Assembly: GCF_023115355.1 (NCBI RefSeq)
Contig: NZ_CP096019.1
Coordinates: 248,001-312,000, forward strand
Length of the DNA stretch: 64,000 nt
Direction: 5' to 3'
Source: Halocatena salina
Lineage (GTDB): Archaea > Halobacteriota > Halobacteria > Halobacteriales > Haloarculaceae
In this document: positions 1-64,000 of the stretch, piece by piece
Layout: each line of letters starts with the position of its first letter
Position numbering within the stretch: position 1 is the first letter of the stretch
Program-made: the position numbers and the translations under genes
The notes under the pieces: generated by a model
What the model was told of the DNA's origin: nothing
What the model saw: only the letters and a program-made list of their open reading frames with translations
Databases searched by the model: none

Positions 1-387
1 TGTCGAAGAATCCGACAGATAATTTTCAATCTCTTCGTCCAACTTTTGTGAAATCCTGTGTCCCACGTTCGAGACCATAGAGATCCGTTGTGCCTGTCGA
101 AGCTGTGAATCTTGTAACGACTCCCCCATGTACCGAACCACAGGCCCGGCATTTATCTCACTGCTGTCAGCGTTTTCACCAAAAACGAGATAGTCGAGAC
201 TGACGTCGAACACCTCGGACATCGAGACGAGAGAATCGAAGCTCGGTCGTGCTTGGCCCTGCCGGTATGCCGATAATGTTGCTCCAGAAATCCCCATTTT
301 ATCTGCAATTTCGGCATTTGTTTCATTTGAGAGAGCAAGTAACTCGGAGATTTTACTTTCGAGTTTGATCTCACTCGTATCCTTCAT
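1..387 (-). CDS. XRE-family HTH regulator (C-terminus cut by window edge)
   Basis: The reading frame opens with ATG at 387 and stays open for 129 codons to the window edge, so the C-terminus is missing. Residues about 12-70 read as a Cro/C1-type helix-turn-helix: a run of the form NAEIADKMGISGATLSAYRQ followed by RPSFDSLVSMSEVFDVSLDY, the usual XRE pattern in which the recognition helix is followed by a helix and a D-Y-L-V-F-G close. The rest is polar and probably a ligand or dimerisation tail. It is divergent from the gene at 613, with an AT-rich 225-base spacer that should hold both promoters. Codon use is AT-richer than in neighbouring housekeeping genes, which suggests accessory origin. 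DNA targets are unknown; it could equally be an antitoxin or an element repressor. Confidence 0.72.
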   Translation of the reverse strand, partial: MKDTSEIKLESKISELLALSNETNAEIADKMGISGATLSAYRQGQARPSFDSLVSMSEVFDVSLDYLVFGENADSSEINAGPVVRYMGESLQDSQLRQAQRISMVSNVGHRISQKLDEEIENYLSDSST

Positions 388-612
388 AGTCGTACCTAAT
401 ACCGGATCGCTATAATCAGTAGTGGATTGTATATCTCAAATATAGCCTAATGAAAACCATGTGAAGTGAATAATAACTAGGTTATAAGCTGCCATGGTCT
501 GTGCACATATATGAGAAAACATCGTGTATCACTAAATCACAACAACCATACACGCATAAGAAAATGAAGTATCGTATGAAAGTAATGAATACGGATAGCT
601 GCTGGTGTAAAA

Positions 613-1125
613 ATGAAACAAGCAAACGAACGGGCAAGGCCGATACAGAAAGCATCATCGGAGATCGATTGGGAGTACACGTGTACGAACTGCAGTCGAG
701 GATTCAACGCCTCGATGGCGCACCAGATCGTCATTTTGAATGAAAGTGAGGCTGAAGTGATGTGTTCGTGGTGCAAGCATACTGATACGTATTGGGCACC
801 AAACGAAGAAGAAGTCGAACGGCCGCCAGCGATCGTCAATTACACAGTGGGAAAAGACAGTGAGGGGCGACCGATCGCGCGGTTGTTTTTCGAGAGTGGT
901 GCATGGCTGCAGTACCGAAAGGCTGCGGATGAGTGGGTGTACGAAGAGATGTTTACTGCCGAGGGCGACGAGGTTGCCTCATTCAAAGTCGAATTCGACC
1001 AAGACGACTGCGACACTCCGAGGGAATATCTCCAGCGAGAGGTGGAACGATACGACAAATACACCGTTCGGGGATTGGGGATTCAGCGGCCCCACATTGC
1101 TACCGTTCTCATCGAGGGTTACTAA
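613..1125 (+). CDS. Hypothetical protein with CxxC pair
   Basis: A 170-residue acidic protein that I do not recognise. Near the N-terminus it has CTNC (about residues 24-27) and CSWC (about 51-54), spaced as in a small four-cysteine zinc ribbon, followed by a region rich in aromatic and acidic residues with no membrane segment or signal peptide. It faces away from the XRE regulator at 387, so the two may share a control region. No other start is better supported, although the 12 residues before the ribbon look unstructured. The composition fits a real haloarchaeal gene, but a function cannot be assigned. Confidence 0.55.
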   Translation: MKQANERARPIQKASSEIDWEYTCTNCSRGFNASMAHQIVILNESEAEVMCSWCKHTDTYWAPNEEEVERPPAIVNYTVGKDSEGRPIARLFFESGAWLQYRKAADEWVYEEMFTAEGDEVASFKVEFDQDDCDTPREYLQREVERYDKYTVRGLGIQRPHIATVLIEGY

Positions 1126-1202
1126 GTCGGTGGTGCCGTCAAGAATTATTAGAAAGACAATGTGAAGTTGCTCGAGCGAGCGAAATCGATGGCTGGCGAG
1201 TC

Positions 1203-2030
1203 TCACTCATAAATATCGTAGTGATCCAATATCCCCCGTGTAATCGTTTTTTGCCACTGAACTCGCGTGTTTTCGTTTACGCCTTCATAGGTTTCGATGA
1301 TAAACGAGGAGATTCCGGCATCGTAATCGGCCTTCTCGGACAGCAGTCCCGTCGGTGGGTGGTTCGGTCCGCTGATCCGTCCGTGACTGAACCGTAAACG
1401 CTTCTTGCCGATCGTCTTGTTGGCCCGTCTGATTCCCATTTGGGTGGCGTTGTGGGTGTCCGGCCGTCCCCGATGAAACACCCCCTGACCGACACCTGCG
1501 GGCGTTCCGCTGTTGATTCCTTTCGACTCGTGTAGGGTGATGAGTAGATCGGGATCCACAGCGGTAACAGCATCCCAGATGGATCGTGCCAACGCCGATC
1601 TCGGCTCCGACCCAACGGGAAACTTCCGGTTCAGGTTGCCTGAGGAGTTCTCTCGACTGTTTCGTTCGATGGCTTCGGGATTCGCTTCGGGAAGCACTAC
1701 TAACCGTCCGTAGTCCGGCGTCCACTCCGTGATGTTTTTGGCAGCGGTGATTCCGGCACGTTCATCGCCATGGATCCCACCTGCGATGAACGCCGTTCGT
1801 CCTTCGTTCTTACTGTCAGTTATAGCCACATCCAAAATATCAGTTATATCTGAAGTTCCGGTCGGAACGGGACTGGTCTGGTCTCCCATATCCCGGCGGG
1901 AACACGCGTTGGCCAGTTTTCCGCTGCGATTTTCCGCTGCCGACGCCTGGCCAATCCACGCAGCACTGGCGCTAACCGTCGTCATCGCGGCTAAAAACGA
2001 CCGTCTTCCCCGTGGCTTTGGCATGGCCAT
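1203..2030 (-). CDS. Tat-exported M14-type (AstE/AspA-like) zinc deacylase or peptidase
   Basis: A 275-residue protein. The N-terminus has a twin-arginine signal (GRRSFLAAM, then a small hydrophobic stretch ending ASAA), so it is probably secreted folded. The zinc site of the succinylglutamate desuccinylase/aspartoacylase and M14 peptidase families is visible: GGIHGDE gives His87 and Glu90, and LHES gives His167. NLNRKFP (about 132-138) matches the substrate-binding DLNRxFP motif, and the late FIIET supplies a likely catalytic Glu near residue 247. Family members cut amide bonds of N-acyl amino acids or peptides; the substrate here is unknown. An internal start six bases downstream (2024) is also possible. 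It stands between two unrelated genes and shows no operon. Confidence 0.8.
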   Translation of the reverse strand: MAMPKPRGRRSFLAAMTTVSASAAWIGQASAAENRSGKLANACSRRDMGDQTSPVPTGTSDITDILDVAITDSKNEGRTAFIAGGIHGDERAGITAAKNITEWTPDYGRLVVLPEANPEAIERNSRENSSGNLNRKFPVGSEPRSALARSIWDAVTAVDPDLLITLHESKGINSGTPAGVGQGVFHRGRPDTHNATQMGIRRANKTIGKKRLRFSHGRISGPNHPPTGLLSEKADYDAGISSFIIETYEGVNENTRVQWQKTITRGILDHYDIYE

Positions 2031-2176
2031 TAATTAGAGCAACCCTACAATAAAACTTTTCTAATATGGATATGAATAATTAGCAAACAGTAAGAACTCT
2101 ACGAGAGATTGATATATAATATTATTCGTAGTATTTGACTATTCTCTTGTCCCGACACTCATCTAGTCGAAGAGTA

Positions 2177-3196
2177 TTACAATTCTTTAACACCATCAAC
2201 GGCGTCATCGAGCGATGGTGCATCGAACAGATCCTGTTCGATATAGGCGTTAGCGCCTGCCGTGTACAGATCGGACACCGCATCGATCACTGCTCGATCG
2301 AGCGGTTGGGGGTCCACGTCACAGAGCGTCCGCCAATCGGCGATATCCTGCTCCCGGGCGTTCTGTTTGGCCTGCTTGACGCTTTCCACCCACTCGGATT
2401 GGGTCCGTTTGTGATACTGTCGGAGCAGTTCTTTCGATACTTGTTGGTCGTCGTATGAGAAGCGATTCTCATCGAAGGTGCCGACGACGTCTGCCACGCG
2501 GATGTCGCCATCGGAGTAGAGACATTCGATCTTTCCATCCTCGTGGTGTAATCCCACGTCGTCAGCCCGTTGTGTGATGAGTTCGTTGACCGACTGGGCG
2601 AGTGATTCGAGATCGTCGATATCGGCTCGACCTGCGATCGTATCCGCTTGCTCACGAGAGAGTAGCCGATCGGACTCCTCGTATTTGCTCGTGAATTCGA
2701 TGACTGGCTCCGGTAAATCGACGGATTCATCGGGCCATTCGTCCGTATCGAGACCCACATCTTCGGGATCAGCTCGGGAACGGAGACTCGATCCTACAGG
2801 GACCTGATTTCGGAAAACGATTTCGAGCGGAATGAGGTAGTTGTCCCCTGCCGCCGAATGGAACGCCTCATAGTCGTATTCTCGTCCTTCGTGGGGGAGT
2901 TCGGGAATCCGAGTGAGGTCGATCACCATCTCCTGGGGAGGAAGCGTCACAGCATCGAGGCTCGCCGTATCGCCTTTATCTATGACCCCCTGATAATGGG
3001 TGTCGATGCCGTTCTCTTCGAGGAGTTCGAAGTTAGCAGCACCCATCGCACACAGACTAGCTCCCTTTTGTGGGATCGGATCTGGCATCTTCCCCCAGTC
3101 GAACACCGAGTAATCGTTGGTAAAGAGAAATCGGCCCCGACCAAGTCGATCCGGTGTTGGCGCCTTCTCGACGTGAATCTCTTTGACGCTCGTCAT
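2177..3196 (-). CDS. purC: Phosphoribosylaminoimidazole-succinocarboxamide synthase (SAICAR synthetase)
   Basis: It catalyses the ATP-dependent joining of aspartate to CAIR in de novo purine synthesis, in the cytoplasm. The 339-residue product shows the family landmarks: GRGRFLFTNDYSVFDWGKMP at the ATP/CAIR site near residues 18-37, the IPLEIVFRN strand, and the acidic D-Q-x-V-S-K-E-L-L segment near the C-terminus. It is longer than bacterial PurC, as is usual for the haloarchaeal form. The start was placed at the ATG at 3196, because the 44 codons before it look non-coding. It is divergent from the Hsp70 gene at 3438, with 241 bases between them for both promoters. Confidence 0.92.
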   Translation of the reverse strand: MTSVKEIHVEKAPTPDRLGRGRFLFTNDYSVFDWGKMPDPIPQKGASLCAMGAANFELLEENGIDTHYQGVIDKGDTASLDAVTLPPQEMVIDLTRIPELPHEGREYDYEAFHSAAGDNYLIPLEIVFRNQVPVGSSLRSRADPEDVGLDTDEWPDESVDLPEPVIEFTSKYEESDRLLSREQADTIAGRADIDDLESLAQSVNELITQRADDVGLHHEDGKIECLYSDGDIRVADVVGTFDENRFSYDDQQVSKELLRQYHKRTQSEWVESVKQAKQNAREQDIADWRTLCDVDPQPLDRAVIDAVSDLYTAGANAYIEQDLFDAPSLDDAVDGVKEL

Positions 3197-3437
3197 ACTG
3201 CATCCTTCCTCGGGTCGCACTAATCGATTTCTATCGACGGAGGATTTTCTCCGTTCTGTTGGTCTTCTCGCGGCGTATAGGCCTTTCCCATCCCACATCG
3301 GGATGGATAGACACCGGTTGATATTCAAACCAGTTCGTTCAGTGACTAGATAGCAGTTGATTTATCATAGAAGAAGATCAATTGGGTAATGTAACGCTCG
3401 ACCAGGGTACGGTTCGAACGGACAGTCGGGGGCAACG

Positions 3438-5075
3438 ATGAGGACACCGAACGTTGGCATCGACATCGGAACGACGACCAGCGTGCTAGCAACAGTAGGT
3501 GATGGAACGACGGTTCCCACGGGAGAGTGGGTGTGTATCCCCACCGTCATTTCGTTTGAAGGAGAGCATGCGATCGTCGGGGAATCAGCGCGTGACCGAG
3601 CAGTCAGAACTCCGATCCGCACTGTGAGGTCGTTTACCTCCCTTCTCGGGACCGGTGAGCGCGTTTCGATCGTCGTCGATGGACAAACCCGTGAGTACAC
3701 GCCGGAAGAACTGACAGCATTGGTACTCACGAAACTACAGCGAACGGCCCACGCTACGATCGAAGAACTGTCCTCGTTCGATCGCGTCGTCGTCACGGTG
3801 CCAACGACGTTCACCGCTCGTCAGCGTCGAGCACTGTGTCAGGCCTGTGAGATCGCTGGGATCGACGTCGCTCGTCTCATGACTGGACCGACAGCAGCGG
3901 CGCTTACCCACGGGATACAGACCGAAACTGAAGGAACGATTCTCGTGTACGATTTGGGTGGTGGAGGGTTCGACGCGGCACTCATCGACATCACAGAGGG
4001 GGTGTTTGACGTCCTCGGAACACGCGGGGATCAATGGCTTGGAGGTGCTGCATTCGACGCAACGATCGTGGAATGGCTGGATCTCCATCTCGAACGGAAA
4101 TACGATATTCATCTCGAAGACGATCCAGTCGCTACGGAACGGCTGTTTATGGCGGCCCGAACGGCGAAACGCGAATTGGGAACTCACACCTCAACGACCA
4201 TCACTGCTACCATCGAACACGAAGGACGACGCTACGAGATCAGACAGCCGCTCCACCGAAACCAACTGGAGCGACGCACGCGTGATCTCGTATCACGGAC
4301 GATCAGCGTCTGTGAGGAACTTCTCGATGCGACCGGGCGACGAGAACGACATCTAGATGGCTTGCTGTTCGTCGGCGGAGTGACTGATTTACCGTTCGTC
4401 CGGGAGCGCATCACCGATCGATTCGAACGCGTGGAAAACTGGCAAGACGCCTCCGAAGCGATCGCGTTGGGTGGAGCGATGCGGGCGGCGATCGTTGACA
4501 CCACAGGATCACCGACAAGCACTGCATCCATGGGGTTCTCACCCACCGAGACTGTCGTCCTCGACGCGGCGCCACACTCGCTCCGTCTCAAGCCGAGATC
4601 CGGAATCACTGACCGACTCGTCTCCACCAACACCACGCTTCCACAGCGGGCGACAGCGGTGTTCACGACGACGACTGATCGGCAACAGTATCTGGTCGTT
4701 CCGGTGTACTACGATCATGTTATAAAGACATCACGTGAGAAGCGAAACCACCAAACTGAGCCGAGTCAGAGTACTGATCGAACGACGACCGATCGAAGCA
4801 TGGATGACACTGCCACGACTACGAGCGAGCGAGCCGACGACCGGCAGGCGACCCATCGTCTGCTCGATGCGTTCCGTATCGGACCGTTACGCCCCCGTCA
4901 CGCTGGTGACCCATCTATCGAGGTGACGTTCGAGTTCGATCCCGACGGAATCGTTCACGCACACGCCATAGATCTCGACGCCGAACGGGACGGGACGCTC
5001 GAAACCAGAGCCGTCTATCGCCACACGGAAACGAAGATCGGGACGATGAAACAGGAACTACCGACTGTTCGATGA
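3438..5075 (+). CDS. Divergent Hsp70 (DnaK-like) with altered catalytic residues
   Basis: A 545-residue Hsp70 family member. The actin-fold nucleotide domain is clear: GIDIGTTTSV near residue 8, VPTTFTARQRRALCQACEIA near 121, PTAAAL at 151, YDLGGGGFD at 171 and FVGGVTDLPFVR near 320. It then has a partial beta-type substrate domain, interrupted by a polar linker rich in Thr, Ser and Asp, and no alpha-helical lid, so it is shorter than DnaK (about 620-640). Compared with E. coli DnaK, Asp8, Asp194 and Asp201 are kept (D9, D172, D179), but Lys70, Glu171 and Thr199 correspond to Thr67, Gly150 and Gly177. ATP hydrolysis is therefore probably weak or lost, which is inference. It is followed after 54 bases by a membrane J-domain protein, its probable partner. 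It is not the housekeeping dnaK, which has grpE and dnaJ beside it in relatives. Confidence 0.85.
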   Translation: MRTPNVGIDIGTTTSVLATVGDGTTVPTGEWVCIPTVISFEGEHAIVGESARDRAVRTPIRTVRSFTSLLGTGERVSIVVDGQTREYTPEELTALVLTKLQRTAHATIEELSSFDRVVVTVPTTFTARQRRALCQACEIAGIDVARLMTGPTAAALTHGIQTETEGTILVYDLGGGGFDAALIDITEGVFDVLGTRGDQWLGGAAFDATIVEWLDLHLERKYDIHLEDDPVATERLFMAARTAKRELGTHTSTTITATIEHEGRRYEIRQPLHRNQLERRTRDLVSRTISVCEELLDATGRRERHLDGLLFVGGVTDLPFVRERITDRFERVENWQDASEAIALGGAMRAAIVDTTGSPTSTASMGFSPTETVVLDAAPHSLRLKPRSGITDRLVSTNTTLPQRATAVFTTTTDRQQYLVVPVYYDHVIKTSREKRNHQTEPSQSTDRTTTDRSMDDTATTTSERADDRQATHRLLDAFRIGPLRPRHAGDPSIEVTFEFDPDGIVHAHAIDLDAERDGTLETRAVYRHTETKIGTMKQELPTVR

Positions 5076-5129
5076 CCGGCTTCGAAGCGTCGAACGGATC
5101 GCCGAGACAGCAACGGTTCGAGTCGTAGC

Positions 5130-6641
5130 ATGTCTGAGTCGTACTACGAACTCCTCGGTGTGGAACCGGACGCCTCGCGTGAGGAGATCGAGACCGCCTA
5201 TCGAGAGACGGTCAAACAGATCCATCCCGACAAAAGTGATCGCTCTGACGCCGAAGAGACGTTCATGCAGGTCCAAGAGGCACGCGCAGTATTGACTGAT
5301 CCTCAACAGCGGGCGAAGTACGATCGTCGTCGAACGACATCCGAGTCGGAGACCGACGCCGATACTAACGATACGTCCGGGGAAACGGGGTCCCACCGTC
5401 GAGCACACGACGGATCGTCACCCGACGAGCAAGCTGACCGACAGCAGCGGACGAACGCCGAAGAACGAGAGCGGTACCGGAGACGGAGCAGTTGGACGGA
5501 CCGATCAGATCCACACCGTTCTCGGCGGACACGACACACATCCCAGAGCCGGACATCTAGTGCCTCTCGATCGCGACGATCTGTGTGGGACGAGCGACGG
5601 ACAATGATCGTAACGACGGTTTGGAAGTGGGGAGCGATGTTGTCGTGGATCGTACGGACCGTGGTGACGATGGTTCGGTGTCCGCGCCGGCTGGCCATCG
5701 ACCGAGCACGCCTCAAAGAGGCGACAACGACACCGACAGGCATCCGGATCGGCGCGACGATCGCGTTCGTGCTTGCGGCGACCATCGTTGCTAGCTACGT
5801 CGGTCTCGACATTCAGACGTCGCCAGCGATCGGATTAGCGATCGTCGTCGTGGGACTGATCGGAAGCTACACCGGGTACGATCTCCTGTTCCCGACGCCG
5901 TATTACGAACCACCGACACAGCAACGGTACGACCCGGACGGCGTACAGCGACTCTGGCCCATCGTAGCGACGAATCTCCTCGGGATCGGTCTCATCACCA
6001 TTGCACTGGTCGGCGGTGCACCCACCGGCGGCATCCTGTTCACGGGAACAGTGCTGGTGCCCATCGTCGTTTCGTTCGTGCTTTCGGACGTCGTCCGTCC
6101 CACGACGTCGTCCGATTACTCGGCCAGTATCGAATATTTGCTCAGTGTCCTTACACGATCGGTGAGTCTATTGCCTCCAGTCGTGATCGGGTTTGTCGTC
6201 TTCACCCACTGGGGACTCGACACCCCCACACTACTGGAGCAGTCGGGGGTGATGACCGCAACGCCGTGGTTCGGACGGCTCACGCTCGGCGGAGTGTACG
6301 TGGGAATCGTGCTCAACCTCCTCGTCGGTGTGCTGGTCTGTATCTGTCTGCTCTGGAGCGTGTACGCCATGTGTCTTCACCTCACTGCCGCACCGTGGGC
6401 CGACCGGTACAGCTACGGTTACCAGATTCGTCCCGGTCCGTGGAACCTGTTGGTTGCCGGACCGTTCGTCGTCATCGGATGGATGATCATCGCAGGCGTG
6501 TCCACGATCGAGATTCCAGCAGGAATCTCGACGATCACGATCACCCAACAAGGACTGCTAATGGCCGTGTTTCTCCTCCCGTCAGTGTTGACCGGGCTGT
6601 ACATCCTCCGGCGACGACTCGAACCGATGTTTCACGTGTGA
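5130..6641 (+). CDS. J-domain protein with multi-pass membrane region
   Basis: A 503-residue protein. Residues 1-67 are a J domain: SYYELLGVEPDASREEIETA, then the HPD tripeptide at 32-34, helix III with ARAVLTDPQQRAKYD, so the Hsp70-stimulating loop is intact. Residues about 68-150 form a charged, Arg/Ser/Asp-rich linker. From about 155 onward there are roughly eight hydrophobic segments, including a Gly/Ile/Val-rich pair near 210-255 and several more to residue 500, ending in RRRLEPMFHV. The Gly/Phe and zinc-finger parts of DnaJ are missing. The J domain should face the cytoplasm and recruit the Hsp70-like protein encoded just upstream to the membrane. I recognise the N-terminal domain only; the membrane part matches nothing I can name. 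Confidence 0.85.
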   Translation: MSESYYELLGVEPDASREEIETAYRETVKQIHPDKSDRSDAEETFMQVQEARAVLTDPQQRAKYDRRRTTSESETDADTNDTSGETGSHRRAHDGSSPDEQADRQQRTNAEERERYRRRSSWTDRSDPHRSRRTRHTSQSRTSSASRSRRSVWDERRTMIVTTVWKWGAMLSWIVRTVVTMVRCPRRLAIDRARLKEATTTPTGIRIGATIAFVLAATIVASYVGLDIQTSPAIGLAIVVVGLIGSYTGYDLLFPTPYYEPPTQQRYDPDGVQRLWPIVATNLLGIGLITIALVGGAPTGGILFTGTVLVPIVVSFVLSDVVRPTTSSDYSASIEYLLSVLTRSVSLLPPVVIGFVVFTHWGLDTPTLLEQSGVMTATPWFGRLTLGGVYVGIVLNLLVGVLVCICLLWSVYAMCLHLTAAPWADRYSYGYQIRPGPWNLLVAGPFVVIGWMIIAGVSTIEIPAGISTITITQQGLLMAVFLLPSVLTGLYILRRRLEPMFHV

Positions 6642-6647
6642 ACGGGA

Positions 6648-7790
6648 TCAATAGCAGTCTAACACCGAGCGAAACCGCCGTCCTGCTTCGGTTTCGGTCT
6701 CGATAGCGCGTTCGATCCGTGGAGAGAGCCACTCCCCTTCGACGTATCGATCGTAGACCGGCAGGCGTTCGGTGAGCGGAACACCGGCTGTGTCAGCGAT
6801 ATCTCGGAGTTCATCTAGCCCGGGCCACGCGTAATCGGGATTGATGTAGTCGTCGGTGATGGGCGAGACCCCGCCGAGATCGTCGATCCCACAATCCACC
6901 AGTTCACGAACGGGCGACAGGTTGGGTGGCACTTGGACGCTCACCGACTCCGGCAGGGCAACCCGAGCCATTGCAACGGCGCGGCGCATCGTCGTTACGG
7001 AAACAGGATCCTCTTGCCACCGTTCGTTGGGAACGACGTTCTGGACCAGTACCTCCTGGATGTGGCCGTATCGTTCGTGTAGCTCGGCGATCGCCAGCAA
7101 ACTCTCCGCACGATCACGCCACGTTTCTCCGATTCCGACGAGAATGCCGGTGGTAAAGGGAACGTCGAGTTCGCCGGCAACACGGATCGTATTCAATCGC
7201 TGCTCGGCCGATTTTGCTCGAGGACCGCCGTGAGCTCGAACGTCGGCCGTCGTCTCCAGCATCACCCCCATGCTTGCGTTCACGTCGGCTACCTGCTCCA
7301 TCTGCGCGCGTGTCTGGTCTCCGGGATTCGAGTGGGGAAGAAGACCCTCATCGAGCGCGATTTCACACGCTTCTCGGAGATACGAATGGATCGACTCATG
7401 GCCCCAGTCGGCGAGTTGCTCGTGGATTTGGGTGTATCGATCGTCCGGGTCGTCGCCGAAAGTGAACAAGGCTTCCGTACAGCCTGCGTCAGCGCCAATC
7501 CGCACGGTGTCCCGTATCTCCTCGGGACTCATGAGCGACGCCTGTCCTGGCGGATCGTAGTACGTACAGTATGTACACGTGTACCGACACGCTGTCGTAA
7601 GCGGTACGAACACGTTGCGGGCAAAACTCAACTCCGATGGCGCTTCGACGTCGTCGGGGGTAACGTCTACCAACCGGTCGATCTCTGATGATGCTATCGA
7701 CAGCGACTCCGAGACGGATATCGAATCCTCCTTGCCGTTCGTATCGGCGTCGATTCTGCTAGCATCGTCGTCCGTCCTCGGTGGTGTCAC
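6648..7790 (-). CDS. cofG: FO synthase subunit 1 (7,8-didemethyl-8-hydroxy-5-deazariboflavin synthase, CofG)
   Basis: A radical SAM enzyme that, with CofH, joins tyrosine and a pyrimidine to make FO, the chromophore of coenzyme F420. The cluster-binding motif is CRYTCTYC (Cys68, Cys72, Cys75), preceded by RNVFVPLTTA, and the GILVGIGET strand-loop lies near residue 215, as in CofG. The 380-residue length is normal, with a variable N-terminal extension of about 50 polar residues. The start is GTG at 7790; a TTTTTTAT box 22-28 bases upstream on this strand fits a leaderless promoter. cofC lies upstream on the same strand, so two F420 genes are grouped. cofH is not in the window. Confidence 0.93.
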   Translation of the reverse strand: MTPPRTDDDASRIDADTNGKEDSISVSESLSIASSEIDRLVDVTPDDVEAPSELSFARNVFVPLTTACRYTCTYCTYYDPPGQASLMSPEEIRDTVRIGADAGCTEALFTFGDDPDDRYTQIHEQLADWGHESIHSYLREACEIALDEGLLPHSNPGDQTRAQMEQVADVNASMGVMLETTADVRAHGGPRAKSAEQRLNTIRVAGELDVPFTTGILVGIGETWRDRAESLLAIAELHERYGHIQEVLVQNVVPNERWQEDPVSVTTMRRAVAMARVALPESVSVQVPPNLSPVRELVDCGIDDLGGVSPITDDYINPDYAWPGLDELRDIADTAGVPLTERLPVYDRYVEGEWLSPRIERAIETETEAGRRFRSVLDCY

Positions 7791-7811
7791 GCGCAGTGAT
7801 TCATTCCGGTG

Positions 7812-7848
7812 ATAAAAAAGGCTGTCACTCCCGAAGGGGGAGCCAGCC
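7812..7848 (-). terminator. Hairpin plus T-run between cofC and cofG; also overlaps cofG TATA box
   Basis: Positions 7820-7848 form a stem of about 11 pairs (GGCTG pairs with CAGCC, CTCCC with GGGGG, two mismatches) around a three-base loop. On the minus strand it is followed at once by six T residues (7814-7819). This could end cofC transcripts. The same T-run sits at about -25 relative to the cofG start, so it may instead be the cofG TATA element. Both roles are inferred. Confidence 0.4.
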
Positions 7849-8045
7849 CCAGTCCCGCCTCCTCACTGTACGGGACCGTCCCGCTTTGGCAATCCGTTTG
7901 CGGTGAACAGTCACACACATGCGACCCCCGCGCATTGTGCTATGGTATAACACGGTATAATCTTTGTCCTACAGGTAATCGAACTCAGTTGAACCGTACG
8001 CATATTGAGTCACAACCCATGTGAAGAATGATCAGTCTGAAAATT

Positions 8046-8777
8046 TTATACGCGTTCGATGCCGACCCGTCCAGTCTCGGCATCGGTACACAGCGTGAAC
8101 CGGTCGCTGAGCCAGTCGGCAGCGGTACCGGTGCCGTGGATGAGCAACTCGGCGAGATCCGCCGGTTCGTCGATGTCCGTTCCAAGCCGGTAGGAATCGA
8201 TTGTCCGGACGTTGGCACCGATCGCCTCACAGTGAGCTAGGTGATCCCGGTACGATGCCCCGTGGTAGTCCACCCGGAAATCGGGATGGCGCGTGACGAC
8301 AGCGTTCGTTCCACCACCACGGCCCGGGGCGAACACTACGTCACCGGTGGTTTCGAGCAGTCGGGTGATCGCCTCCGAAGTCGTGAGCGCGAGATCAGCC
8401 ATCACGACCGCTGTTGCCGGCCGTAGGCCGGCTGTCGTCGGACTGCGTCGGGCTGTGTCGTCGGACTGCGTCGTTGGGTTGGGCCCGACTGCCTGAGAGA
8501 CGGAGTCTCTCGCTGCTTGCCGGACTTCGTTCGACTCTGCCCCTAGTTCGAGATGCGCGTTCACAGCTGCGGTCAACGGGCGGTCGTCGACGATACAGTT
8601 CGTCTCCGAAAGTGGAGCTGTCGAGAGCACTGTCGGATCGTACCCTGCCGCTCGTACGGCGCTGAGTACGTCTTCGAGCATGCACCGAGACAGCTCCCGA
8701 CGTTCGTTGGCGTCGAGGACGGGCTCAAGCCGTGTTTTCGGTTCAGCGACGCGGTAGGGAACGAGCACGCGTGTCAT
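8046..8777 (-). CDS. cofC: 2-phospho-L-lactate guanylyltransferase (CofC)
   Basis: It makes the activated lactyl (or phosphoenolpyruvyl) guanosine diphosphate that is joined to FO during F420 synthesis. The 243-residue product begins MTRVLVPYRVAEPKTRLEPV, the glycosyltransferase-A-like nucleotide-binding start of CofC, with the conserved PK-TRL, then VVMADLALTT (the metal-binding aspartate), APGRGGGTNAVV near residue 165 and DIDEPADLAELL near the end. The ATG at 8777 was chosen because the family motif begins right there. The middle of the protein has a low-complexity insert (about residues 100-130). It is upstream of cofG on the same strand, 255 bases apart. Confidence 0.9.
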   Translation of the reverse strand: MTRVLVPYRVAEPKTRLEPVLDANERRELSRCMLEDVLSAVRAAGYDPTVLSTAPLSETNCIVDDRPLTAAVNAHLELGAESNEVRQAARDSVSQAVGPNPTTQSDDTARRSPTTAGLRPATAVVMADLALTTSEAITRLLETTGDVVFAPGRGGGTNAVVTRHPDFRVDYHGASYRDHLAHCEAIGANVRTIDSYRLGTDIDEPADLAELLIHGTGTAADWLSDRFTLCTDAETGRVGIERV

Positions 8778-8895
8778 ATCTGAGACGATGATTGATCGAT
8801 GGTCGTCGCACATCCGACTTCCACACCGGACGAACAAAAAGCTGTCAGCTGGTCAGTGAAACGGAGCATGGAGTCCGAGAACGGACGCGTTGAAT

Positions 8896-9609
8896 TCACA
8901 CTACTGTGAGCACGCTGTCGGAGATCACACCGACGAACTGCTCCCAAACCGATACCCCGGTGAGCATCGCCAGCACGGTGTCTACGCCGAAAAAGGCGAA
9001 CAGAAATGCCCCGACGAACTGGATCGTTCGAACGTCGAAACGGTCGGCGAACCGGTGAAAAAGGTAGGCGTTCGCTAGGCTCACGGGAACGATCGCGATC
9101 ATTTCACCCAGCCAGATTGCAGATGTTGCCCCGTATTGGACCGCCAACCCGATCGTGATCAGCTGTGTCTTATCGCCGAACTCCCCGGCAGCCATCAGCG
9201 CGAAGATGGAACAAAACTGTCCGATTCGACCGTCGATCGTGTGCCCGAAGATGTTGAACGAGGGGTGTGAGATCCCGGCCCATGATCCCATGATCCCGTC
9301 CCCGTGCACCGAGTCGGCGAACGGCTCCGAACCGTCCTGAGCCGAGCGAAACAGCACCACGGCAAACAACAGGAACAGCCCAGCCGTGAAGCCATCGAGA
9401 ACGATCCCCGGAAACAGCCCTTGAACCATCTGTCCGAACAGGATTTCGACGATGGTCCACGTCCCGAAAGCGGTGGCGGCCGCACCAACGACGACCAGCG
9501 GTTTGTACCGGGTGGAGAGTCCAGCAATAATGAACTGGCCCTTCTCACCAGGTAGAACAGTGAGTTGTGCGATGGCCGCGACGACGACGATGCTCAGAAA
9601 TCCGGTCAT
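8896..9609 (-). CDS. GDT1/TMEM165 (UPF0016) family membrane transporter
   Basis: A 237-residue membrane protein with about six or seven hydrophobic segments. The family carries two copies of the motif E-x-G-D-K/R-T/S in antiparallel repeats and exchanges Ca2+ or Mn2+ for protons. Here the second copy is intact (GEFGDKTQLITIGLAV, about residue 142), while the first repeat has PGEKGQFIIAGLS in its place. The first motif has therefore lost the Asp that would bind a cation; this also appears to be usual for the halophile branch (from memory, not checked). It is divergent from the Nudix gene. The ion it moves is not established. Confidence 0.82.
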   Translation of the reverse strand: MTGFLSIVVVAAIAQLTVLPGEKGQFIIAGLSTRYKPLVVVGAAATAFGTWTIVEILFGQMVQGLFPGIVLDGFTAGLFLLFAVVLFRSAQDGSEPFADSVHGDGIMGSWAGISHPSFNIFGHTIDGRIGQFCSIFALMAAGEFGDKTQLITIGLAVQYGATSAIWLGEMIAIVPVSLANAYLFHRFADRFDVRTIQFVGAFLFAFFGVDTVLAMLTGVSVWEQFVGVISDSVLTVV

Positions 9610-9790
9610 GTTACCTCTCGCCTCGGTTTTGGCCGATCATCACGGGGTCGAGTGGGTCATCAACGACCGAATCCTGACTCATCTCATTATAATATTAGAT
9701 CCTTCTAAGTTATTGCTTACGACTATCACGATACGGCGGTCAGGACCGGAGAACCCGACTGTTTTTCATCGGCTTCGACCAACCCGGCGT

Positions 9791-10345
9791 ATGACCGACG
9801 ATCTCGCGTGGGAGACGCTCGACTCCCAAACGGCGTATGAGTGTCCGGGATTTACGATCAGAAACGAGTCCGTGGTGCTGCCCGACAGCACGGAAACGGA
9901 GTTCGACTATCTGAGCGAACCGGCAGCCGTCGTCGTGCTCCCGTTCACGACTGACGGGAAGGTGGTCGTAATTGAGGAGTGGCGACAGGCCGTACAACGC
10001 GTCAACCGCGGGCTTCCGGTCGGTAGCGTCGAGCCGACTGACGAGGATCTCGACGCCGCCGCTCGGCGAGAGCTCCGTGAGGAGACAGGGTACACGGCCG
10101 ATCGGGTCGAACAGCTGTGTACCGTCGAACCGGCCAACGGGATCGCCGATTCAGTCCTTCACTTCTTCGTGGCGCATGGCTGTTCCCAAACTGATAGCCA
10201 ACAGCTTGATTTCAACGAGTCGATCCGGGCCGAAACGACGACGCTCGATGCGCTGAAAGAGGCCATCCGAACGGATGAGATCCGGGACGGCCGAGCTGTG
10301 CTCGGTGTCCTCTACCACGAAGCCTTCGGAAGCGACGAGGCTTAG
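9791..10345 (+). CDS. Nudix hydrolase (ADP-ribose pyrophosphatase-like)
   Basis: A 184-residue soluble hydrolase of nucleoside diphosphate-X compounds. The Nudix box is complete: Gly at about residue 76, then E-x7-RELREETGY, with the two metal-binding glutamates present. The strand before it, VVVIEEWRQAVQRVNRGLPV, with a Glu-Trp-Arg core, matches ADP-ribose or sugar-nucleotide pyrophosphatases. The start ATG at 9791 follows directly after an upstream AT-rich stretch; an upstream open frame antisense to the transporter gene was not used. It ends 30 bases before tgtA and may be co-transcribed with it. Confidence 0.88.
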   Translation: MTDDLAWETLDSQTAYECPGFTIRNESVVLPDSTETEFDYLSEPAAVVVLPFTTDGKVVVIEEWRQAVQRVNRGLPVGSVEPTDEDLDAAARRELREETGYTADRVEQLCTVEPANGIADSVLHFFVAHGCSQTDSQQLDFNESIRAETTTLDALKEAIRTDEIRDGRAVLGVLYHEAFGSDEA

Positions 10346-10375
10346 AGTGCGCTCGGGCAACGTGAGGCAACGAAC

Positions 10376-11848
10376 ATGAGTGGGCGATTCGAGACGCGGG
10401 CGTTCGATGCAGGCGGCCGGATCGGAGAGTTGACCGTGCCACGGGCGGGCGTGACCATCGAGACGCCAGCTTTGTTGCCCGTCGTGAACCCACACATCCA
10501 AACGATCGATCCCGCAGAGTTGTACACCACCTTCGACGCGGAGCTGCTCATCACGAACAGCTACATCCTCCACCAGAGCGATGATCTTCGTGAACAGGTG
10601 CAGTCAGAGGGGGTACACGCCCTGTTGGACTTTCCCGGTGCGATCATGACTGACTCCGGCTCGTTCCAGCTGGCCGAGTACGGCGAAATCGAGGTTACGA
10701 CCGAAGAGATCCTCCGCTTTCAACACGAAATCGGATCCGATATCGGAACACCAGTCGACATTCCGACACCTCCTGATGTGGACAGGGAGCGGGCGAGTGA
10801 GGAGCTTCGAACGACACAGAAACGAATCGAACTCGCAAAACGAGTGAAGGGAGCGTTGTCCGAGGAGATGCTGGTCACGGCCCCCATTCAGGGATCGACA
10901 CACCTCGATCTCCGGACGGATGCCGCCCGCCACGCCGACGCGAGTGGGCTGGACGTGTTTCCGATCGGGGCGGTCGTGCCGCTGTTGAACGCCTATCGAT
11001 ACGCCGACGTGGCCGAGATCGTCGCAGCCACAAAGCGCGGGCTGGGCGTAGACGCGCCCGTTCACCTGTTCGGTGCCGGTCATCCGATGATGTTCGCACT
11101 GGCCGTCGCGCTCGGCTGTGATCTGTTTGACTCGGCGGCGTACGCGATTTACGCGCGCGACGACCGTTATCTCACCGTTCGTGGCACCGAGCACCTCTCG
11201 GAGCTGTCGTATTTCCCGTGTTCGTGTCCGGTGTGTACCGACCACACGCCCGAGGAGCTGGAGACGATGGGTGAGGACGTCCGTGAGCGACTGCTCGCGC
11301 GCCACAATCTGCACGTCACGTTCGCGGAGCTCCGCCGGGTGAAAGAGGCCGTCCGGAGCGGAAATCTGCTCGAACTCGTGGATATGCGCGCCCGAAGCCA
11401 CCCGAAGCTGCTAGATGGCTACCGGACGCTGCTCGATCACACTGAGCTGTTAGAACGGTCCGATCCGGTGTCGAAAGACGCCGTTTTTCACGTCTCGTCC
11501 GATTGTGCGCGCCGACCGGAGGTCACTCGCCATCACGAACGACTCGAACGGATCTCAGTGGAGGGCGATGTGTTGTTATCGGAAGGCGGTCCCAATGAGG
11601 CGTACACCGAGACGTGGCGCGTCGTTCCTCCCTTTGGCCCGTTCCCCCGCGCACTGTCGGACACGTACCCGCTCACCGTTGAAGTGCCAGAGCGGTTGGA
11701 GCGAGCGAGCTACGAATCGGCGGCGGCAGGCGTTTGTGCGCTCGCTGGGGCGAACCCTCACACTTCGTTTACGCTGGCACACTACGACTGGCCCGACAGC
11801 GCACTGGAGCAACTGCCCAACAGGGTGGCGGTGTGGCAACTCGACTGA
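10376..11848 (+). CDS. tgtA: Archaeosine tRNA-guanine transglycosylase (preQ0 insertion)
   Basis: This enzyme exchanges guanine-15 of tRNA for preQ0, the first step of archaeosine formation. The 490-residue protein has the TIM-barrel core, with [17 protein letters not shown] near the start, the [14 protein letters not shown] catalytic aspartate loop near residue 95, [12 protein letters not shown] later, and the zinc site PCSCPVC (about 281-287) with a downstream His. The C-terminal part after about residue 360 is the extra domain that haloarchaeal TgtA carries. It is followed by arcS after about 65 bases, so the two steps of archaeosine synthesis are together. Confidence 0.94.
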
Positions 11849-11913
11849 CCGGACCGTCCACACACAACCACGAACAAGAAAGGTAGTTCCGCATCGGCCT
11901 CCGAATGGGAGCA

Positions 11914-13668
11914 ATGACCGAGTATTTCGAGGTACACGAGCGCGACGGAGCGGCTCGGCTGGGGGAGCTTCGGCTTGACGATCCGCTTCAGACCCCTGCG
12001 CTCGTCGACGACGTGATCGAGGATGGGGGAAGCCTCTGGTCCGAGAAACGTACATTACCGTCGGGAAATACTTCAACGCTCACCGTTCTTCCACACCGGG
12101 GGTTCCCGGCGGGAACCGCCCCTGAGGTGCAAACGGCGTTCGAAGTCGATTACCCCACTGTCGACTTCCCGAGTGCGGTCGTCGTCTCAAGTGAGACTGC
12201 ACGGAACCACGGCAGCGATGCGTACGTGCTTTCATCGGCACCCGGTGTCGCCGGGAATGCGGCAGCGTTCGCCGAGACGATCGTCGACGTTCGGCAATCG
12301 ATTCCGGCCGACACTGCGGTGTTGCTGTCGGGAGTCGCAACACCGGCGAACGTCGCCACCCTCGCGTACTCGGGTGTTGATCTCTTCGATAGCCACCGGG
12401 CGTACGTCCGTGGACTGGATGGCTTCTACCAGACCACAGACGGCGAGCGCTTCCTCGAAGATCTCGAGGAGCTTCCGTGTTCGTGCCCGGCTTGTCAGCA
12501 GGGGCTGGAAGCGTTCGATCGAGAAGACTGTGCCGAGCACAACGTGACAGCCCTCCAAACGGCGCTGGCTCGCGTCCGCGAGCGCATTCGATCGGGACGG
12601 CTTCGGACGTACATCGAAGGCCAAGCCCGTCACGAGGCGTGGTTGACGGCGTTGCTGCGACGGCTGGACGATCAGTACGCGTATCTCGAACAGCGGACGC
12701 CGATCGTTCGGTCGAGCACGCTGCTCGCGGCGAGCGAGGACAGCATGCGCCGGGTCGAGATCCAACGCTTCGCGGATCGGGTGTGTTCCCGGTACCGAAA
12801 CCGGTTCGAGCAGCCGCTGGTGCTCGTTCCCTGTTCTGCTCGCAAGCCCTACAGTTCCTCTCAGAGTCATGGGCAGTTCCACGACGCGATCAACTACCGG
12901 GCACACAAGGTATCGATGACGTCGCCCATTGGCGTCGTTCCCCAAGAGCTGGAGTACACCTATCCAGCCCAGCAGTACGACAGCGTCGTGACGGGTCGCT
13001 GGTCAAAAGAGGAGATCGACTTCGTTGCTCGCGTTCTCACCCGGTATCTCGAGCGCAACGAGTATCCGCGTTACATCGCCCACGTCCCACCCGGTGGATA
13101 TCGATCGATCTGTGAACAGGTCGAGGACAGAACTGACATCGAGTTCGAGTACACCGTCGACGATCATCCGACGACAGCCGAGTCCTTGGAGACGCTTCGG
13201 GACACGCTGGCGGGCGAATCGAAATACCGCAAACGAGAACGCGAACACAACACCGTCCGCGCCATCGCTGACTACCAGTTCGGTTCTGACGCCGGATCGG
13301 AGCTGTTCGGGACGATAACGGTCGAAGGACAATTACCGTCGCTACGTATCCATGCAGCCGACGACCACGAGCAGTTAGCGACGATCGTCCCCCAGTACGG
13401 CACGCTCGCGCTCACCCTCGCCGGGGTGCGCCGCTGGGGGGCCAGCGACGTTCCGACCGATCGCGTCGAGATCGATCCGTTCGTCCCGCAAGGCAGCGTG
13501 CTCGCTCCCGGTATCGAACGAGCGAGCGAATCGATCCGTGTGGGCGATGAAGTACTCATCGAGGGGCCGAAGGCGCTTGCTGTCGGCCGAGCGGCGATGA
13601 GTGGACCGGAAATGAACACGAGTACGCGTGGTATCGCGGTCGAAGTCCGACACGTCGAAGAACGTTAG
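11914..13668 (+). CDS. arcS: Archaeosine synthase (ArcS/TgtA2)
   Basis: ArcS adds an amine to preQ0 in tRNA (in many archaea via lysine and a radical SAM partner) to give archaeosine. It is a paralogue of TgtA that has lost the transglycosylase active site. The zinc motif PCSCPACQQ is present (about residue 187), and the diagnostic ArcS motif VPCSARKPYSSSQSHGQ lies near 305. A C-terminal PUA domain for RNA binding occupies about the last 75 residues (PQGSVLAPGIERASESIRVG). Two in-frame ATGs exist, at 11905 and 11914; the second matches the MTEYFEVHERDGAARLGEL family start. The gene ends overlapping the stop of msrB on the other strand by four bases. Confidence 0.92.
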   Translation: MTEYFEVHERDGAARLGELRLDDPLQTPALVDDVIEDGGSLWSEKRTLPSGNTSTLTVLPHRGFPAGTAPEVQTAFEVDYPTVDFPSAVVVSSETARNHGSDAYVLSSAPGVAGNAAAFAETIVDVRQSIPADTAVLLSGVATPANVATLAYSGVDLFDSHRAYVRGLDGFYQTTDGERFLEDLEELPCSCPACQQGLEAFDREDCAEHNVTALQTALARVRERIRSGRLRTYIEGQARHEAWLTALLRRLDDQYAYLEQRTPIVRSSTLLAASEDSMRRVEIQRFADRVCSRYRNRFEQPLVLVPCSARKPYSSSQSHGQFHDAINYRAHKVSMTSPIGVVPQELEYTYPAQQYDSVVTGRWSKEEIDFVARVLTRYLERNEYPRYIAHVPPGGYRSICEQVEDRTDIEFEYTVDDHPTTAESLETLRDTLAGESKYRKREREHNTVRAIADYQFGSDAGSELFGTITVEGQLPSLRIHAADDHEQLATIVPQYGTLALTLAGVRRWGASDVPTDRVEIDPFVPQGSVLAPGIERASESIRVGDEVLIEGPKALAVGRAAMSGPEMNTSTRGIAVEVRHVEER

Positions 13669-14078
13669 TTTTCAGCGTCGTCTTCAGCGTCAAAATCGAG
13701 CGCGACGGAGTTGATGCAGTAGCGCTTGCCGGTCGGCTCGGGACCGTCCTCGAACACGTGACCGAGGTGCCCGCCACACCGGGCGCAGACGACCTCCGTC
13801 CGGTCCATCCCGTGGCTGGTGTCGCGGTGGAACTCCACGGCGTCATCGTTGGCGTCGAAGAAGCTCGGCCACCCTGTCTTTGATCCGAACTTCGTCTCCG
13901 AATCGAACAGCGCCGCACCACACCCGCCACACCGGTACGTGCCGTCACCACTCTCGTCGATGTACTCCCCGCTGAACTTGGGCTCGGTCCCGCTTTCGCG
14001 GAGAATCCGGTACTCCTCCTCGGTGAGAACATCCCGCCACTCCGATTCGGTCTCGGGAAGGGACTCCTGTTCGGACAT
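13665..14078 (-). CDS. msrB: Peptide-methionine (R)-S-oxide reductase
   Basis: MsrB reduces the R form of methionine sulfoxide in proteins using thioredoxin-like donors. The 137-residue protein is full length. It has two zinc-binding CxxC pairs (CGGC near residue 50 and CARC near 97), the GWPSFFDA and HLGHVFEDGP motifs, and the catalytic cysteine in KRYCINSVALDF. No signal peptide or MsrA fusion is present. It is convergent with arcS, sharing four bases at the stops, so transcripts from both strands probably overlap. Confidence 0.95.
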   Translation of the reverse strand: MSEQESLPETESEWRDVLTEEEYRILRESGTEPKFSGEYIDESGDGTYRCGGCGAALFDSETKFGSKTGWPSFFDANDDAVEFHRDTSHGMDRTEVVCARCGGHLGHVFEDGPEPTGKRYCINSVALDFDAEDDAEN

Positions 14079-14255
14079 ACGAAACGATAGGTGCGCAGGG
14101 TCGTTGTGGGTTTCGGTCGATCGTGTGGTGGTGAACGTCTGCTGGGATGAGGGGATGGATTGTACAAGGGATGTAAGTATTGCCTTCAGTACTAATCAAA
14201 ACAATTACTGATCGATCCATCGAGCGATGGCCGCAAGGAGCGACCGACGCAGGGC

Positions 14256-14495
14256 CTACGGCCCGAGGATCGATCGGAACGTTCGGTATGCCTCTCCGTC
14301 GACGTCGAGCAAGCGTTTTCGGACGAAATGCCCTTTGGCACAGCGTTTGATCTCGACGCTACCATCCTCCTCTTTGCTGATCCGGGTGTTCACTGCCGCC
14401 TCACACCACGGCTTGATGCACGTCTCCCGAGCCACCGGCTCGTCGTTCTGGTCACAACCGATACTTTTCTCTACGTCCGTGTCGTTAGGATCCAT
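14256..14495 (-). CDS. Small cysteine-rich haloarchaeal protein
   Basis: A 79-residue protein of unknown function. Four cysteines are visible, in IGCDQN, ETCIKPWCE and KRCAKGH, in an arrangement that could bind one zinc ion, followed by a basic stretch (FVRKRLL). The ATG at 14495 was preferred to an upstream GTG/TTG extension because the 21 extra residues look unstructured and out of character. Such small zinc proteins are numerous in haloarchaea; this one is not one that I can name. Confidence 0.5.
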   Translation of the reverse strand: MDPNDTDVEKSIGCDQNDEPVARETCIKPWCEAAVNTRISKEEDGSVEIKRCAKGHFVRKRLLDVDGEAYRTFRSILGP

Positions 14496-14703
14496 TGGTG
14501 TTCGACCTCTCGCATTACGCGGGTTCGCAGAACACCGCCGTTCGGGTGTCTTCAGCACCCGGACACTTTTCGCGTGTCAAGCGGCGTTCGTGCTTCTCAT
14601 CGCAACGTGTGAGTAAAAAGCTATCGAACAGGAAAGAAAACTGTCAATACTACTGATCGATCAGCTCTGGTGGATAGGGAGGACCCTCCGACGGACGACA
14701 ATT

Positions 14704-14817
14704 TTAGAACACGTCAAGATATTCTTCTATGATCTCCTGTTCGTCGGCGTCGGCGAAGTGCACCTCCGGGAAGCAGTCGGTTTTCGAATCCAAATCCGAG
14801 GCTTCAGCTATGCACAT
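14704..14817 (-). CDS. Possible 37-residue acidic microprotein
   Basis: An open frame starts at ATG 14817 and stops at TAA 14704. The product is very acidic (about ten Asp/Glu), ends EEYLDVF and has two cysteines. Amino-acid composition is typical of haloarchaeal proteins, and an AT-rich stretch with a TATA-like run lies upstream at about 14830-14850. It is the only coding-like item in the 467 bases between 14496 and 14962. There is no family evidence, so it could be chance or the end of a decayed gene. Confidence 0.3.
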   Translation of the reverse strand: MCIAEASDLDSKTDCFPEVHFADADEQEIIEEYLDVF

Positions 14818-14962
14818 ATGTTTTCACCTAACCATATAATATATGCATCGTCGCTGAAGAGTAAATATGAAGCAAAATGGCAGACTCGCCCGCCGTTTAC
14901 ACCGCTATGCTTGGTGTTCGTGTGGTGGGTTGCTCCGCTTCAATCGTACGGTAAATCCAATC

Positions 14963-15331
14963 ATGTTCGACGACGCCTACTACAGTTGGCAAGAGGAACC
15001 GGACGACGGCGAGTACGAACTCCAGTTCGATCATTTCGAATCAATCGATAGCTATCACGACCATGCTGGCCTCTTTATTGTTGACAAAAAGGAGCGACCC
15101 CTCGGTGATATCACTGTCCCGACTGCCGAAGTCCCCGAGATTGACCCGGATGATGTTGTCAGAACAGCCATCTTTCATGGATCGGTTGAGGATGGAGAAC
15201 TTACCACATTGAGATACGATCCCGAACTTACGGAACAACGGCGTAAGGAAGCGGAAGAGCTTTCTAAGCGGGTTCAGGGGGAAACTGATGATGGATCGAA
15301 TCCGAACGCGAGCGAGGATAGAGATCAATAG
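14963..15331 (+). CDS. DUF3006-like protein paired with a metallo-beta-lactamase
   Basis: A 122-residue acidic protein. The central part (about residues 25-85: DHAGLFIVDKKERPLGDITV, then an EVPEIDPDDVVR and YDPELTEQRRKEAEELSKR run) resembles the small DUF3006 domain, which in bacteria is commonly encoded beside ComEC-type metallo-beta-lactamase proteins. The start was set at ATG 14963; an upstream in-frame ATG at 14867 would add 32 basic residues with a CxC, which do not look like the rest. It ends two bases before the start of the metallo-beta-lactamase gene, so the two are translated together. The domain call is by resemblance only. Confidence 0.55.
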   Translation: MFDDAYYSWQEEPDDGEYELQFDHFESIDSYHDHAGLFIVDKKERPLGDITVPTAEVPEIDPDDVVRTAIFHGSVEDGELTTLRYDPELTEQRRKEAEELSKRVQGETDDGSNPNASEDRDQ

Positions 15332-15333
15332 GG

Positions 15334-16509
15334 ATGGCAGTCCGCGATGGCAGCGGTAAGTTTCATATAGATGTCATCGATGTCGGACAGGCTGATAGCA
15401 TCCTGCTTGAAGGTCCGGACGGAACTACGATGCTCGTTGATTCAGGACATTGGCATGATGAGGGTGAACATGTCCTTGATCATCTCAATGAGAGCGAGAT
15501 AGATCACCTCGATTATCTCGTGGCAACTCATGATGATTGGGATCACATTGGTGGACACGCCGATATCATCGATGAATTCGGCTCTGACGGAATTGGAACA
15601 GTGTATAGTCCCGCGAAAGAAGAAGAGGGAAAACGGTCGGCAGCGGTGACTCAATACAAGACGGCACTGGCAGAGAATGGAATAAAGGAAAACCAACTCC
15701 ATGCGGAGTCTGCTGCGCTTGATCTCGATGGCGTAACCATCGATATACTCAATCCCTCAGAAGAAATTGACAGTAAAGCACGAAACGAAAACAGTGTCGT
15801 CATGCAAGCCACGTACGGAAAGCAAAGTATTCTACTGGCTGGCGATATTAAAGGGAAGGCTGAAACACAACTCGTCGAAAAACATGCTGAGCAACTCAGT
15901 GACGTTGATGTGCTCAAAACCGCTCATCACGGGTCAAAATTTTCGACAGGCGAGGCGTTGTTGGAGACGTGCGAGCCTGAGACCGTCCTGTATTCCCATG
16001 CCGAAGAGAGCAAACACGATCACCCGGACACGGAGACAGTCACCCGGACGACACAGGCCGACAACGCACACTCGACGGCCCTTCATGGAACGACTAGCCT
16101 GACGTTCGACGGCCAAAATGAGATCGCCGTCGAGCACACGAACGACACGGACCTTCACGATGCCACCGATTTCGCAGCCCTGATCCATTACCACCGAGAC
16201 AATGACGTGGCCCTTGATGAGATCGACTCGATCGCTCGCAGTGACCTCCTCGCCAGTATTCCTTATGAAATCGTCGACAACGCGTCCATCATCGAGGATT
16301 CACAGGCGGTACAAACACTTCAAGACGAGAACGAAGCACTTCAGGACCAACTCGATGAGGCAACTGAAGCGCTCGACGCAAAGGACGACGTGATCGACGC
16401 GAAGGACGATGTGATCGACGCAAAAGATAATATAATCGACGAAAAGGACCAGCGGATTGAGCAGTTGCAAAATCGTCTTGCGGCGCTCGAACAAGCCACT
16501 AAGGAGTAG
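15334..16509 (+). CDS. ComEC-type metallo-beta-lactamase fold protein with C-terminal coiled coil
   Basis: A 391-residue soluble protein. The metal-binding set of ComEC/Rec2-like metallo-beta-lactamases is complete: THDDWDHIGG (HxDxDH, about residue 69), LLAGDIKG, KTAHHGSKFSTG and a further HDHP motif near 233. It lacks the membrane competence domain of ComEC and has no visible signal peptide, so a cytoplasmic hydrolase of nucleic acid, nucleotide or phosphoester is possible. After about residue 320 comes a coiled coil with a near-perfect seven-residue repeat (DVIDAKD and variants, four times), mirrored by a 21-base repeat at about 16375-16450. It stops at TAG 16507-16509, but the same frame continues as coding-like sequence to 16821. 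Confidence 0.78.
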   Translation: MAVRDGSGKFHIDVIDVGQADSILLEGPDGTTMLVDSGHWHDEGEHVLDHLNESEIDHLDYLVATHDDWDHIGGHADIIDEFGSDGIGTVYSPAKEEEGKRSAAVTQYKTALAENGIKENQLHAESAALDLDGVTIDILNPSEEIDSKARNENSVVMQATYGKQSILLAGDIKGKAETQLVEKHAEQLSDVDVLKTAHHGSKFSTGEALLETCEPETVLYSHAEESKHDHPDTETVTRTTQADNAHSTALHGTTSLTFDGQNEIAVEHTNDTDLHDATDFAALIHYHRDNDVALDEIDSIARSDLLASIPYEIVDNASIIEDSQAVQTLQDENEALQDQLDEATEALDAKDDVIDAKDDVIDAKDNIIDEKDQRIEQLQNRLAALEQATKE

Positions 16510-16821
16510 ACAGCTTCTGAAGAGCAGACTACCTCGAACGCTACAGAGCGGGAACTATCCCCGAAGACGGCTCAAGACAGTCGCGGGTCAGGGCTGGGGA
16601 ATGGCTCGGAAACGGCGGGCGATCAAACGAACGCGGCCGTGGAGGAGTTCCAGTCGCAGTCCAACAGTAACGGCTCTCAGGCCAGTGTCGGGAGTGAGAT
16701 GGCAAATAGCTCACCCAAAGACGAGAACCCAGCGGATACAACACACAACACCAGTGAAAGCGATGATGAAGGTGACGACAAAAGCAGTAGAAATAGTCAG
16801 TCCCGGCGTCGCCGACGATAG
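16510..16821 (+). pseudogene. In-frame continuation of the metallo-beta-lactamase gene after a TAG
   Basis: Directly after the TAG stop, the same reading frame runs open for 103 codons to a second TAG at 16819-16821. The sequence is Ser/Thr/Asn/Gln/Glu/Asp-rich with almost no hydrophobic residues and ends in five arginines. That composition suits a disordered tail of a haloarchaeal protein and is unlikely in non-coding DNA of this region. The simplest reading is that the ancestral protein was about 495 residues and a nonsense change removed the tail. A separate small gene starting at ATG 16699 in this frame is less likely. Confidence 0.5.
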
Positions 16822-16928
16822 ATCGAGTTTATAAGCCAGCTCAGATTCTCAGTCAGATCGTCATGAGGTTCCAGTCATGCATGAATGGCAGCTACAGAAT
16901 GAACTTGAAATATCCATACGTTCGTAGA

Positions 16929-16999
16929 ATGGGCCGACACGGATTTGAACCTCGGTCAGTTCACTCACATCTGTTCGGTTCCTTCCCTGCTTCAAATCC
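16929..16999 (-). repeat. tRNA-Ile 3'-end-derived repeat, copy 1 (att-like)
   Basis: The first 24 bases are identical to the 3' end of the tRNA-Ile gene at 18418-18491 (T arm and acceptor). The copy then continues as a further 47 bases shared with copy 2 at 18285. Over 70 bases the two copies differ at only a few positions. Inside the repeat, GGATTTGAA and TTCAAATCC form an inverted pair about 40 bases apart. Duplicated tRNA 3' ends of this kind are the usual mark of site-specific integration. Confidence 0.75.
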
Positions 17000-17040
17000 A
17001 GTCCTACTCTTCGCTCACTTCGTTCGCTCATGCGTGGTCC

Positions 17041-17075
17041 AGATTTGAATTGTGGAGGTCCCAGTTATTAGGACC
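17041..17075 (-). pseudogene. Degenerate tRNA-like segment
   Basis: On the minus strand, this segment aligns with the anticodon loop, anticodon 3' stem, variable loop and T arm of the nearby tRNA-Ile (TAATAACTGGGACC against TGATAACCGGGAGG, then CCACAATTCAAATC against CCACGGTTCAAATC). It matches at roughly three quarters of positions but cannot fold fully. I read it as a decayed tRNA copy left by earlier insertion or excision events. It could also be chance similarity to T-arm sequence. Confidence 0.35.
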
Positions 17076-17465
17076 TCTATTCCTCGAATCCGGGCGCTTT
17101 GGAGAGCGATAACAGAAGAGCTTGAACCTCTCTCGCCCCAGCTGGCGAGAGATATGTACCTTGGCACGAGACAACATGAGGTATCTCAAAACATACTGTA
17201 AGGAGTCAGGCGACACCATCCGGAATATTGACGGAATACAGTCGATGATGAGGACGAACGATTCGCTCACTCGGTGGTCAGAATATGGTTCTTAAGAGGT
17301 AAACACTTGACTGAGCAGCAGAAACTATTGCGAACCAAATATCAAGCTAGATGTACAGCGCGTATCTCGCAAGCTGATCACGTGGGTAATACATTTTGAA
17401 AAACAGTCAAAGGCACCAATCGGAGGGCGGACAGTGAAGTGGTATGGTTGAATCGTTTAGTTATT

Positions 17466-17663
17466 TTATTTTCGCAATTCTTCCCGTGCTTGAAGGGAAT
17501 ACCGATGGGCCAAAACTGTCAAAACAATAAGGAAGCCGATCGCTGAAATCCATTTGGTCATCTCTAAATTTTCGATACCCAGTTCCCCGATTATGATGGA
17601 TATGAATAGCCCAGTAAGGATAGTAATCATTAACGGGAGTCTTGGGTTTACTTCTTCGAACAT
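17466..17663 (-). CDS. Small two-TM membrane protein A (paralogue of the gene at 17744)
   Basis: A 65-residue protein with two hydrophobic segments (about residues 9-26 and 38-55) and a short charged C-terminus. Its start, MFEEVNPRLPLMITILTGLF, is clearly homologous to MFDEFDPGLPMMVTFLVGLF of the divergent gene. Translation is placed at ATG 17663 because it aligns with the start of the partner; a TATAAATA box at 17686-17693 lies 25 bases upstream. The function is unknown. The pair sits between the two tRNA-derived repeats, so it is probably cargo of an integrated element. Confidence 0.6.
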   Translation of the reverse strand: MFEEVNPRLPLMITILTGLFISIIIGELGIENLEMTKWISAIGFLIVLTVLAHRYSLQAREELRK

Positions 17664-17683
17664 GATTGGGAACATGAATAGGA

Positions 17684-17722
17684 TGTATAAATAGCTGTGG
17701 ATAATTGCGGAATATTTTTATA
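17684..17722. promoter_or_regulatory. Divergent TATA boxes of the two-TM protein pair
   Basis: The 80-base spacer between the two divergent starts has TATAAATA at 17686-17693, placed 25 bases before the minus-strand ATG, and ATTTTTATAT at 17713-17722, placed about 27 bases before the plus-strand ATG. Both positions fit leaderless haloarchaeal transcription. Confidence 0.5.
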
Positions 17723-17743
17723 TTGAATAGCCAAACATAGATT

Positions 17744-17962
17744 ATGTTTGATGAATTTGACCCCGGACTCCCAATGATGGTGACATTCCTTGTGGGTTTG
17801 TTCCTTACCATCGTGTGGGTTGATGTACAACCAAAGACGCATTTGGCCCTCTCTTTTGCTTCTATCATTGGTTTCTATATCATATTAGGAGTCATATCCT
17901 TCAGATATCACTGCGTGGCGAAGGATGTTATCCTTTCAGGTCAAACGACTGATGGGGATTGA
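17744..17962 (+). CDS. Small two-TM membrane protein B (paralogue of the gene at 17663)
   Basis: A 72-residue protein with two hydrophobic segments (about residues 10-27 and 37-55), then a polar tail. It shares the MF-[DE]-E-x-[ND]-P-x-LP start, the GLF end of helix one, the I-x-G-F core of helix two and the RY after it with the divergent partner, so the two arose by inverted duplication or were acquired as a pair. No signal peptide is cleavable in appearance. Function is unknown; small two-helix proteins may be holin-like, toxin-like or regulatory subunits, but nothing in the sequence decides this. Confidence 0.6.
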   Translation: MFDEFDPGLPMMVTFLVGLFLTIVWVDVQPKTHLALSFASIIGFYIILGVISFRYHCVAKDVILSGQTTDGD

Positions 17963-18284
17963 ATTCCACCGTTGGTCCTGACTATGATGCTGTGATGAAT
18001 ATAGCGGTAAGTACGCAAAATAAGAAGACACGAGCCCACGCTGAAAGCCCTTCATCAGGACCCCAAGTCCTGATTAGCAGCTGAGCTTTGCTCGGCGAGC
18101 CCTCAACGACCGAAACCAAAGGCCGAGCAAGGGCGAGCGAGCAGAGCGGAAGGATGTCACATGTGGATGAGTTCCAGATGGGGAGCAGCGCAGGTCAGGC
18201 TCTCACGAAATAGATTCCGAAATGACAGGTGCAAATCACTGTGTTGTAGTGGTCTGTGTCGAATGAAAACCGTTCAGCAAAAGC
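17963..18284. other. 322 bases with no gene recognised
   Basis: The stretch downstream of the plus-strand two-TM gene has no open frame that I can support. It holds an inverted pair, AGGACC/AAGTCCT with AATCAGGACTTG, near 18057-18076 and a purine-rich run with GAGCGAGCAGAGCGG at about 18133-18150. It may be remnant element DNA. Confidence 0.4.
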
Positions 18285-18354
18285 ATGGGCCGACACGGAT
18301 TTGAACCTCGGTCAGTCCACTCACTTCGTTCGTTTCCTTCCCTGATTCAAATCC
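18285..18354 (-). repeat. tRNA-Ile 3'-end-derived repeat, copy 2 (att-like)
   Basis: A second copy of the 70-base repeat, 1356 bases after copy 1 and in the same orientation. It begins with the same 24 bases as the tRNA 3' end and shares the following part (CTCGGTCAGT, then CACTCAC and TTCCTTCCCTG) with copy 1 but not with the tRNA. Copies 1 and 2 flank the two-TM gene pair, and the intact tRNA gene begins 63 bases further on. Confidence 0.75.
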
Positions 18355-18417
18355 GCTTACTCCAACGATATGTACACATCAACAGAAGTACAGAAAGTGA
18401 TGACGAATTTGAAAATA

Positions 18418-18491
18418 TGGGCCGACACGGATTTGAACCGTGGACCTCCCGGTTATCAGCCGAGCGCTCAACCTAACTGAGCTATCGGCCC
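18418..18491 (-). tRNA. tRNA-Ile(GAT)
   Basis: Read on the minus strand, the 74 bases fold as a normal cloverleaf: acceptor GGGCCGA with TCGGCCC, D arm with AGTTAGGTTGAGC, anticodon loop CTGATAA giving GAT, and T arm with GGTTCAAATCC. The discriminator is A and CCA is not encoded. A GTTTAAAC box at 18523-18530 lies about 35 bases upstream. The 3' end is the source of the repeats at 16929 and 18285. Confidence 0.96.
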
Positions 18492-18612
18492 GCGAACGCA
18501 TTCATCCGTACTGCCCAGTCCCGTTTAAACCTTACCAAAACAAATTCCGGGGAGGGCCGTTTGCTCATCGGAAACGACCCACGGAGTGCCACGGTACGAT
18601 CGTTATACCAGC

Positions 18613-19122
18613 TCAGTCTTTTTTGCTATCGCCATCGATGCTGTACTCGTCCTCGCCGAGATTGTACGTCGTCGTGGTTTGCTCGTTACTGGCGTTGGCG
18701 TTAGGATTCGGAAAGCCACCGGTGTAAACCGTTCCAGTAACGAATCCATCACTTTTGCCGTCGAGATACGGCGTGATGACGTACTTCTGTACCAACAGTC
18801 TGACCGGATACCGCGTTGGGGGGATGACGAGGAGCAACCCACAGAGATCGGTAACCAGACCGGGGGTGAGGAAGAAGGCCCCTGCGGCGATGAGTAACGC
18901 TCCATCGACGAGTTCAGAATCGGGAATCTCACCATGAGACAGCTTGCGGTTGATCCGCCGGACAGTGTGGCGACCCTCCGCCCGAACGAGCAACATCCCG
19001 ATGAGAGCCGTCAGTACAACTAGTAGAACCGTCGCAACCGGTCCGATGAGTTGTGCCACCCCGACGAGAAGGACGATGTCCGCAAGCGGGATGAGCAACA
19101 GCAGGGCGATGATCCGCTTCAT
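18613..19122 (-). CDS. FxsA family membrane protein
   Basis: A 169-residue protein with about three or four hydrophobic segments in its first 110 residues, in the FxsA pattern: MKRIIALLLLIPLADIVLLV, a GPVATVLLVVLTALIGMLLV helix, then a charged RAEGRHTVRRINRKL loop and an IAAGAFFLTPGLVTDLCGLLL helix pair. FxsA suppresses phage T7 exclusion in E. coli; its normal role is unknown. The polar C-terminus is typical of the haloarchaeal form. The ATG at 19122 is where family similarity starts. It follows the tRNA-Ile on the same strand. Confidence 0.85.
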   Translation of the reverse strand: MKRIIALLLLIPLADIVLLVGVAQLIGPVATVLLVVLTALIGMLLVRAEGRHTVRRINRKLSHGEIPDSELVDGALLIAAGAFFLTPGLVTDLCGLLLVIPPTRYPVRLLVQKYVITPYLDGKSDGFVTGTVYTGGFPNPNANASNEQTTTTYNLGEDEYSIDGDSKKD

Positions 19123-19220
19123 AGCTGGCCTATGATCTCCGGGGGCAAACGTGTTATGTTCCGGTCCGTGATCGGATACATCATCAAACCACACCCGATT
19201 CGCCGTGGAAGCCGCCCGGA

Positions 19221-20198
19221 TTACTCGGCGGATTCGTCCGGCTCTTCGCCCTCGATCTCCTCGACGATTTCATCGGCATCAACGTCGACATCGTCGAGCG
19301 CTTCTTCGATGTCGCCGCCGCCAGCACCGCCCATCATTCCGGGCATACCCATTCCGCCCATCGGGCTGTCGTCGATGATCTCCTGAACGACGACGCGGTC
19401 GATCCCGGTCTGATCGATGAGCTGCTGGGCGATCTGCTGTTTCTGGAACATCCATTGCTGGTTCATCGCCAGCTGCGGGGTCGATTCGATGTACAGCGAT
19501 TTCTTCTCGACGGTGACCGTCTCGTATTCGGGTTCAGCCTCGTCTTCGTCTTCATCTTCGCTTTCGACCGGCTGTTGTTCTTCGACCTCGTCGGTTTGGA
19601 TCTCCATATCGAGATCGATGTCGAAGAACATGCCCATGAGACCCTCAGCGCGTTCGAGATCGTCTTCGACCTGCTCGACGATCTCGTACTCGTACTCGAT
19701 GTCCTCGCCAGCGAGCGGATGGTTGAAGTCGACGCGGGCGCGACCGCCGATGATGGTTTCGAGGTATCCCTGTTGTTGATCGATCTGCACCTGTGCGCCG
19801 GGATAACGGTCGTCTTCTGGGATCTTTTCGGCGCTCACGGTACGCACTTCTTCCTGATCGTACTCCCCGAAGGCTTCTTCGGAGGGGATGGTAACCGAGC
19901 CGCTGTCACCGACCTCTTTGCCGATGATGTCCTCTTCGACGCCCGGGAAGATGTGTTCGGAACCGAGAACGATGACGCGCGGCTCGAAGGTTTGATCCTC
20001 CCCAACCCCTTCTTCTTCTGCGACTTCCTCGTCGGTCGTATCGACCAATGATCCGTCCTCGACCGTGCGGGCAGTGTATGCGAGACGGACGAAATCGTCC
20101 TCTTGCAGCCCCGTCCTGTTCTGTTCGGTCGCCTCCGGCGACTCCGCTTCGGTTTCTGCATCAGATCCTGCGTTCGTCTCTTCTGGTTCGCCAGTCAT
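19221..20198 (-). CDS. FKBP-type peptidyl-prolyl cis-trans isomerase (SlyD-like) with long acidic tail
   Basis: A 325-residue protein. After an acidic N-terminus, residues about 30-180 form an FKBP domain of the SlyD type, with an inserted-in-flap chaperone domain: LAYTARTVEDGSLVDTT, FPGVEEDIIGKEVGDSG, the IF domain with PEDDRYPGAQV, then NHPLAGEDIEYEYEIVEQVE, which is diagnostic. The C-terminal part, about 140 residues, includes a Met/Gly-rich run (MGGMGMPGMMGGAGGGD) followed by an acidic tail; such extended proteins are normal in haloarchaea. It speeds prolyl isomerisation and holds unfolded chains in the cytoplasm. It is divergent from the CYTH gene. Confidence 0.92.
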   Translation of the reverse strand: MTGEPEETNAGSDAETEAESPEATEQNRTGLQEDDFVRLAYTARTVEDGSLVDTTDEEVAEEEGVGEDQTFEPRVIVLGSEHIFPGVEEDIIGKEVGDSGSVTIPSEEAFGEYDQEEVRTVSAEKIPEDDRYPGAQVQIDQQQGYLETIIGGRARVDFNHPLAGEDIEYEYEIVEQVEDDLERAEGLMGMFFDIDLDMEIQTDEVEEQQPVESEDEDEDEAEPEYETVTVEKKSLYIESTPQLAMNQQWMFQKQQIAQQLIDQTGIDRVVVQEIIDDSPMGGMGMPGMMGGAGGGDIEEALDDVDVDADEIVEEIEGEEPDESAE

Positions 20199-20307
20199 AT
20201 CGAATACGTCTTCCGATACGCCCTTAACCGTCACGTTTCCATTGACAGCGTGTGCGCAACTGCCACGCTCACGGCGACAGTGTTTCCAAACCCAACCGAC
20301 AGTAACC

Positions 20308-20871
20308 ATGTACGAAGTCGAAGTGAAGGTGAAAGCGTCCCACGACCGTGTACAGGCCCGATTGGCAGCAGCCGACGCCACTCACACGGCGACGGTCGAA
20401 CAGACCGACACCTACTACGATGCCCCTCATCGGGAGTTCGAGGCGACTGACGAAGCGCTTCGCATCAGAACCGAGCGCACACTCGAACCCGAGACAGGAA
20501 CCGAGACGCGTCTCACCTACAAAGGCCCACGCATCGACGACGCATCGAAAACGCGCGCGGAGATCGAAACGGGGGTAGCGAGCCACGAACAGCTCGCAGG
20601 CATCCTCGAAAACCTCGGGTTCACCCCTGCGGCAACCGTCGAGAAGACGCGCGATCGGTATGTGATCAACGCCTACACCGTTACGCTCGATGCAGTCGAC
20701 GGTCTCGGAACGTTCGTCGAGGTCGAAACCGAACTCGAACCCGACGCGACCACTGAGGCGATCGAAACTGCGCGTGAAGAAGCGTTCTCGCTCCTACGAG
20801 ATCTCGGCCTCGATCCGGATGAAGGGATCCGAACGTCCTACCTCGGTCTGCTCTTGGATAACCAACAGTAA
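20308..20871 (+). CDS. cyaB: CYTH domain protein (class IV adenylyl cyclase/ThTPase-like)
   Basis: A 187-residue single-domain protein. The CYTH signature ExExK is present at the start (MYEVEVKVKA), and the tunnel-lining charged residues follow: QTDTYYDAP, RIRTER, LTYKGPRID and DRYVINAYTVTLDAVDGLGT with FVEVETE near the end. Family members act on long-chain triphosphates (adenylyl cyclase, thiamine triphosphatase or triphosphate hydrolase). The substrate in archaea is unsettled. The start at ATG 20308 puts the signature at the N-terminus. It is followed 60 bases later by mat. Confidence 0.88.
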   Translation: MYEVEVKVKASHDRVQARLAAADATHTATVEQTDTYYDAPHREFEATDEALRIRTERTLEPETGTETRLTYKGPRIDDASKTRAEIETGVASHEQLAGILENLGFTPAATVEKTRDRYVINAYTVTLDAVDGLGTFVEVETELEPDATTEAIETAREEAFSLLRDLGLDPDEGIRTSYLGLLLDNQQ

Positions 20872-20931
20872 TCAAATAGGCTTCGAAGGTTTCCGTAAGT
20901 TATAGAACGAATCCGGGCCAACAGCATAAAA

Positions 20932-22137
20932 ATGAGCAGCCGGAACATTCAGGTCGAGCCGATGCGACGGCTGGCTGTCGAAGACCAAGCCGTCGAAATC
21001 GTCGAGCGAAAGGGGGTCGGACATCCAGACTCAATCTGTGATGGGGTTGCAGAGCACGTTTCTGAGGCGCTTGCACGGGAGTACCTCGATCGCGTCGGAA
21101 CAGTGTTGCATTACAACACCGATGAAACGCAGCTCATAGCTGGTTCTACGGCACCGGCGTTCGGTGGTGGTGAAGTGACCACTCCGATTCGTCTTCTCAT
21201 CGTGGGCCGGGCGACGCGGGAGTACGATGGAACGACGATTCCGACGGAAACGATCGCACTGAAAGCCGCACGGGAGTATCTCGGAACACAGATTCCGGAG
21301 TTGGATTTCGGAAGCGACATCGTCGTCGATGTGGAGCTGGGAGAGGGCAGCGGCGACCTCCGGGAAGTGTTCGGAGAATCAGGCCGACAGATCCCGATGG
21401 CGAACGATACGAGCTTTGGCGTCGGGCACGCGCCGCTCACCGAGACCGAGCGCATCGTCAGATCGACCGAACGACGCCTGAACACCGAGTACGCGAGCGA
21501 TCATCCCGAAGTCGGCACCGACATCAAGGTGATGGGGAAACGCGAAGGGGATCGGATCGACGTCACGGTGGCAGCGGCAATGATCGACGCCCACCTTGAG
21601 GACATGGCGGCTTACCGGACGTCGGTTCGGGAGATGCGTGAGTACGTCCATGAGTTGGCAAGAGAGCTCACCGATCGGTCAGTAACAGTCCACGTCAACA
21701 CTGCTGACGACTACGAGGAAGGCGCGATTTATCTCACGACGACCGGCACCAGCGCAGAGCAAGGCGACGACGGATCGGTCGGTCGGGGGAACCGCGCCAA
21801 CGGACTGATCACGCCGAACCGATCGATGAGCATGGAAGCGACCAGCGGTAAAAATCCTGTCAACCATATCGGTAAGATCTACAACCTCCTTTCGACAGAG
21901 ATCGCCGACAGAGTTGTAACGGAGGTCGATGGGATCCGTGAGATCCGGATTCGGTTGCTCTCACAGATCGGCCAGCCGATCGACCATCCACACGTCGCTG
22001 ACGGAGCGGTCGTCACTGAATCGGACGTGTCGTTGGATGAGATCGAAGCGGATATCACCGCGATCATCGACGAGGAACTGGCGAACATCACGGCACTTAC
22101 CGAACGAGTCATCGCTGGTGAGCTGGCGACGTTCTGA
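20932..22137 (+). CDS. mat: Archaeal S-adenosylmethionine synthetase
   Basis: It makes S-adenosylmethionine from methionine and ATP. It belongs to the archaeal family, which is distant from bacterial MetK. The 401-residue product shows the family motifs: [20 protein letters not shown] (about residues 25-44), [37 protein letters not shown] and [20 protein letters not shown] near 290, with [10 protein letters not shown] after it. A TTATAGAA element at about 20899-20906 lies some 28 bases before the start. The methionine synthase genes at 41-43 kb feed the same pathway. Confidence 0.95.
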
Positions 22138-22178
22138 GAACGGAAACCGCTTTAGCGTCCCTCCGTGAAACCCATGCT

Positions 22179-22646
22179 ATGACCCGGGTCTGTCTCGTTG
22201 GGCGTGAGAGTCACGATCTCCACACCGAACTGGTGTCCCGACAGACCGCCCGCAAAGCACTTTCAACGTACCATCTCGAACGTCCGTACGCCAACACCGT
22301 TGCGATCGAGACGATCAGCCTCGGTGCGGCCGTTTCGTTTTGTAACGATCTGAGCTGGTATCTTGCTCGCTTTGCCGCGGCCGCCCTCGTTCTCGAACCG
22401 TCCGTCAGTGAGACGGAGTGGCTTTCACAGGAGCTTGCGACCGCCATCCGCGATGGGACGATCTCACCCGAGGAACACACGCCCCACCGCGTGGTGTACG
22501 GCGTCGTGAGCGATGAGGACGGCCCACCCTGTCTCGTCGATCCGACGTACACGACAGTTACCGACGGAAGGGCCCCGGAGTACGATCAACACGACGTGGA
22601 CGAAACAGTTGTGGTCCGTATCACCGAATCGGAAGACCGACCGTAG
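22179..22646 (+). CDS. DUF5804-like haloarchaeal protein
   Basis: A 155-residue protein found, to my memory, only in haloarchaea and often near mat; I place it in the DUF5804 group on the basis of the MTRVCLVGR start, the SRQTARKALSTYHLERPYAN run and the LGAAVSFCNDLSWYLARF core. It has no membrane segment or metal motif. It starts 41 bases after mat on the same strand and may be co-transcribed. The function is unknown. Confidence 0.6.
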   Translation: MTRVCLVGRESHDLHTELVSRQTARKALSTYHLERPYANTVAIETISLGAAVSFCNDLSWYLARFAAAALVLEPSVSETEWLSQELATAIRDGTISPEEHTPHRVVYGVVSDEDGPPCLVDPTYTTVTDGRAPEYDQHDVDETVVVRITESEDRP

Positions 22647-22686
22647 CACAGGCGAACGGTTTGTGCGCCGCTCACGTAGTTGGCGT

Positions 22687-23547
22687 ATGGTAGGTTCGAG
22701 ACGAACGGTCCGTGTCGGTAGCGCGGCTGTTTCGTACATCGTCTCCGGGCGGAAGGACGCGCCGGCAGTCGTTCTGTTACACGGCGGGGGATTCGACGCG
22801 ACAACGGTTTCCTGGCGAGATGTTCGTCCTGCGCTATCAGAATCGTTTCGCGTGTACGCGCTGGACTGGCCTGGATACGGGGAAAGTGATCCGCCGGAGC
22901 GGACGCCGACGACCGAGTATTACATCGAGGTGCTCGATGGGTTTCTCGACGCCGTCGGTATCGAGCAGCCGGCATTGCTCGGCGTCTCTCTCGGGGGCGG
23001 AATTGCGCTTGGCTACGCGCTCGCTCACCCTACACGGGTCCGCCGACTGGTCGCCGTCGACAGCTACGGCTTGGGCAGCACTGTTCCGGGCCACCCGATC
23101 ACGACGTCGATCGTCGGGTCAGTCCTATCTACGCCGCTGTGGTGGCTCATCCGCCGAAGTCGTCTACTGGCGTTGTTGAGCATCTGGCTCGTCATTCACC
23201 CACCCAACCTCACTACTGAGTTGTTCGACGACGTGCTCGTACAGCTCGATCGACCGGACGCGACGAACGCGTGGCAGGCGTTCCAGCGAGCGGAACTCGG
23301 TCGCTGGGGTGTTCAGACCAACTACGTCGACGTGCTTCCCGCTCTCTCGGTGCCCACGTTGTTCGTCCACGGTGAACAGGATGCGTTGGTGCCCGTCGAA
23401 TGGGCACAGAGAGCAGCTATGCTCGTTCCGTGCAGCGATCTTCGCGTTCTTTCTGCGTGTGGCCACTGGGCACCCCGGGAGCGCCCCGATGCGGTAGTCG
23501 ACGTGGCCCGTCCGTTTCTCGTGTCCAGTGACGACCGCGGAAAGTAA
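22687..23547 (+). CDS. Alpha/beta-hydrolase fold protein
   Basis: A 286-residue hydrolase with the standard order of catalytic parts: the oxyanion loop [11 protein letters not shown] (about residue 30), the nucleophile elbow GVSLGGG (Ser near 99), the acid in [12 protein letters not shown] and the final His in [11 protein letters not shown] hydrophobic cap segment ([19 protein letters not shown]) might touch the membrane. The substrate is not predictable; ester, epoxide or haloacid hydrolysis are all possible. It is followed by gshA after 31 bases. Confidence 0.85.
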
Positions 23548-23578
23548 GTGTTTATCCACCGGAGGCGGGAGTTCGGAT

Positions 23579-24742
23579 ATGACATCGCAGCGGGACGGTG
23601 AACGACCGACGGAACCGACTGCTGAGACGACCTCAGAGCAACCGTCGGGATCCGGCGACGTAGCGGAGATCGGCTCCCCAGAGGCGTTCGACCAGTTGGG
23701 AACGATCGGTATCGAAGAGGAGTTTTACGTCGTCGACGAGCGTGGTCGGCCGACGTCAGGAACGGATGAACTCGTCTATGAGAGCACGCCACCGGCGATC
23801 CTCGAAGAGCGACTGGATCACGAGCTGTTCAAATGCGTCATCGAGACACAGACGCCGGTGATCGAACGGCTTGACAGCGCCGAGGACACGCTCCGGACGG
23901 TTCGGGCTGCGCTGGTCGATCACGCCGAGGCGCACGGCTACACCATTGCGGCTGCCGGACTCCATCCAGCCGCGAAGTGGCGCGAGCTTGAACACGCACA
24001 GAAGCCCCGATACCGATCCCAACTCGACCGCATTCAGTATCCGCAACACCGCAATACGACGACGGGGCTACACGTCCACGTCGGCGTCGATGACGCGGAC
24101 AAGGCAACGTGGATCGCAAACCGACTCCGGTGGCATCTTCCAATTATGCTCGCACTGTCGGCGAACTCTCCGTTTTGGAACGGCTACGACACCGGACTCG
24201 CATCTGCGCGGGCGAAAATCTTCGAAGGGCTTCCAAACACCGGAATGCCGACGGCGTTCGACTCTTTCGAGGAGTTTCTCGATCTCGAACGACGGATGAT
24301 TGATACTGGTTCGATTCGGGACCGGGGGGAACTGTGGTACGAGGTGCGGCCCCACTCCGTCCACGGGACCGTCGAGATCCGGACACCTGACGCACAGGCC
24401 GACCCGGAGCGCGTGCTCGCGTTCGTCGAATACACCCACGCGCTCGTCATGGACTACGCCGCGCGCTATGAGGACGGCGAACACAGCGAGTCCACAAGAC
24501 ACCGGCGGGAAACGCTCGACGAGAACAAGTGGCGGGCGATCCGCTCCGGTCACGACGCGTCGTTTATCGACCGCGACTGTACGGGGGTCGTCGATCTCGG
24601 GGAGGCCGTCGAGCGAGAGTGTGAACGGCTCGGCATCACCGGTCTTCGACGACTGTATGAAGCAGAAAGCGGCGCACAACGACAGCGGCGCATCCACCGC
24701 GAGCGCGGTCTCGATGCCCTCTGTCGGACACTCACGCTGTAG
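23579..24742 (+). CDS. gshA: Glutamate-cysteine ligase (gamma-glutamylcysteine synthesis)
   Basis: Haloarchaea use gamma-glutamylcysteine in place of glutathione as their main thiol, and this ligase makes it. The 387-residue protein has the carboxylate-amine ligase core: [20 protein letters not shown] with the metal-binding glutamates, [32 protein letters not shown] and [21 protein letters not shown] disordered 35-residue N-terminus precedes this. A purine-rich GGAGG lies at about 23560 upstream of the ATG at 23579. The gene is convergent with the SDR gene, with one base between the stops. Confidence 0.92.
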
Positions 24743-24743
24743 A

Positions 24744-25613
24744 CTACTCGTAGGTGAGCGTCATGCCGCCATCGAACAGCAGATCACCGCCGTTTAGGTG
24801 CGTGGCGTGTTTCGAAAAGCCGAACACGAACAGGTTTGCGACGTCGATCGGCGTCATCATCTCCGTCGTTCGTGCCTGTCCAAGCATCACGTCCTCGATT
24901 ACCTCCTCGACGGAGAGCCCCCTCTGGTCGGCCGTATCCGAGAGCTGATCGGTGACGAGCGGCGTCTTCACGTAGCCCGTGCTGACCGAAAACGAGCGAA
25001 CCATTCCGTTCCCCTCAGCCGCGATCGATTGGGTCAGTCCTCGAAGCCCGAACTTCGTGATGTTGTACGCGACCTTATCGGCGGTGACGTAGTGACCGTG
25101 GGCCGAACACATATTGCCGACACAACCGACACCGTCATCGGTCGATCGCATGTGGGGCAGACACAGTTTCGAAAGATACAGCGGTGCCCTGAGCATGATT
25201 CGGTGCATTGCGTCGTAGATATCCATCGGGAACTCCTCGATCGGATCGATGTGTTGGAGCCCGGCGACGTTGGCGAGATACCGGATAGATCCGTGATCGG
25301 CCGCCGCTGTGACGATGCGCTGTAAATCTTCATCGTTGGTGAGATCGGCACTCACTCGTTCAAATCTGCCATCGAGATCGAGGGCAGTTACTCGGTCGGC
25401 AGTCTCGTCGAGACCCGCATCGTCGATATCGGTTCCGACGACGGTCATCCCGTTGCCCGCCAGTGCGAGAGCTATCGCTCGTCCGATCCCGGAGCCAGCC
25501 CCCGTCACGATACAAACGGTTGTATCGGTGAAACGCTCGTCATCGATCCGGAGGATCTCATCGGCCGAGACCGTCGGTGGGGCGACCTGCTGTTCGTTTG
25601 CTGATTCAGCCAT
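24744..25613 (-). CDS. Short-chain dehydrogenase/reductase (3-hydroxybutyrate dehydrogenase-like)
   Basis: A 289-residue NAD(P)-dependent oxidoreductase. The Rossmann motif TGAGSGIGRAIALALAG (about residue 38), the NVAG tetrad strand, Ser in NMCSAHGHYV and the YNITK catalytic Tyr/Lys pair are all present. The D in GTDID after the second strand suggests NAD preference. Length and the final HLNGGDLLFDGGMTLTYE fit the hydroxybutyrate dehydrogenase subfamily, but the substrate is not proven. The ATG at 25613 was used; an upstream open extension is AT-rich and lies in the promoter of the next gene. Confidence 0.88.
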   Translation of the reverse strand: MAESANEQQVAPPTVSADEILRIDDERFTDTTVCIVTGAGSGIGRAIALALAGNGMTVVGTDIDDAGLDETADRVTALDLDGRFERVSADLTNDEDLQRIVTAAADHGSIRYLANVAGLQHIDPIEEFPMDIYDAMHRIMLRAPLYLSKLCLPHMRSTDDGVGCVGNMCSAHGHYVTADKVAYNITKFGLRGLTQSIAAEGNGMVRSFSVSTGYVKTPLVTDQLSDTADQRGLSVEEVIEDVMLGQARTTEMMTPIDVANLFVFGFSKHATHLNGGDLLFDGGMTLTYE

Positions 25614-25719
25614 CGCCGCATTGTTCGAGAGAATCAGGCGAAAAACACGGGGTTCATATGTAAACGACACTGTGATCGATGACAACCCTTATTATTCATG
25701 GTTAGGAATGAGAAATGAT

Positions 25720-26439
25720 ATGATCTCGGTAACAATGGACATGGTGCAGTACGACTGTCCGTACATCGACGTGACCGACGACATCGACGTGTCGTTTCAC
25801 ACGATGCATTGGGATTTCAACACTGCTCAGGAGGAACTCGAGACACGGATCCTCATCACAGGAGCGGATCGCGGTGCGCTGACAAACGGGTTCGAGGCGT
25901 TACAACACCACGAGGGGATGATGGGGTTCGAGTTGCTCTCGCGGCACGGCGAGACGGCAGTGATCAAATCGTCCATCGGTCAGACGAACGCGATGGGAAC
26001 GATCCGAAAACACGACGGCTACATCACCGGGCCGTTCCAGATTCGTGATGGAAGCGAGCGCTGGAGCGTCGGCTTCGACACGGATATGGCCGCTGACGCC
26101 GCCTTGTCCGACCTCTCGACGAAAAACGATTTCAGGGTGGAAGCACGGAATGATACGTCGTTCGAAGAGTATCTCGACGTCATCCAACACATCGACGCGG
26201 CGAAAGGGTTCCTTGATGTGTGTCGAGAGCTTTCCGACACCGAACGCCAGACGCTCAAGGCGGCAGTCGAAGGTGGGTACTTTCGGACGCCACGCGATGC
26301 GACGCTCGAAACGCTGACCGATGTGTTCGACATTTCGAAGACAGGAGTTTCGAAGAACTTGCGGCGTGCCGAGCGGAAGGTCCTCAATCGGGCAGTCAGT
26401 CTGTTTTCGTCGGTCGACACGGACGAGCATCGGGAGTAG
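25720..26439 (+). CDS. HTH-10 (Bat-type) transcriptional regulator
   Basis: A 239-residue haloarchaeal regulator of the bacterio-opsin activator HTH group. The N-terminal 150 residues form the usual sensor-like domain of unknown ligand, and the C-terminal part (LSDTERQTLKAAVEGGYFRT, then LTDVFDISKTGVSKNLRRAE) is the typical HTH-10. There are in-frame ATGs at 25708, 25720, 25735 and 25741; 25720 was taken because a TTATTATT box at about 25690 lies 25-28 bases ahead. It is divergent from the SDR gene and may control it; that is inference. Confidence 0.82.
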   Translation: MISVTMDMVQYDCPYIDVTDDIDVSFHTMHWDFNTAQEELETRILITGADRGALTNGFEALQHHEGMMGFELLSRHGETAVIKSSIGQTNAMGTIRKHDGYITGPFQIRDGSERWSVGFDTDMAADAALSDLSTKNDFRVEARNDTSFEEYLDVIQHIDAAKGFLDVCRELSDTERQTLKAAVEGGYFRTPRDATLETLTDVFDISKTGVSKNLRRAERKVLNRAVSLFSSVDTDEHRE

Positions 26440-26470
26440 CGCACGGAAAAACCGGGATCAGAGACGACGA

Positions 26471-26917
26471 TCATACCAGTCGTGGCGTTTTGATCGTGAT
26501 ACCGACGTGGGAGAGTTCGGGTCGATTCTGGAGTGTCCGGACGACATCGGCGGGTGACGCCCGCGAACGCGTGCTGTACAGTTCGACCGTGGTTGTGTCG
26601 TCGTCGACCCACGTCACCGTCAGCATGGTGCGCCGGAGCCAAGATCGTTCTCGAAGACGAACGGAGCGAAGTGACGCGAGCGATACCGCGAAATTCCGTT
26701 GGTCGAGTGCTAACGCCGCCTCGGGGGACGTACGCTTGAGTTGTTGACGACCGCGTTCACCCGTGTCTGCTCGTAAGAGAAGTGATTTGAACGACTCGCC
26801 GACGAAACACCAGATGATACGGCGGTCGGTCACGAGCAGTTCCCAGAACGCGAGCGATGTCGGTCGCCGCTGGAACCAGCCTGTAAACCGGGAAAGACGC
26901 TGTTCGTTCGTCGTCAT
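26471..26917 (-). CDS. PH-like domain hypothetical protein, coupled to the symporter gene
   Basis: A 148-residue soluble protein. The alternating strands LLVTDRRIIWCFVGESFKSL and LRERSWLRRTMLTVTWVDDD, followed by a Glu-Leu-Tyr-Ser strand, read like a bacterial PH-type beta barrel, although I would not insist on it. The start ATG (26915-26917) overlaps the TGA of the symporter gene (26914-26916) as ATGA, so translation is coupled. It may therefore be an accessory or regulatory part of the transport system. Confidence 0.6.
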   Translation of the reverse strand: MTTNEQRLSRFTGWFQRRPTSLAFWELLVTDRRIIWCFVGESFKSLLLRADTGERGRQQLKRTSPEAALALDQRNFAVSLASLRSVRLRERSWLRRTMLTVTWVDDDTTTVELYSTRSRASPADVVRTLQNRPELSHVGITIKTPRLV

Positions 26918-28488
26918 CGTTCGATAAGGATGGCGATATCTTCGGGCACTGGCCGATCTTTTTGAGTCACGATCGACACGACGACGAAAAGAACGACAGT
27001 GACGAGCAACGCGACCGTTCCGACCGGGAACGACTCCGGAAACGGGTACAGCCCCATGATGATCGTGGCAATACCACCGAATCCGGCCGTCTCGGCGATT
27101 CGCGGCACGGCGCTGTAAAACAGGTTGATCCCCAAACCACTGACGAGCGCGGTGATCGCTCCTTCCTTGGTCGCACCAGTCCAGTTCAATCCGAGCGCCA
27201 CGACAGCGAAAAACGTCGCTGCAAAAAACCCCCACCCGATGGTGCCGAGGATACCAACTAGCGTCTCCGAGAAGTAGACGATGAGCGTCGAGACGAGGAC
27301 GATGCCCGCGAGAGCGGCCTGAGTCACTCGGAGCTCCGCCGTGTCGTCTTCGATCGGTCGTCCCAGTGCGTGGGGGAGGTCCCGGGAGATGGCCGCTGCG
27401 CCGATATTGAGAAACGAGTCGCTCGTGCTCATGATTGCCGCCAACAGCGCCGCCAGGATGAGCCCGGCCACGACGCCGGGCGTGTGTTCGAGTACGAACA
27501 CCGGTCCCACGACGGAAGCGCTGTTCGGGGCTGCGGTCTGCCCGGCTTCGACCATCGCACGCATCGACAGTCCGGTCGAAAACGCGAGTAGGCTCGATAT
27601 CGCATACGTCACTGCGGCGATCGGTGCACCCCACCGGAGGATACGGATATTCCGACTCATGTAGAACTTGGTTATCAGGTGTGGCTGTCCGGCTGCCCCG
27701 AGAGAAAACAGGATCCACCAGCCGAGCGCCGTGAAGATCGTTGGAACGGGAGCATCTATCGCTCCAAACGGTGAAATGAACGCCGGATCGGTGCTCGCAA
27801 GCGATCGGGAGATGGACTCCATGCCGCCACCAAACGAGAGCGCAAAGACGAAAACGAGAGCCGAACCGATGATCATCGTGATGGCTTGGACGAAGTCCGT
27901 CCAGACGCCTGCGATCATGCCGCCGAGAACACTGTACAACAGGAGAACGAACGCGCCACCGAACAGACCCCACAGTACTGGCAGGCCGAAGATCGCCCGC
28001 ATCACGTACTGCAACGCCGCGAGGTTGGTCGCAAGATAGGCCATCACACCGATGATGACCGCGACAGCCGTCAGTCCCTGCACCCACGCGCTCTCATACC
28101 GGGCGTACATCCCATCGGCGAGCGTCAACACGTCCCGAACGTCAGCCAACAGGCGCATCCGTTTGGCCAGCAGCACCCACGTGACGACGAATCCCAGTGG
28201 AGCGGTGAAAAAGATCCACAGAGCTGTCGTTCCAAACGAATAGATGAGCTCTGGACCTCCCACGAATCCAAACCCGGATTGGACGACTGAGAACGCTGTC
28301 AACGCGAGTACCCACGTCCCGACGCTCTTACCAGTAATGAGAAAATCCGCGGTGCTCTCGGTCTGAAGGTAGCCCCAGACGCCGATCCCGAGCACCAGCA
28401 GAAGATAGACGCCCCCGAACAGCAACACGTACGGGCTATCCGTGATCGGTATCTCCTGCAACGGAACTGTCGGTGAGACCGGCATCAT
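26914..28488 (-). CDS. Sodium:solute symporter (SSS family, PanF/PutP-like)
   Basis: A 524-residue membrane protein with about 13 hydrophobic segments in the LeuT-like order. Family motifs include FLITGKSVGTWVLALTAFSV near residue 50, FVGGPELIYSFG, SLGAAGQPHLITKFYMSRNI and the AAIMSTSDSFLNIGAAAISR sodium-binding helix near 360. The small partner encoded just upstream resembles YhdT, which accompanies the pantothenate symporter PanF, so pantothenate or a related carboxylate is a guess. ATGATG at the start overlaps the TGA of the upstream gene, and the end overlaps the next gene by ATGA, so three genes form one coupled unit. Confidence 0.9.
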   Translation of the reverse strand: MMPVSPTVPLQEIPITDSPYVLLFGGVYLLLVLGIGVWGYLQTESTADFLITGKSVGTWVLALTAFSVVQSGFGFVGGPELIYSFGTTALWIFFTAPLGFVVTWVLLAKRMRLLADVRDVLTLADGMYARYESAWVQGLTAVAVIIGVMAYLATNLAALQYVMRAIFGLPVLWGLFGGAFVLLLYSVLGGMIAGVWTDFVQAITMIIGSALVFVFALSFGGGMESISRSLASTDPAFISPFGAIDAPVPTIFTALGWWILFSLGAAGQPHLITKFYMSRNIRILRWGAPIAAVTYAISSLLAFSTGLSMRAMVEAGQTAAPNSASVVGPVFVLEHTPGVVAGLILAALLAAIMSTSDSFLNIGAAAISRDLPHALGRPIEDDTAELRVTQAALAGIVLVSTLIVYFSETLVGILGTIGWGFFAATFFAVVALGLNWTGATKEGAITALVSGLGINLFYSAVPRIAETAGFGGIATIIMGLYPFPESFPVGTVALLVTVVLFVVVSIVTQKDRPVPEDIAILIER

Positions 28489-29102
28489 CGCTTTCGGTCT
28501 GCCGTCTCGCTTTCATTGCGATCCGTCTCCTCTCGAGACGTTTCTCGTGCTCTCCTCCCACTCGGGGCTGTACTGGATTCCAACGTTGTCCGAGACGAAG
28601 ACCCTTCGCCGTCGGCTTCGGAACGAGATGGAACGAGAGGATACTGCGCTGTTCGTTGTGCTCGTCTGCTGTCACGTATGATGTCATCAACGATCTGGTC
28701 ACTCCCGATCGACGGAAACACGAGCGCGTAATACACCGCACCCAGGATCGGAAGCAACCAGAGAAAGACGACGTACGTCATCGTTGAGGTGGGCAACCCG
28801 AGCAGATACGTGTAGTCCGTCGTTCCGGGGTGCCAACTGGACCAGATCCCTGTCAACCCGATGAAGAAGATCGTACCCAGACCGAGTACCAACCGAGAGT
28901 ACGGTGCAAGATCCAGTTCGCTGTCGTTTCGTTCGAGCGATGCTGTTCCGAGAACCGCGACGATAAACACCGCCGCGACGTACGAAAACAGGCGATACCT
29001 CCCGACACTTCCTGTGAGTAACAGACACCCCCCGAGGAGAGCGATCACGCTCATTAGTCCGTTTCGAGCTTTTCGCGTTGACTGTGTTCGTGCAGTCTCC
29101 AT
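28485..29102 (-). CDS. Membrane partner of the symporter (YhdT/DUF997-like)
   Basis: A 205-residue protein with about four hydrophobic segments in the first 140 residues, in particular the GLTGIWSSWHPGTTDYTYLL and GLPTSTMTYVVFLWLLPILG pieces, followed by a polar, disordered tail rich in Arg, Ser and Glu. The arrangement (small protein immediately before an SSS permease, overlapping it) matches the YhdT-PanF pairs of bacteria. The start at ATG 29102 gives a short basic N-terminus in front of the first helix. It is the first gene of the coupled three-gene unit. Confidence 0.72.
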   Translation of the reverse strand: METARTQSTRKARNGLMSVIALLGGCLLLTGSVGRYRLFSYVAAVFIVAVLGTASLERNDSELDLAPYSRLVLGLGTIFFIGLTGIWSSWHPGTTDYTYLLGLPTSTMTYVVFLWLLPILGAVYYALVFPSIGSDQIVDDIIRDSRRAQRTAQYPLVPSRSEADGEGSSSRTTLESSTAPSGRRARETSREETDRNESETADRKR

Positions 29103-29356
29103 TCGTAGCTGTATCAGGAAGCAACGATCGAAAAATGATAGGTTGATATATGAACGATGGACGACATCGATGCTGTCCGGCACGGAAAGCGGCGTCTTCT
29201 ATCAGTAGACCCCTTGGAAACGCAGGCCCCACCAACTCTGTAAATTATTGTGAATATAATCCATAGGTGATCTTTCGCAAACAATTCAGGCTGACTGACC
29301 CGTACAAGCAAGGGTTTTTATCCGAGAGTTTCGTCAACATGCACAGTGGCTGAGCC

Positions 29357-29932
29357 ATGTCCCCGAACAACACACGAGATGAACGTCGGATAGATGCCGA
29401 ACAGAGCGATTCTGTCCATCCGCGGCTCAGACGGAGTGCCGCCATAGGGGAGGTGGACGAATCCCTCGTCGAGTTGCTGACGTGGATACTTGGCACCGAT
29501 ACGCGCGCTCGGATTTATCTGTACCTCCGTCAACAGCCCGGAGCGACGAGCGAGGAGATCGCAACGGGGACGGGGTTGTATCCGAGCACCGTACGGGAGT
29601 CGCTCGCAGTACTACATGAGGAGGACACTGTCGATCGGTATGAGCGCGAGCTGAACGACGAGGAGGAGCGACGGTACGTCTATGAAAGCATTCCTCCAAC
29701 GGAGTTAGTACTCGACATTCTCGAACCGATACAGGAGAGACTGAACACGGTGTTCGTACTTGATGAGCTACTCGGCGTCAAGGACGGTATCGATCGGACA
29801 TCTGCCGCCCAAAAAACCGGTTGTAGGACACCGATACACGAACAACACGGGAAAGATCGAGAGCGAGAATCCACACGACAGCCCATCTCGATCACCGTCA
29901 CGGATGCTCCGTCTCGCTCCGAGGAGGGGTGA
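29357..29932 (+). CDS. Winged-helix transcriptional regulator
   Basis: A 191-residue protein with a winged helix of the TrmB/ArsR type at about residues 38-110: LLTWILGTDTRARIYLYLRQ, ATSEEIATGTGLYPSTVRES as recognition helix and a basic wing with DRYERELNDEEERRYVYESI. The rest is polar. A TTTTTATC box at about 29312 lies upstream. It is divergent from the symporter operon at 29102 and is a natural candidate to control it, but there is no direct sign of a site. Alternatively it may control the coaD gene downstream. Confidence 0.8.
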   Translation: MSPNNTRDERRIDAEQSDSVHPRLRRSAAIGEVDESLVELLTWILGTDTRARIYLYLRQQPGATSEEIATGTGLYPSTVRESLAVLHEEDTVDRYERELNDEEERRYVYESIPPTELVLDILEPIQERLNTVFVLDELLGVKDGIDRTSAAQKTGCRTPIHEQHGKDRERESTRQPISITVTDAPSRSEEG

Positions 29933-30005
29933 CAGCACCCTACAGTCGGTGCATGAACCGGAGTCGGAAGTGTACGAGCCGAAGCCACTAAGCCATGGGG
30001 GACGC

Positions 30006-30509
30006 ATGACCGAACGTATGCAAGTCGCGTTAGGGGGGACGTTCGATCCGGTTCACGACGGCCATCGGGAGTTGTTTGATAGGGCGTTCCAGCTCGGCGA
30101 TGTTACTGTCGGTCTCACGAGCGACGAGTTGGCGCCCCAAACCCGTAACGAACAACGCCATATCCGTCCGTTCGAGGAACGGAAACGCGAACTCGAACGC
30201 GAACTCGAACGAATTGCTGACCACTGCGGCAGTCAGTTCGAGATCCGACAGCTCGACGAGCCGACCGGTATCGCAACCGAGCCGGGCTTTGAGTATCTCA
30301 TCGTCTCCCCAGAGACCAAACCGACAGGGAAGACGATCAACCAGATTCGAGCGGACCGAGGTCTCGATCCACTCGAAATCGTCGTCGTTGATCATCTCAC
30401 GGCCGAGGACGGCGATCGTATTTCGAGTACACGAATCGTGAAGGGTGAAATCGACGAACACGGCGCTCTCACCCCCGAGCGACAGGGACGCCCGGCCTCC
30501 GAGCAGTGA
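30006..30509 (+). CDS. coaD: Phosphopantetheine adenylyltransferase (archaeal type)
   Basis: It transfers AMP to 4'-phosphopantetheine in coenzyme A synthesis. The 167-residue protein has the nucleotidyltransferase motif VALGGTFDPVHDGHRELF at the start and the ISSTRIVKGEID signature near residue 140. Charged insert ERKRELERELERIADHC is normal for the archaeal version. ATG 30006 is used; ATG 30018, four codons later, also fits. It is convergent with the mini-TFB gene, with only two bases between the stops. A pantothenate-type symporter lies about 1.5 kb away, which may be a functional link. Confidence 0.92.
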   Translation: MTERMQVALGGTFDPVHDGHRELFDRAFQLGDVTVGLTSDELAPQTRNEQRHIRPFEERKRELERELERIADHCGSQFEIRQLDEPTGIATEPGFEYLIVSPETKPTGKTINQIRADRGLDPLEIVVVDHLTAEDGDRISSTRIVKGEIDEHGALTPERQGRPASEQ

Positions 30510-30511
30510 TG

Positions 30512-30820
30512 TCACCACTCCGGTGGTCGTAGCCCAGCCGCTTCGATGAGTTCTTTCCAGCGCTGTTGGATCGTCAGCCGTGACACACCGACGGCATCCG
30601 CAACGGCCTGTTGTGATCGGCGATCGCCTTCGATGAGTGCGCCGGCGTACAGGCTGGCCGCCACTGTGGCGCGCTTCGATCGTTCAGCGTCGGGAACCGT
30701 CGAGAGAAACAGATCCGTTGCGCGTGACCTGACCGTCGTGTCGAGATCTAGCTGCTCGGTCGCTCGTTCGATCTCCGCGAGCCATCGCTCGTTTTCCACC
30801 TGCTCCCGAGCGCGGTACAT
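30512..30820 (-). CDS. Short TFB-like protein (single cyclin-like repeat)
   Basis: A 102-residue protein. Residues about 20-98 read as one cyclin-like repeat of transcription factor B: ERATEQLDLDTTVRSRATDL, ATVAASLYAGALIEGDRRSQ, and a helix-turn-helix AVADAVGVSRLTIQQRWKEL. Full TFB has a zinc ribbon, B-finger and two such repeats (about 300 residues), none of which are present here. It may bind the BRE side of promoters or compete with TFB, by inference. The protein ends in AGLRPPEW, which looks like a proper end, so truncation is not obvious. It is transcribed away from tRNA-Leu. Confidence 0.78.
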   Translation of the reverse strand: MYRAREQVENERWLAEIERATEQLDLDTTVRSRATDLFLSTVPDAERSKRATVAASLYAGALIEGDRRSQQAVADAVGVSRLTIQQRWKELIEAAGLRPPEW

Positions 30821-30935
30821 GAATCGCTCTACCGTGACATTGATCAGGATCGGAGTAAATCTTTGTGAGGTGTGGTAGCACACATTCCGACGGTAACGAC
30901 AGGCTTTTTTCACCCATCGTTGTACGTTCGGGTGC

Positions 30936-31019
30936 GCGTGGGTAGCCAAGCCAGGAAACGGCGCAGCGCTTAGGACGCTGTCCCGTAGGGGTCCGCCGGT
31001 TCAAATCCGGTCCCACGCA
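30936..31019 (+). tRNA. tRNA-Leu(TAG)
   Basis: The 84 bases form a class II tRNA: acceptor GCGTGGG with CCCACGC, D arm with AGCCAAGCCAGG, anticodon loop CTTAGGA giving TAG, a long variable arm around TCCCGTAGGGG, and T arm CGGTTCAAATCCG. The discriminator is A and CCA is not encoded. A T6 run at 30905-30910 lies near -28. The gene is followed by AT-rich accessory DNA with an HSDR_N-like protein. Confidence 0.95.
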
Positions 31020-31119
31020 GTCTTTTCGAGTGAGCTAGCGAACGAGAAAACGACGAGTAGGGGCAATAAATGGGATATAGACTGATAATTATATATCTTT
31101 CACGTTCTCAGCATAGCAG

Positions 31120-32298
31120 TTAGAACAAGTCATCGGTTGTCTCTGCGTTTTGAACATCACTGAGTGTCGTGTATCGAAGGCTCTGTGGGTACTTGTTCTC
31201 ATACGGAATTGGAGTTTCGAGTTCGTAGAGCGATCCTTTTTCGAAGACTACGACCATCTTGTCGTCTGCTATCTCGTCTTGGTCTATGTAATCGGACGGC
31301 TCTCGCATCAGCGGAGCCGCTTCGGGTGTCATTACAGCGTCCACTGTTGCAAAGTATTTCACAGCTCGAACGTCTCCTGTGATATACATCGCCACGTAAT
31401 CAAATTCTCTACCAATTCGAGCGAACCCCCACGCTTCGTTTTCCTTGAGAAGGGGAAGACCGGACTCTTTAGCAGGAAAAACCGCGACATTGCTGCTCGG
31501 ATCTCCATCAATCCCGTTTCGAGCTATCGTACCATTTACGTGGTCTTCGATCGGTTCTGACTGATTAGTGATATTCGGTACTCTTGATTCCCCACTAGAA
31601 CTGATAGCTGGTTCCTGATTAACAAACTGTCGTTGCTCCTGAAGAACTGAGATGAGACGTTGTACGAACTCCCGAGTCTGTTCTTCAAGATCGATCGTCA
31701 GTGCTCCCACTTCCATTTCCACCGTCTCGACAATAGACTCGGTAACATCGCCTTCATTTTCTTGGAAGTGTCGAATCGCTCGGTTCGTCTGTGCGACTTG
31801 TTCTGCTATTTCATCGGACTGTCCTGAACGGATTGATTCCTTTGAAAGCAGTTCCAGCACACCGGGATTCTCAGGAAGGTCATTGAGACCGAACTGGACG
31901 ACAGACACCTCCTCACCGCTGTTCTGCGAGGGAACTTTAGTGAGCACTTCAAACGATTTTCCGTTGGTGAGAAGTCCCCAGTCGACATCGAGTTCCTGTC
32001 GCATGTAGCTACGCAACTGCTGAACGTTCTCGTCAGTCAAAGGAGTACGAACAGGCTTTACCTCTACGAACATGACAGGAGTTTCCCCGACAAGGAGAGC
32101 ATAATCAACGTGGGTGCTACCGGAAGCCATCGGAACGGTGTATTCTAGCACGACTTCGGTTGAGTAGAGATCCCAGCCGAGGAGTCTGAGGAACGGATGA
32201 ACGAGTTTGACCTTCGAGTTCTCTTCGTCCATTCGAAGTGATGACTCGATGAGCTGTTGACACCGACCTACGTATTCGATAACCGCATCCCGATCCAT
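31120..32298 (-). CDS. HSDR_N-type PD-(D/E)xK nuclease-domain protein (standalone)
   Basis: A 392-residue protein. The N-terminal 110 residues match the type I restriction R-subunit N-terminal domain: VHPFLRLLGWDLYSTEVVLE followed by HVDYALL (Asp65) and FVEVKPV (Glu79, Lys81), the PD-(D/E)xK catalytic set, then WGLLTNGKSFEVL. There is no helicase part and no hsdM or hsdS beside it. The middle is rich in Gln and Glu, and the C-terminal 120 residues (WGFARIGREFDYVAMYITGD) form a second, unassigned beta-rich domain. AT-rich codon use and location next to tRNA-Leu suggest transfer. It may act in defence or repair. Confidence 0.8.
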   Translation of the reverse strand: MDRDAVIEYVGRCQQLIESSLRMDEENSKVKLVHPFLRLLGWDLYSTEVVLEYTVPMASGSTHVDYALLVGETPVMFVEVKPVRTPLTDENVQQLRSYMRQELDVDWGLLTNGKSFEVLTKVPSQNSGEEVSVVQFGLNDLPENPGVLELLSKESIRSGQSDEIAEQVAQTNRAIRHFQENEGDVTESIVETVEMEVGALTIDLEEQTREFVQRLISVLQEQRQFVNQEPAISSSGESRVPNITNQSEPIEDHVNGTIARNGIDGDPSSNVAVFPAKESGLPLLKENEAWGFARIGREFDYVAMYITGDVRAVKYFATVDAVMTPEAAPLMREPSDYIDQDEIADDKMVVVFEKGSLYELETPIPYENKYPQSLRYTTLSDVQNAETTDDLF

Positions 32299-32385
32299 CG
32301 GTCGATATTGAACGGTGAGTATACATATATCACAGGAAGGATGGACACGATCGATCGATCGCGCCCGAACCGCAGTGATCGATGC

Positions 32386-33624
32386 TCACCCCCCAAGCAC
32401 GCCGAAGCCGAACATGGGACCGACGAGCAGATGCAGCCCCACGCCGACGAGGAGCGCGGGGACAGTGGTGTAGATCGAGGCGATGATGGCGGCTTTTTTA
32501 TCCATCGCGATGAGCGGGAACAACGCGTCGCCGTCTTGGCTGATAGCGTTGGCAGTCAGCGCCGAGAAGGGAATGCTCCCCTCCGAATAGGCAGTCGCGA
32601 GAACGATCTGTGGGCCACACCCGGGGATCAATCCCAGAGCGGCTCCGGCGACTGGCGTTCCCAGTCCGGCCGCAGCGGCGACTCCAGCGATGTCGAGCGA
32701 GAACAACACGACGCTGTACTCATAAACGAGGTACGCGGCCAACACCCAGACGGTGACGAAAGAGGTTTCCATCGCCGCGTGGGTCAACGCCTCCCGCGCG
32801 CTATCGAACGCATCACTCGCCTGCTCCATCCGTCCGTGGCCGATGTACCGCCGACCGACGAAGTAGAGATAGAACGAGAGAACGGTGCCGACGATGCCGA
32901 CCACCGTGAACACACCTGCAAAGCTGGCGTTTGCTACCAGTGGTATCTCAGGGGCACCGCGCACGAGATACATCACGCCTGCGACCAGCGCACCGATTGC
33001 GATCACCCACCAGAGCGCGAGTACACCCTGACTCATCTTCGTCATAAACGGTGATTCACGCGTGGCCGACCCGTGGTCACAGCTCTCATCGGGGTAGTGA
33101 TGCACCTGACTCCCCACACCCGCGGGAGCGTTCGTCTCCGCCTGCACAACGCCGCCGTTAGCCACTGTTCCCCCATCCGTTACGGTGGGGCTGAGTTGGC
33201 TCACAGCCTGATCGATGCGGTCGACGCCGAACCCGAACCGGTCGACAGCGTATCCCGACAAGATCGCCACGGCGAATCCGATACCGTAGGCGTATAGCGC
33301 CGCCTCAGGAGCGAGCGCAAGGATGACGAACGCCGAATCACCGGCTGTGGCGATGAGTGTCGCCACCACTGTCCCGAACGTCACGCTGCCACGGATGTAC
33401 AACGGCATCACGACGATCGCACCGCCACACCCCGGCGTCAATCCGAGCAGCGCGCCGACGATCGGCTGTGCGCGACGGTTCGATTCGAGCCATCCGATCA
33501 ACTGCCCGTCAGTCTTGTACTGGATGTAGCTGAACAGAAACACCGTAATCGCCACGAACGCGCTCACCTGCACGAACCCATCCCGAACGGAGAGGACGAA
33601 GATCTCCCACAACTCACCGAGCAT
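32386..33624 (-). CDS. Putative manganese/metal permease (ArsP_2-like)
   Basis: A 412-residue membrane protein with about ten hydrophobic segments in two related halves. Each half has a proline-glycine-cysteine-glycine motif: GLTPGCGGAIVVMPLYIRGS in the first and GLIPGCGPQIVLATAYSEGS in the second, the mark of the family named arsenic efflux or putative manganese transporter. A His-rich loop (HYPDESCDHGSATR) lies between the halves. GAGGTGA five bases before ATG 33624 decides the start over an upstream GTG at 33633. The transported ion is not settled. Confidence 0.78.
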   Translation of the reverse strand: MLGELWEIFVLSVRDGFVQVSAFVAITVFLFSYIQYKTDGQLIGWLESNRRAQPIVGALLGLTPGCGGAIVVMPLYIRGSVTFGTVVATLIATAGDSAFVILALAPEAALYAYGIGFAVAILSGYAVDRFGFGVDRIDQAVSQLSPTVTDGGTVANGGVVQAETNAPAGVGSQVHHYPDESCDHGSATRESPFMTKMSQGVLALWWVIAIGALVAGVMYLVRGAPEIPLVANASFAGVFTVVGIVGTVLSFYLYFVGRRYIGHGRMEQASDAFDSAREALTHAAMETSFVTVWVLAAYLVYEYSVVLFSLDIAGVAAAAGLGTPVAGAALGLIPGCGPQIVLATAYSEGSIPFSALTANAISQDGDALFPLIAMDKKAAIIASIYTTVPALLVGVGLHLLVGPMFGFGVLGG

Positions 33625-33775
33625 AAAGGTCACCTCGACCAGATAGATTAGTCATGTCTAAACCTATCTTTAGCCTACTATCATAAATAACTACCGTGTG
33701 GATTATTATACTCGTTCGATATGGGAATACTTTCTCGATCGTAGCACAGTAATGTTGTGCTGGCTGATGTCGAGT

Positions 33776-34975
33776 ATGTCCAAGGCGTATGTCGTCGGGG
33801 CGGGACAGTCGGATTTCGGCTCGTTTCCCGAGGAAAGCTATCGGTCGTTGTTCACGACGGCCTATGAGAACGCGCTCGACAGTGTTCCAAGCGGGGTTTC
33901 GCCGGGAGATATCGATGAGGCGTACGTCGGTACGCTCGGCGTCGGTGGGCGCCAGCTCGGGCTGTCCGGCCCAGCGGTCACCGAGCACGTCGGCTTGGAT
34001 GGCGTCCCGTGTACCCGCGTGGAGAACGCGTGTGCTGCGGGCGGGTACGCCGTTCGTCAGGCCGTGATGGCCGTTCGGTCCGGGATGGCGGACGTCGTGC
34101 TCGCTGGGGGCTTCGAGGTGATGACGGACGTGTCCGGTGAGTCAGTACGGTACTGGCTCGGTGTGAGCGGTGAAACCGAGTGGGAACGGCTGTCCGGAAC
34201 GACGTTCGCCGGCGTGTACGCCCAGATGGCCCGCGCGCACATGGAGACGTACGATACGACAGCCGAACAGCTCTCTCGTGTGGCAGTGAAAAACCACGAG
34301 AACGGTGCGAAAAACCCCCACGCACACCTGCAGTTTTCCTGTTCGTTGGAGGACGCCCAGTCGGCACCGACCGTTGCGGAGCCGCTCACATTGTACCACT
34401 GTTGTCCGACGACGGACGGTGCCGCGTGTGTGCTCATCGTGAGCGAAGACGTGGTCGAACAGTACACTGACGACCGGATCCGGGTAGCTGGTGTCGGGGC
34501 GGCAAGCGACGCGGTCGGACTGTTCCAGCGCGAGACGTACACTGGGATTCCTGCGTCCAGACAGGCAGCCACGCGGGCCTACGAGACGGCCGGAATCGGT
34601 CCCGAAGACGTTGATTTCGCGGAGGTCCACGACTGCTTTGCGATCGCGGAGCTGCTGGCGTACGAGGATCTGGGGTTCTGTGACCGCGGGCACGCCGGAT
34701 CGTTCGTCGAGAGCGGCGCGACAGCACTCGATGGCGAGCTTCCGATCAACACATCAGGCGGGTTGAAGTCGAAAGGCCATCCGATCGGTGCGACTGGTAC
34801 CGGGCAGGTCGTCGAGGTGTTCAAACAACTGTCCGGGCGGGCGGGTGACCGCCAACTCGAAACGCCTCGATACGGACTCACACACAACGTCGGTGGCAGC
34901 GGTGGCGCGGCGGTGGTTCACGTCTTCGAGCGCGAGCGCGAACGTGATTCACGGACGACGGAGGTGGACCAATGA
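33776..34975 (+). CDS. Thiolase (SCP-x/archaeal acetoacetyl-CoA thiolase type)
   Basis: A 399-residue thiolase. The acyl-accepting cysteine is Cys86 in ENACAAGGYAV, and the later motifs LPINTSGGLKSKGHPIGATG (about 330-349) with His, and THNVGGSGGAAVVHVF, are in place. The overall pattern fits the archaeal family that works with HMG-CoA synthase and a DUF35 protein in the mevalonate pathway. The next gene is a fusion of just those two parts and overlaps this one by four bases (ATGA). Several in-frame starts exist; the ATG at 33776 starts the conserved KAYVVGAGQSDFG. Confidence 0.88.
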   Translation: MSKAYVVGAGQSDFGSFPEESYRSLFTTAYENALDSVPSGVSPGDIDEAYVGTLGVGGRQLGLSGPAVTEHVGLDGVPCTRVENACAAGGYAVRQAVMAVRSGMADVVLAGGFEVMTDVSGESVRYWLGVSGETEWERLSGTTFAGVYAQMARAHMETYDTTAEQLSRVAVKNHENGAKNPHAHLQFSCSLEDAQSAPTVAEPLTLYHCCPTTDGAACVLIVSEDVVEQYTDDRIRVAGVGAASDAVGLFQRETYTGIPASRQAATRAYETAGIGPEDVDFAEVHDCFAIAELLAYEDLGFCDRGHAGSFVESGATALDGELPINTSGGLKSKGHPIGATGTGQVVEVFKQLSGRAGDRQLETPRYGLTHNVGGSGGAAVVHVFERERERDSRTTEVDQ

Positions 34976-36387
34976 GTGAGATCACACGGATCCGGTCTGT
35001 CGGTGTCTACACGCCCGCGCTTCGGATCGAGTCCGAATCGTTCGCGGATGCGTGGGGGCAGTTCGATCCGCCGGGAATCGAATCCAAGGCCGTTCCCGAT
35101 GCTGATGAGGATGCGCTGACGATGGCGGCCGCAGCGGGACGACGAGCACTGACGGCAGCGGGAATCGACGGGGAAGCGATCGACTGGCTTGGCTTTGCGA
35201 CCACGACGCCACCGCTGGCTGAGGGGGAGCTCACGCCACGGCTCGCGTCGATGCTCGGCGTCAACGAACGGACACGGACACAGACGTTCCTTGGAAGTAC
35301 GCGTGCTGGCACCCGAGCGTTGCTCGCTGGAGCCTCGTTCGAAACCGCGCTCGTCGTCGCGGCTGACTGTCCCCACGGTGCGCCCGACGAACAACGTGAA
35401 CACGCTGCCGGCGCGGGTGCGGCGGCGTTCGTGCTTGATCCGGACGGAGGGGCCATAGTCACCGATCACGGCGAGTACGCTACACCGTACCCCGGCACCC
35501 GATTTCGATCGAGGGGCGGCGAGCACGTCGAGGAGATCGATATCGGCAGCTACGAACGCCGAGCGTTCTCCGAGACGATTTCTAAAGCCGCCACGTCGGT
35601 ACCGACCGAGGGGGCGACAGCGGCAGCGGTTCAAGCGCCCAACGGGAAACGACCGTATCGAGTCACGGCTGCACTCGATATCGAACCCGACACAATCAGT
35701 ACGTGTGCGACCGTCCACGAACTCGGAGACACCGGTGCAGCGAGCGTTCCACTTTCGCTGGCCCACGCGCTCACTGATGGCGATCACGAGACAGTGCTTG
35801 CGGCATCGTTCGGCAGCGGCGCTGGTGCGGACGTGTTTCGCATCGAAGTCGAAGTCGAAGACGCGGTGATGAGCGACTGTGCTTTCACCGGCGAGCGAAC
35901 GCTCACCTATCCCGCCTATCTCCGGCGACGGGGGTCAGTCACCACGTCAGGGATCGATACGGGCGCGGCGTACGTCTCCGTTCCGTCGTGGGAGCGGTCG
36001 CTTCCCCAGCGCCACCGGTTGGTAGCAGGACAGTGTCCCGACTGTGGCGACCTCATGTTCCCACCGGAAGGCGCCTGCTCGGGTTGTGGCGAACTCGTGG
36101 CGTACGAGCCGATCGAACTGTGGACGACCGGCACCGTCGAAACCGTAACGAACATCGGACGCGGCGGTGCACCGCCCGAATTCGCCGAACACCAAGCGCG
36201 TGCTGGCGCGTTCGGCGTGGCGATCGTCCGATTCGAACACGAGGGGAACACCGTCAGCCTTCCCGGCCAACTCACCGAGGAGGCAGCCGTCGGCGAGACC
36301 GTCGTCCCGGTCATCAGACACATCTACACCCAAGAGGGTGTCCCGCGATACGGCGTAAAGTTCACGCCGCTCACTGCCCATCGGTGA
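34972..36387 (+). CDS. HMG-CoA synthase-like/DUF35 OB-fold fusion, catalytic Cys replaced
   Basis: A 471-residue fusion. Residues 1-330 read as a thiolase-fold protein of the HMG-CoA-synthase/KAS III type (RIRSVGVYTPALRIESESFA, then DWLGFATTTPPL). Residues about 340-471 are a DUF35 module: HRLVAGQCPDCGDLMFPPEG and a second CSGCG forming a zinc ribbon, followed by an OB fold ending VPRYGVKFTPL. In archaeal HMG-CoA synthase the nucleophile lies in a FTNACKAGT-type motif; here the matching text is FLGSTRAGT, so Cys is replaced by Thr110. It is coupled to the thiolase gene. It may be a scaffold or CoA-channelling subunit rather than an active synthase. Confidence 0.85.
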   Translation: MSEITRIRSVGVYTPALRIESESFADAWGQFDPPGIESKAVPDADEDALTMAAAAGRRALTAAGIDGEAIDWLGFATTTPPLAEGELTPRLASMLGVNERTRTQTFLGSTRAGTRALLAGASFETALVVAADCPHGAPDEQREHAAGAGAAAFVLDPDGGAIVTDHGEYATPYPGTRFRSRGGEHVEEIDIGSYERRAFSETISKAATSVPTEGATAAAVQAPNGKRPYRVTAALDIEPDTISTCATVHELGDTGAASVPLSLAHALTDGDHETVLAASFGSGAGADVFRIEVEVEDAVMSDCAFTGERTLTYPAYLRRRGSVTTSGIDTGAAYVSVPSWERSLPQRHRLVAGQCPDCGDLMFPPEGACSGCGELVAYEPIELWTTGTVETVTNIGRGGAPPEFAEHQARAGAFGVAIVRFEHEGNTVSLPGQLTEEAAVGETVVPVIRHIYTQEGVPRYGVKFTPLTAHR

Positions 36388-36420
36388 CGCGGTCCACGAT
36401 CCGACGGGCGGTTTAACAAC

Positions 36421-36429
36421 AATTATACC
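36421..36429 (+). promoter_or_regulatory. TATA box of the zinc-finger/aEF-1beta unit
   Basis: AATTATACC centred 27 bases before the ATG at 36452, the normal spacing for a leaderless haloarchaeal transcript, following a 30-base gap after the upstream stop. Confidence 0.5.
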
Positions 36430-36451
36430 TCGGGGTCTACTCACGACGGGT

Positions 36452-36628
36452 ATGAGCGCAGAACAGCGAGCACAGCGCAAATGCACCTCGTGTGGCATCA
36501 ACATCGCCGGGTTGAGCGCGGCGTCGTTCGACTGCCCGGAGTGTGGCCACCAGCTCCACCGGTGTGAGCGTTGCCGGAAGCAGAGCAACCTCTATGAGTG
36601 TCCAGACTGCGGATTCACGGGTCCATAA
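36452..36628 (+). CDS. Two-zinc-finger small protein (HVO_2753 type)
   Basis: A 58-residue protein with four CxxC-type knuckles: CTSCG, CPECG, CERC and CPDCG, giving two zinc sites. This is the family of HVO_2753 of Haloferax volcanii, reported to matter for swarming and biofilm. It lies 10 bases upstream of the aEF-1beta gene on the same strand, a pairing conserved in many archaea and suggestive of a link with translation. The function at molecular level is unknown. Confidence 0.88.
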
Positions 36629-36638
36629 CGAGATAACT

Positions 36639-36905
36639 ATGGGAAAAGTTGCAGCCAACATCAAGGTCATGCCGGAAAGCCCGGATATCGATCTCGACGA
36701 GCTTCAAGAGCGACTCGAGAACTCGCTCCCCGAAGGAGCCAAGATCAACGGGTTCGAACGCGATGATGTCGCGTTCGGTCTCGTCGCACTCGTTCCGACC
36801 GTCATCGTTCCTGACGATTCGGGCGGAACTGAAACAGTGGAAGATGCGTTTTCCGACATTGATGGCGTCGAAAGCGTCTCCGTCGAAAACGTCGGTCGTA
36901 TCTGA
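36639..36905 (+). CDS. ef1b: Translation elongation factor aEF-1beta
   Basis: The guanine nucleotide exchange factor for aEF-1alpha. The 88-residue protein is full length for archaea: [20 protein letters not shown], a second strand with [20 protein letters not shown] and the end [16 protein letters not shown], in the alpha/beta sandwich order of the family. It is probably translated from the same messenger as the zinc-finger gene, 10 bases before it. Confidence 0.94.
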
Positions 36906-37002
36906 ATCGTTCTCGACATCTTCCACTGGGACGACAGCGGTGGGAGACTGGTCTGGTCGCATCGCGAACGAATCATAACGCTTCGGGTGCAGATTCTACA
37001 CG

Positions 37003-38247
37003 ATGGTGGACGTCATACTCCTCGCTATCGGTCTCGTAATGGCAGTTTTCGTCGGGATCAACATCGGAGGATCAAATACGGGAGCTGCGTTCGGTCCAGC
37101 TGTCGGTAGTAACGTACTCTCGAAGCTGGCTGCTGGCGGATTGATGGCGCTGTTTGCGCTGCTCGGGGGGTGGGTTCTCGGTCCAAACGTCGTTGAGACA
37201 CTCGGTGGTGACGTCGTTCCTGCTCGGCTGTTTTCGATCGAAGTCAGCATTGCGATCCTCTTTTTCATCGGATTCGCACTACTCATTTCGAACTGGTTTG
37301 GGGTGCCTGCTTCCACGTCGATGACGGCAGTCGGCGCTATCGCAGGGCTTGGATTAGCCACTGGACAACTCGACTGGGCAGTGATGGGACGGATCGTCGT
37401 CTGGTGGTTGGTCGCGCCCATTCTGGCGTTTTGGGTCAGTGGCGTCGTCGGACGCTACTTCTACCCGATACTGGTTGCGAAGTTCGAAATCGCTCGGACC
37501 CAAGGACCGCTGTTTCAGTTGAATCGATCGGGAACGGTCCCCAGGATCGCGTTCGGTCCCGGCACCACCCGACGGGAGGTGCTCGGAACGGCTGTCGTCG
37601 TCGTTATCGGCTGTGCGATGGCGTTTTCGGCGGGCGCGAGCAACGTTGCAAACGCTGTCGCACCGCTGGTAGGGTTTGAAGCGATCGGAATGGAACAGGG
37701 CGTCGTGCTTGGTGGGCTTGCTATCGGTCTTGGTGGACTGACCGTCGGACGGCGCACACTCGACACTGTCGGGAACGATCTCACCGAGCTGCCGTTGCTG
37801 GCAGCGGTCATCGTGGAGTTCGTCACCGCTGTACTCGTGAGTTTCCTATCGTGGCTCGGGATCCCCGCCAGCTTCGTCGTGATCGCGACGATGTCGATCC
37901 TGGGACTCGGTTGGGGCCGGGCCACCCGCACAGTTACGGCCTCTGATGCCGTTCGGAAAGGAACCAATGGAAGCGTCTCGGTTGGTGCCCTAGCCGCAGA
38001 AGGAGAAGACACCGGCGTACCGACCGTCGGCCACCCCAACCCCGTCGTGGCTGATGTTGAGGAAGGAAACGACGGCCGCGTCGAGAACGTCCCGTCTATC
38101 GGCGAGGAGGATCCTGCGGACATCCCCAGCGCAGAGGAGCTTTTCGAACCCGGCACCACTGCGAGGGTCATTGCGCTCCAGAACTTCGTGCCCGGCATTG
38201 CAACTCTCGGGGCGTATCTCCTGTTTCGGTTTGTCCCGCTAGCGTGA
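37003..38247 (+). CDS. Inorganic phosphate transporter (PiT family)
   Basis: A 414-residue membrane protein with about ten hydrophobic segments and the duplicated PiT signature: [20 protein letters not shown] near the start and [20 protein letters not shown] near residue 205, which correspond to the two GANDVANA motifs. A hydrophilic stretch of about 70 residues near the C-terminus ([20 protein letters not shown]) precedes a last helix. It moves phosphate with H+ or Na+. It lacks a PhoU-like neighbour. The first motif is more divergent than the second. Confidence 0.9.
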
Positions 38248-38290
38248 CCGGCAGTCCGCGATACTGACGAAGCGCGATCGCAGAACGCAC

Positions 38291-38300
38291 CTTTTATATC
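38291..38300 (+). promoter_or_regulatory. TATA box upstream of rpl21e
   Basis: CTTTTATATC lies about 28 bases before the rpl21e ATG at 38324, with no further TATA element until the end of the rpl21e-rpo4 pair, so it should serve both genes. Confidence 0.55.
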
Positions 38301-38323
38301 TCTCACCGGGGTACGTACTGGAA

Positions 38324-38614
38324 ATGCCGAGTTCCAACGGACCCTTTAACAGCACCCGCGATAAGCTCTCGAACGATCCCCGAGACAGGGGGACCACACC
38401 TCCACAACAACAGGTCGAAGAGTTCGAGGTGGGCGAGACGGTCCACCTCAAGATCGATCCGAGCGTTCACGAAGGACGGTTCCATCCCCGTTTTGACGGT
38501 ACCACTGGGGAAGTCGTTGGCAAACAAGGACGAGCGTTCAAGGTTCAGATCACCGACGGCGGCTCACAGAAGACGCTCATCTCCCGTCCAGCTCACCTCC
38601 GCCGGCAGCGATGA
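38324..38614 (+). CDS. rpl21e: 50S ribosomal protein L21e
   Basis: The 96-residue protein is full length. It shows the L21e pattern: a basic/polar N-terminus ([16 protein letters not shown]), then the SH3-like barrel with [20 protein letters not shown] and [20 protein letters not shown], ending in RPAHLRRQR. It is the first gene of an archaeal cluster (L21e, Rpo4, DUF655, KsgA, HemK) that is widely conserved. Its stop overlaps the start of rpo4 by ATGA. Confidence 0.95.
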
Positions 38615-38967
38615 CGATATTCAAAGAGAAGATCGAGGAAGAGCACCTCACGATCCCGGAGGTCAAAGAGTTGCTCGCCGAGATCGAAGCCGAGCGCGCC
38701 GCCGATGAGGAGCGTGAGATGCGCTATGAACTCGCGCGCGCAATCGAGCACGTCAACCGATTCTCCGAGCTGAGTGCCGACGATTCGCGCGCGCTCGTCG
38801 AAGAGCTACAGGAACACGAGAAAGTAGAGACGCAGACCGCGTTCAAAATTGTTAACCTTCTTCCACAAACCCGAGACGAACTCCGTGCAGTTTATGCTCA
38901 GGAACGCTACTCACTGTCGGGCGAGGAGCTCGACGAGATCTTAAATATCATCGCACAGTACGTTTGA
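38611..38967 (+). CDS. rpo4: DNA-directed RNA polymerase subunit Rpo4 (RpoF)
   Basis: The partner of Rpo7 in the stalk of archaeal RNA polymerase. The 118-residue protein has the HRDC-like helical fold of Rpb4/RpoF, with [40 protein letters not shown], and the final [20 protein letters not shown], which is characteristic. It overlaps rpl21e by four bases and precedes the DUF655 gene. Confidence 0.93.
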
Positions 38968-39063
38968 TTGCTGGCCGATCGGTTTCCAGTCGTGTTCCTG
39001 TGGTCGTTCCATACCAATGTTCCGGGTAGTTCACTTAAGTAGATGGTCCCCTTTGTACGGAAT

Positions 39064-39618
39064 ATGAGTGATGCCGAAACCGGGGAATCGAGTTCCGCTG
39101 TCGTACTGGATTACCTCCCTCACGGGCGTCCTGACGACGATCGTCCCCAATACAAGAAGCCGTCACTTGCACACGTCATCGGGATCGAGGAGTTCGAACT
39201 CCTCGAGTGTGTACTGAGCGACGACGCATCGGTGTCGATCGGCGACACGGTGGCACTCGACGGTGAAAGCGTCGATCGAACCCGACCAGTTTCCTACGAT
39301 GAGCTTACGACCAGTGCGCGCTCCGAAATCGAATACGCCATCCGGGCGATCATCGACGACGACGAACAGCGGTTCGTGGAGTATTACAACGAAGCCCAAC
39401 CGATCACACTCCGCCTCCACCAGTTGAATCTACTGCCCGGTATCGGGAAGAAGCTCCGAAACAACATATTAGAGGAGCGAAAACGCACACCGTTCGAGAG
39501 TTTCGAAGATCTCGAAGATCGCGTTTCCGGCCTGCACAACCCCCGCGAGATCCTCGGGGAACGAATCCACGAGGAGCTTCGGGAGGAAGATCTGAAATAC
39601 CGATCGTTCGTCGGCTGA
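39064..39618 (+). CDS. DUF655 family protein (RNA/DNA-binding, HhH-containing)
   Basis: A 184-residue protein of the archaeal DUF655 family, always placed between rpo4 and ksgA. The N-terminal part (VVLDYLPHGRPDDDRPQYKK) is an OB-like domain. The middle has LHQLNLLPGIGKKLRNNILE, a helix-hairpin-helix, which points to nucleic-acid binding. The tail (GLHNPREILGERIHEELREE) is helical. Family members may act in rRNA or tRNA processing; this is inferred from position. Confidence 0.88.
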   Translation: MSDAETGESSSAVVLDYLPHGRPDDDRPQYKKPSLAHVIGIEEFELLECVLSDDASVSIGDTVALDGESVDRTRPVSYDELTTSARSEIEYAIRAIIDDDEQRFVEYYNEAQPITLRLHQLNLLPGIGKKLRNNILEERKRTPFESFEDLEDRVSGLHNPREILGERIHEELREEDLKYRSFVG

Positions 39619-39670
39619 TCCCCACGTCGATAGCGAACCGTTTTGCAACGCCATGGCGTACGTCGGGATG

Positions 39671-40540
39671 ATGAAGGATTCGTCCTCTCGGTCGTTTCGT
39701 GATCCCGACGCGCTCATCGCTCGGGCGGGCGTGGCTGGCGATCCAAACCACGACCAACACTTTCTCGTCGACGATCGTGTGCTCGACCGACTGACAGGGT
39801 ATCTTCCGACAGATACCGACAGGAGCCATCTACTCGAAATCGGTGCGGGAACAGGAGCGCTCACCGACCGACTCCTCGAACACGGCAAACGGGTGACAGC
39901 CATCGAACGCGATCCGGCGCTCGTGGAATTTCTCCGATCGGAGTTCGAGGACGCCATCACGACCGATCGGTTGACGGTCATCGAAGGGGATGCACTCGAC
40001 GTCGAGTTGCCCGATGTGACTGCATCGGTATCGAATCTTCCCTACAGCGCGAGCAGTGACATTCTGTTCCGGTTGCTACCGCGTTCCATTCCGCTAGTAG
40101 TGATGGTCCAGCGGGAGTTCGCTGCACGCATGGCCGCGGATCCGGGCACCGACGAGTACGGGCGGCTGTCGGTCACGGCCGGCCATTACGGAGAGTGTGA
40201 GATCGTCGAGCCAGTCCCCAGAGAAGCGTTTTCCCCATCACCACCCGTCGAGAGTGCCGTGGTTCGTGTAGTGCCACACACACCAACGTACACGGTTCCC
40301 GACGACGAATTCTTTCTGGACTTCGTGACGGCAGTGTTCACACAGCGCAGAAAGACGGTTCGCAACGCGATCCGCAACACCGTCCACATCTCGAACCTCA
40401 GGGACCCCGAGAACGTCGTGTCTGCCATTGAGGACGAAACGCTGAGTAAACGCCCCGGGGATCTTTCGCCCAGCCAGTTCGCGGCGCTGGCCCGTTCGGC
40501 GTTCAAACACGGCGAGCCGAAGGTGGACAGCCGTGACTGA
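39671..40540 (+). CDS. ksgA: 16S rRNA dimethyladenosine transferase
   Basis: KsgA (Dim1) dimethylates two adjacent adenines at the 3' end of 16S rRNA during small-subunit maturation. The 289-residue product has GDPNHDQHFLVDDRVLDRLT, the SAM motif LEIGAGTGALTDRL, the acid ERDPALVEFL and the catalytic NLPYSASSDIL (N-L/I-P-Y), then the C-terminal RRKTVRNAIRNTV helices. Three in-frame ATGs (39653, 39668, 39671) occur; 39671 is the least extended and fits the family start. It ends overlapping the HemK2 gene by eight bases. Confidence 0.93.
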   Translation: MKDSSSRSFRDPDALIARAGVAGDPNHDQHFLVDDRVLDRLTGYLPTDTDRSHLLEIGAGTGALTDRLLEHGKRVTAIERDPALVEFLRSEFEDAITTDRLTVIEGDALDVELPDVTASVSNLPYSASSDILFRLLPRSIPLVVMVQREFAARMAADPGTDEYGRLSVTAGHYGECEIVEPVPREAFSPSPPVESAVVRVVPHTPTYTVPDDEFFLDFVTAVFTQRRKTVRNAIRNTVHISNLRDPENVVSAIEDETLSKRPGDLSPSQFAALARSAFKHGEPKVDSRD

Positions 40541-41108
40541 TCCGCGTGAACAACGCGATGTCGAACAAGTGTATCAACCCGCCGAAGACTCGCATCTGCT
40601 CGCCACCACCGCGTGTGAGCGCATCCGTGCCGACGACTGGGTACTCGACGTCGGGACGGGGTCGGGCTACGTCGCCTCGATCGTTCAAGAACGGACGGAA
40701 GCGACCGTGCTAGGAACGGACGTCAACCCACACGCCTGCCAGCAGGCCCACAGCCACGGTGTCGACGTCGTTCGAACGGACCTCATTGATGGAATCTGTG
40801 GCTCGTTCGACGTCGTCCTGTGTAACCCGCCGTATCTGCCGACCGACCCGGACGAGGAGTGGGACGACTGGATGGAGTACGCCCTTTCGGGTGGACCTAC
40901 CGGCCGGGCCGTCATTAACGACTTTCTCGATGCGCTTGGGTCGGTGCTCGATCCGTCCGGACGGGCGTATCTCGTCGCCAGCACGCTGTCTGATCTCGAC
41001 GCCGTTGCCGAACGCGCCGACGAAAACGGCTGTGAAACCACTGTCGTCGGAGAGGAATCCGTCCCGTTCGAAACGCTCGTCGTCCTCGAAATTACCACGA
41101 AACATTAG
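40533..41108 (+). CDS. HemK2/Mtq2-type protein glutamine N-methyltransferase
   Basis: A 191-residue SAM-dependent methyltransferase. It has the long glycine loop LDVGTGSGYVASIV (about residue 38), the acidic GTDVNPHAC and the catalytic NPPYLPTDPDEEW near 90, which binds the glutamine amide as in HemK enzymes. It lacks the N-terminal helical domain of bacterial PrmC, so it belongs to the archaeal-eukaryotic short form that modifies the release factor aRF1. The start is GTG 40533, inside the end of ksgA, so translation is coupled. Confidence 0.9.
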   Translation: MTDPREQRDVEQVYQPAEDSHLLATTACERIRADDWVLDVGTGSGYVASIVQERTEATVLGTDVNPHACQQAHSHGVDVVRTDLIDGICGSFDVVLCNPPYLPTDPDEEWDDWMEYALSGGPTGRAVINDFLDALGSVLDPSGRAYLVASTLSDLDAVAERADENGCETTVVGEESVPFETLVVLEITTKH

Positions 41109-41120
41109 ACTCAGTAGAAA

Positions 41121-41130
41121 ATATTATTTG
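41121..41130 (+). promoter_or_regulatory. TATA box upstream of metE1
   Basis: AATATTATTT is centred about 28 bases before the ATG at 41154. It is the most obvious AT element in the 45-base spacer and fits leaderless transcription of the two-gene methionine synthase unit. Confidence 0.5.
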
Positions 41131-41153
41131 TAGGGATTGCGTAGCCCGCGCCA

Positions 41154-42146
41154 ATGGTGAACGTAGTCGCATCCACACCGGGGCTGTTCCCGCTCCCGGA
41201 TCCAGCAAAAACGGAGCTATCGGATCTGAAAGGACATCAGAAGAGCGATCTGGTCGATGGTGACGAGGGAGCGGCGGTTTCAGCGGTGTACGACCGCGTC
41301 CGAGCCGAGTTGATCGAGCGCCAGCAGACAGCAGGTCTCGATCGTATCGTCGAGGGACAGGCGCGCTGGGACGACATGCTCGCTCATCCCCTGACCGTCC
41401 ACGACAACGTCGAGACGGGGGGAATCGTTCGGTACTACGACAACAACAATTTCTATCGGGAGCCGGTCGTCACCGGCGAGTTGACCGAAAGCGGTGATAT
41501 GGCGGCTGATCTCGCCAGTGCTGGGGATGTCGATGGATTGCAAGCGGTCGTTCCGGGACCGTACTCGCTTTCTGAGCTTGCGAGCGACGAATACTACGGG
41601 GATGACGATGAATTTCTCGGTGCAGTCGCCGAATTCCTGTCCGGAGAGATCGAGTCGTTCCCGTCGGTCGAAACGCTGTTCGTTCTCGAACCGTCGCTGG
41701 TCGAAACCCCACCGGGGGATGGACGGGACGCTACGGCGAGCGAAGCGATCGACACGGTCGCAAGCGCGATCGACACGGATGTCGTCGTGCACACGTATTT
41801 CGGCGCGTTGCCCGAGAAGGTCCACGCCCACCTACTTGACGCCGACATCGACGCTGTGGGATACGACTTCGTGACCGACCACGAGGACTCCCTTTATAAC
41901 ATCAACGAGTACGGAACGAAAGACGACGTCGCACTCGGCGTCGTCGACGGGCAGAACACCCGGGTAGAAGAGGCCGACACGATCCGCGAACGGATCGAGT
42001 GGGTCCAAGAAAACACGCCAGGAGCCGACTTCGAGACGGTGTACGCGACACCAAACACCGGGCTGTTTTATCTACCTATGAACCGCTTCGAAGAGAAACT
42101 TGACGCGCTTGGCGAGGCAGCGACCGCCGAGGAGGTGCACGCATAG
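41154..42146 (+). CDS. Methionine synthase-like protein, N-terminal partner (MetE1)
   Basis: A 330-residue TIM-barrel protein related to the cobalamin-independent methionine synthase family. It begins MVNVVASTPGLFPLPDPAKT, and contains VDGDEGAAVSAVYDRVRAEL, GQARWDDMLAHPL and VVPGPYSLSELASDEYYGDD, and VDGQNTRVEEADTIRERI, but I do not see a complete zinc-binding set, so it may serve as the substrate or cofactor-binding half. It is directly followed (one base from stop to next start) by the zinc-binding partner. Haloarchaea typically carry the two as adjacent genes. Confidence 0.82.
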   Translation: MVNVVASTPGLFPLPDPAKTELSDLKGHQKSDLVDGDEGAAVSAVYDRVRAELIERQQTAGLDRIVEGQARWDDMLAHPLTVHDNVETGGIVRYYDNNNFYREPVVTGELTESGDMAADLASAGDVDGLQAVVPGPYSLSELASDEYYGDDDEFLGAVAEFLSGEIESFPSVETLFVLEPSLVETPPGDGRDATASEAIDTVASAIDTDVVVHTYFGALPEKVHAHLLDADIDAVGYDFVTDHEDSLYNINEYGTKDDVALGVVDGQNTRVEEADTIRERIEWVQENTPGADFETVYATPNTGLFYLPMNRFEEKLDALGEAATAEEVHA

Positions 42147-43223
42147 ATGACTGATACGCGCGAACAGTTCAGACCGGAGGAGCATCCGAACGATCATTTC
42201 CTGCTAACGACCGTGGTCGGGAGTTATCCGAAACCGAAATGGCTCCACCGCATTCGTGACCTCCACGAGGATGAATTGGGGTGTGATGCGGAGTTCGACC
42301 GACAGCAGTGGCAGGAGGCCAAAGACGACGCTGCACGGGTCATTACCGACGAACACGAACGGGCCGGACTCGACGTTGTCGTCGACGGCGAGATGCGCCG
42401 TACCGAGATGGTCGAGTATTTCGCCGATCGGATCGAAGGATACGAGTTCAACGGACCAGTGAAGGTCTGGGGACACAACTACTTCGACAAGCCCTCGATC
42501 ACGCAGGAGGTCGAGTACGACGAACCGTGGTTGGTTGACGAATTCGCGTTCACCGATGGCATCGCTGCCCGTCCCGTCAAAGTGCCGATCACGGGACCGT
42601 ACACGCTCGCTAACTGGAGTTTCAACGAGACTGAAAAAACTGAGGAAGAACTGGCCTACGACGTGGCCGAACTGGTCAACGAGGAGATCAGCCGACTCGT
42701 GGACGCAGGCGCGCGGTACATCCAGATCGACGAACCCGCACTTGCGACCACTCCAAACGACCATGCCATCGTCGGAGAGTGTTTGGAGACCATCTCCGCG
42801 GGAATCCCCGAGAACGTTCGGCTGGGGCTGCACGTCTGTTATGGGGACTATTCGCGCATCTATCCCGAGATTCTCGAGTATCCAGTCCACGAGTACGATC
42901 TCGAACTCGCCAACGGTGATTACGATCAGCTGTCGGTGTTCAAAGAGACGGCATTCACGAAGGATCTCGCATTGGGCGTCGTTGACGTTCACACTGCCTC
43001 GGTCGAGTCCGTCCCGGAGATCAAAGCGAACATCAAGAAGGGCTTGGAGGTCGTTCCACCCGAGCAGCTCACGATCAGTCCGGACTGTGGGTTGAAACTG
43101 CTTCCCCGGAAGATCGCTTACGGCAAAATGGAGAACATGGTCAAAGCCGCCCGCGAAATCGAGCAGGAACTGGACGCAGGAACGATCGACGTGAGTGCGC
43201 CCGTAGCGAGCGCCGACGACTGA
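42147..43223 (+). CDS. Methionine synthase catalytic protein (MetE C-terminal domain type)
   Basis: A 358-residue protein of the archaeal MetE type, which moves a methyl group to homocysteine without cobalamin (donor is likely a methylated pterin or corrinoid protein). It begins LLTTVVGSYPKPKWLHRIRD and has DVVVDGEMRRTEMVEYF, ITGPYTLANWSFNE, QIDEPALATTP, the zinc-binding LHVCYGDYSRIYP and SPDCGLKLLPRKIAY. With MetE1 upstream and mat in the same window, it completes the methionine to SAM pathway here. The spacing is zero bases from the stop of metE1. Confidence 0.88.
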   Translation: MTDTREQFRPEEHPNDHFLLTTVVGSYPKPKWLHRIRDLHEDELGCDAEFDRQQWQEAKDDAARVITDEHERAGLDVVVDGEMRRTEMVEYFADRIEGYEFNGPVKVWGHNYFDKPSITQEVEYDEPWLVDEFAFTDGIAARPVKVPITGPYTLANWSFNETEKTEEELAYDVAELVNEEISRLVDAGARYIQIDEPALATTPNDHAIVGECLETISAGIPENVRLGLHVCYGDYSRIYPEILEYPVHEYDLELANGDYDQLSVFKETAFTKDLALGVVDVHTASVESVPEIKANIKKGLEVVPPEQLTISPDCGLKLLPRKIAYGKMENMVKAAREIEQELDAGTIDVSAPVASADD

Positions 43224-43341
43224 GAACGGACGATACCGGGGCGTCTGTTTCTCGCCGGGCAGCTTGACGCGACGGTATGGCGGGATCGCTACCGTGCTCT
43301 CGTAGCGAACCATTTATTCGAACCACGAAGAAAGCGGGAGC

Positions 43342-44367
43342 ATGGACACCGCCGAGCGGCGGGCGCTCGTGACCCGCTACACGGAGGAGATCGTTACCGA
43401 GGAGGAACTCGATGAGTTGTTGGCCCGCGAGCAGCCAACCGTGTACATCGGCTACGCGCCGACCGGCGAGATGCATATCGGTCATTTCACCACGATCCGC
43501 AAGCTCGCGGATTTCATCCGGGCAGGATTCGACGTGACGGTGTTGATCGCGGATCTACACGCCCATTTGGACGACGAAAAGAGCCCTTTCGAACTGCTCG
43601 ATGCCAGATCACGGTACTACCGAACTGCGATCGAGGCGATGATCGAAACCGCCGGTGCGTCGGCTGACCGGCTCACGTTCGTGCGTGGAAGCGAGTTCGA
43701 ACTCGATTCGGAGTACACTCTCGAACTCCTCCAGATGGCGGCCGATACGACGATCAAACGTGCGCAACGCGCTGGCAGCGAAGTCGTCCGTCAGAGCGAA
43801 AATCCGAAGCTTGGCGGCGTGCTCTACTCGCTGATGCAGTCGCTCGACGTCGCGGCGCTCGAAGCCGACGTGGCCTACGGCGGCATCGATCAGCGAGGGA
43901 TCTACATGCTGTCCCGCGAACTGCTCCCCAAATGGGGCTATGAGAAGCCGGTGTGTGCGTTCGCGCCGTTGCTGTCTGGGCTTTCGGGTGGGAAAATGAG
44001 CGCCTCGGATGAATCCTCGAAAGTGGGTCTGACGGACGATTCCGAGGAGATTCAAGAGAAGTTAAACCAAGCGTACTGCCCACAAGGCGAGACAGAGGAC
44101 AACGGTGTACTCGAATACGTCCGCTATCTCCTCTTCCCGGTGCTCGAAGAGCGCGACAAATCCTTCCACGTTGAGCGCCCTGAGAAGTTCGGCGGCGACC
44201 TCGTGTATGAGAGCTACGAAGAACTCGAAGCGGATTTCCTCAGCGAGGAACTCCACCCACAGGATTTGAAAAACGCCGCCGCAAGCGAGATTGCCGAGAT
44301 CGTCGCCCCCGTCGGCGAGGCACTGCGAGACGATCCCGAGTTGCTCGAAACGGCCTATCCCGAGTAA
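43342..44367 (+). CDS. tyrS: Tyrosyl-tRNA synthetase
   Basis: It charges tRNA-Tyr. The 341-residue protein matches the archaeal TyrRS: YIGYAPTGEMHIGHFTTIRK with the HIGH signature (about residue 38-45), YSLMQSLDVAALEADVAYGG, the tyrosine-site motif GGIDQRGIYML, and GGKMSASDESSKVGL with the KMSAS loop near 214. No editing domain or C-terminal S4 domain is present, as is normal in archaea. The start ATG 43342 has a purine-rich GAAAGCGGGAG upstream. Confidence 0.95.
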   Translation: MDTAERRALVTRYTEEIVTEEELDELLAREQPTVYIGYAPTGEMHIGHFTTIRKLADFIRAGFDVTVLIADLHAHLDDEKSPFELLDARSRYYRTAIEAMIETAGASADRLTFVRGSEFELDSEYTLELLQMAADTTIKRAQRAGSEVVRQSENPKLGGVLYSLMQSLDVAALEADVAYGGIDQRGIYMLSRELLPKWGYEKPVCAFAPLLSGLSGGKMSASDESSKVGLTDDSEEIQEKLNQAYCPQGETEDNGVLEYVRYLLFPVLEERDKSFHVERPEKFGGDLVYESYEELEADFLSEELHPQDLKNAAASEIAEIVAPVGEALRDDPELLETAYPE

Positions 44368-44397
44368 TTGATTTGCTCGTGAGAGAAAAACACCGCC

Positions 44398-44895
44398 ATG
44401 GCCGATTGGATGGCGGAGTACAGTAACACCGATAATCCTCACGAGAGATATAAGATTCTGCGGCGTGAGATGGCCCGGCTCCGCGAAACACGGTCGTTGT
44501 TCGACCGTGAGATCGTCGCAGGGACGGTACGCAGATTGAACGAACGACAGGAAGGAGAGCTGATCGTGTTTGTAGCGAACGACTTCGGGCGACCGATGGC
44601 GTATCGCCCCGAGGACACAGGCATCGAGATACAGGACGCTGTGAGACAAGCTATTTTGGAGAACAAATACGACGAGGGGCCTGACGATCTCAATAACGCT
44701 CGACAGGAACTGCTGAAAGAGCATCCCAACGTTCACAAAGCCATCGTCGCTGAGATCAACGCTGGTACTATTCGCTACTATCTCCCGGAAGGTTCGAACA
44801 CGACGACGAATTTCATCACTGTTCGTGAGATGGTCGGACTCATCGACTACACCACGAACAGTTCACAAAGTGATGGGTTGTCGATAACCTACTAG
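44398..44895 (+). CDS. Hypothetical protein, 165 residues
   Basis: A charged soluble protein without membrane segments that I do not recognise. The N-terminal half has a run of Arg and Leu spaced like an amphipathic helix (RYKILRREMARLRETRSLFD), and the central part reads VFVANDFGRPMAYRPEDTGI. The C-terminus is Ser/Thr-rich. AT-richer codon choice than tyrS before it suggests accessory status. The next gene starts 201 bases later, and that gap holds no gene that I can see. Confidence 0.5.
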   Translation: MADWMAEYSNTDNPHERYKILRREMARLRETRSLFDREIVAGTVRRLNERQEGELIVFVANDFGRPMAYRPEDTGIEIQDAVRQAILENKYDEGPDDLNNARQELLKEHPNVHKAIVAEINAGTIRYYLPEGSNTTTNFITVREMVGLIDYTTNSSQSDGLSITY

Positions 44896-45067
44896 CGCCC
44901 GCGGTTCTTCTGTACCGATATCATACTCTCCGATACGATCGGATGACCGCTCGAAGGACCGCCGCTCAAACTGAGCAGCCTCGTCCGGAGAAAGCACCCC
45001 GGAGCCGTTTCACGGTCGCATCGTCTCTCTCAGCAGTCCTATCTACTTATCAATGATAGAAGACAAA

Positions 45068-45079
45068 TATAATATAACA
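45068..45079 (+). promoter_or_regulatory. TATA box upstream of the beta-propeller gene
   Basis: AATATAATATAA lies about 24 bases before the ATG at 45097 in an otherwise GC-rich spacer, a typical haloarchaeal leaderless promoter spacing. Confidence 0.55.
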
Positions 45080-45096
45080 GAACAAGAGTACCATAC

Positions 45097-46332
45097 ATGC
45101 CCAAAGAGCGGTCTCCAATCACCCGTCGCAAGGCCCTCGCGGTCGGTCTCAGCGCGGCCACCGGAAGCGTTGTGCTCCCTCGACGGTGGTTCATGGAGCC
45201 TGTCGAATCTACGGAGACGGTCGAGCGTACTGCGTGGCCGATGGAACGACATGATCCGGCACGAACCGGATACACACAGGCTGATGGTCCAACAGAAAAG
45301 CCAGCCGTCGCGTGGCAAACCACAGTTGGAGACGACCACTCGTTTCGGGGACTCGTTTGTTCGAGCGAGCAAGTGTATCTCTCGACGTACGACAAGCTGC
45401 TCGCGGTTGATGCAGAAACCGGAGAACCACAGTGGCAGACGAACAGACTCGGTACGCTTCCATGGACCGACGGCCTGCATCCGTGGAACGATGGCACGCT
45501 GTCGATCCAAGCGCCACCAGCACTCAGCAACGACCGGCTGTTCATCGTCTCGGGAACTACTAGAACCGTCCTATATGCTATCGATCCAGCTGACGGCAGT
45601 CCACTGTGGGGGTACGAAACGAACTTCAGTCCGGACGAGACGCTTGTTACTGACACCACGGTGTACTTCTCGTCGTTAGGCGATGAGCCACTCGTGGCTG
45701 TGGATGCCACAGCGGGACTTGAGCGCTGGAAAACGGAGGCGGGCACGGGTGTCCACCCGCAAGCGTATGCACAAGGATACGTCGTCGGCCCAGTGCTCGG
45801 TCGAGACGGACAGTTCGGTGCTGTCGAAGCGTCGTCCGGCTCCGTTGAATGGACCCGAGATATCGATAACAGTGACCTGAGCCGCGGGCCGTGCATCACG
45901 AACGACACCGTCTACTGCGGGACGGGAACGTTACATGCCCTGAATGTAGACGATGGATCGATCCGATGGAGACGGACAGTGGTGGAATCCGACACCGACC
46001 TCAGACCTGTTTCCGATGGACCGACAGTTTATCTCGCACTCGGCGGGCACGATCAGGTTCTCGCGCTCGATGGGCAGACTGGGGACGTGCAGTGGCGCAA
46101 GCAGATTCACGGACTCCTTGGCGGAAGGACAGCAACACTCACTGATGAGACACTGTACGTTGTCCTCGAACACGGCGTCGTCGCACTCGACAAAGTCACC
46201 GGAAACGAACGGTTTCGCGTGCAAGTCGGGGAGGACCACGTGTCCACATCGATCACCGCGTCAGTTCTTGCAGGCTCCACGCTGTACATTGTGCTTGACC
46301 AGACGCTGTACGCTTTCACCGACCAGTCATGA
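45097..46332 (+). CDS. Tat-exported PQQ-like beta-propeller protein
   Basis: A 411-residue protein. It starts with a twin-arginine signal (TRRKALAVGLSAATGSVVL), so it is exported folded. The remainder holds about six or seven PQQ-type blades; blade motifs such as AVDAETGEPQW, IDPADGSPLW, VDATAGLERW, ALDGQTGDVQW and ALDKVTGNERF repeat every 40-50 residues. Each is a four-strand unit with a GxxxW end. Such proteins act as exported quinoproteins or BamB-like scaffolds; a cofactor-binding residue is not obvious. It overlaps the downstream membrane gene by ATGA and is probably a unit with it. Confidence 0.85.
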   Translation: MPKERSPITRRKALAVGLSAATGSVVLPRRWFMEPVESTETVERTAWPMERHDPARTGYTQADGPTEKPAVAWQTTVGDDHSFRGLVCSSEQVYLSTYDKLLAVDAETGEPQWQTNRLGTLPWTDGLHPWNDGTLSIQAPPALSNDRLFIVSGTTRTVLYAIDPADGSPLWGYETNFSPDETLVTDTTVYFSSLGDEPLVAVDATAGLERWKTEAGTGVHPQAYAQGYVVGPVLGRDGQFGAVEASSGSVEWTRDIDNSDLSRGPCITNDTVYCGTGTLHALNVDDGSIRWRRTVVESDTDLRPVSDGPTVYLALGGHDQVLALDGQTGDVQWRKQIHGLLGGRTATLTDETLYVVLEHGVVALDKVTGNERFRVQVGEDHVSTSITASVLAGSTLYIVLDQTLYAFTDQS

Positions 46333-46751
46333 GCGACGAAAGCGCACTCCAGAACATCCGGAACGGGTTTACCAAAATTGACCAGCTCGTGACCCTCTGG
46401 ATCGCTCTTATGGGTGCTATAACCTTCGGTCTCACTGCCGTACTTTCTGTCACACTGATCAACGAGCCGTTTCGGTTGCCGCTGTACGCGAGCAGCATCC
46501 TGACAGCGTGTGCGACAGTTTTTATTTATTTTTCATATTCAGATAGCAAAACGGAACCCATCTTGCGATTCGGGTGGACGACCGCTCTCGTGTTTGCTGT
46601 GCTGGCGATGGTGACTGGATCGTTAGATCCACCGACGAGCGGGTCGCTGTACTACATCGTGACCGCCCTTTTGAGCTGGATCGCGGCGCTTGCGATCGGC
46701 TGTGTCGCCGTCTGGACCGACGACTGGCGGGAACTCCTCCCGTGGGGATAG
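46329..46751 (+). CDS. Four-TM membrane protein, partner of the propeller protein
   Basis: A 140-residue protein with four hydrophobic segments (about residues 18-38, 50-68, 78-96, 104-125), no signal peptide cleavage site and short loops. The start overlaps the stop of the beta-propeller gene by four bases. No family is recognised; the arrangement suggests it anchors or assists the exported propeller. It ends 64 bases before the aminotransferase start. Confidence 0.6.
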   Translation: MSDESALQNIRNGFTKIDQLVTLWIALMGAITFGLTAVLSVTLINEPFRLPLYASSILTACATVFIYFSYSDSKTEPILRFGWTTALVFAVLAMVTGSLDPPTSGSLYYIVTALLSWIAALAIGCVAVWTDDWRELLPWG

Positions 46752-46815
46752 CCCAAAAACGGCGAGGATTGTGAGAAAAGGCGGTGCTTATCCCTTCGAG
46801 GGGGTAGATGTGAGT

Positions 46816-47985
46816 ATGTCGGACGAGTTCCTTCTGTTGAACCCGGGACCAGTACCGCTGACAGACGACGTACGTGGGGCAATGGACGAGCCGCTGGTGT
46901 CACACCGGTCGACGGCGTTCGAAGCAACTTACGAACGCGCACAGCGCGACCTCGACTACGTCTTCAGTCAGTCCACGCTCGACGGACGGACGACGGGCAA
47001 CGGAACGAGTCTCATCCTCAACGGCACGGCGACGATGGGGATGGAGATGGCGGTGGCGAATCTCACCGACGCCGATAGTGAGATCGTCGCGCTCGTCAAC
47101 GGGAAGTTCGGGCGGCGGTTCAAGCGGATCGCGGAGCGTCACGCCCGCATCACCCCCGTCGAAGTCGCGTGGGGCGAATCGTTCGATCTCGACGCAGTCG
47201 ACCGAGCGATCACTGACGACACTGATCTCGTCACGATGGTCCACAACGAGACGAGTACGGGACTACTCAACCCGGTTGCCGAAGTCGGTGAACTCGCGTC
47301 CGAACACGACGCGCTGTTCGTTGTCGATGGGGTCACGAGCATCGGTGGCGATGCGTTCCACATCGACGATTGGCACGTTGATGTCGCGCTCACCGACGCT
47401 CAAAAAGCGCTCGCTGCTCCGCCAGGTATCAGTGCGATATACGTCACCGACCGGGCAGCAGCGGCAGCGACCGGTGAGTCGGCACCGTTCTACGAAGATC
47501 TCGATTGGCACCTCCGGAAATCAGAGGACAACCAAACGCCGTTTACCAGCGCCGTTCCGTTGTTCCGAGCGCTCGCAGTCGCCGTCGAGAACATCCGCGA
47601 GGAGGGGATGGACACCCGAATCCGCCGCCACCGACGGCAATCACGCGCGTTCCGTGCTGGGTTCGAGGCGTTCGGACTGGATTCGTTCCCGACGGTCGAG
47701 GGTCCGACTCAGCTTTCGAACACCCTCACGGCGATCGATCTGCCTGAGTCGGTGAAAGAGTCGCCTGAAGCGTTCTTCGACGCGGTTGGTGAACGAAACG
47801 TCTCCATCAGCGGCGGCCAAGCCCACCTCGGTGGCGAGATCTTCCGGGTGAGCAACATGGGGAACCTCACGGCTGAGCAGGTGCTCCGTGGCGTGCGGAC
47901 GGTCGGTGAATCTCTCACCGAGATCGGCGTCGACTGTCCGGTGACGGATGGGGTCGATGCGGCCCGACAGCAATTAGAGCTGTGA
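46816..47985 (+). CDS. Class V aminotransferase (serine/alanine-glyoxylate type)
   Basis: A 389-residue pyridoxal-phosphate enzyme that exchanges an amino group between alanine or serine and glyoxylate or a related keto acid. It begins FLLLNPGPVPLTDDVRGAMD, has HNETSTGLLNPVAEVGELAS and FVVDGVTSIGGDAFHID, with the Asp that binds the pyridine nitrogen, and the PLP lysine in ALTDAQKALAAPPG (about 201). The start ATG 46816 was selected; a GTG at 46810 could add two residues. It is followed by a convergent oxidoreductase gene. Confidence 0.9.
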   Translation: MSDEFLLLNPGPVPLTDDVRGAMDEPLVSHRSTAFEATYERAQRDLDYVFSQSTLDGRTTGNGTSLILNGTATMGMEMAVANLTDADSEIVALVNGKFGRRFKRIAERHARITPVEVAWGESFDLDAVDRAITDDTDLVTMVHNETSTGLLNPVAEVGELASEHDALFVVDGVTSIGGDAFHIDDWHVDVALTDAQKALAAPPGISAIYVTDRAAAAATGESAPFYEDLDWHLRKSEDNQTPFTSAVPLFRALAVAVENIREEGMDTRIRRHRRQSRAFRAGFEAFGLDSFPTVEGPTQLSNTLTAIDLPESVKESPEAFFDAVGERNVSISGGQAHLGGEIFRVSNMGNLTAEQVLRGVRTVGESLTEIGVDCPVTDGVDAARQQLEL

Positions 47986-48007
47986 GAACCCACGGATCGT
48001 GAGCACG

Positions 48008-48982
48008 CTATAGTTCGATTCGTTCGTTCGATTCGGAGCTTCGAACGATCGCGTCGAGAACGGCCATGTTCTTCTCGGCATCGCAGGCGTCCGTTTCGGG
48101 CGTGCTGTCGTCGGCGACACAGCGGGCGAAGTGGTTGATCTCTCGTTCGTACTGATCGACGGGATCGAAGCGTTCCGTACCGCGTCGTCCGTCGACCGTA
48201 TACTCGAGCGTCGCTTGTTCGGTGCTGTCGATGTCGAACGCCGTGTGGGTCTCGATCCAACCGTTTTCGGCCTCGATCCGGTAGTACTGCTCCATCTGTG
48301 TGTCGAAACTCGATTCGACCGTGGCACACAGCCCCGATTCGTACTCCAATAAAGCAGTCATGGCTGTGTCGACGCCAGAGTCGCGGGCGTCGTGTAACAC
48401 GCCGGTAACGGCGGCCGGGTCGCCGAGAAAGAGCCGCGCCGCGTTGATGGGATAGCAGCCCACGTCCATTAGACTCCCGCCGTCGAGCTGTGGATCGAGT
48501 CGAATGTCGTCTGGTCGCCCCCAAAGCGGATATTTGAAACCCGACCGGAACGACGTGAGCCGACCGAGCGAGTCGTCAGCGAGTTCGAGTGCTCGTCGGG
48601 TCCGGGGATGAAACCGGTACATGAATCCTTCCATCAGGATCACGTCACGATCCGCACAGTACTGTCGTAGCTCCCGGCACGCATCCGCATCGACTGCGAG
48701 CGGTTTTTCACAGAGCACGTGTAACCCGGCGTCAGCCGCCCGCTTCACCCATGTTGCATGAAGTGCGTTCGGAAGTGGGATGTACACAGCGTCCAATCGA
48801 TCATCGTCTAACATCCCCTCGTAGCTCGGATACCACTGCGGGATATCGAACGCGTCGGCGGTCGCTTGAGCCGCGCGCTCGCTCCGGGAGCTAATACATC
48901 GCAGGTGATGATCGGTTTTCTGTATCGCGGGAATAACTGCCTTTTGGGCAATACCTGCCGTACTTATCACACCGAACTCCAT
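48008..48982 (-). CDS. Gfo/Idh/MocA family oxidoreductase
   Basis: A 324-residue NAD(P)-dependent dehydrogenase of sugars or cyclitols. The Rossmann domain has GVISTAGIAQKAVIPAIQ and the family signature LHVLCEKPLAVDADACRELR (about 87-106), and the C-terminal domain has MEGFMYRFHPRTRRAL and GGSLMDVGCYPINAARLFLG with the proton-donating Tyr/Asp/His set. The substrate is not known. The ATG at 48982 removes an unrelated 77-codon extension into the next gene. It is convergent with the aminotransferase and downstream of the CBS protein. Confidence 0.9.
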   Translation of the reverse strand: MEFGVISTAGIAQKAVIPAIQKTDHHLRCISSRSERAAQATADAFDIPQWYPSYEGMLDDDRLDAVYIPLPNALHATWVKRAADAGLHVLCEKPLAVDADACRELRQYCADRDVILMEGFMYRFHPRTRRALELADDSLGRLTSFRSGFKYPLWGRPDDIRLDPQLDGGSLMDVGCYPINAARLFLGDPAAVTGVLHDARDSGVDTAMTALLEYESGLCATVESSFDTQMEQYYRIEAENGWIETHTAFDIDSTEQATLEYTVDGRRGTERFDPVDQYEREINHFARCVADDSTPETDACDAEKNMAVLDAIVRSSESNERIEL

Positions 48983-49037
48983 ACACAGAACAGCGATCCG
49001 GGTGTGTATAGTCTTTGAGAACTGGGCGCCGAGGCGA

Positions 49038-49847
49038 TCACCGGGAGTCGGACTGTAGGCGGGTCGTCGTCTCGATGAGCGGGTGGTGGGCGTAATCGAC
49101 GACAGCGATGTCGTCGATGTCCTCCAGTTCGCCTTTGCGTGCTGTTTCGGCCATACCCAACTGGACCGGCTCTTTGAGCACGATGACGTAGGCGTCCATC
49201 TCCTCGATCCCAAGGCGGGCAGCGGCTTTCACGCGATGGTGACCGTCGGCGAGCAACAGTCGTTGGCCACCGTTGTCAATCACGACCAGCGGCTCGGCCA
49301 GACCGTTTTCGAGTTCGTACACCCGACCCTCCAACTCGTCGGTGTACACCTTCCCTTGAGTCGGAATGAGCTCCGACAGCAAAACGGTCCGCCGGAGTTG
49401 GCGCATCTCGACGCCATGGATATTCTTGAGTGTCTGCACGAGTTTGTCGACCTTGCCGGGGGTTGCACGCTCGATCTGACTCCGGACGACGTCGGCGTTC
49501 GAGATGATCCCAACGAGATGCCCTGCGTCGTCGACGACCGGTAGCTTCTGAATGCCCGATCGGAGAATAACGCGCGCGGCGTCGGTAATGTCCATTTCCG
49601 GATGGGCGACGATGAGTTCCTCACTCATCACCGTGAAGATCGGATCCGCCTCCTCAGCGAGGAGGAGATCACGCGCGGTGATAATTCCCTGTACGTATCG
49701 ACCGTTACACACCGGGAATCCGCTGTGACCTTCATTCTCGGCGATGCGTCGAGCAACGTCAGCAACGGTCTCATCCGGGCTGACAGTCACGACTTCCCGA
49801 GTCATGTAATCTTTCACGCGCGGTTTGCTCCCCTCGCTGTCTTCCAT
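49038..49847 (-). CDS. CBS-pair plus ParB/SerK-like domain protein
   Basis: A 269-residue fusion. Residues about 10-125 are two CBS motifs (MTREVVTVSPDETVADVARR, then DITDAARVILRSGIQKLPVV), which bind adenine nucleotides. Residues about 150-245 form a ParB/sulfiredoxin-like domain with LLLADGHHRVKAAARLG (Asp201, His203, His204, Arg205); this motif is shared with the archaeal ADP-dependent serine kinase SerK. It may therefore be a nucleotide-regulated kinase of that family rather than a DNA-partition protein; the kinase reading is inference. The gene stands next to a DHH protein. Confidence 0.78.
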   Translation of the reverse strand: MEDSEGSKPRVKDYMTREVVTVSPDETVADVARRIAENEGHSGFPVCNGRYVQGIITARDLLLAEEADPIFTVMSEELIVAHPEMDITDAARVILRSGIQKLPVVDDAGHLVGIISNADVVRSQIERATPGKVDKLVQTLKNIHGVEMRQLRRTVLLSELIPTQGKVYTDELEGRVYELENGLAEPLVVIDNGGQRLLLADGHHRVKAAARLGIEEMDAYVIVLKEPVQLGMAETARKGELEDIDDIAVVDYAHHPLIETTTRLQSDSR

Positions 49848-49906
49848 TATATTCGTGTACGTATGTACTGGTTAAATGTTTCCCGGTCGACGTGACTGAT
49901 GGACGG

Positions 49907-51391
49907 TCACCAATAAACGGAATTAACGTCTGAAGTGTTTCGCTGCCACGATGGGCGTTCACGAATCGTCTCGAAAAATCGTTCGTCGATGACCGTCCGA
50001 ACAGTTTCGATCAATCGATCGCGTCCGTCGTCGGGAGCCTCCTCGTCTTCGATGACTCCCAAAAATCCGAGTGGGATCTGTGCGCCTGCCATGTCCGCGT
50101 GACCGCCGGCGTCACCGATCTGATCGAACGCGTCACGGAGGGTTTCACCCACGTCGAGAGGGGTACTTCGGGTCCGGGCTGAAGCATACACCGTATCGTC
50201 ACGGATGCCATAGACCAGCGTAGTCGTAACCCCATCAATGTCGAGTAACCGATCGGACGCTTGAGCGATCGCGTCTCGATCCCGAAAGAACTCCACACAG
50301 CTCGTGAGTACCGAGCCCTTGACAGTGCGATTTCGAATCGCACGACCGATCGTTTCGAACGTCTCGACGGTCATCTGGGGTTCCTCGATCTGAGCGAGAA
50401 TACCCATGTCCGCAAACGGAGTGAGATACGCCGCAGCTTCGAAATCATCGACAGCGATCTCGCGGCTGAACTGCTTCGTGTCGACCCAAATTCCGAACAG
50501 TAATCCGGTGGTGATCGGTGTCTTTGGTACGATGTCGAGTCTCTGGAAATAATCAACGAGTAGCGTGCTCGTCGCGCCGACATCGCTCCGCAGATCGACG
50601 AATCGAGCTTCGACGGGCTTTCGTGGCGGATGATGATCGATGACGATATCTACCTCAGTTCCCGGCGGAAGTGGATCGTTCACCCCCGGTCGCGCGTGAT
50701 CCACGAGCGCAATGCCGCCGTACTCGGAAAGATCGATCTCGTCACTCGCAAAATGAAGCAGATCGTAATCGAGGACGTTCACGAGCGCGCGGTTTTCCTG
50801 GTGAGTAATATCACCAGAATAACATGCGTCGGCCGAACAGTTTACTCGCTCTGCGAGATCCACCAGCGCGAGCGCGCTTGCGATCGCGTCCGGATCGGGG
50901 TTGTCGTGCATCACGACGGCGAGGCGGCCGTCGATAGCCCGGAGCGTGCGGTGGAGTTGTCGGACGCGGTGGCCTTGTCGACCGGCAGAGGCGAGTACCT
51001 GCTCTGCGATCGCTGCCCCCGGATCGATCACACGATCGGCGACCGACGACAGTTCCGAGCGAATCTCGTTGTCAGCGCTGGCACCCAGATAGGCGACGAG
51101 CATCGCCTGAGGATAGGCTGCTCGCGCCGTGTGTGCTGTCCGGTGGTTCTGGCGTGTGTCGTCGCTCGCGACTAGAATCGAATCTACGGGCGGGTTACAC
51201 ACCGATCGGAGTACCTCCGGCGAGAAGTCATCGGTCTGGACGGCTGGAATACCGTCACCGCGTAGTGTTTCGGCCCGAGCCGTGTTACGGACGATGACCT
51301 GCAACTCGCCGGGGCGCTCATCGAGTGTATCGGCCAGCAGTTGCCCGAGTGACCCACACCCAAGCACCAGCCGGGTTACCATACACTCCAT
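49907..51391 (-). CDS. TrkA-N/DHH-DHHA1 fusion (RecJ/NrnA-like phosphoesterase)
   Basis: A 494-residue protein of three parts. Residues 1-135 are a Rossmann TrkA-N domain (RLVLGCGSLGQLLADTL), residues about 150-330 a DHH phosphoesterase with VMHDNPDPDAIASALAL, IVIDHHPPRKPVE, and residues about 380-480 a DHHA1 domain with GGHADMAGAQIP. The DHH parts cleave small RNA or nucleotides such as pAp or cyclic dinucleotides, and the Rossmann part could sense NAD(P) or a nucleotide. ATG 51391 has a TATTTA box about 25 bases before it; ATG 51382 is also possible. The fusion is common in haloarchaea. It is transcribed the same way as the CBS gene. Confidence 0.85.
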   Translation of the reverse strand: MECMVTRLVLGCGSLGQLLADTLDERPGELQVIVRNTARAETLRGDGIPAVQTDDFSPEVLRSVCNPPVDSILVASDDTRQNHRTAHTARAAYPQAMLVAYLGASADNEIRSELSSVADRVIDPGAAIAEQVLASAGRQGHRVRQLHRTLRAIDGRLAVVMHDNPDPDAIASALALVDLAERVNCSADACYSGDITHQENRALVNVLDYDLLHFASDEIDLSEYGGIALVDHARPGVNDPLPPGTEVDIVIDHHPPRKPVEARFVDLRSDVGATSTLLVDYFQRLDIVPKTPITTGLLFGIWVDTKQFSREIAVDDFEAAAYLTPFADMGILAQIEEPQMTVETFETIGRAIRNRTVKGSVLTSCVEFFRDRDAIAQASDRLLDIDGVTTTLVYGIRDDTVYASARTRSTPLDVGETLRDAFDQIGDAGGHADMAGAQIPLGFLGVIEDEEAPDDGRDRLIETVRTVIDERFFETIRERPSWQRNTSDVNSVYW

Positions 51392-51488
51392 AGTGGAGTC
51401 GGCCGGTAAATACTTCTTCTTTCAGTTCCCACATCGTGCGCTTTCGTGAGTCGCGCTTCGACGGGACGAAATAAAACGGTAGCCGCGT

Positions 51489-53033
51489 TCAGAACAGTCC
51501 GCTACCAGCCGTCAGTGCCGGTTCGGAGAAAACGAACAGCGCCGGGAGGAGCAACACCGTTACGACTGCCGCCACGACGATCGCGGCGTACAGCCCGGTC
51601 GGATACCCATCGATGGAGAGATCACTCGCCGGCTCTTCGATCCACATCGCTTTGACCACCCGGGCGTAGAAGTACAGCGACAAGGCACTGTTGACGATTA
51701 GCCCGACTGCGAGCACGTACGTCTGGGCTTCGACGGCACCGAGCAACAGGAAGTACTTCGAGAGCATCCCGCCGCCGGTTGGCAGGCCAGCGAGACTGAA
51801 CAGGAAGATGGACATGGCCGCGCAGGCCACCGGCGCTTTGTTCGCAAGTCCGTTGTAATCCTCGAACGTGCGTCCGATTCCCCAGTGCTCGGCCAACGCG
51901 ACGAACAGGAACGCACCGGTGTTCATGAATCCATACACGAGCAGATGGAGCATGCCCGCACTGAGCACGAACGGCTGGTTCGCAGTGCCCGTCATCGCGC
52001 CGAGCGCGATGAGCGCGTAGCCCGCGTGACCGATCGATGAGTACGCGAGCATCCGCTTGACCGTCTCTTGGGTGGCAGCGGCGAAGTTGCCGAGCGTCAT
52101 CGTCACCAACGCGAGGATCTGGAACGCCAGCACCCAGTCGACGCCAGCGATCGCGTCAGCCGGGAACGCGGTGATGAAGATCCGGAACGCCAACACGAAC
52201 CCGGCGGCCTTGGATGCCGACGAAAGGAACGCCGAAATGGGGGCTGGGGCACCCTCGTAAGCCTCCGGTGCCCAGAAGTGGAACGGGACGCTCGCGGTTT
52301 TGAACGCCACACCACCGAGAACCATCATCACACCGATTCCCAGCACGCCAGTGAGGCTCCCATCGATACCGTCGGTGAGCGTGGCTGCGATGTCAGTGAA
52401 CAGAAGGCTCCCCGTCGCAGCGTAGACGAGGCTGATCCCGTAGGCGAACACCGCTGACGAAAGCGCGCCGATGAGGAAGTATTTCATTCCAGCCTCGACG
52501 CTGCCGCGGTTGTCCTTGAGGTATGCGACGAGCGCATACGATGGCAATGACGCGAGCTCGAGACTCACGAACGCCGTCGCGAAACTGTTCGAACTCGCAA
52601 GGAGTGTCATTCCGATGGCCGCCAGTACCACTAACACGTAGTATTCGCCCTGATACTCCCGCTTACCCACGTATTCGTGGCTGGCGAGCGCGATGAGGGC
52701 GGTGACGCTAGTGAAGATGAACGTGAAAAACAGGCTCATCTCATCGACCACTAGTTGACCACTGAACAACTCGGTCGATCCGGCACCGTTCAACAGCTGC
52801 GTACCCGTGACGACCAGCGCAATGAGCGAGCCGAGGACCGTCACACCCGACAACAACGTGTTGTTTTTCGATTCGGGATACACGCTGTCGATCGTGAACA
52901 ACGCGAGTGCCGTGAGTCCGAGGATGATCATCGGCGCAAGCCCCTCATATCCCCCCAGTCCGAGCTGCAACGGTTGATTCGATGCTGGCACTACCAGGGC
53001 TGTCGGTGTCGTGATCGTGGTTGCAACACTCAT
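51489..53033 (-). CDS. nuoN: Complex I antiporter-like subunit NuoN
   Basis: A 514-residue, about 14-helix subunit of the proton-pumping membrane arm. It has the antiporter family core: SSNSFATAFVSLELASLPSY (the key helix Glu) and LIGALSSAVFAYGISL, VAFKTASVPFHFWAPEAYEG and the Lys helix that follows. It is last in the nuoJ1-J2-K-L-M-N order and overlaps the nuoM stop by ATGA. Haloarchaeal complex I has no NuoEFG, and its electron donor is unsettled. Confidence 0.92.
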   Translation of the reverse strand: MSVATTITTPTALVVPASNQPLQLGLGGYEGLAPMIILGLTALALFTIDSVYPESKNNTLLSGVTVLGSLIALVVTGTQLLNGAGSTELFSGQLVVDEMSLFFTFIFTSVTALIALASHEYVGKREYQGEYYVLVVLAAIGMTLLASSNSFATAFVSLELASLPSYALVAYLKDNRGSVEAGMKYFLIGALSSAVFAYGISLVYAATGSLLFTDIAATLTDGIDGSLTGVLGIGVMMVLGGVAFKTASVPFHFWAPEAYEGAPAPISAFLSSASKAAGFVLAFRIFITAFPADAIAGVDWVLAFQILALVTMTLGNFAAATQETVKRMLAYSSIGHAGYALIALGAMTGTANQPFVLSAGMLHLLVYGFMNTGAFLFVALAEHWGIGRTFEDYNGLANKAPVACAAMSIFLFSLAGLPTGGGMLSKYFLLLGAVEAQTYVLAVGLIVNSALSLYFYARVVKAMWIEEPASDLSIDGYPTGLYAAIVVAAVVTVLLLPALFVFSEPALTAGSGLF

Positions 53034-54625
53034 AGCAAAACACCTCCGAGAATCGAAACACCGAGTCCGAGCATCTCAGGACCGGCGTCGGCCTGTTGAG
53101 TGGCCGTGAGTTCGGTCATGGGTCTGACTGCGCCCTCGATCATGTCAAAGACGAGTTCGGGAACGGACCCAAGCGCGATGATCAACACGATGAGCACCAC
53201 CAGCGGCACCACATCGTGGACGGAGGCGCGAGTGATCTCGTAGTCGGTACTCACACTGAACTGCCCGAACAGCGTCCGCTGCATCGCAAACAGGTAGTAT
53301 CCCGCCACGATGACGATCCCGAACATGGCGATCGCTGTGAGCAACGGTGCGTACGCGAAGTCCGCAGAGAACGAACCACTGAACACGAGGAACTCGGCCA
53401 CGAAGCCGGACATCAACGGCAGACCCATGTAAGCGAACGAGCCCGTCACGATCGCCCCGGCAGTGACAGGCATCCGGTCGGCGAGTCCGCTCATATCACC
53501 GACCATTCGGGTGTGCGTCGTGTTGTAAATAACGCCGACACCCAGGAACAACAGCCCCGAGATCAGTCCGTGACTGATCATCTGGAACGTCGCTCCCCCC
53601 AGTCCGTACAGCGTGAACGCGACCAGTCCGAGGATCACATACCCCATCGACGACACTGAGGAGTAGGCGACGATTCGTTTGAGGTCCTGCTGAGCAAGCG
53701 CGAGCAACGCGCCGTAAATCACTGATAGGACAGCGATAGCGACGAGTATCAGCGCGTACTGCTGTGCGATCTCTGGAAGCAAAGTGAAGTTGAATCGGAG
53801 CAACGCGTACGTTCCCATCTTCAACAGCACTCCCGCCAGGATCACCGACACCGGTGTCGGGGCTTCGACGTGAGCGTCAGGCAGCCACGTGTGCACCGGA
53901 ACGACCGGTACTTTCACCGCAAAGCCGGCGAACATGAGGAAGAAAGCGACCGCTTTCACCGTGTTGGGAGACATACCCGCGATCGATCCCACAGCGCCGG
54001 GCGTCGAAAGTGCCCCCGCGATCGCCGGGAGATCAAGCGTCTGAATCGAATCACCAAGCCCGAACACCAACAGGAAAAAGCCCACGAACATTACGAGCGA
54101 TGCGACGTTCGTATAGACGAAGAACTTGATCGCGGCGTACTTTCTGCGTGGCCCGCCCCACACACCGATGAGGAAATACATCGGGATGAGTACGGCTTCC
54201 CAGAAGACGAACCAGACGAAAAAGTCCAGTGCCGCGAACACGCCGATGAGACTCGCCTCCATTAGAAGCATCAGCCCATAGAACTGGGATTGCCGCTCGT
54301 CAATGGGCGTCCACGCGCTCAGAATGGCGAGCGTCGACAGTATCGTCGTGAGCACGATCAACGGCATGCTCACACCGTCCAATCCGACGTGATAGAACAG
54401 TTCGTAGGGACCGACACTCAGCCAATTGATCTTCGTCTCGAAGGCGAGCGTGCTGCCTTCGAGCAACGCGTTACCGACGCCGTCGAAGGTGGCGTACATG
54501 TACAGACTCCCGAGGATCGGAAGTAGACTGATCCCGAACGACAGCCGGGCCGAATACTTATCAGGCAGCAAGAATACGGCCGCGGCCCCCACGAGGGAAA
54601 TGCCGATGAGTAGCTCGATCATCAT
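53030..54625 (-). CDS. nuoM: Complex I antiporter-like subunit NuoM
   Basis: A 531-residue, about 14-helix membrane subunit. It has LDFFVWFVFWEAVLIPMYFL with the conserved Glu helix, VPVHTWLPDAHVEAPTPVSV with the antiporter signature, and QDLKRIVAYSSVSSMGYVIL. The start ATG 54625 overlaps the nuoL stop by ATGA; a GTG at 54634 would overlap more. It lies between nuoL and nuoN in the normal complex I order. Confidence 0.93.
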   Translation of the reverse strand: MMIELLIGISLVGAAAVFLLPDKYSARLSFGISLLPILGSLYMYATFDGVGNALLEGSTLAFETKINWLSVGPYELFYHVGLDGVSMPLIVLTTILSTLAILSAWTPIDERQSQFYGLMLLMEASLIGVFAALDFFVWFVFWEAVLIPMYFLIGVWGGPRRKYAAIKFFVYTNVASLVMFVGFFLLVFGLGDSIQTLDLPAIAGALSTPGAVGSIAGMSPNTVKAVAFFLMFAGFAVKVPVVPVHTWLPDAHVEAPTPVSVILAGVLLKMGTYALLRFNFTLLPEIAQQYALILVAIAVLSVIYGALLALAQQDLKRIVAYSSVSSMGYVILGLVAFTLYGLGGATFQMISHGLISGLLFLGVGVIYNTTHTRMVGDMSGLADRMPVTAGAIVTGSFAYMGLPLMSGFVAEFLVFSGSFSADFAYAPLLTAIAMFGIVIVAGYYLFAMQRTLFGQFSVSTDYEITRASVHDVVPLVVLIVLIIALGSVPELVFDMIEGAVRPMTELTATQQADAGPEMLGLGVSILGGVLL

Positions 54626-56655
54626 ACGAACCACCCCCCGAGAACGCCGACGGCAACCAGCAACACGACCAGACCGACCGTGAGCAGCGCAGCGTAATTG
54701 GTGACGTCACCGGTTTGGACGCGACGGGCACGATCACCGATGTGTAGCGAAACGCTAGAGATACCGTTGACAGTGCCGTCGATGATTCCTTGATCGAACG
54801 TGTCCGCACCGCGGGCCACGTTCGCTGTCAAACCTTCTGCGAGCCATACCTGATATTCGTCCTGGTAGTAGTTGTTGAACAGCACCGTCTTGATCGATCC
54901 GAGCTTGTCCGTGTGTTCGTCCGGGTCGGGAACGTTGTAGAGGACGTGTGCAGCCCCTGCTCCGGCGAGCGCGAGCAGCAAGGAGACGGCTCCCGAGGCG
55001 ACCACGAGTGCCGATCCTGCGTGCACTTCTCCGTAGTCAGCCCACTGTTCGAGCAGTCCACCGTAATGCTCGACGGTGAGCGTCTCGCTCCCGTGTTCGA
55101 ACCAGCTGTGGAGGAACTCGATGTGTGCCCCGGTCAACTCCGCGATCGGCGTCATGTTGATGAATCCGATGACCGTGGCCAACACGCCGAGCACCACCAG
55201 CGGGAACTTCATGTTCCAGCCAAAGCGATGGGGGTCCTCCGCGACGGTAGTGCGCGGCTCACCGTGGAACGTGAGAAAGACCATTCGGAATGTGTAAAAC
55301 CCAGTGAAAAACACCCCGAGCAGTCCCATCGCGTAGGCGGCGAGGAAGATCGGGTTGTCCATCCCGCGGAGCAACGCCTCGAACAGCACTTCATCCTTCG
55401 ACCAGAAGCCCGAGAACGGGATGATCCCCGCGAGCGCGAGCGATCCTGCGAGGAACGTGTAGTACGTGACCGGCAGGCGCTCTTTCAACCCGCCCATCTT
55501 CCACATGTCTTCGTCATGGTGCATCGCGACGATCACTGCTCCCGCGCCGAGGAACAGTAGTGCCTTGAACACCGCGTGGGTGGTCAAGTGGAACACGCCA
55601 GCGACGTATCCGCCAACGCCAAGCGCGAGCATCATATATCCATACTGTGAGATGGTCGAATACGCGAGCACCTGCTTGATCTCTCGTTTGACGACACCCA
55701 TCGTCGCCGCGAACAGTGCGGTAAACCCACCGACGAAGGCGATGATGGCGAGCGCAGTCGGTGAGAGCGCGTAGAATCCGTACATGCGCGCGACGAGGTA
55801 CACACCGGCAGCGACCATCGTCGCCGCGTGAATGAGCGCCGAGACGGGCGTCGGACCTTCCATCGCATCGGGTAGCCACGTGTGTAACGGGAACTGAGCC
55901 GACTTTCCCATCACGCCACCCAACACCAGCAGCCCGAGGATGGTGAACCACGTCTGGGGATCGAATCCGAACGTGTTGATCCCAGCCGTTTCACCGGCGA
56001 GTGCCTGTTCTGCCAGTACTGGGAAGCTTTCCGCCCCGGCCCCGCCAGCGAACGCCGACGTGCCGAACGTCCCGAGCACACCGACCACGCCGATGAGGAA
56101 GAAGTAATCCCCGAACCGGGTGACGAGAAACGCCTTTTTCGCCGCCGATGGCGGGGCGTCTGCCCGAAACCAGAATCCAATAAGGAGATACGAACACAGC
56201 CCGACCAGCTCGAAGAACATGAACGCCATGAACAGGTTCGACGCCATGACGAAGGCCAGCATGCTGAAGCTGAACAGGCTCAAACCGGCGTAATACCGAG
56301 GTAGACCGGTTTCTCCCTCGTCGTTCATGTAGCCCAACGAAAACACGAACACCAAAAAGGAGATGAGCGAAACGATGAGCAACATCAATGCCGACAGTTG
56401 GTCGATGAGAATGCCGAGTTCGAGGGCGAACGGATCAGTGACGGCGACGAGCGTGTGAACGATCTCCTGGTGGGGCTCACCGGAGGTCAACACCGCGAAA
56501 TACACCCACACGGAGAGCAACAACGACCCTCCTGTCGCCGTGATTCCTGCGAACGCGCCCTTTTTGGGCATGTACCGACCCCCAAAGAGAGCGATCAGGA
56601 ACGATACGAACGGTAATGCAGCGATTGCCGGTGCAAATTCGAAGGCTCCTGCCAT
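54622..56655 (-). CDS. nuoL: Complex I antiporter-like subunit NuoL
   Basis: A 677-residue subunit with about 16 hydrophobic segments and the long C-terminal part that in NuoL forms the lateral helix. It has MAFMFFELVGLCSYLLIGFW, the antiporter core SAQFPLHTWLPDAMEGPTPV and AFFTGFYTFRMVFL. Translation starts at ATG 56655, five bases after the nuoK stop, so the operon is tight. It works with NuoM and NuoN as the proton-channel antiporter trio. Confidence 0.94.
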   Translation of the reverse strand: MAGAFEFAPAIAALPFVSFLIALFGGRYMPKKGAFAGITATGGSLLLSVWVYFAVLTSGEPHQEIVHTLVAVTDPFALELGILIDQLSALMLLIVSLISFLVFVFSLGYMNDEGETGLPRYYAGLSLFSFSMLAFVMASNLFMAFMFFELVGLCSYLLIGFWFRADAPPSAAKKAFLVTRFGDYFFLIGVVGVLGTFGTSAFAGGAGAESFPVLAEQALAGETAGINTFGFDPQTWFTILGLLVLGGVMGKSAQFPLHTWLPDAMEGPTPVSALIHAATMVAAGVYLVARMYGFYALSPTALAIIAFVGGFTALFAATMGVVKREIKQVLAYSTISQYGYMMLALGVGGYVAGVFHLTTHAVFKALLFLGAGAVIVAMHHDEDMWKMGGLKERLPVTYYTFLAGSLALAGIIPFSGFWSKDEVLFEALLRGMDNPIFLAAYAMGLLGVFFTGFYTFRMVFLTFHGEPRTTVAEDPHRFGWNMKFPLVVLGVLATVIGFINMTPIAELTGAHIEFLHSWFEHGSETLTVEHYGGLLEQWADYGEVHAGSALVVASGAVSLLLALAGAGAAHVLYNVPDPDEHTDKLGSIKTVLFNNYYQDEYQVWLAEGLTANVARGADTFDQGIIDGTVNGISSVSLHIGDRARRVQTGDVTNYAALLTVGLVVLLVAVGVLGGWFV

Positions 56656-56659
56656 AGGA

Positions 56660-56962
56660 TTACCACCTCATCGTAGTTGCCGTCGTCACGTCCACGTCAT
56701 TGAAGTTCCGATAGAGGACGAGAATGATGCCGATCCCAACAGCCACCTCTGCGGCGGCAAGCGCTATCGTGAACAGACTGAACACCTGTCCCGTGAGGTT
56801 ACCGTTCTGGATGGAAAAGGCGACGAAATTGATGTTCGCAGCGTTCAACATCAACTCGACGCTCATCAGAAAGATCAGCGCGTTCCGACGAGTCAGGATG
56901 CCGAACAGCCCAATACAGAACACTGCCGCCGAAAGCACGAGATAGTACTGGGACGGGATCAT
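56660..56962 (-). CDS. nuoK: Complex I subunit NuoK
   Basis: A 100-residue, three-helix subunit of the membrane arm. The Glu-carrying helix is visible in LIFLMSVELMLNAANINFVA, with the second helix Glu in ALAAAEVAVGIGIILVLYRN, the conserved proton path pair. Start ATG overlaps the nuoJ2 stop by ATGA. Length equals NuoK of other organisms. Confidence 0.95.
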   Translation of the reverse strand: MIPSQYYLVLSAAVFCIGLFGILTRRNALIFLMSVELMLNAANINFVAFSIQNGNLTGQVFSLFTIALAAAEVAVGIGIILVLYRNFNDVDVTTATTMRW

Positions 56963-57315
56963 CGTCGGTCCTCCGTGGACGCGGTGCCACCGTCAGTACG
57001 AACGTCTCTCGACGAAACATCGGAAGCGGAGTCGGAATCACTCTCCCGTCGCGCAAGCATCACGGCTCCCGTGAGCGCAGCCACGAGGAGAACGCCCATA
57101 ACCTCGAACGCGACAAGGAAATACTCCGAGGCTATCGGGCCGCTCAGATCGAACAGCGCGTACCCGATGCTTGCGGTGACTGATCCCGATTCGAACCCCT
57201 GTACCGGTGGAAATTGAGCCGACAGAAACGCCGCTGCCATAACGACAAACAACGCAACTGCCGCCAATCCCGACAGGAGGTGTCGACCGAGATACAACCG
57301 TGGTCGAGTCGTCAT
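56959..57315 (-). CDS. nuoJ2: Complex I subunit NuoJ, C-terminal half (NuoJ2)
   Basis: A 118-residue protein with two clear hydrophobic segments (LLSGLAAVALFVVMAAAFLS and EYFLVAFEVMGVLLVAALTG), then a polar tail of about 30 residues. In most bacteria NuoJ is one protein; haloarchaea split it into J1 and J2, and this is the second part. The start overlaps the nuoJ1 stop by ATGA. Confidence 0.88.
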   Translation of the reverse strand: MTTRPRLYLGRHLLSGLAAVALFVVMAAAFLSAQFPPVQGFESGSVTASIGYALFDLSGPIASEYFLVAFEVMGVLLVAALTGAVMLARRESDSDSASDVSSRDVRTDGGTASTEDRR

Positions 57316-57584
57316 GTCACCGCCTCCTCGATCGGATCATCACGAGTGAGCATGACCGCGAACGTGATCAGGATCAACACTCCCCCGATGTACACGAGTA
57401 TCTGCATCGTGGCGACGAACGCCGCTTGACGCATGACATAATGCACTGCAACCGAAAGAAGCGCTATCCCGAGCAAGAGGGCAGAATGCCATACGTCGCG
57501 CACGAGCACGACGCCCAAACTGCTCCCCACCGTGATAACGGCAAACAGCGCGAATGCCAATGTCTCATACGGTGCTACTGCCAT
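57312..57584 (-). CDS. nuoJ1: Complex I subunit NuoJ, N-terminal half (NuoJ1); operon begins here
   Basis: A 90-residue, three-helix protein with the NuoJ start pattern (AFALFAVITVGSSLGVVLVR, HSALLLGIALLSVAVHYVMR) and the Tyr/Gly hinge YIGGVLILITFAVML at the third helix. The start at 57584 overlaps a TAA stop by TAATG, and an open frame of 21 codons (ending HEGH) precedes it, itself preceded by a stop. No nuoA, B, CD, H or I gene follows upstream; AT-rich DNA and a divergent gene do. Confidence 0.9.
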   Translation of the reverse strand: MAVAPYETLAFALFAVITVGSSLGVVLVRDVWHSALLLGIALLSVAVHYVMRQAAFVATMQILVYIGGVLILITFAVMLTRDDPIEEAVT

Positions 57585-57820
57585 TAGTGTCCCTCATGTT
57601 GGCTTCCCTTTGAAGATTTCGAGAACGCACGGAGAACAGCCAGCCACCATCACGACAGTCTATCTTTACATTTGTATCAACTACACAAAATATAATAATA
57701 CATTCTATTACTGGAAGTTACTGATGGCAGAGTGACCTTGGTAATACTGATGTTATCTCCGATATTTGTGGAGCAGTTAAACTAATCCATGCCCAACATT
57801 TTAGAGAAGGGGTATCCTTA

Positions 57821-57830
57821 AATAATATTT
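57821..57830 (+). promoter_or_regulatory. TATA box upstream of the Tat triple-repeat gene
   Basis: AAATAATATT is centred about 25 bases before the ATG at 57850, preceded by a GGTATCCTT stretch that may be the BRE. The spacer between nuoJ1 and this gene is strongly AT-rich, with a further AT run at about 57690-57710 that could serve the minus strand. Confidence 0.5.
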
Positions 57831-57849
57831 CGACATACGGCATATTGCC

Positions 57850-58809
57850 ATGGTTCGAGAGCAGTCACGTCGTCGGTTTTTGCAGTTGGCAGCAGCAGGT
57901 GCAACGTCAGTAGGAATCAGCAGCGTCGCCTCTCGGAAAAGCCGAGCGGTGCCGGCGATCGAGGGACCGTCAGTAATCGGACAGACAGGAACGATCGTGG
58001 CCAGCCACAGTACGCCTGGACAGTGGCAACGCGTCAACTTCGAGACACCGTTCGCACTCACACCGGTAGTGATCATGCAACCGGTCGGAACGCGCGATTC
58101 GGTTCCCGTCTCTATTCGGAAGGTGACGCGGCGAGGGTTCGAGTTCACATTCACGGGACAGAACGGCTATAGAAAGGATGAACCAGCACGGGTCAGCTAT
58201 CTCGCCGTCGCCCGGGGCGTTCACGAGTTGAGTGGCTCTCTGATAAACGCGGAAGCTGGCTTTGTAGCCGCTGATACGTCTCTCCAGACCGTCTCGTTCG
58301 ATCACTCGTTCGCTGAGCGACCGATCGTCTTCGCCCAATCGCAAACCCACAGTCATCAAGGAGCCGCTGCCGGATCGGAGCAGTCGATCACCCCCCAGAT
58401 CGACGTCACCGGTTCGGATCAGTTTTCCGTCCGTCTTCAAGCGCGGGGACAGCACCAACGGTTCAAGCAATCAGAAACCGTCGGATATCTCGCCTTCGAA
58501 CCTGGATCGGGTGTATTGGATCCACCGATGGGCGCGAGTAACCAGCTGTTGGGTCGGTTCGAGATCGCTACGGCGCAGAAATCCGTCATGGACCCATGGC
58601 ATCAGCTCGTGTTCGAACACACCTACGATCAGCCCATCCTGCTTGCAGGCGTCCAAACGAGCCCCGATGCCGTCAGTACCCGGGTCGCCAATCTCAACAG
58701 CGAGAATGCGGCGATCCGTCCCGCCCACGAACCGAACACCGATGCGAGCGACATCCCTGAACACATCGGATACGCGGTTTTCGAAAACGAACACCTTCTC
58801 TACGTGTGA
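57850..58809 (+). CDS. Tat-exported protein with three H-type-lectin-like repeats
   Basis: A 319-residue exported protein. The Tat signal is QSRRRFLQLAAAGATSVG. After it, three units of about 80-100 residues share the pattern F-x-x-x-F-x-x-x-P-[IV]-[VL]-x-x-[GQ] then a polar strand: NFETPFALTPVVIMQPVGTR, SFDHSFAERPIVFAQSQTH and FEHTYDQPILLAGVQTS. This resembles the beta-sandwich H-type lectin repeat. Other details (VSYLAVARG, VGYLAFEPG and IGYAVFENE before each unit end) support a true internal repeat. No catalytic motif is seen; a surface adhesin or carbohydrate binder is a guess. Confidence 0.7.
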   Translation: MVREQSRRRFLQLAAAGATSVGISSVASRKSRAVPAIEGPSVIGQTGTIVASHSTPGQWQRVNFETPFALTPVVIMQPVGTRDSVPVSIRKVTRRGFEFTFTGQNGYRKDEPARVSYLAVARGVHELSGSLINAEAGFVAADTSLQTVSFDHSFAERPIVFAQSQTHSHQGAAAGSEQSITPQIDVTGSDQFSVRLQARGQHQRFKQSETVGYLAFEPGSGVLDPPMGASNQLLGRFEIATAQKSVMDPWHQLVFEHTYDQPILLAGVQTSPDAVSTRVANLNSENAAIRPAHEPNTDASDIPEHIGYAVFENEHLLYV

Positions 58810-58929
58810 TTTCACCCTCCTAGGAAGAGAAGATGTTCTCATGGCAGTCGAACTGCTGTCTCTACATGGGGAGTCTCCAGAAGCGTCCCATCAGTGATGG
58901 CTTCACTGATAAGATCTTCGTCGAAGCTA

Positions 58930-59042
58930 CGAAAAAGCAGTCTGTGGATCGCAGCCGCCACAACTCCGTTCAGGGCAGGGATGCGGCGGGGACACAGAAT
59001 CCCGAAGCACCCACCTTGCTATCTGTAGAAACATTTGTGTAG
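58930..59042 (+). other. Possible remnant of a transposon end (weak)
   Basis: In the 263-base gap between 58810 and 59072 I see no intact gene. The last part reads, in one frame, as a polar tail ending NPEAPTLLSVETFV followed by a stop. It reminds me of the C-terminal end and right flank of IS200/IS605-type transposase genes in haloarchaea (GAATCCCGAAGCACCCACC). This is memory only, and no terminal repeats were found. Confidence 0.2.
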
Positions 59043-59072
59043 GATGGTTCGCATTGATCGTATGTACTAGGC

Positions 59073-59390
59073 ATGGCTAATCGAACCAATACACAGACCG
59101 TTGGTCGAATCACGGATCTTCGTATCAACGATCACATTCAAGTTCGCTCGTTGGAAACAGGTCGAGAAGACGCGTTCATCGTCGACGGATTCGAGCTTAA
59201 CGTCATCGAGGGACGACCAGAAATCACGGTCCAGCTCCGAACGCCTCACGACGAACCGGGACCGATCGTCTTGTTCAATACCCCGGGAGGAATCTGTTTG
59301 AGTCCGACCGACGTTCCCCAACGCCAAAATATCGAGGCGGAAGTCGCCCTGTATGAGGGGAATGAATCGCAAGCCCACCAGCGCCAATAA
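59073..59390 (+). CDS. Hypothetical protein, beta-rich, 105 residues
   Basis: A small acidic soluble protein with alternating strands (VGRITDLRINDHIQVRSLET, AFIVDGFELNVIEGRPEITV, ICLSPTDVP). It looks like an OB- or Hfq-like beta barrel, but no family is recognised. The start ATG 59073 is preferred to later ones because the strand pattern begins soon after. It is neighboured by small haloarchaeal genes without clear operon links. Confidence 0.5.
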   Translation: MANRTNTQTVGRITDLRINDHIQVRSLETGREDAFIVDGFELNVIEGRPEITVQLRTPHDEPGPIVLFNTPGGICLSPTDVPQRQNIEAEVALYEGNESQAHQRQ

Positions 59391-59494
59391 CGAGATATCG
59401 GATCGTACGACACGAGATACGAACGAAGGCAAAGCCCCCAGATCGTGGTGAATCCGACTACAGTCATTCGATCACCTGCTCGATTCTGTTACTA

Positions 59495-59905
59495 TTAAAT
59501 TAGATTCAGAGCGCGGGTGTACCATGTTGCACTCACAGGAACAGCGAGCGCGATGAGAATCAGCACGTAACGGTGATATTCGAAGGTGGCACCCGTGGGG
59601 TGGGAAAACGCGAGCTGAGTGGGAACGGTAAGAGCCCAAACCGCGGAAAAGCCGGCGATGAACAGACCAAAAACGAGACACACTCCAGCAGCGAGTGCGG
59701 GATCGGAACGTCGAGAACGGCCGGAAGCGAACACGACGACACAGACGAGCGCGAACAGGCCGGCAAACAGCGGATTGAACGCGCCGGTGGTGTAATACGT
59801 GTTCGCTGCCGTCGGTGAGAGGAGGACGTATGGAACCGCGAGAACGAGTACGACTGACACACAAGCGATGATACCGACCAGAGGGGCGAGACGAACGTCG
59901 TCCAT
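59495..59905 (-). CDS. Four-TM haloarchaeal membrane protein
   Basis: A 136-residue protein with four hydrophobic segments (about residues 9-29, 42-60, 70-92, 112-130), and short loops with a basic SGRSRRSDP. A conserved F-N-P-L-F at the second helix start is seen. ATG 59905 is used because an upstream extension is basic and not hydrophobic. No function is known. It is divergent from the DUF5798-like gene. Confidence 0.6.
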   Translation of the reverse strand: MDDVRLAPLVGIIACVSVVLVLAVPYVLLSPTAANTYYTTGAFNPLFAGLFALVCVVVFASGRSRRSDPALAAGVCLVFGLFIAGFSAVWALTVPTQLAFSHPTGATFEYHRYVLILIALAVPVSATWYTRALNLI

Positions 59906-59987
59906 ATCTGTCACCCCGAGCGCGATCGGCTTAATTCTCGTGAAACGGCACCGCAAAGTACACAATCATTCGGCCCTCGAATCCAGT

Positions 59988-60362
59988 ATGGGCCTCGGTG
60001 GAACAGCGAAAAAGCTCCAGCAGATCGCCAACATGGCCGAAGAGATGTATGCCCGAGTGAACGATCTCCGCGAGCAGCTCAACGGCCTCAGTCAAACGGT
60101 CGAGCAAACGGACACGACAGTCGAACAGCTCCGACGGGAGCATGCCGAGACACGCGCACTGGTTGAGCAACTGGCGGAAAAACAGGGGATCGACATCGAT
60201 GACGTTCGTACGGACACGAACGAGCCGAGGGAACCGCGACAGTCCGAGCAGCCTCACCGCGGCCATCCACCCGATGAACACGATCGCGGGCGACGGGGTG
60301 GACGAGGGACAGCCCCCGGCTCGTCGTCGGTCGACCGGCCACCAGGAAACCAAGAGGGCTGA
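59988..60362 (+). CDS. DUF5798-like protein (coiled coil)
   Basis: A 124-residue protein. Residues 1-70 form a coiled coil: MGLGGTAKKLQQIANMAEEM followed by LREQLNGLSQTVEQTDTTVE and ALVEQLAEKQGIDIDDV. The rest is a disordered, Arg/Gly/Pro-rich tail. The pattern agrees with my memory of the haloarchaeal DUF5798 family, whose function is not known. It is next to a convergent CoA-binding protein gene. Confidence 0.6.
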   Translation: MGLGGTAKKLQQIANMAEEMYARVNDLREQLNGLSQTVEQTDTTVEQLRREHAETRALVEQLAEKQGIDIDDVRTDTNEPREPRQSEQPHRGHPPDEHDRGRRGGRGTAPGSSSVDRPPGNQEG

Positions 60363-60372
60363 TTCCGGTCTG

Positions 60373-60786
60373 TTATCCTAACAGCCGTCGGTGTTCTACT
60401 TTCATACAGCTGTCTTGGACGAACTGCCGTCCAGACGACTCCACTCGCCGGCCAGCTCTGTCGTCCCGAATCCCGAGTTGGAGCCAGACGGTTTCGACGT
60501 CATCCCGGTCGAGCACCTCCATAACGATGCCGTCCACTTCTTCGCTCGGCCGAAAAACGTCGACGATATCGATTTCGTCATCGACCTCACTCAGAGAGTC
60601 GTACGCGGTCTGACCGAAGATTTCCTCGGCGTAAGGGTTGACGGGAACGACCGTATACCCGTGTTCGGCCAGATACTTCGGGATTTCGTGAGCATCCTTC
60701 CCGGGAGTCGACGAACAGCCAACCACGGCGATGGTGTCTGCGTCGAGGATCGAACGGAGTGTGCTGTCGTCCGTCGAGCGAACCAT
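60373..60786 (-). CDS. CoA-binding protein (YccU/CoA-binding domain family)
   Basis: A 137-residue single-domain Rossmann protein. The CoA-binding motif IAVVGCSSTPGKDAHEIPKY (about residues 18-37) and NPYAEEIFGQTAYDSLSEVD follow the family, with DIVDVFRPSEEVDGIV and VWLQLGIRDD near the end. It is about half the length of acyl-CoA synthetase alpha subunits and probably only binds CoA or is a regulatory protein. The ATG at 60786 puts the family start first. It lies 47 bases downstream of the UbiA gene. Confidence 0.85.
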   Translation of the reverse strand: MVRSTDDSTLRSILDADTIAVVGCSSTPGKDAHEIPKYLAEHGYTVVPVNPYAEEIFGQTAYDSLSEVDDEIDIVDVFRPSEEVDGIVMEVLDRDDVETVWLQLGIRDDRAGRRVESSGRQFVQDSCMKVEHRRLLG

Positions 60787-60833
60787 ACCGGTACTACCAC
60801 GATCACTGGTAAAAACAGTCCGGTAGGAAGGGA

Positions 60834-61667
60834 TCAAACCACTGCTCGCCCGGCGATGAACGCCGCTGCTGCGAGGAACATGCCGTATTTCATGTGGGAC
60901 TGAGCCGCGGAAGGATTACGGAACGCCTCCATCGTTGCCCCGAGCAACACCAGATCAGCCGGGATCACGACCGCGAGATACGCACGACCAAACGTATCGT
61001 CGAGATACGGAATGGGACTCGCAAACACTGTTGCGAGACAGCTCACGAGCGCGATGAAGAGGGCTGGTCGCGCTCCGATAGCGATCGGAAGCGTGTTAAG
61101 CCCCTCTTGCCGGTCGCCGTCGATGTCCTCAACGTCTTTCACGATCTCACGGCAGATCGTCGAAAGCGCTGCTAGGAGGGCAAGGATCGCGACCGTCTCC
61201 AAGGAACCACTTTCCACTGCTGCGCCACCGAACAAAAACGTACTTCCCCCGAGACACGCCACGACTACGTTCCCAACGCCCGGTAGTCCCTTGAACAGTT
61301 CCGTGTAGGCGACGAGAGCAATGAGATTGACCACTGCGATGGCGATCGCAAGCCACGGAAGCACGAGAGAGATCCCAACAGCGGCAGCAAAAAGACCGAT
61401 ACTCAGCGTAAGTGCTCCGCGTGGTGACACGTCTCCTCGTGGGATGGGCCGATCGGGGGCGTTGATGCGATCAATCTCCCGGTCAAAATAGTCGTTGACG
61501 GCGTTGCCCGCACCGGTTGCGAGAACGGTCGCGACACTGGCAGCACCCACAGGAATCAGATGTTGAACGATGTTACTGCCGACGTACGCGCCGATGAGCG
61601 TGAGTATCCCCGCAGCGAGGGCGTTCACGGGACGAGTGAGTTCGATCAGTCCACGAAGCCTGTTCAT
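60834..61667 (-). CDS. Digeranylgeranylglyceryl phosphate synthase (UbiA family)
   Basis: It attaches the second geranylgeranyl chain in archaeal ether-lipid synthesis. The 277-residue protein has about nine membrane helices and the UbiA aspartate motif: GNAVNDYFDREIDRINAPDR (N-x3-D-x3-D, about residues 54-73), and a second one at EIVKDVEDIDGDRQEGLNTL (about 166-185), both of which bind Mg2+ and the prenyl diphosphate. ATG 61667 is where family similarity begins. An upstream 38-residue extension is out of character. Confidence 0.9.
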   Translation of the reverse strand: MNRLRGLIELTRPVNALAAGILTLIGAYVGSNIVQHLIPVGAASVATVLATGAGNAVNDYFDREIDRINAPDRPIPRGDVSPRGALTLSIGLFAAAVGISLVLPWLAIAIAVVNLIALVAYTELFKGLPGVGNVVVACLGGSTFLFGGAAVESGSLETVAILALLAALSTICREIVKDVEDIDGDRQEGLNTLPIAIGARPALFIALVSCLATVFASPIPYLDDTFGRAYLAVVIPADLVLLGATMEAFRNPSAAQSHMKYGMFLAAAAFIAGRAVV

Positions 61668-61792
61668 GCGAGGTGGTACTGGGGCTACGAAATAAGTGGC
61701 GCGAAACCGATAGATGATATTCGGTTCGCCGTTTCGGTGAAATTTCCTCGTGGCACCTCGAAACGATAGTGGTCGATGCAATCCCTTTGGTA

Positions 61793-61802
61793 AAGTTTAA
61801 AT
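61793..61802 (+). promoter_or_regulatory. TATA box of tRNA-Arg
   Basis: AAGTTTAAAT lies about 28 bases before the tRNA-Arg 5' end at 61827, the usual distance for archaeal tRNA promoters. Confidence 0.5.
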
Positions 61803-61826
61803 CACTCCGATGATTCCCACTGAATA

Positions 61827-61903
61827 GGGCGCTTAGCTCAGCCTGGATTTAGAGTGCTTGGCTTCGGACCAAGTTGCCGGGGGTTCAAATCCCTCAGCGC
61901 CCG
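61827..61903 (+). tRNA. tRNA-Arg(TCG)
   Basis: The 77 bases fold as a class I tRNA: acceptor GGGCGCT with AGCGCCC, D arm with AGCTCAGCCTGGATTTAGAG, anticodon loop CTTCGGA giving TCG, and T arm with GGGGGTTCAAATCCC. The discriminator is G and CCA is not encoded. The downstream region carries VapBC, a PhiH1-type repressor and a DUF7344-type gene. Confidence 0.95.
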
Positions 61904-62133
61904 TTCGTTTTCCGAACGATTCGAATCCAACAGACGGCAGTTTGGTGTATATAACGCTACCGTCGTTTGCAGCTGAGAGTTCGTTCGGTTTCGGGTCGAT
62001 TCCGACAGAGGTCGGTGCTGTCATGCGGTTCGCTACATCCAACTCCGAGGGCAACCCACTTCATCAATCGCCCAATGAGCCTGTTGGCTCTGCGATTAAT
62101 ATATGGCCACATTGACCACGCGCGTCATTACTC
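61904..62133. other. 230 bases after tRNA-Arg without a gene
   Basis: No coding signal is visible on either strand apart from frames that run through the tRNA gene. There is no visible repeat of the tRNA 3' end within the window, so an att duplicate, if present, is further right. Confidence 0.4.
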
Positions 62134-62214
62134 ATGAGCGATAGCGGCGACCACCACGCGGTCACGGAGGAGACAGCTGACGCTTTAGGAGGACACACTT
62201 TTGTATATACATGA
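62134..62214 (+). pseudogene. Truncated 26-residue open frame upstream of vapB
   Basis: ATG 62134 opens a frame that ends at TGA 62212. The product is a short, acidic HH-containing start (SGDHHAVTEETADALGGHTF) that looks like the N-terminal beginning of a longer protein, cut by the stop. It reaches the vapB operator. It may be a gene remnant. Confidence 0.25.
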
Positions 62215-62221
62215 CTATACA
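62202..62221 (+). promoter_or_regulatory. Inverted-repeat operator and TATA of vapBC
   Basis: TGTATA and TATACA form a perfect six-base inverted repeat with an eight-base centre (62202-62207 and 62216-62221). It sits about 15-34 bases before the antitoxin ATG at 62236, overlapping the TATA element. Antitoxins of the ribbon-helix-helix type bind such palindromes, so this is probably the autoregulatory site. Confidence 0.55.
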
Positions 62222-62235
62222 CTAATTGGGAACGC

Positions 62236-62526
62236 ATGAGCACCGATCGAAAAGAGGAGATGATCACCGTTCGACTCGATAGCTCGCTCAAAGCAAAGAT
62301 GGACGAGCGTGAGGAGATCAACTGGAGTGGCGTCGCGCGCAAGGCCATCCGAACCACCATCGAGGATTTGGAAACGATGGACGAGATCGCGGCGAGTAAC
62401 CAGCTGACTGAGCAAGAGGCCCACGAGATCGCCGAAAGCATCACCGACGCCGCCAACAGGCGAGCACGGGACGCTAGCGAAGAGGACGATCACTCGAAAA
62501 ACAGCGGCACGGTCGCCACACAATGA
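62236..62526 (+). CDS. vapB: VapB-type ribbon-helix-helix antitoxin
   Basis: A 96-residue protein. Residues 8-45 fit the RHH/Arc fold: EEMITVRLDSSLKAKMDERE, then INWSGVARKAIRTTIEDLE, and the C-terminal part is acidic and helical, suited to blocking a PIN toxin. The PIN toxin gene begins 82 bases downstream on the same strand. Its own promoter has the palindrome described above. Other antitoxin types are unlikely because of the MITVRL strand. Confidence 0.78.
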   Translation: MSTDRKEEMITVRLDSSLKAKMDEREEINWSGVARKAIRTTIEDLETMDEIAASNQLTEQEAHEIAESITDAANRRARDASEEDDHSKNSGTVATQ

Positions 62527-62608
62527 CGATGGCACCCACAGGGACCGTTCCAACGCACCCTCTGAGAGTGGTTTCTGACGGAGACGCGGCGGCAGACGAA
62601 TCGAATTG

Positions 62609-63088
62609 ATGAACGACGAGCACGTTTCGTACCCGGCGAGGATCGTTATCGATGCAAACACGCTCATTTCGGCAACGTTGACGCCCGGGATCACCCGAGA
62701 GATGCTCCTCACAACCGAGGATGAACTCTACTCACCCGCGTTCATTCGTGACGAACTGGACAAGCATCGGGCCGTGCTCAGGGACAAGTCCGGCCTTGCA
62801 GACGCAGACCTTGACACACTCCTCGATGCGCTTTTCACGCCGATCGAGACCCTTCCGGAGGATCGTACAACCCGGTATCACAAGCAAGCAGAGCAAGCAA
62901 TGGACGAGATCGATGTCAAGGACGCGCTCTATGTCGCTGCTGCGCTCGAACTCAACGCAGCAATCTGGAGTAATGACCCCGATCTCCACGAACAGACGCT
63001 GACGCCAGCTCTCACAACAGAGGCAATGGTCGCACGAGTCCGGCAGGCACAACGAGAGACCGGTGATGCGTCCGACCGGGAAGAGTGA
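62609..63088 (+). CDS. vapC: PIN-domain toxin (VapC-like ribonuclease)
   Basis: A 159-residue PIN protein. The acidic residues of the active site are spread in order: RIVIDANTLISATLTPG (Asp), SPAFIRDELDKHR (Glu), EIDVKDALYVAAALELNAAI (Asp) and SNDPDLHEQ (Asp). VapC toxins cleave tRNA or rRNA. It begins 82 bases after vapB; ATG 62609 is used, with TTG one codon earlier ignored. The pair is unusual in that the genes are not overlapping, and the antitoxin is longer than usual. Confidence 0.78.
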   Translation: MNDEHVSYPARIVIDANTLISATLTPGITREMLLTTEDELYSPAFIRDELDKHRAVLRDKSGLADADLDTLLDALFTPIETLPEDRTTRYHKQAEQAMDEIDVKDALYVAAALELNAAIWSNDPDLHEQTLTPALTTEAMVARVRQAQRETGDASDREE

Positions 63089-63128
63089 TGCACTCTATGC
63101 GTCGCTTTGACGAGTGACACGGCGCTAT

Positions 63129-63389
63129 CTATCCGTCGAATTCTATTTCATCTGCTGTGGCCTCACCTGTAATGAACGATTCACCGAGCGCTGTAAGCCG
63201 GTAGTTCGAGGCATCCACTCGTTGCAGAAGTTCGGCGTCTGTGAGCGTTCGACATCGTCGAGAGATGTACTCTCCCGTGTAATCGATATTCGCGGCGATC
63301 ACTGAGGGGGATGCAACAATTTCCTTCTCGTAGAGAAACTCCATGATGCGCTCATCCCCTTGAGTCATCCAATCTATCCGTGGCCGCAT
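63129..63389 (-). CDS. PhiH1-type phage repressor, winged helix
   Basis: An 86-residue winged-helix protein. The pattern RIDWMTQGDERIMEFLYEKE, then a helix-turn-helix in ANIDYTGEYISRRCRTL, and the wing ending YRLTALGESFITGE fit the PhiH1 repressor family, first described in a Halobacterium virus. It controls lysogeny or element genes. It is convergent with vapC and divergent from the DUF7344 gene. ATG 63389 was preferred to an upstream start. Confidence 0.75.
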   Translation of the reverse strand: MRPRIDWMTQGDERIMEFLYEKEIVASPSVIAANIDYTGEYISRRCRTLTDAELLQRVDASNYRLTALGESFITGEATADEIEFDG

Positions 63390-63591
63390 GTGCCTTCGAA
63401 TACACAGAATGACCACCTTACACCAGGTGAAAACCTGTCTCTAGACACCGAAAACAGAACTGCTAGACACAGATTTTTGATGTTGAACATGGTATAATCA
63501 CTCATGGTAGAGCGATCAATTGACCACCGTACACACCAATCGAGGTATTGGGATGGGGTATGCCGTCAGGTGCAGTATCGTCACTCCGGAT

Positions 63592-63981
63592 ATGAGTAAC
63601 TCGGAAGAGGCGCTGTCGGCACTCTATCACGCTCTTCGAGCGCCTCGACGACGAGCTGTTATTCACTTTCTCCAGCAGAACGATGACGAGGTGATAACGA
63701 CGCGCGAATTGGCTCGACAGATCGCAAGCCGTGAACAAGGTCTTACTGACCAACAAGCCACTGGAGAGCCGTATCGGAACGTCTACAACGCACTGTCTCA
63801 GACGCATTTACCGACACTAGCGCGCGCTGGCATCATCATCTACGACCCACAGCGCCAGACGGTCCTTCACGGAAAACGGTTCGAGCTTGCGGCACTCCTT
63901 CTTGAGATCAACACGCCCACTGTCAAGACGTTTGGTTCAATGACGGAGGAAAATGACGACGACCCCCACAATCACCGATAG
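63592..63981 (+). CDS. DUF7344-type haloarchaeal HTH protein
   Basis: A 129-residue protein. The start is EALSALYHALRAPRRRAVIH and a winged helix follows (VITTRELARQIASREQGLTD, then YRNVYNALSQTHLPTLARAG and IIIYDPQRQTVLHGKRFE). This agrees with the haloarchaeal DUF7344 domain, a winged-helix group found in regulators of mobile and regulatory genes. An upstream in-frame start at 63520 would add 24 residues. It is the last gene of the window. Confidence 0.68.
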   Translation: MSNSEEALSALYHALRAPRRRAVIHFLQQNDDEVITTRELARQIASREQGLTDQQATGEPYRNVYNALSQTHLPTLARAGIIIYDPQRQTVLHGKRFELAALLLEINTPTVKTFGSMTEENDDDPHNHR

Positions 63982-64000
63982 AGTATATCGATTCCTCTCA

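Follow-up and report, generated by a model that had tools for sequence, protein, structure and literature searches.

The Hsp70 analysed here, which lacks a helical lid and is encoded beside a polytopic membrane J protein in Halocatena salina, has lost residues of hydrolysis, sensing and allostery that are intact in its paralogues, and we tentatively favour, at somewhat less than an even chance and by analogy with Ssz1–Zuo1, that it is a pseudo-ATPase partner of a membrane J protein that drives another Hsp70. The pair lies in a 4.0 Mb genome, in a stretch of 64,000 nt (NZ_CP096019.1, positions 248,001–312,000; assembly GCF_023115355.1) that is called here the window, and all coordinates below are positions within it. 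The genus (Halocatena/Actinarchaeum) also includes Halocatena pleomorpha, H. marina, Actinarchaeum halophilum YIM 93972, YIM A00010, and YIM A00013, and has hyphae- and spore-forming species among its members. The ORFs are exactly those of a preliminary description of the locus, with a 545-aa lidless Hsp70 (3438–5075, plus strand; Pfam HSP70, PF00012, E = 2e-93; best PDB relatives DnaK) followed after 54 bases, on the same strand, by a 503-aa protein with a J domain and membrane segments (5130–6641, plus strand). As an observation that description was confirmed, and its interpretation was partly supported; in addition to what it contained, the present analysis revealed more changes in pocket and allosteric residues, a loop insertion in the beta-sandwich, and paralogous pairs.

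The pair is flanked by purC (2177–3328, minus strand; NCBIfam NF010566) on the left and by cofG (6648–7790, minus strand; NCBIfam) on the right, two neighbours whose conserved synteny defines what is referred to here as the type I locus. A read-through fusion of the Hsp70 and the J protein, which share a frame in the window, was rejected, as the corresponding gaps in relatives measure 61, 65, 68, or 11 bases and the frame is not kept. Chance adjacency was rejected too, since the further pairs read in the genus (gaps of 11–68 bases) and five pairs outside it are all adjacent. The two genes are neighbours at the type I locus of four other genomes and in every paralogous pair examined, so that the adjacency first seen in the window held in the relatives.

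Both features of the Hsp70 superfamily, an actin-type nucleotide-binding domain (NBD) and a beta-sandwich substrate-binding domain (SBD), are present in the window Hsp70. The NBD spans about residues 1–352 (3438–4493, plus strand), according to the alignment to DnaK and the predicted model, and the linker with the beta-sandwich SBD occupies positions 4551–5072 (plus strand), as delimited by the second aligned stretch of a phmmer comparison with Geobacillus DnaK (2v7y; query residues 471–536) and by the C-termini in the alignment. The helical lid (SBD-alpha) is missing, the protein terminating just beyond the beta-sandwich, a little past the start of helix A. A Ser/Thr/Asp-rich loop of about 43–45 residues (4719–4847, plus strand), which appears as a gap between the aligned stretches and is predicted to be disordered (pLDDT 24–30), is inserted in the beta-sandwich. 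Comparison of C-termini located an LPTVR tail at the end of the protein (5058–5072, plus strand), and a proline a few residues from the C-terminus was present in 19/19 lidless Hsp70s compared, usually within an LPxVR-like tail; this proline-containing tail may be a docking or pseudo-substrate motif. The window pair carries the hallmark of the family of lidless pairs, namely an Hsp70 of about 520–545 aa with a short proline tail and an adjoining membrane J protein. The predicted structure of the Hsp70 matched BiP (6eoc) with a Z of 38.5 and 3.7 Å over 477 residues and was nearest to Hsp70s in the ATP-like docked state, such as 6eoc and 4b9q. Ssz1 was not among the best 50 structural matches listed for this model, which is uninformative either way.

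Residues were mapped through alignments to Geobacillus DnaK (phmmer) and to E. coli DnaK (two MAFFT alignments), and these concur with the preliminary description in that DnaK residues K70, E171, and T199 are replaced by T67 (3636–3638, plus strand), G150 (3885–3887, plus strand), and G177 (3966–3968, plus strand), while the three aspartates D8, D194, and D201 are retained as D9, D172, and D179. An alignment error at the three replaced positions was rejected, because the phmmer alignment, both MAFFT alignments, and the intact paralogues are concordant. T11 and T12 (DnaK numbering, as from here on) are also kept, and further changes were found at N13, R71, Y145, D148, S274, and R345, the latter belonging to the GGxTR motif.

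The five type I Hsp70s (5/5) are altered in at least one of K70, E171, and T199, with differing residues: these positions read T/G/G in the window and in H. pleomorpha, K/E/G in YIM A00010, and N/D/T in YIM A00013 and A. halophilum. All five also have Y145 replaced by Thr or Ala, D148 by Ala, S274 by a non-polar residue, and R345 by Asp, Glu, or Gln, and the H. pleomorpha protein shows a one-residue deletion in the GGGT phosphate loop. The residues R167, T173, and D393, which contact the J domain and the linker, are kept in the type I proteins. In DnaK, K70 and T11 sense the gamma-phosphate and S274 contacts the adenine, the D148A change stalls the signals sent by clients, T199A strongly reduces hydrolysis while allostery is not blocked, and E171D retains ATP-stimulated peptide release and stimulation by DnaJ (PMC12406271; for T199, also PMC13012618). 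Binding of ATP and switching by the type I Hsp70 appear doubtful because of the loss of K70, S274, and R345, the replacement of D148 by Ala, and the phosphate-loop deletion of H. pleomorpha. For these same reasons, the earlier proposal that the protein binds ATP without turning it over was not upheld, and the variation of the altered residues between orthologues does not agree with one fixed ATP-locked design.

Among the invariant positions, shared by the DnaK of E. coli and 12 lidless proteins with intact residues, those of the pocket and switch were kept in the type I Hsp70s at a rate (10/22) similar to that of other NBD positions (37/72; p = 0.81), so the nucleotide pocket is without its usual protection. 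About half of the invariant residues of both NBD and SBD are retained in all five proteins.

The partner protein starts directly with a J domain (5139–5324, plus strand; Pfam DnaJ, PF00226, residues 4–65, E = 1e-21), the sole Pfam domain found in it, with an intact HPD at residues 32–34. A charged Ser/Arg-rich linker, predicted from sequence and model to be mostly disordered (5325–5732, plus strand), leads to a polytopic membrane domain with a conserved PW.DRY..GY..RP..WN motif (5733–6638, plus strand), delimited by hydropathy and related to haloarchaeal membrane proteins without a J domain. Sequence and hydropathy agree with the HPD and the number of about eight membrane segments given beforehand. 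All J proteins of the alignment (A3) carry the HPD, and across the genus the J domain is preserved intact. The AlphaFold model of the J protein was of moderate confidence (pLDDT 63), and a Foldseek search of it against the PDB listed matches of the J-domain type only, with no solved structure among them for the membrane domain. The Hsp70 and the J protein were also folded as one fused chain (TGA read as W), purely as a modelling device, and the pTM of 0.47 is one from which the interface between the two is not readable. A search of plasmids with the J protein returned just short J-domain matches.

Several other proteins of this kind were observed. Haloarchaeal membrane proteins of about 250–300 aa, with six hydrophobic segments, no J domain, and no Pfam family found (L101:4687-5592, L102:3765-4511, L103:4277-5071), share a C-terminal ADRY..GY...P..W motif with the membrane domain of the J proteins. 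A further membrane J protein of like kind, without an Hsp70 neighbour (L095:6979-8268, L096:5977-7272, L097:6007-7263), lies in a region with queuosine-type genes and an M50 protease that carries CBS domains. In genome G096, SPD replaces HPD in the J protein encoded beside a catalytically intact lidless Hsp70 (L053:1413-2291), which is the converse of the window case in that the J partner is the altered one.

Genomes of the genus contain from one to three lidless-Hsp70/membrane-J pairs, and the neighbourhoods of the window pair and of 13 further pairs fall into four classes. Type I, flanked by purC and cofG, was found besides the window in H. pleomorpha, YIM A00010, YIM A00013, and A. halophilum; type II, mostly near pyrBI and an FAD oxidoreductase gene, in all genus members examined (the window genome, H. 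pleomorpha, H. marina, YIM A00010, YIM A00013, and A. halophilum); type III in A. halophilum and YIM A00013; and type IV in YIM A00010. The A. halophilum orthologues are on chromosome 1, at 124269-125846, 155772-157337, and 711559-713151. Assembly G040 repeats the H. marina locus. In the genus the Hsp70 gene always precedes the J gene, and every lidless Hsp70 whose neighbourhood was read adjoins a J-domain membrane protein. Outside the genus the pairs are sporadic, with two in Saliphagus, one in G096, and, in a different family, one each in G301 and G391; in G301 the membrane J gene comes before the lidless Hsp70 gene (L121:4765-7579), and in G391 the Hsp70 is first. The membrane domain was present in 9/146 genomes of the family, seven of them from this genus, and in 15/391 genomes of the class, where the matches outside the genus were mostly weak (including 9 of the 10 outside the family) and several corresponded to membrane proteins without a J domain. 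The full J protein was found in 0/294 other genomes sampled across the phylum; no genus mate was listed in this sample.

Type II and type I pairs share architecture, adjoining genes, and about 40% identity, and the catalytic and allosteric residues of type II are intact. K70, E171, and T199 are likewise intact in types III and IV, in the Saliphagus pairs, and in G096, with intact motifs in G301 and G391 too. Since paralogous pairs, one of them in the window genome itself, keep all three catalytic residues, the pair does not seem from its sequences to be inherently an inactive system; the term "catalytically altered" of the preliminary description fits the type I Hsp70s but not most pairs. In the Hsp70 tree, canonical haloarchaeal DnaK forms a clade separate from the lidless proteins. 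Two other unusual Hsp70s were observed, a 635-aa divergent one of the window genome (C2, L039:3775-5682) with a C-terminal GrpE domain and unusual phosphate-loop (DLGAATFD) and E171 (DDACL) regions, and a 1042-aa single-frame protein in G120 (L056:4010-7138) that includes an Hsp70 region (residues 7–509), a GrpE-like stretch (613–755), and a protein kinase domain (780–1025).

Matching pair groups (I, II, III + IV, and Saliphagus) emerge from the Hsp70 tree and from the J-protein tree, and for this reason both partners were most likely duplicated together. The dN/dS values, which are rough as they come from a counting method at dS of about 0.4–0.7, ranged from 0.13 to 0.24 for type I Hsp70s versus 0.06–0.09 for intact paralogues. 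Between the window species and H. pleomorpha they were 0.199 (type I) and 0.056 (type II) for the Hsp70s, and 0.137 (type I) and 0.102 (type II) for the J proteins; between A. halophilum and YIM A00013 the Hsp70s gave 0.129, 0.060, and 0.085 for types I, II, and III. Its reading frame is open in five species separated by large dS, and on these estimates the type I Hsp70 is under relaxed but real purifying selection.

At the purC-cofG locus of H. marina there is a J protein that has the HPD and branches as sister to the type I J proteins as a whole, and no Hsp70; no Hsp70 remnant was found at this locus, and only the type II lidless Hsp70 and DnaK were found in the genome. At the place of the type I Hsp70, upstream of the J gene, cofH is present (L098:3305-4675), with cofG also adjoining. 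The simplest reading of this arrangement is that the type I Hsp70 was lost in H. marina, where the type I J protein must consequently use another Hsp70 or none.

According to the co-chaperone reading that we favour, the type I Hsp70 would no longer run an ATPase cycle and would serve the membrane J protein as a pseudo-chaperone subunit, with a weak, fast-exchanging binding site in its beta-sandwich, stabilising or positioning the J protein, whose J domain would stimulate a catalytically intact Hsp70, either the type II lidless one or DnaK, on clients at the membrane. The whole would work as Ssz1–Zuo1 does on Ssb, yet in an archaeon and on its membrane. A type I pair that is self-contained and driven by ATP is disfavoured because its Hsp70 has lost residues of hydrolysis, sensing, and allostery and because the J protein can outlive it. 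The losses in type I, set against the intact residues of the paralogues, argue for a co-chaperone, as do the conserved J-contact residues with the invariant HPD, the presence in the window genome of two Hsp70s whose residues are intact by sequence (type II and DnaK), the matching pair groups, the type I J protein that stands with its HPD but without a type I Hsp70 in H. marina, the precedent of Ssz1, and the contrast in dN/dS between the type I Hsp70 (about 0.20) and type II, the J proteins differing much less. On the other side, pocket residues were lost at about the rate of other NBD residues, which fits plain relaxation too, the J protein is missing the ribosome-binding domain and the N-terminal LP motif of Zuo1, and H. 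marina suggests that the Hsp70 is dispensable there.

The main rival is a relaxed, partly redundant copy, a type I Hsp70 that lost its cycle after duplication and drifts towards loss, only the J protein mattering, together with the type II Hsp70 or DnaK. Such a fate would agree with altered residues that vary between orthologues, a dN/dS that exceeds the type II value two- to fourfold, the unprotected pocket, the J protein retained alone in H. marina, and the phosphate-loop deletion of H. pleomorpha; we consider it unlikely, though a serious contender, as purifying selection has still kept the frames open in five species, with half of the invariant positions in the NBD and SBD, as well as the J-contact residues, retained. 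An ATP-locked switch or scaffold, with bound, unhydrolysed ATP and a docked open state on membrane clients, would be in line with the retention of D8, T11, T12, D194, and D201 in the window genome, with the resemblance of the model to 6eoc and 4b9q, and with the behaviour of DnaK T199A. It is distinctly unlikely, because the ATP contacts are lost too, with the K70 sensor, S274, and R345 gone, D148 turned to Ala, and the phosphate loop deleted or altered in relatives; moreover, the state preferred by AlphaFold is no evidence of nucleotide binding. Least probable of all is a still-working ATPase chaperone of lower rate that uses alternative residues: the YIM A00010 protein has K70 and E171, and that of A. 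halophilum has T199 with an E171D change, after which DnaK retains peptide release and stimulation by DnaJ, but the window Hsp70 is without all three residues and, in addition, without Y145, D148, and S274. A more detailed form of the co-chaperone reading would make the pair a membrane-bound archaeal counterpart of the eukaryotic ribosome-associated complex (RAC, Ssz1–Zuo1). The catalytically dead Hsp70 without a lid would be stably bound to its polytopic J protein, the two together would drive another lidless Hsp70 that acts on clients of the membrane or envelope, duplications in the haloarchaeal lineage that forms hyphae and spores would have multiplied the system, and the proline tail would be a pseudo-substrate or docking motif. 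In its entirety this seems rather unlikely.

The family is concentrated in a genus with hyphae-forming haloarchaea, and little is known of the machinery behind their morphogenesis. YIM 93972, A00010, A00013, and H. pleomorpha differentiate into hyphae, and 61 clade-specific gene gains were reported for the clade, in a study whose main text contains no mention of Hsp70, DnaK, or DnaJ (PMC10067837); a link between the pair and morphogenesis is an association by lineage only. If the co-chaperone reading is true, archaea independently evolved co-chaperones made of a pseudo-Hsp70 and a J protein, located at the membrane and not on the ribosome. Orthologues in which three, two, or one catalytic residues are changed, or the Hsp70 is gone, beside intact paralogues, constitute a natural series suited to testing what a lidless Hsp70 does without ATP turnover.

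Among the systems available for comparison, canonical haloarchaeal DnaK/DnaJ/GrpE resembles the pair in its NBD, beta-sandwich, and J domain, and differs in that DnaK has a lid and an acidic tail and DnaJ is soluble; the type II pair differs from type I in its intact residues, low dN/dS, and location near pyrBI. The statement that no system of this form had been described stood for haloarchaea, as no such pair was found in the literature searched, but not beyond them, since eukaryotic Ssz1–Zuo1 and bacterial HscC-DjlB/DjlC resemble it. Ssz1 is a lidless Hsp70 that binds ATP without hydrolysis and is bound to the J protein Zuo1, which activates Ssb (PMC7083937). The likeness consists of a lidless Hsp70, which here, to judge by its residues, would be without hydrolysis, a J partner with an intact HPD, and a second, active Hsp70 in the cell (here type II or DnaK, intact by sequence). 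Whereas the Ssz1–Zuo1 heterodimer is stable, pairing is suggested here by gene adjacency and matching tree groups; besides, the window J protein spans the membrane several times, has no Pfam domain but the J domain, and lacks the ribosome-binding domains of Zuotin, the LP motif is N-terminal in the J protein there and closes the Hsp70 here, nucleotide binding is doubtful here, and the system is archaeal. E. coli HscC, a specialised Hsp70, functions with the membrane J proteins DjlB and DjlC and is thought to act on membrane proteins (PMC8215388). Its J partners are membrane-anchored, as is the window J protein with its approximately eight hydrophobic segments, but HscC has a (shortened) lid and most ATP residues, in contrast to the lidless and altered window Hsp70. 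DjlB and DjlC are single-span membrane J proteins. In conclusion, Ssz1–Zuo1 is, by analogy, the closest known mechanism, and for an Hsp70 that works with membrane J proteins the nearest example is HscC with DjlB/DjlC.

Follow-up and report, generated by a model that had tools for sequence, protein, structure and literature searches.

A DUF3006-like/metallo-beta-lactamase gene pair at a variable tRNA-Ile site of Halocatena salina, and its possible place in a haloarchaeal conflict system

Pairs of a metallo-beta-lactamase (MBL) and a small DUF3006 protein are already known. Homologous MBLs occur in haloarchaeal lamin-tail lipoproteins and in the pairs of Bacillota and Deinococcus, and among the archaea a detectably homologous small partner adjoins them. 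The MBL mostly comes first in these pairs (in Deinococcus the small gene does), and the haloarchaeal ones often have a lipobox and a lamin tail. In contrast, in the form that we describe here the small gene precedes an MBL that lacks an export signal and ends in a disordered tail. Its closest described counterparts in gene arrangement are the bacteria-killing T4SS effectors of the Xanthomonadales (X-Tfe), which bind VirD4 through a shared C-terminal domain and usually have their immunity genes (X-Tfi) upstream (PMC6536674). Both have a variable N-terminus, a common C-terminal region, a VirD4-family ATPase, and an upstream small gene. Unlike X-Tfe, our system is archaeal, the PF19044 (VirB4-type) ATPase was not found, and a killing role is conjectural. 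The tails in our system are about 45 to 300 aa long, as compared to about 120 aa for the XVIPCD of X-Tfe. Within the haloarchaea, a contractile injection system (T6SS-like) with toxin-immunity pairs mediates contact-dependent antagonism (PMC11566945); unlike the module that we describe, it has downstream immunity genes and a contractile delivery device.

The term "DUF3006" is absent from the openly licensed literature that we searched, and among the titles and abstract openings in that literature on archaeal toxins, coupling proteins, or conflict, none describes such a system. A 2019 paper in mBio reportedly concerns archaeal polymorphic toxins. The word "lactamase" is absent from the available portion of a paper on archaeal dark-matter islands (PMC4158269), and the available main text of a paper on archaeal immune strategies (PMC12988326) has no mention of lactamase, MBL, ComEC, HerA, or VirD4.

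We studied a window of 64,000 nucleotides from the genome of H. salina. As a sequence-only reading had reported, a small DUF3006-like protein is encoded two bases ahead of a soluble ComEC-type MBL: the open reading frames of P0001 (14963-15331, 122 aa) and P0002 (15334-16509, 391 aa) are both on the forward strand. Because paralogous pairs with identical gene order recur elsewhere in the genome, the pairing is more than chance. An alternative start for P0001 at 14867 would give 154 aa; we favor 14963 because it agrees with the alignment to relatives (whose starts we chose ourselves).

P0001 matches DUF3006 (PF11213) with E = 0.0017 and 19 bits, which is below the gathering score of 32.3, so we call it DUF3006-like only. 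Its relatives do not reach the gathering score either (24.9 bits in locus L053, 22.7 and 22.0 bits in two others, and no match for one more). A profile of the small gene (A2, built from P0001 and 11 other rows from the genus) matches all five archaeal proteins that NCBI labels as DUF3006 (E = 4e-10 or better; one of them is from Halocatena); of five bacterial proteins with that label, none passes the inclusion threshold. The same profile has matches in 95 of 391 genomes of the class (E = 1e-8 or better). Judging from these profiles, P0001 is a divergent relative of DUF3006 that falls below the Pfam cut-off for membership. P0002 matches Lactamase_B with 54.3 bits. The structure model of P0001 (mean pLDDT 82.8) is a six-stranded small beta-barrel with a C-terminal helix. 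Its sequence has no significant match in the PDB (E = 0.17 and above, which we take as chance), and its model has no Foldseek match at E = 0.001 or better, the best being EF-P-type barrels with Z = 5.6.

The catalytic domain of P0002 covers roughly residues 12-262 (15367-16119, from Pfam, the PDB match, and alignment). Its metal-ligand motif is complete (H66-x-D68-x-D70-H71, D171, H198/H199, and H230), and a hydropathy scan finds no membrane-like segment, so both the full HxDxDH set and the missing membrane domain are as first read. By both sequence and fold, the best match in the PDB is the beta-lactamase-like domain of ComEC from Moorella glycerini (9ic4; E = 6.6e-18 and TM 0.81 by target length for the model, which has a mean pLDDT of 68.9, with most of residues 1-140 at 80-92). 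The model and the motif together indicate an MBL fold with a ComEC-type active site. We rejected the idea that P0002 is a true ComEC: the MBL part of ComEC_Rec2 (TIGR00361) matches it with E = 4.5e-29 and 101.1 bits, under the cut-off of 190.05, and unlike ComEC/Rec2 it has no channel or membrane domain. The final 115 or so residues are modeled with low confidence. They comprise a helical segment that is common to the island-type MBLs of the genus (residues ~278-320, 16165-16293, by alignment) and a coiled-coil-like end whose coding sequence has a 21-bp repeat unit (16294-16506). PADLOC models for LmuA (Lamassu), RTasMBL, and Avs1a match parts of the MBL domain of P0002 and of the MBL of L002; no partner gene of the Lamassu, Avs, or DRT-associated MBLs is present among the 10 neighboring proteins of the window. 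We also note that an MBL domain matching P0002 (E = 8.5e-40) is contained in PHROG 7043, a family of phage proteins with the label "tail protein", and that HxHxDH replaces HxDxDH in a second MBL subfamily and in the protein from genome G413 (L048, L049, L050, L152, L153, and L154).

The pair occupies a variable site between msrB (SelR domain by Pfam; 13665-14078, reverse strand) and tRNA-Ile (GAT; 18418-18491, reverse strand, by tRNA prediction and Rfam). Rfam finds nothing besides this tRNA in 13600-19300. The last 21 bases of the tRNA's 3' end (18419) are repeated exactly, on the forward strand, at 16931-16951 and 18287-18307; no such repeats arise in shuffled sequence, and these core copies are att-like. 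Next to msrB is a repeated unit of about 425 bp (14250-14675), with 83-93% DNA identity to copies in the same genome and in G043, that encodes a Cys-containing small protein of 79 aa (14259-14495, reverse strand). The genome encodes this protein five times, in four cases beside an effector-type pair.

We compared the interval to five other genomes of the genus (G039, G041, G042, G043, and G044). G041 has a DUF3006-like/MBL pair of a different subfamily at this site, and the other four have no match to either pair. In G042, whose MsrB is 97-98% identical, about 14938-17007 is missing (boundaries by eye) and the flanks align; smaller stretches are missing as well, and only the upstream part of the ~425-bp unit is kept. 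G043 lacks about 14117-17417 and has a 3' fragment of tRNA-Ile at the junction. (The msrB and MBL matches in a further genome, G040, lie on its contig C1 at coordinates identical to those in contig C1 of G041; G040 has 9% contamination and may be a mixed assembly.)

This six-genome comparison, with the window included, bears out a variable block beside tRNA-Ile, as the sequence-only reading had proposed. The other half of that proposal, that the module came from bacteria, does not hold. We built a midpoint-rooted maximum-likelihood tree from 39 MBL domains of loci that we chose. P0002 pairs in it with an MBL from G042 (contig C26; support 99/93, 51% identity) within a group of seven, itself included, that belong without exception to its own genus (99/95). 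Bacterial sequences, nine in all, form one separate group with weak support (74/87), and the haloarchaeal lamin-tail MBLs form a third (97/93). Long branches in this tree lead to G413, two ComEC sequences, Deinococcus, and a Clostridia MAG. We rejected bacterial import on the basis of this tree. A viral origin was rejected as well: the viral contigs hold no relative of the coupling ATPase that is discussed below, and two MBL relatives in them are at 30-32% identity (L204 and L205).

To describe the arrangement of these genes, we surveyed 57 MBL rows in loci of our choosing (L019 and L124 are the same locus counted twice, and the gene in L012 is split). The small gene is directly upstream of the MBL in 14 rows, none with a lipobox and five with a coupling ATPase within 4 kb; it is downstream in 27 rows, 21 of which have a lipobox by a simple pattern. 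The other 16 have neither arrangement within reach of the profiles. The upstream architecture is the island form. Intact relatives of this form consist of a DUF3006-like gene and an MBL with a disordered C-terminal tail, followed in some by a VirD4/TrwB-like coupling ATPase. Island-type MBLs tend to end in S-[LIV] plus at most three residues: 11 of 13 do so (P0002 and the G413 protein are the exceptions), as compared to 30 of 378 predicted genes in the examined loci, effectors included. These are not independent events because the island-type MBLs are related to each other. Beyond these 13, the MBLs of L056 and L155 fit and that of L114 does not. Some loci have more than one DUF3006-like gene, which recalls immunity arrays: L053 has three, and L118 and L046 have two each.

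A VirD4/TrwB-like gene directly follows the MBL in L051, L052, L053, and L118 (a plasmid of Halocatena marina), and it is the convergent next gene in L046. The ATPases of L051, L052, and L046 match TrwB_AAD_bind with E = 1.6e-37 or better; that of L053 is 75% identical to L051's, and that of L118 is recognized by its annotation and 72% identity. All six coupling ATPases that we tested have at least one N-terminal hydrophobic segment. Among the PADLOC models, mad8 matches the ATPase (E = 6.9e-17), and HerA models do so weakly. A profile built from seven of these ATPases reaches 786-912 bits in four genomes (G000, which is H. salina itself, G041, G042, and G413) and at most 490 bits in the rest of the 391 genomes of the class, with three candidates scored per genome. 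Because the top genomes supplied the profile, only the gap below 786 bits is informative. The ATPase is also present in G040 and G043, and close relatives in other genera were not seen in the 391-genome sample. G413, which belongs to another family of the order, has an MBL and a cargo protein on either side of a coupling ATPase, with a shared tail and an upstream DUF3006-like gene. That small gene matches the DUF3006-like profile with E = 9e-7 (best single domain 1e-4), as compared to 0.16 for the best unrelated protein among 295 sequences. In the plasmid collection, the G413 MBL has no match and its ATPase has only partial matches at about 41% identity or less.

As for a secretion channel, none is recognized because the VirB4/TraG-type P-loop ATPase (PF19044) is missing from seven of seven genomes of the genus; this was the only family sought, and a search of 14 well-known genomes found it in four, one of them an archaeon, with no haloarchaeal positive control. 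In the H. salina genome, coupling ATPases are at 747, 906, and 1013 kb of contig C1 and the window pair is at 263 kb, with no coupling ATPase among its ten neighboring proteins.

The operon of G040 (L053) and that of the H. marina plasmid (L118) have the same order: a HEAT-repeat gene, a second cargo gene, DUF3006-like genes, the MBL, and the ATPase. The cargo's N-terminus is unlike the MBL, and its last 100 residues match MBL tails. Across 108 MBL-cargo pairs, 11 exceed z = 4, and 0 of 200 shuffles reach these scores. Eight of the 11 combine the four type-1 MBLs (L051, L052, L053, and L118) with the cargos of L053 and L118 (six at z = 7.2-8.7, two at 4.0 and 4.8), and these are not independent because the two cargos are near-copies. 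The MBL of L005 also matches the L118 cargo (z = 4.3). In G413 (L152), the MBL and cargo share about 90 C-terminal residues that are unlike the other tails (z = 21.6), and this cargo is related to that of L053 and L118 (E = 8e-9). A third kind of tail, of about 300 residues, joins the L002 MBL to an L115 protein that is HEAT-linked (z = 6.5 over the final 100 residues). N-terminal similarity is absent in two of the three pairs that we tested; the control for L002/L115 is not clean (62 vs. 41, sd 7). At three loci a second, unrelated cargo protein bears the same tail as the MBL, and by sequence comparison the sharing of tails between unrelated MBL and cargo proteins is a feature of several relatives. 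Among the 12 MBLs, five have no tail match above z = 4, and the same holds for L150, L151, L102, L107, and L104 among the nine cargo proteins. By eye, the Cys-containing cargos of L104, L107, and L115 seemed to share an origin with the L053 cargo; we did not uphold this, as no profile match joins them.

The L053 and L118 operons are nearly identical overall, and in 100-column blocks they diverge in two patches. One is the HEAT gene and the N-terminal part of the cargo (59-92% identity); the other is the last DUF3006-like gene and the first ~150 residues of the MBL (57-79%). Identity is higher elsewhere: 97-100% in the remainder of the MBL, tail included, 92-95% in the cargo tail, 92-100% in the ATPase, and 88-100% in the leading gene. 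One intergenic stretch is at 76-79%, and an indel carries the one additional small gene of L053. In this comparison, the variable domain and the adjacent small gene appear to have been swapped together while the trafficking part stayed constant, which is the hallmark of polymorphic toxins. At two further orthologous sites, with flanks at 82-91%, one genome has the ATPase or cargo and another lacks it (L102 vs. L151; L104 vs. L103 and L106). One extra small gene of L053 is 63% identical to the partner of the MBL at C1:904 and 55% identical to the partner in its own operon; the second extra gene shows little difference (57 vs. 55%). We also considered coevolution of the small gene with the MBL's N-terminus among paralogs and found no support for it: over seven paralogous pairs, the small gene tracks the N-terminus (r = 0.43) no better than the C-terminus (r = 0.50). 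Taken together, the relatives' pattern is like that of polymorphic effector-immunity systems and of the Xanthomonadales effectors that VirD4 reads.

Does the window copy fit this pattern? No recognizable tail was found when P0002 was compared with the tails of its relatives. Its TAG stop is followed by 103 in-frame codons without a stop (16507-16821 with the stop, forward strand), which is expected by chance about 2.4% of the time given the base composition. The frame after the stop (16510-16821) is rich in S, T, E, and D, and its G+C content is flat across codon positions (0.56/0.56/0.58, as compared to 0.66/0.34/0.54 in P0002). One of 105 tail comparisons with this frame exceeds z = 3.5, weakly (4.4). 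It is possible, going by the reading frame, that a tail was lost here, with 16510-16821 as the candidate. The window pair is probably a stand-alone, tail-less member of the family.

Our best explanation, which we would put at even chances, is that the pair is a two-gene conflict module. P0002 would be a metal-dependent nuclease or phosphodiesterase effector, presumably toxic, and P0001, which is encoded first in the same operon, would be its cognate small inhibitor (of the immunity or antitoxin type). In intact relatives, the disordered tail of the effector would dock on the membrane-anchored VirD4/TrwB-like ATPase, which might either push the effector into a neighboring cell or hold and activate it at the membrane. 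Cassettes made up of an effector N-terminus and its upstream partner gene would be exchanged, with the tail and the ATPase constant. The window copy would stand alone, with the small gene and catalytic domain intact, no ATPase nearby, and no recognizable tail. Several observations count against the conflict module: the missing PF19044 ATPase, the paralogs in which the small gene tracks the MBL's N-terminus no better than its C-terminus, the MBLs and cargo proteins that have no tail match, and the flat codon positions after the window copy's stop. In addition, nine of the 14 island copies, the window copy among them, have no adjoining ATPase, and the MBL family has exported relatives besides. 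More tentatively, and with clearly less than even confidence, we suggest a haloarchaeal polymorphic effector-immunity system that is read by a VirD4/TrwB-type ATPase and does without a classical type IV secretion machine. Its MBL nucleases and other cargo would have exchangeable N-termini and C-terminal tails specific to each lineage. Upstream DUF3006-like or HEAT-repeat proteins would guard this cargo, which would be delivered to, or activated against, competitors, and the window pair would be a stand-alone member. The probabilities that we have in mind for the conflict module, for export, and for defence within the cell (below) overlap and do not sum to one.

The main rival is intracellular antiviral defence, because PADLOC models match both the ATPase and MBLs of this kind (LmuA, RTasMBL, and Avs1a for P0002 and the L002 MBL; mad8 and weakly HerA for the ATPase). 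An ATPase of the HerA/VirD4 superfamily would hold effectors by their tails and release or activate the MBL nuclease upon infection, and the DUF3006-like protein would silence it. This overlaps the hold-and-activate branch of the conflict module, and the failure to find a secretion channel (PF19044, seven genomes) would suit it. On the other hand, the ATPases have N-terminal hydrophobic segments and TrwB/TraG domains, we saw no sensor protein, and the 10 window neighbors include no PADLOC partner, barring a weak DpdA match of a TGT-family protein. On balance, defence seems rather unlikely. It is slightly less probable still that the window copy has no function and is a remnant in decay. The open codons after the stop, the missing tail and ATPase, and the absence of the pair from the closest relative by MsrB (G042) would all fit decay, and yet both frames are intact and the ligand motif is complete.

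We give lower odds to an ordinary pair of enzymes, in which an MBL phosphodiesterase and its small DUF3006 regulator are an intracellular offshoot of the exported lamin-tail pair and have no role in conflict. Pairs of MBL and DUF3006 are indeed widespread in haloarchaea and are also found in Bacillota and Deinococcus, but the gene order, the lack of an export signal, the new tails, the ATPase linkage, and the cassette exchange are seen only in the island form (except that Deinococcus also has the small gene first). Least probable, and in our view improbable, is a DNA-transfer module in which the MBL processes DNA that is pumped by the coupling ATPase during conjugation or mating and the tails are relaxase-like transfer signals. 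Two more distant haloarchaeal coupling proteins do sit behind a relaxase (L119 by Pfam and L120 by annotation), and the H. marina operon is on a plasmid. We also counted in its favor the neighbors of L051 and L052, which we take to be Orc1/Cdc6-like. However, the H. marina operon has no annotated relaxase in the surrounding 19.7 kb, there is no PF19044 ATPase, the second cargo has no nuclease domain by Pfam, and a relaxase would not be expected to undergo cassette exchange with upstream genes.

If the conflict module is the right explanation, then DUF3006 gains a testable role as the inhibitor of its MBL partner. There would also be an archaeal conflict system that is built on a coupling ATPase alone, besides the haloarchaeal contractile device (PMC11566945), and binding of the tail to the ATPase would be a simple readout of how archaeal conjugation-type motors choose their substrates.

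Several of the loci have oddities of their own. In L050 (7138-9367), a DUF3006-like gene is followed by a diverged MBL-type protein of 640 aa that ends in GFSL. At L114 (7213-8319, from G043), which is orthologous to the site at C1:1270 of G000, the MBL seems to lack an intact N-terminal half. In the H. salina genome itself, at C1:750 (L102, 8627-10198), stops interrupt a second-cargo gene that neighbors a coupling ATPase. Finally, L122, a 21-kb plasmid of Haladaptatus halobius, has several protein accessions twice, as if part of it had been duplicated head to tail.
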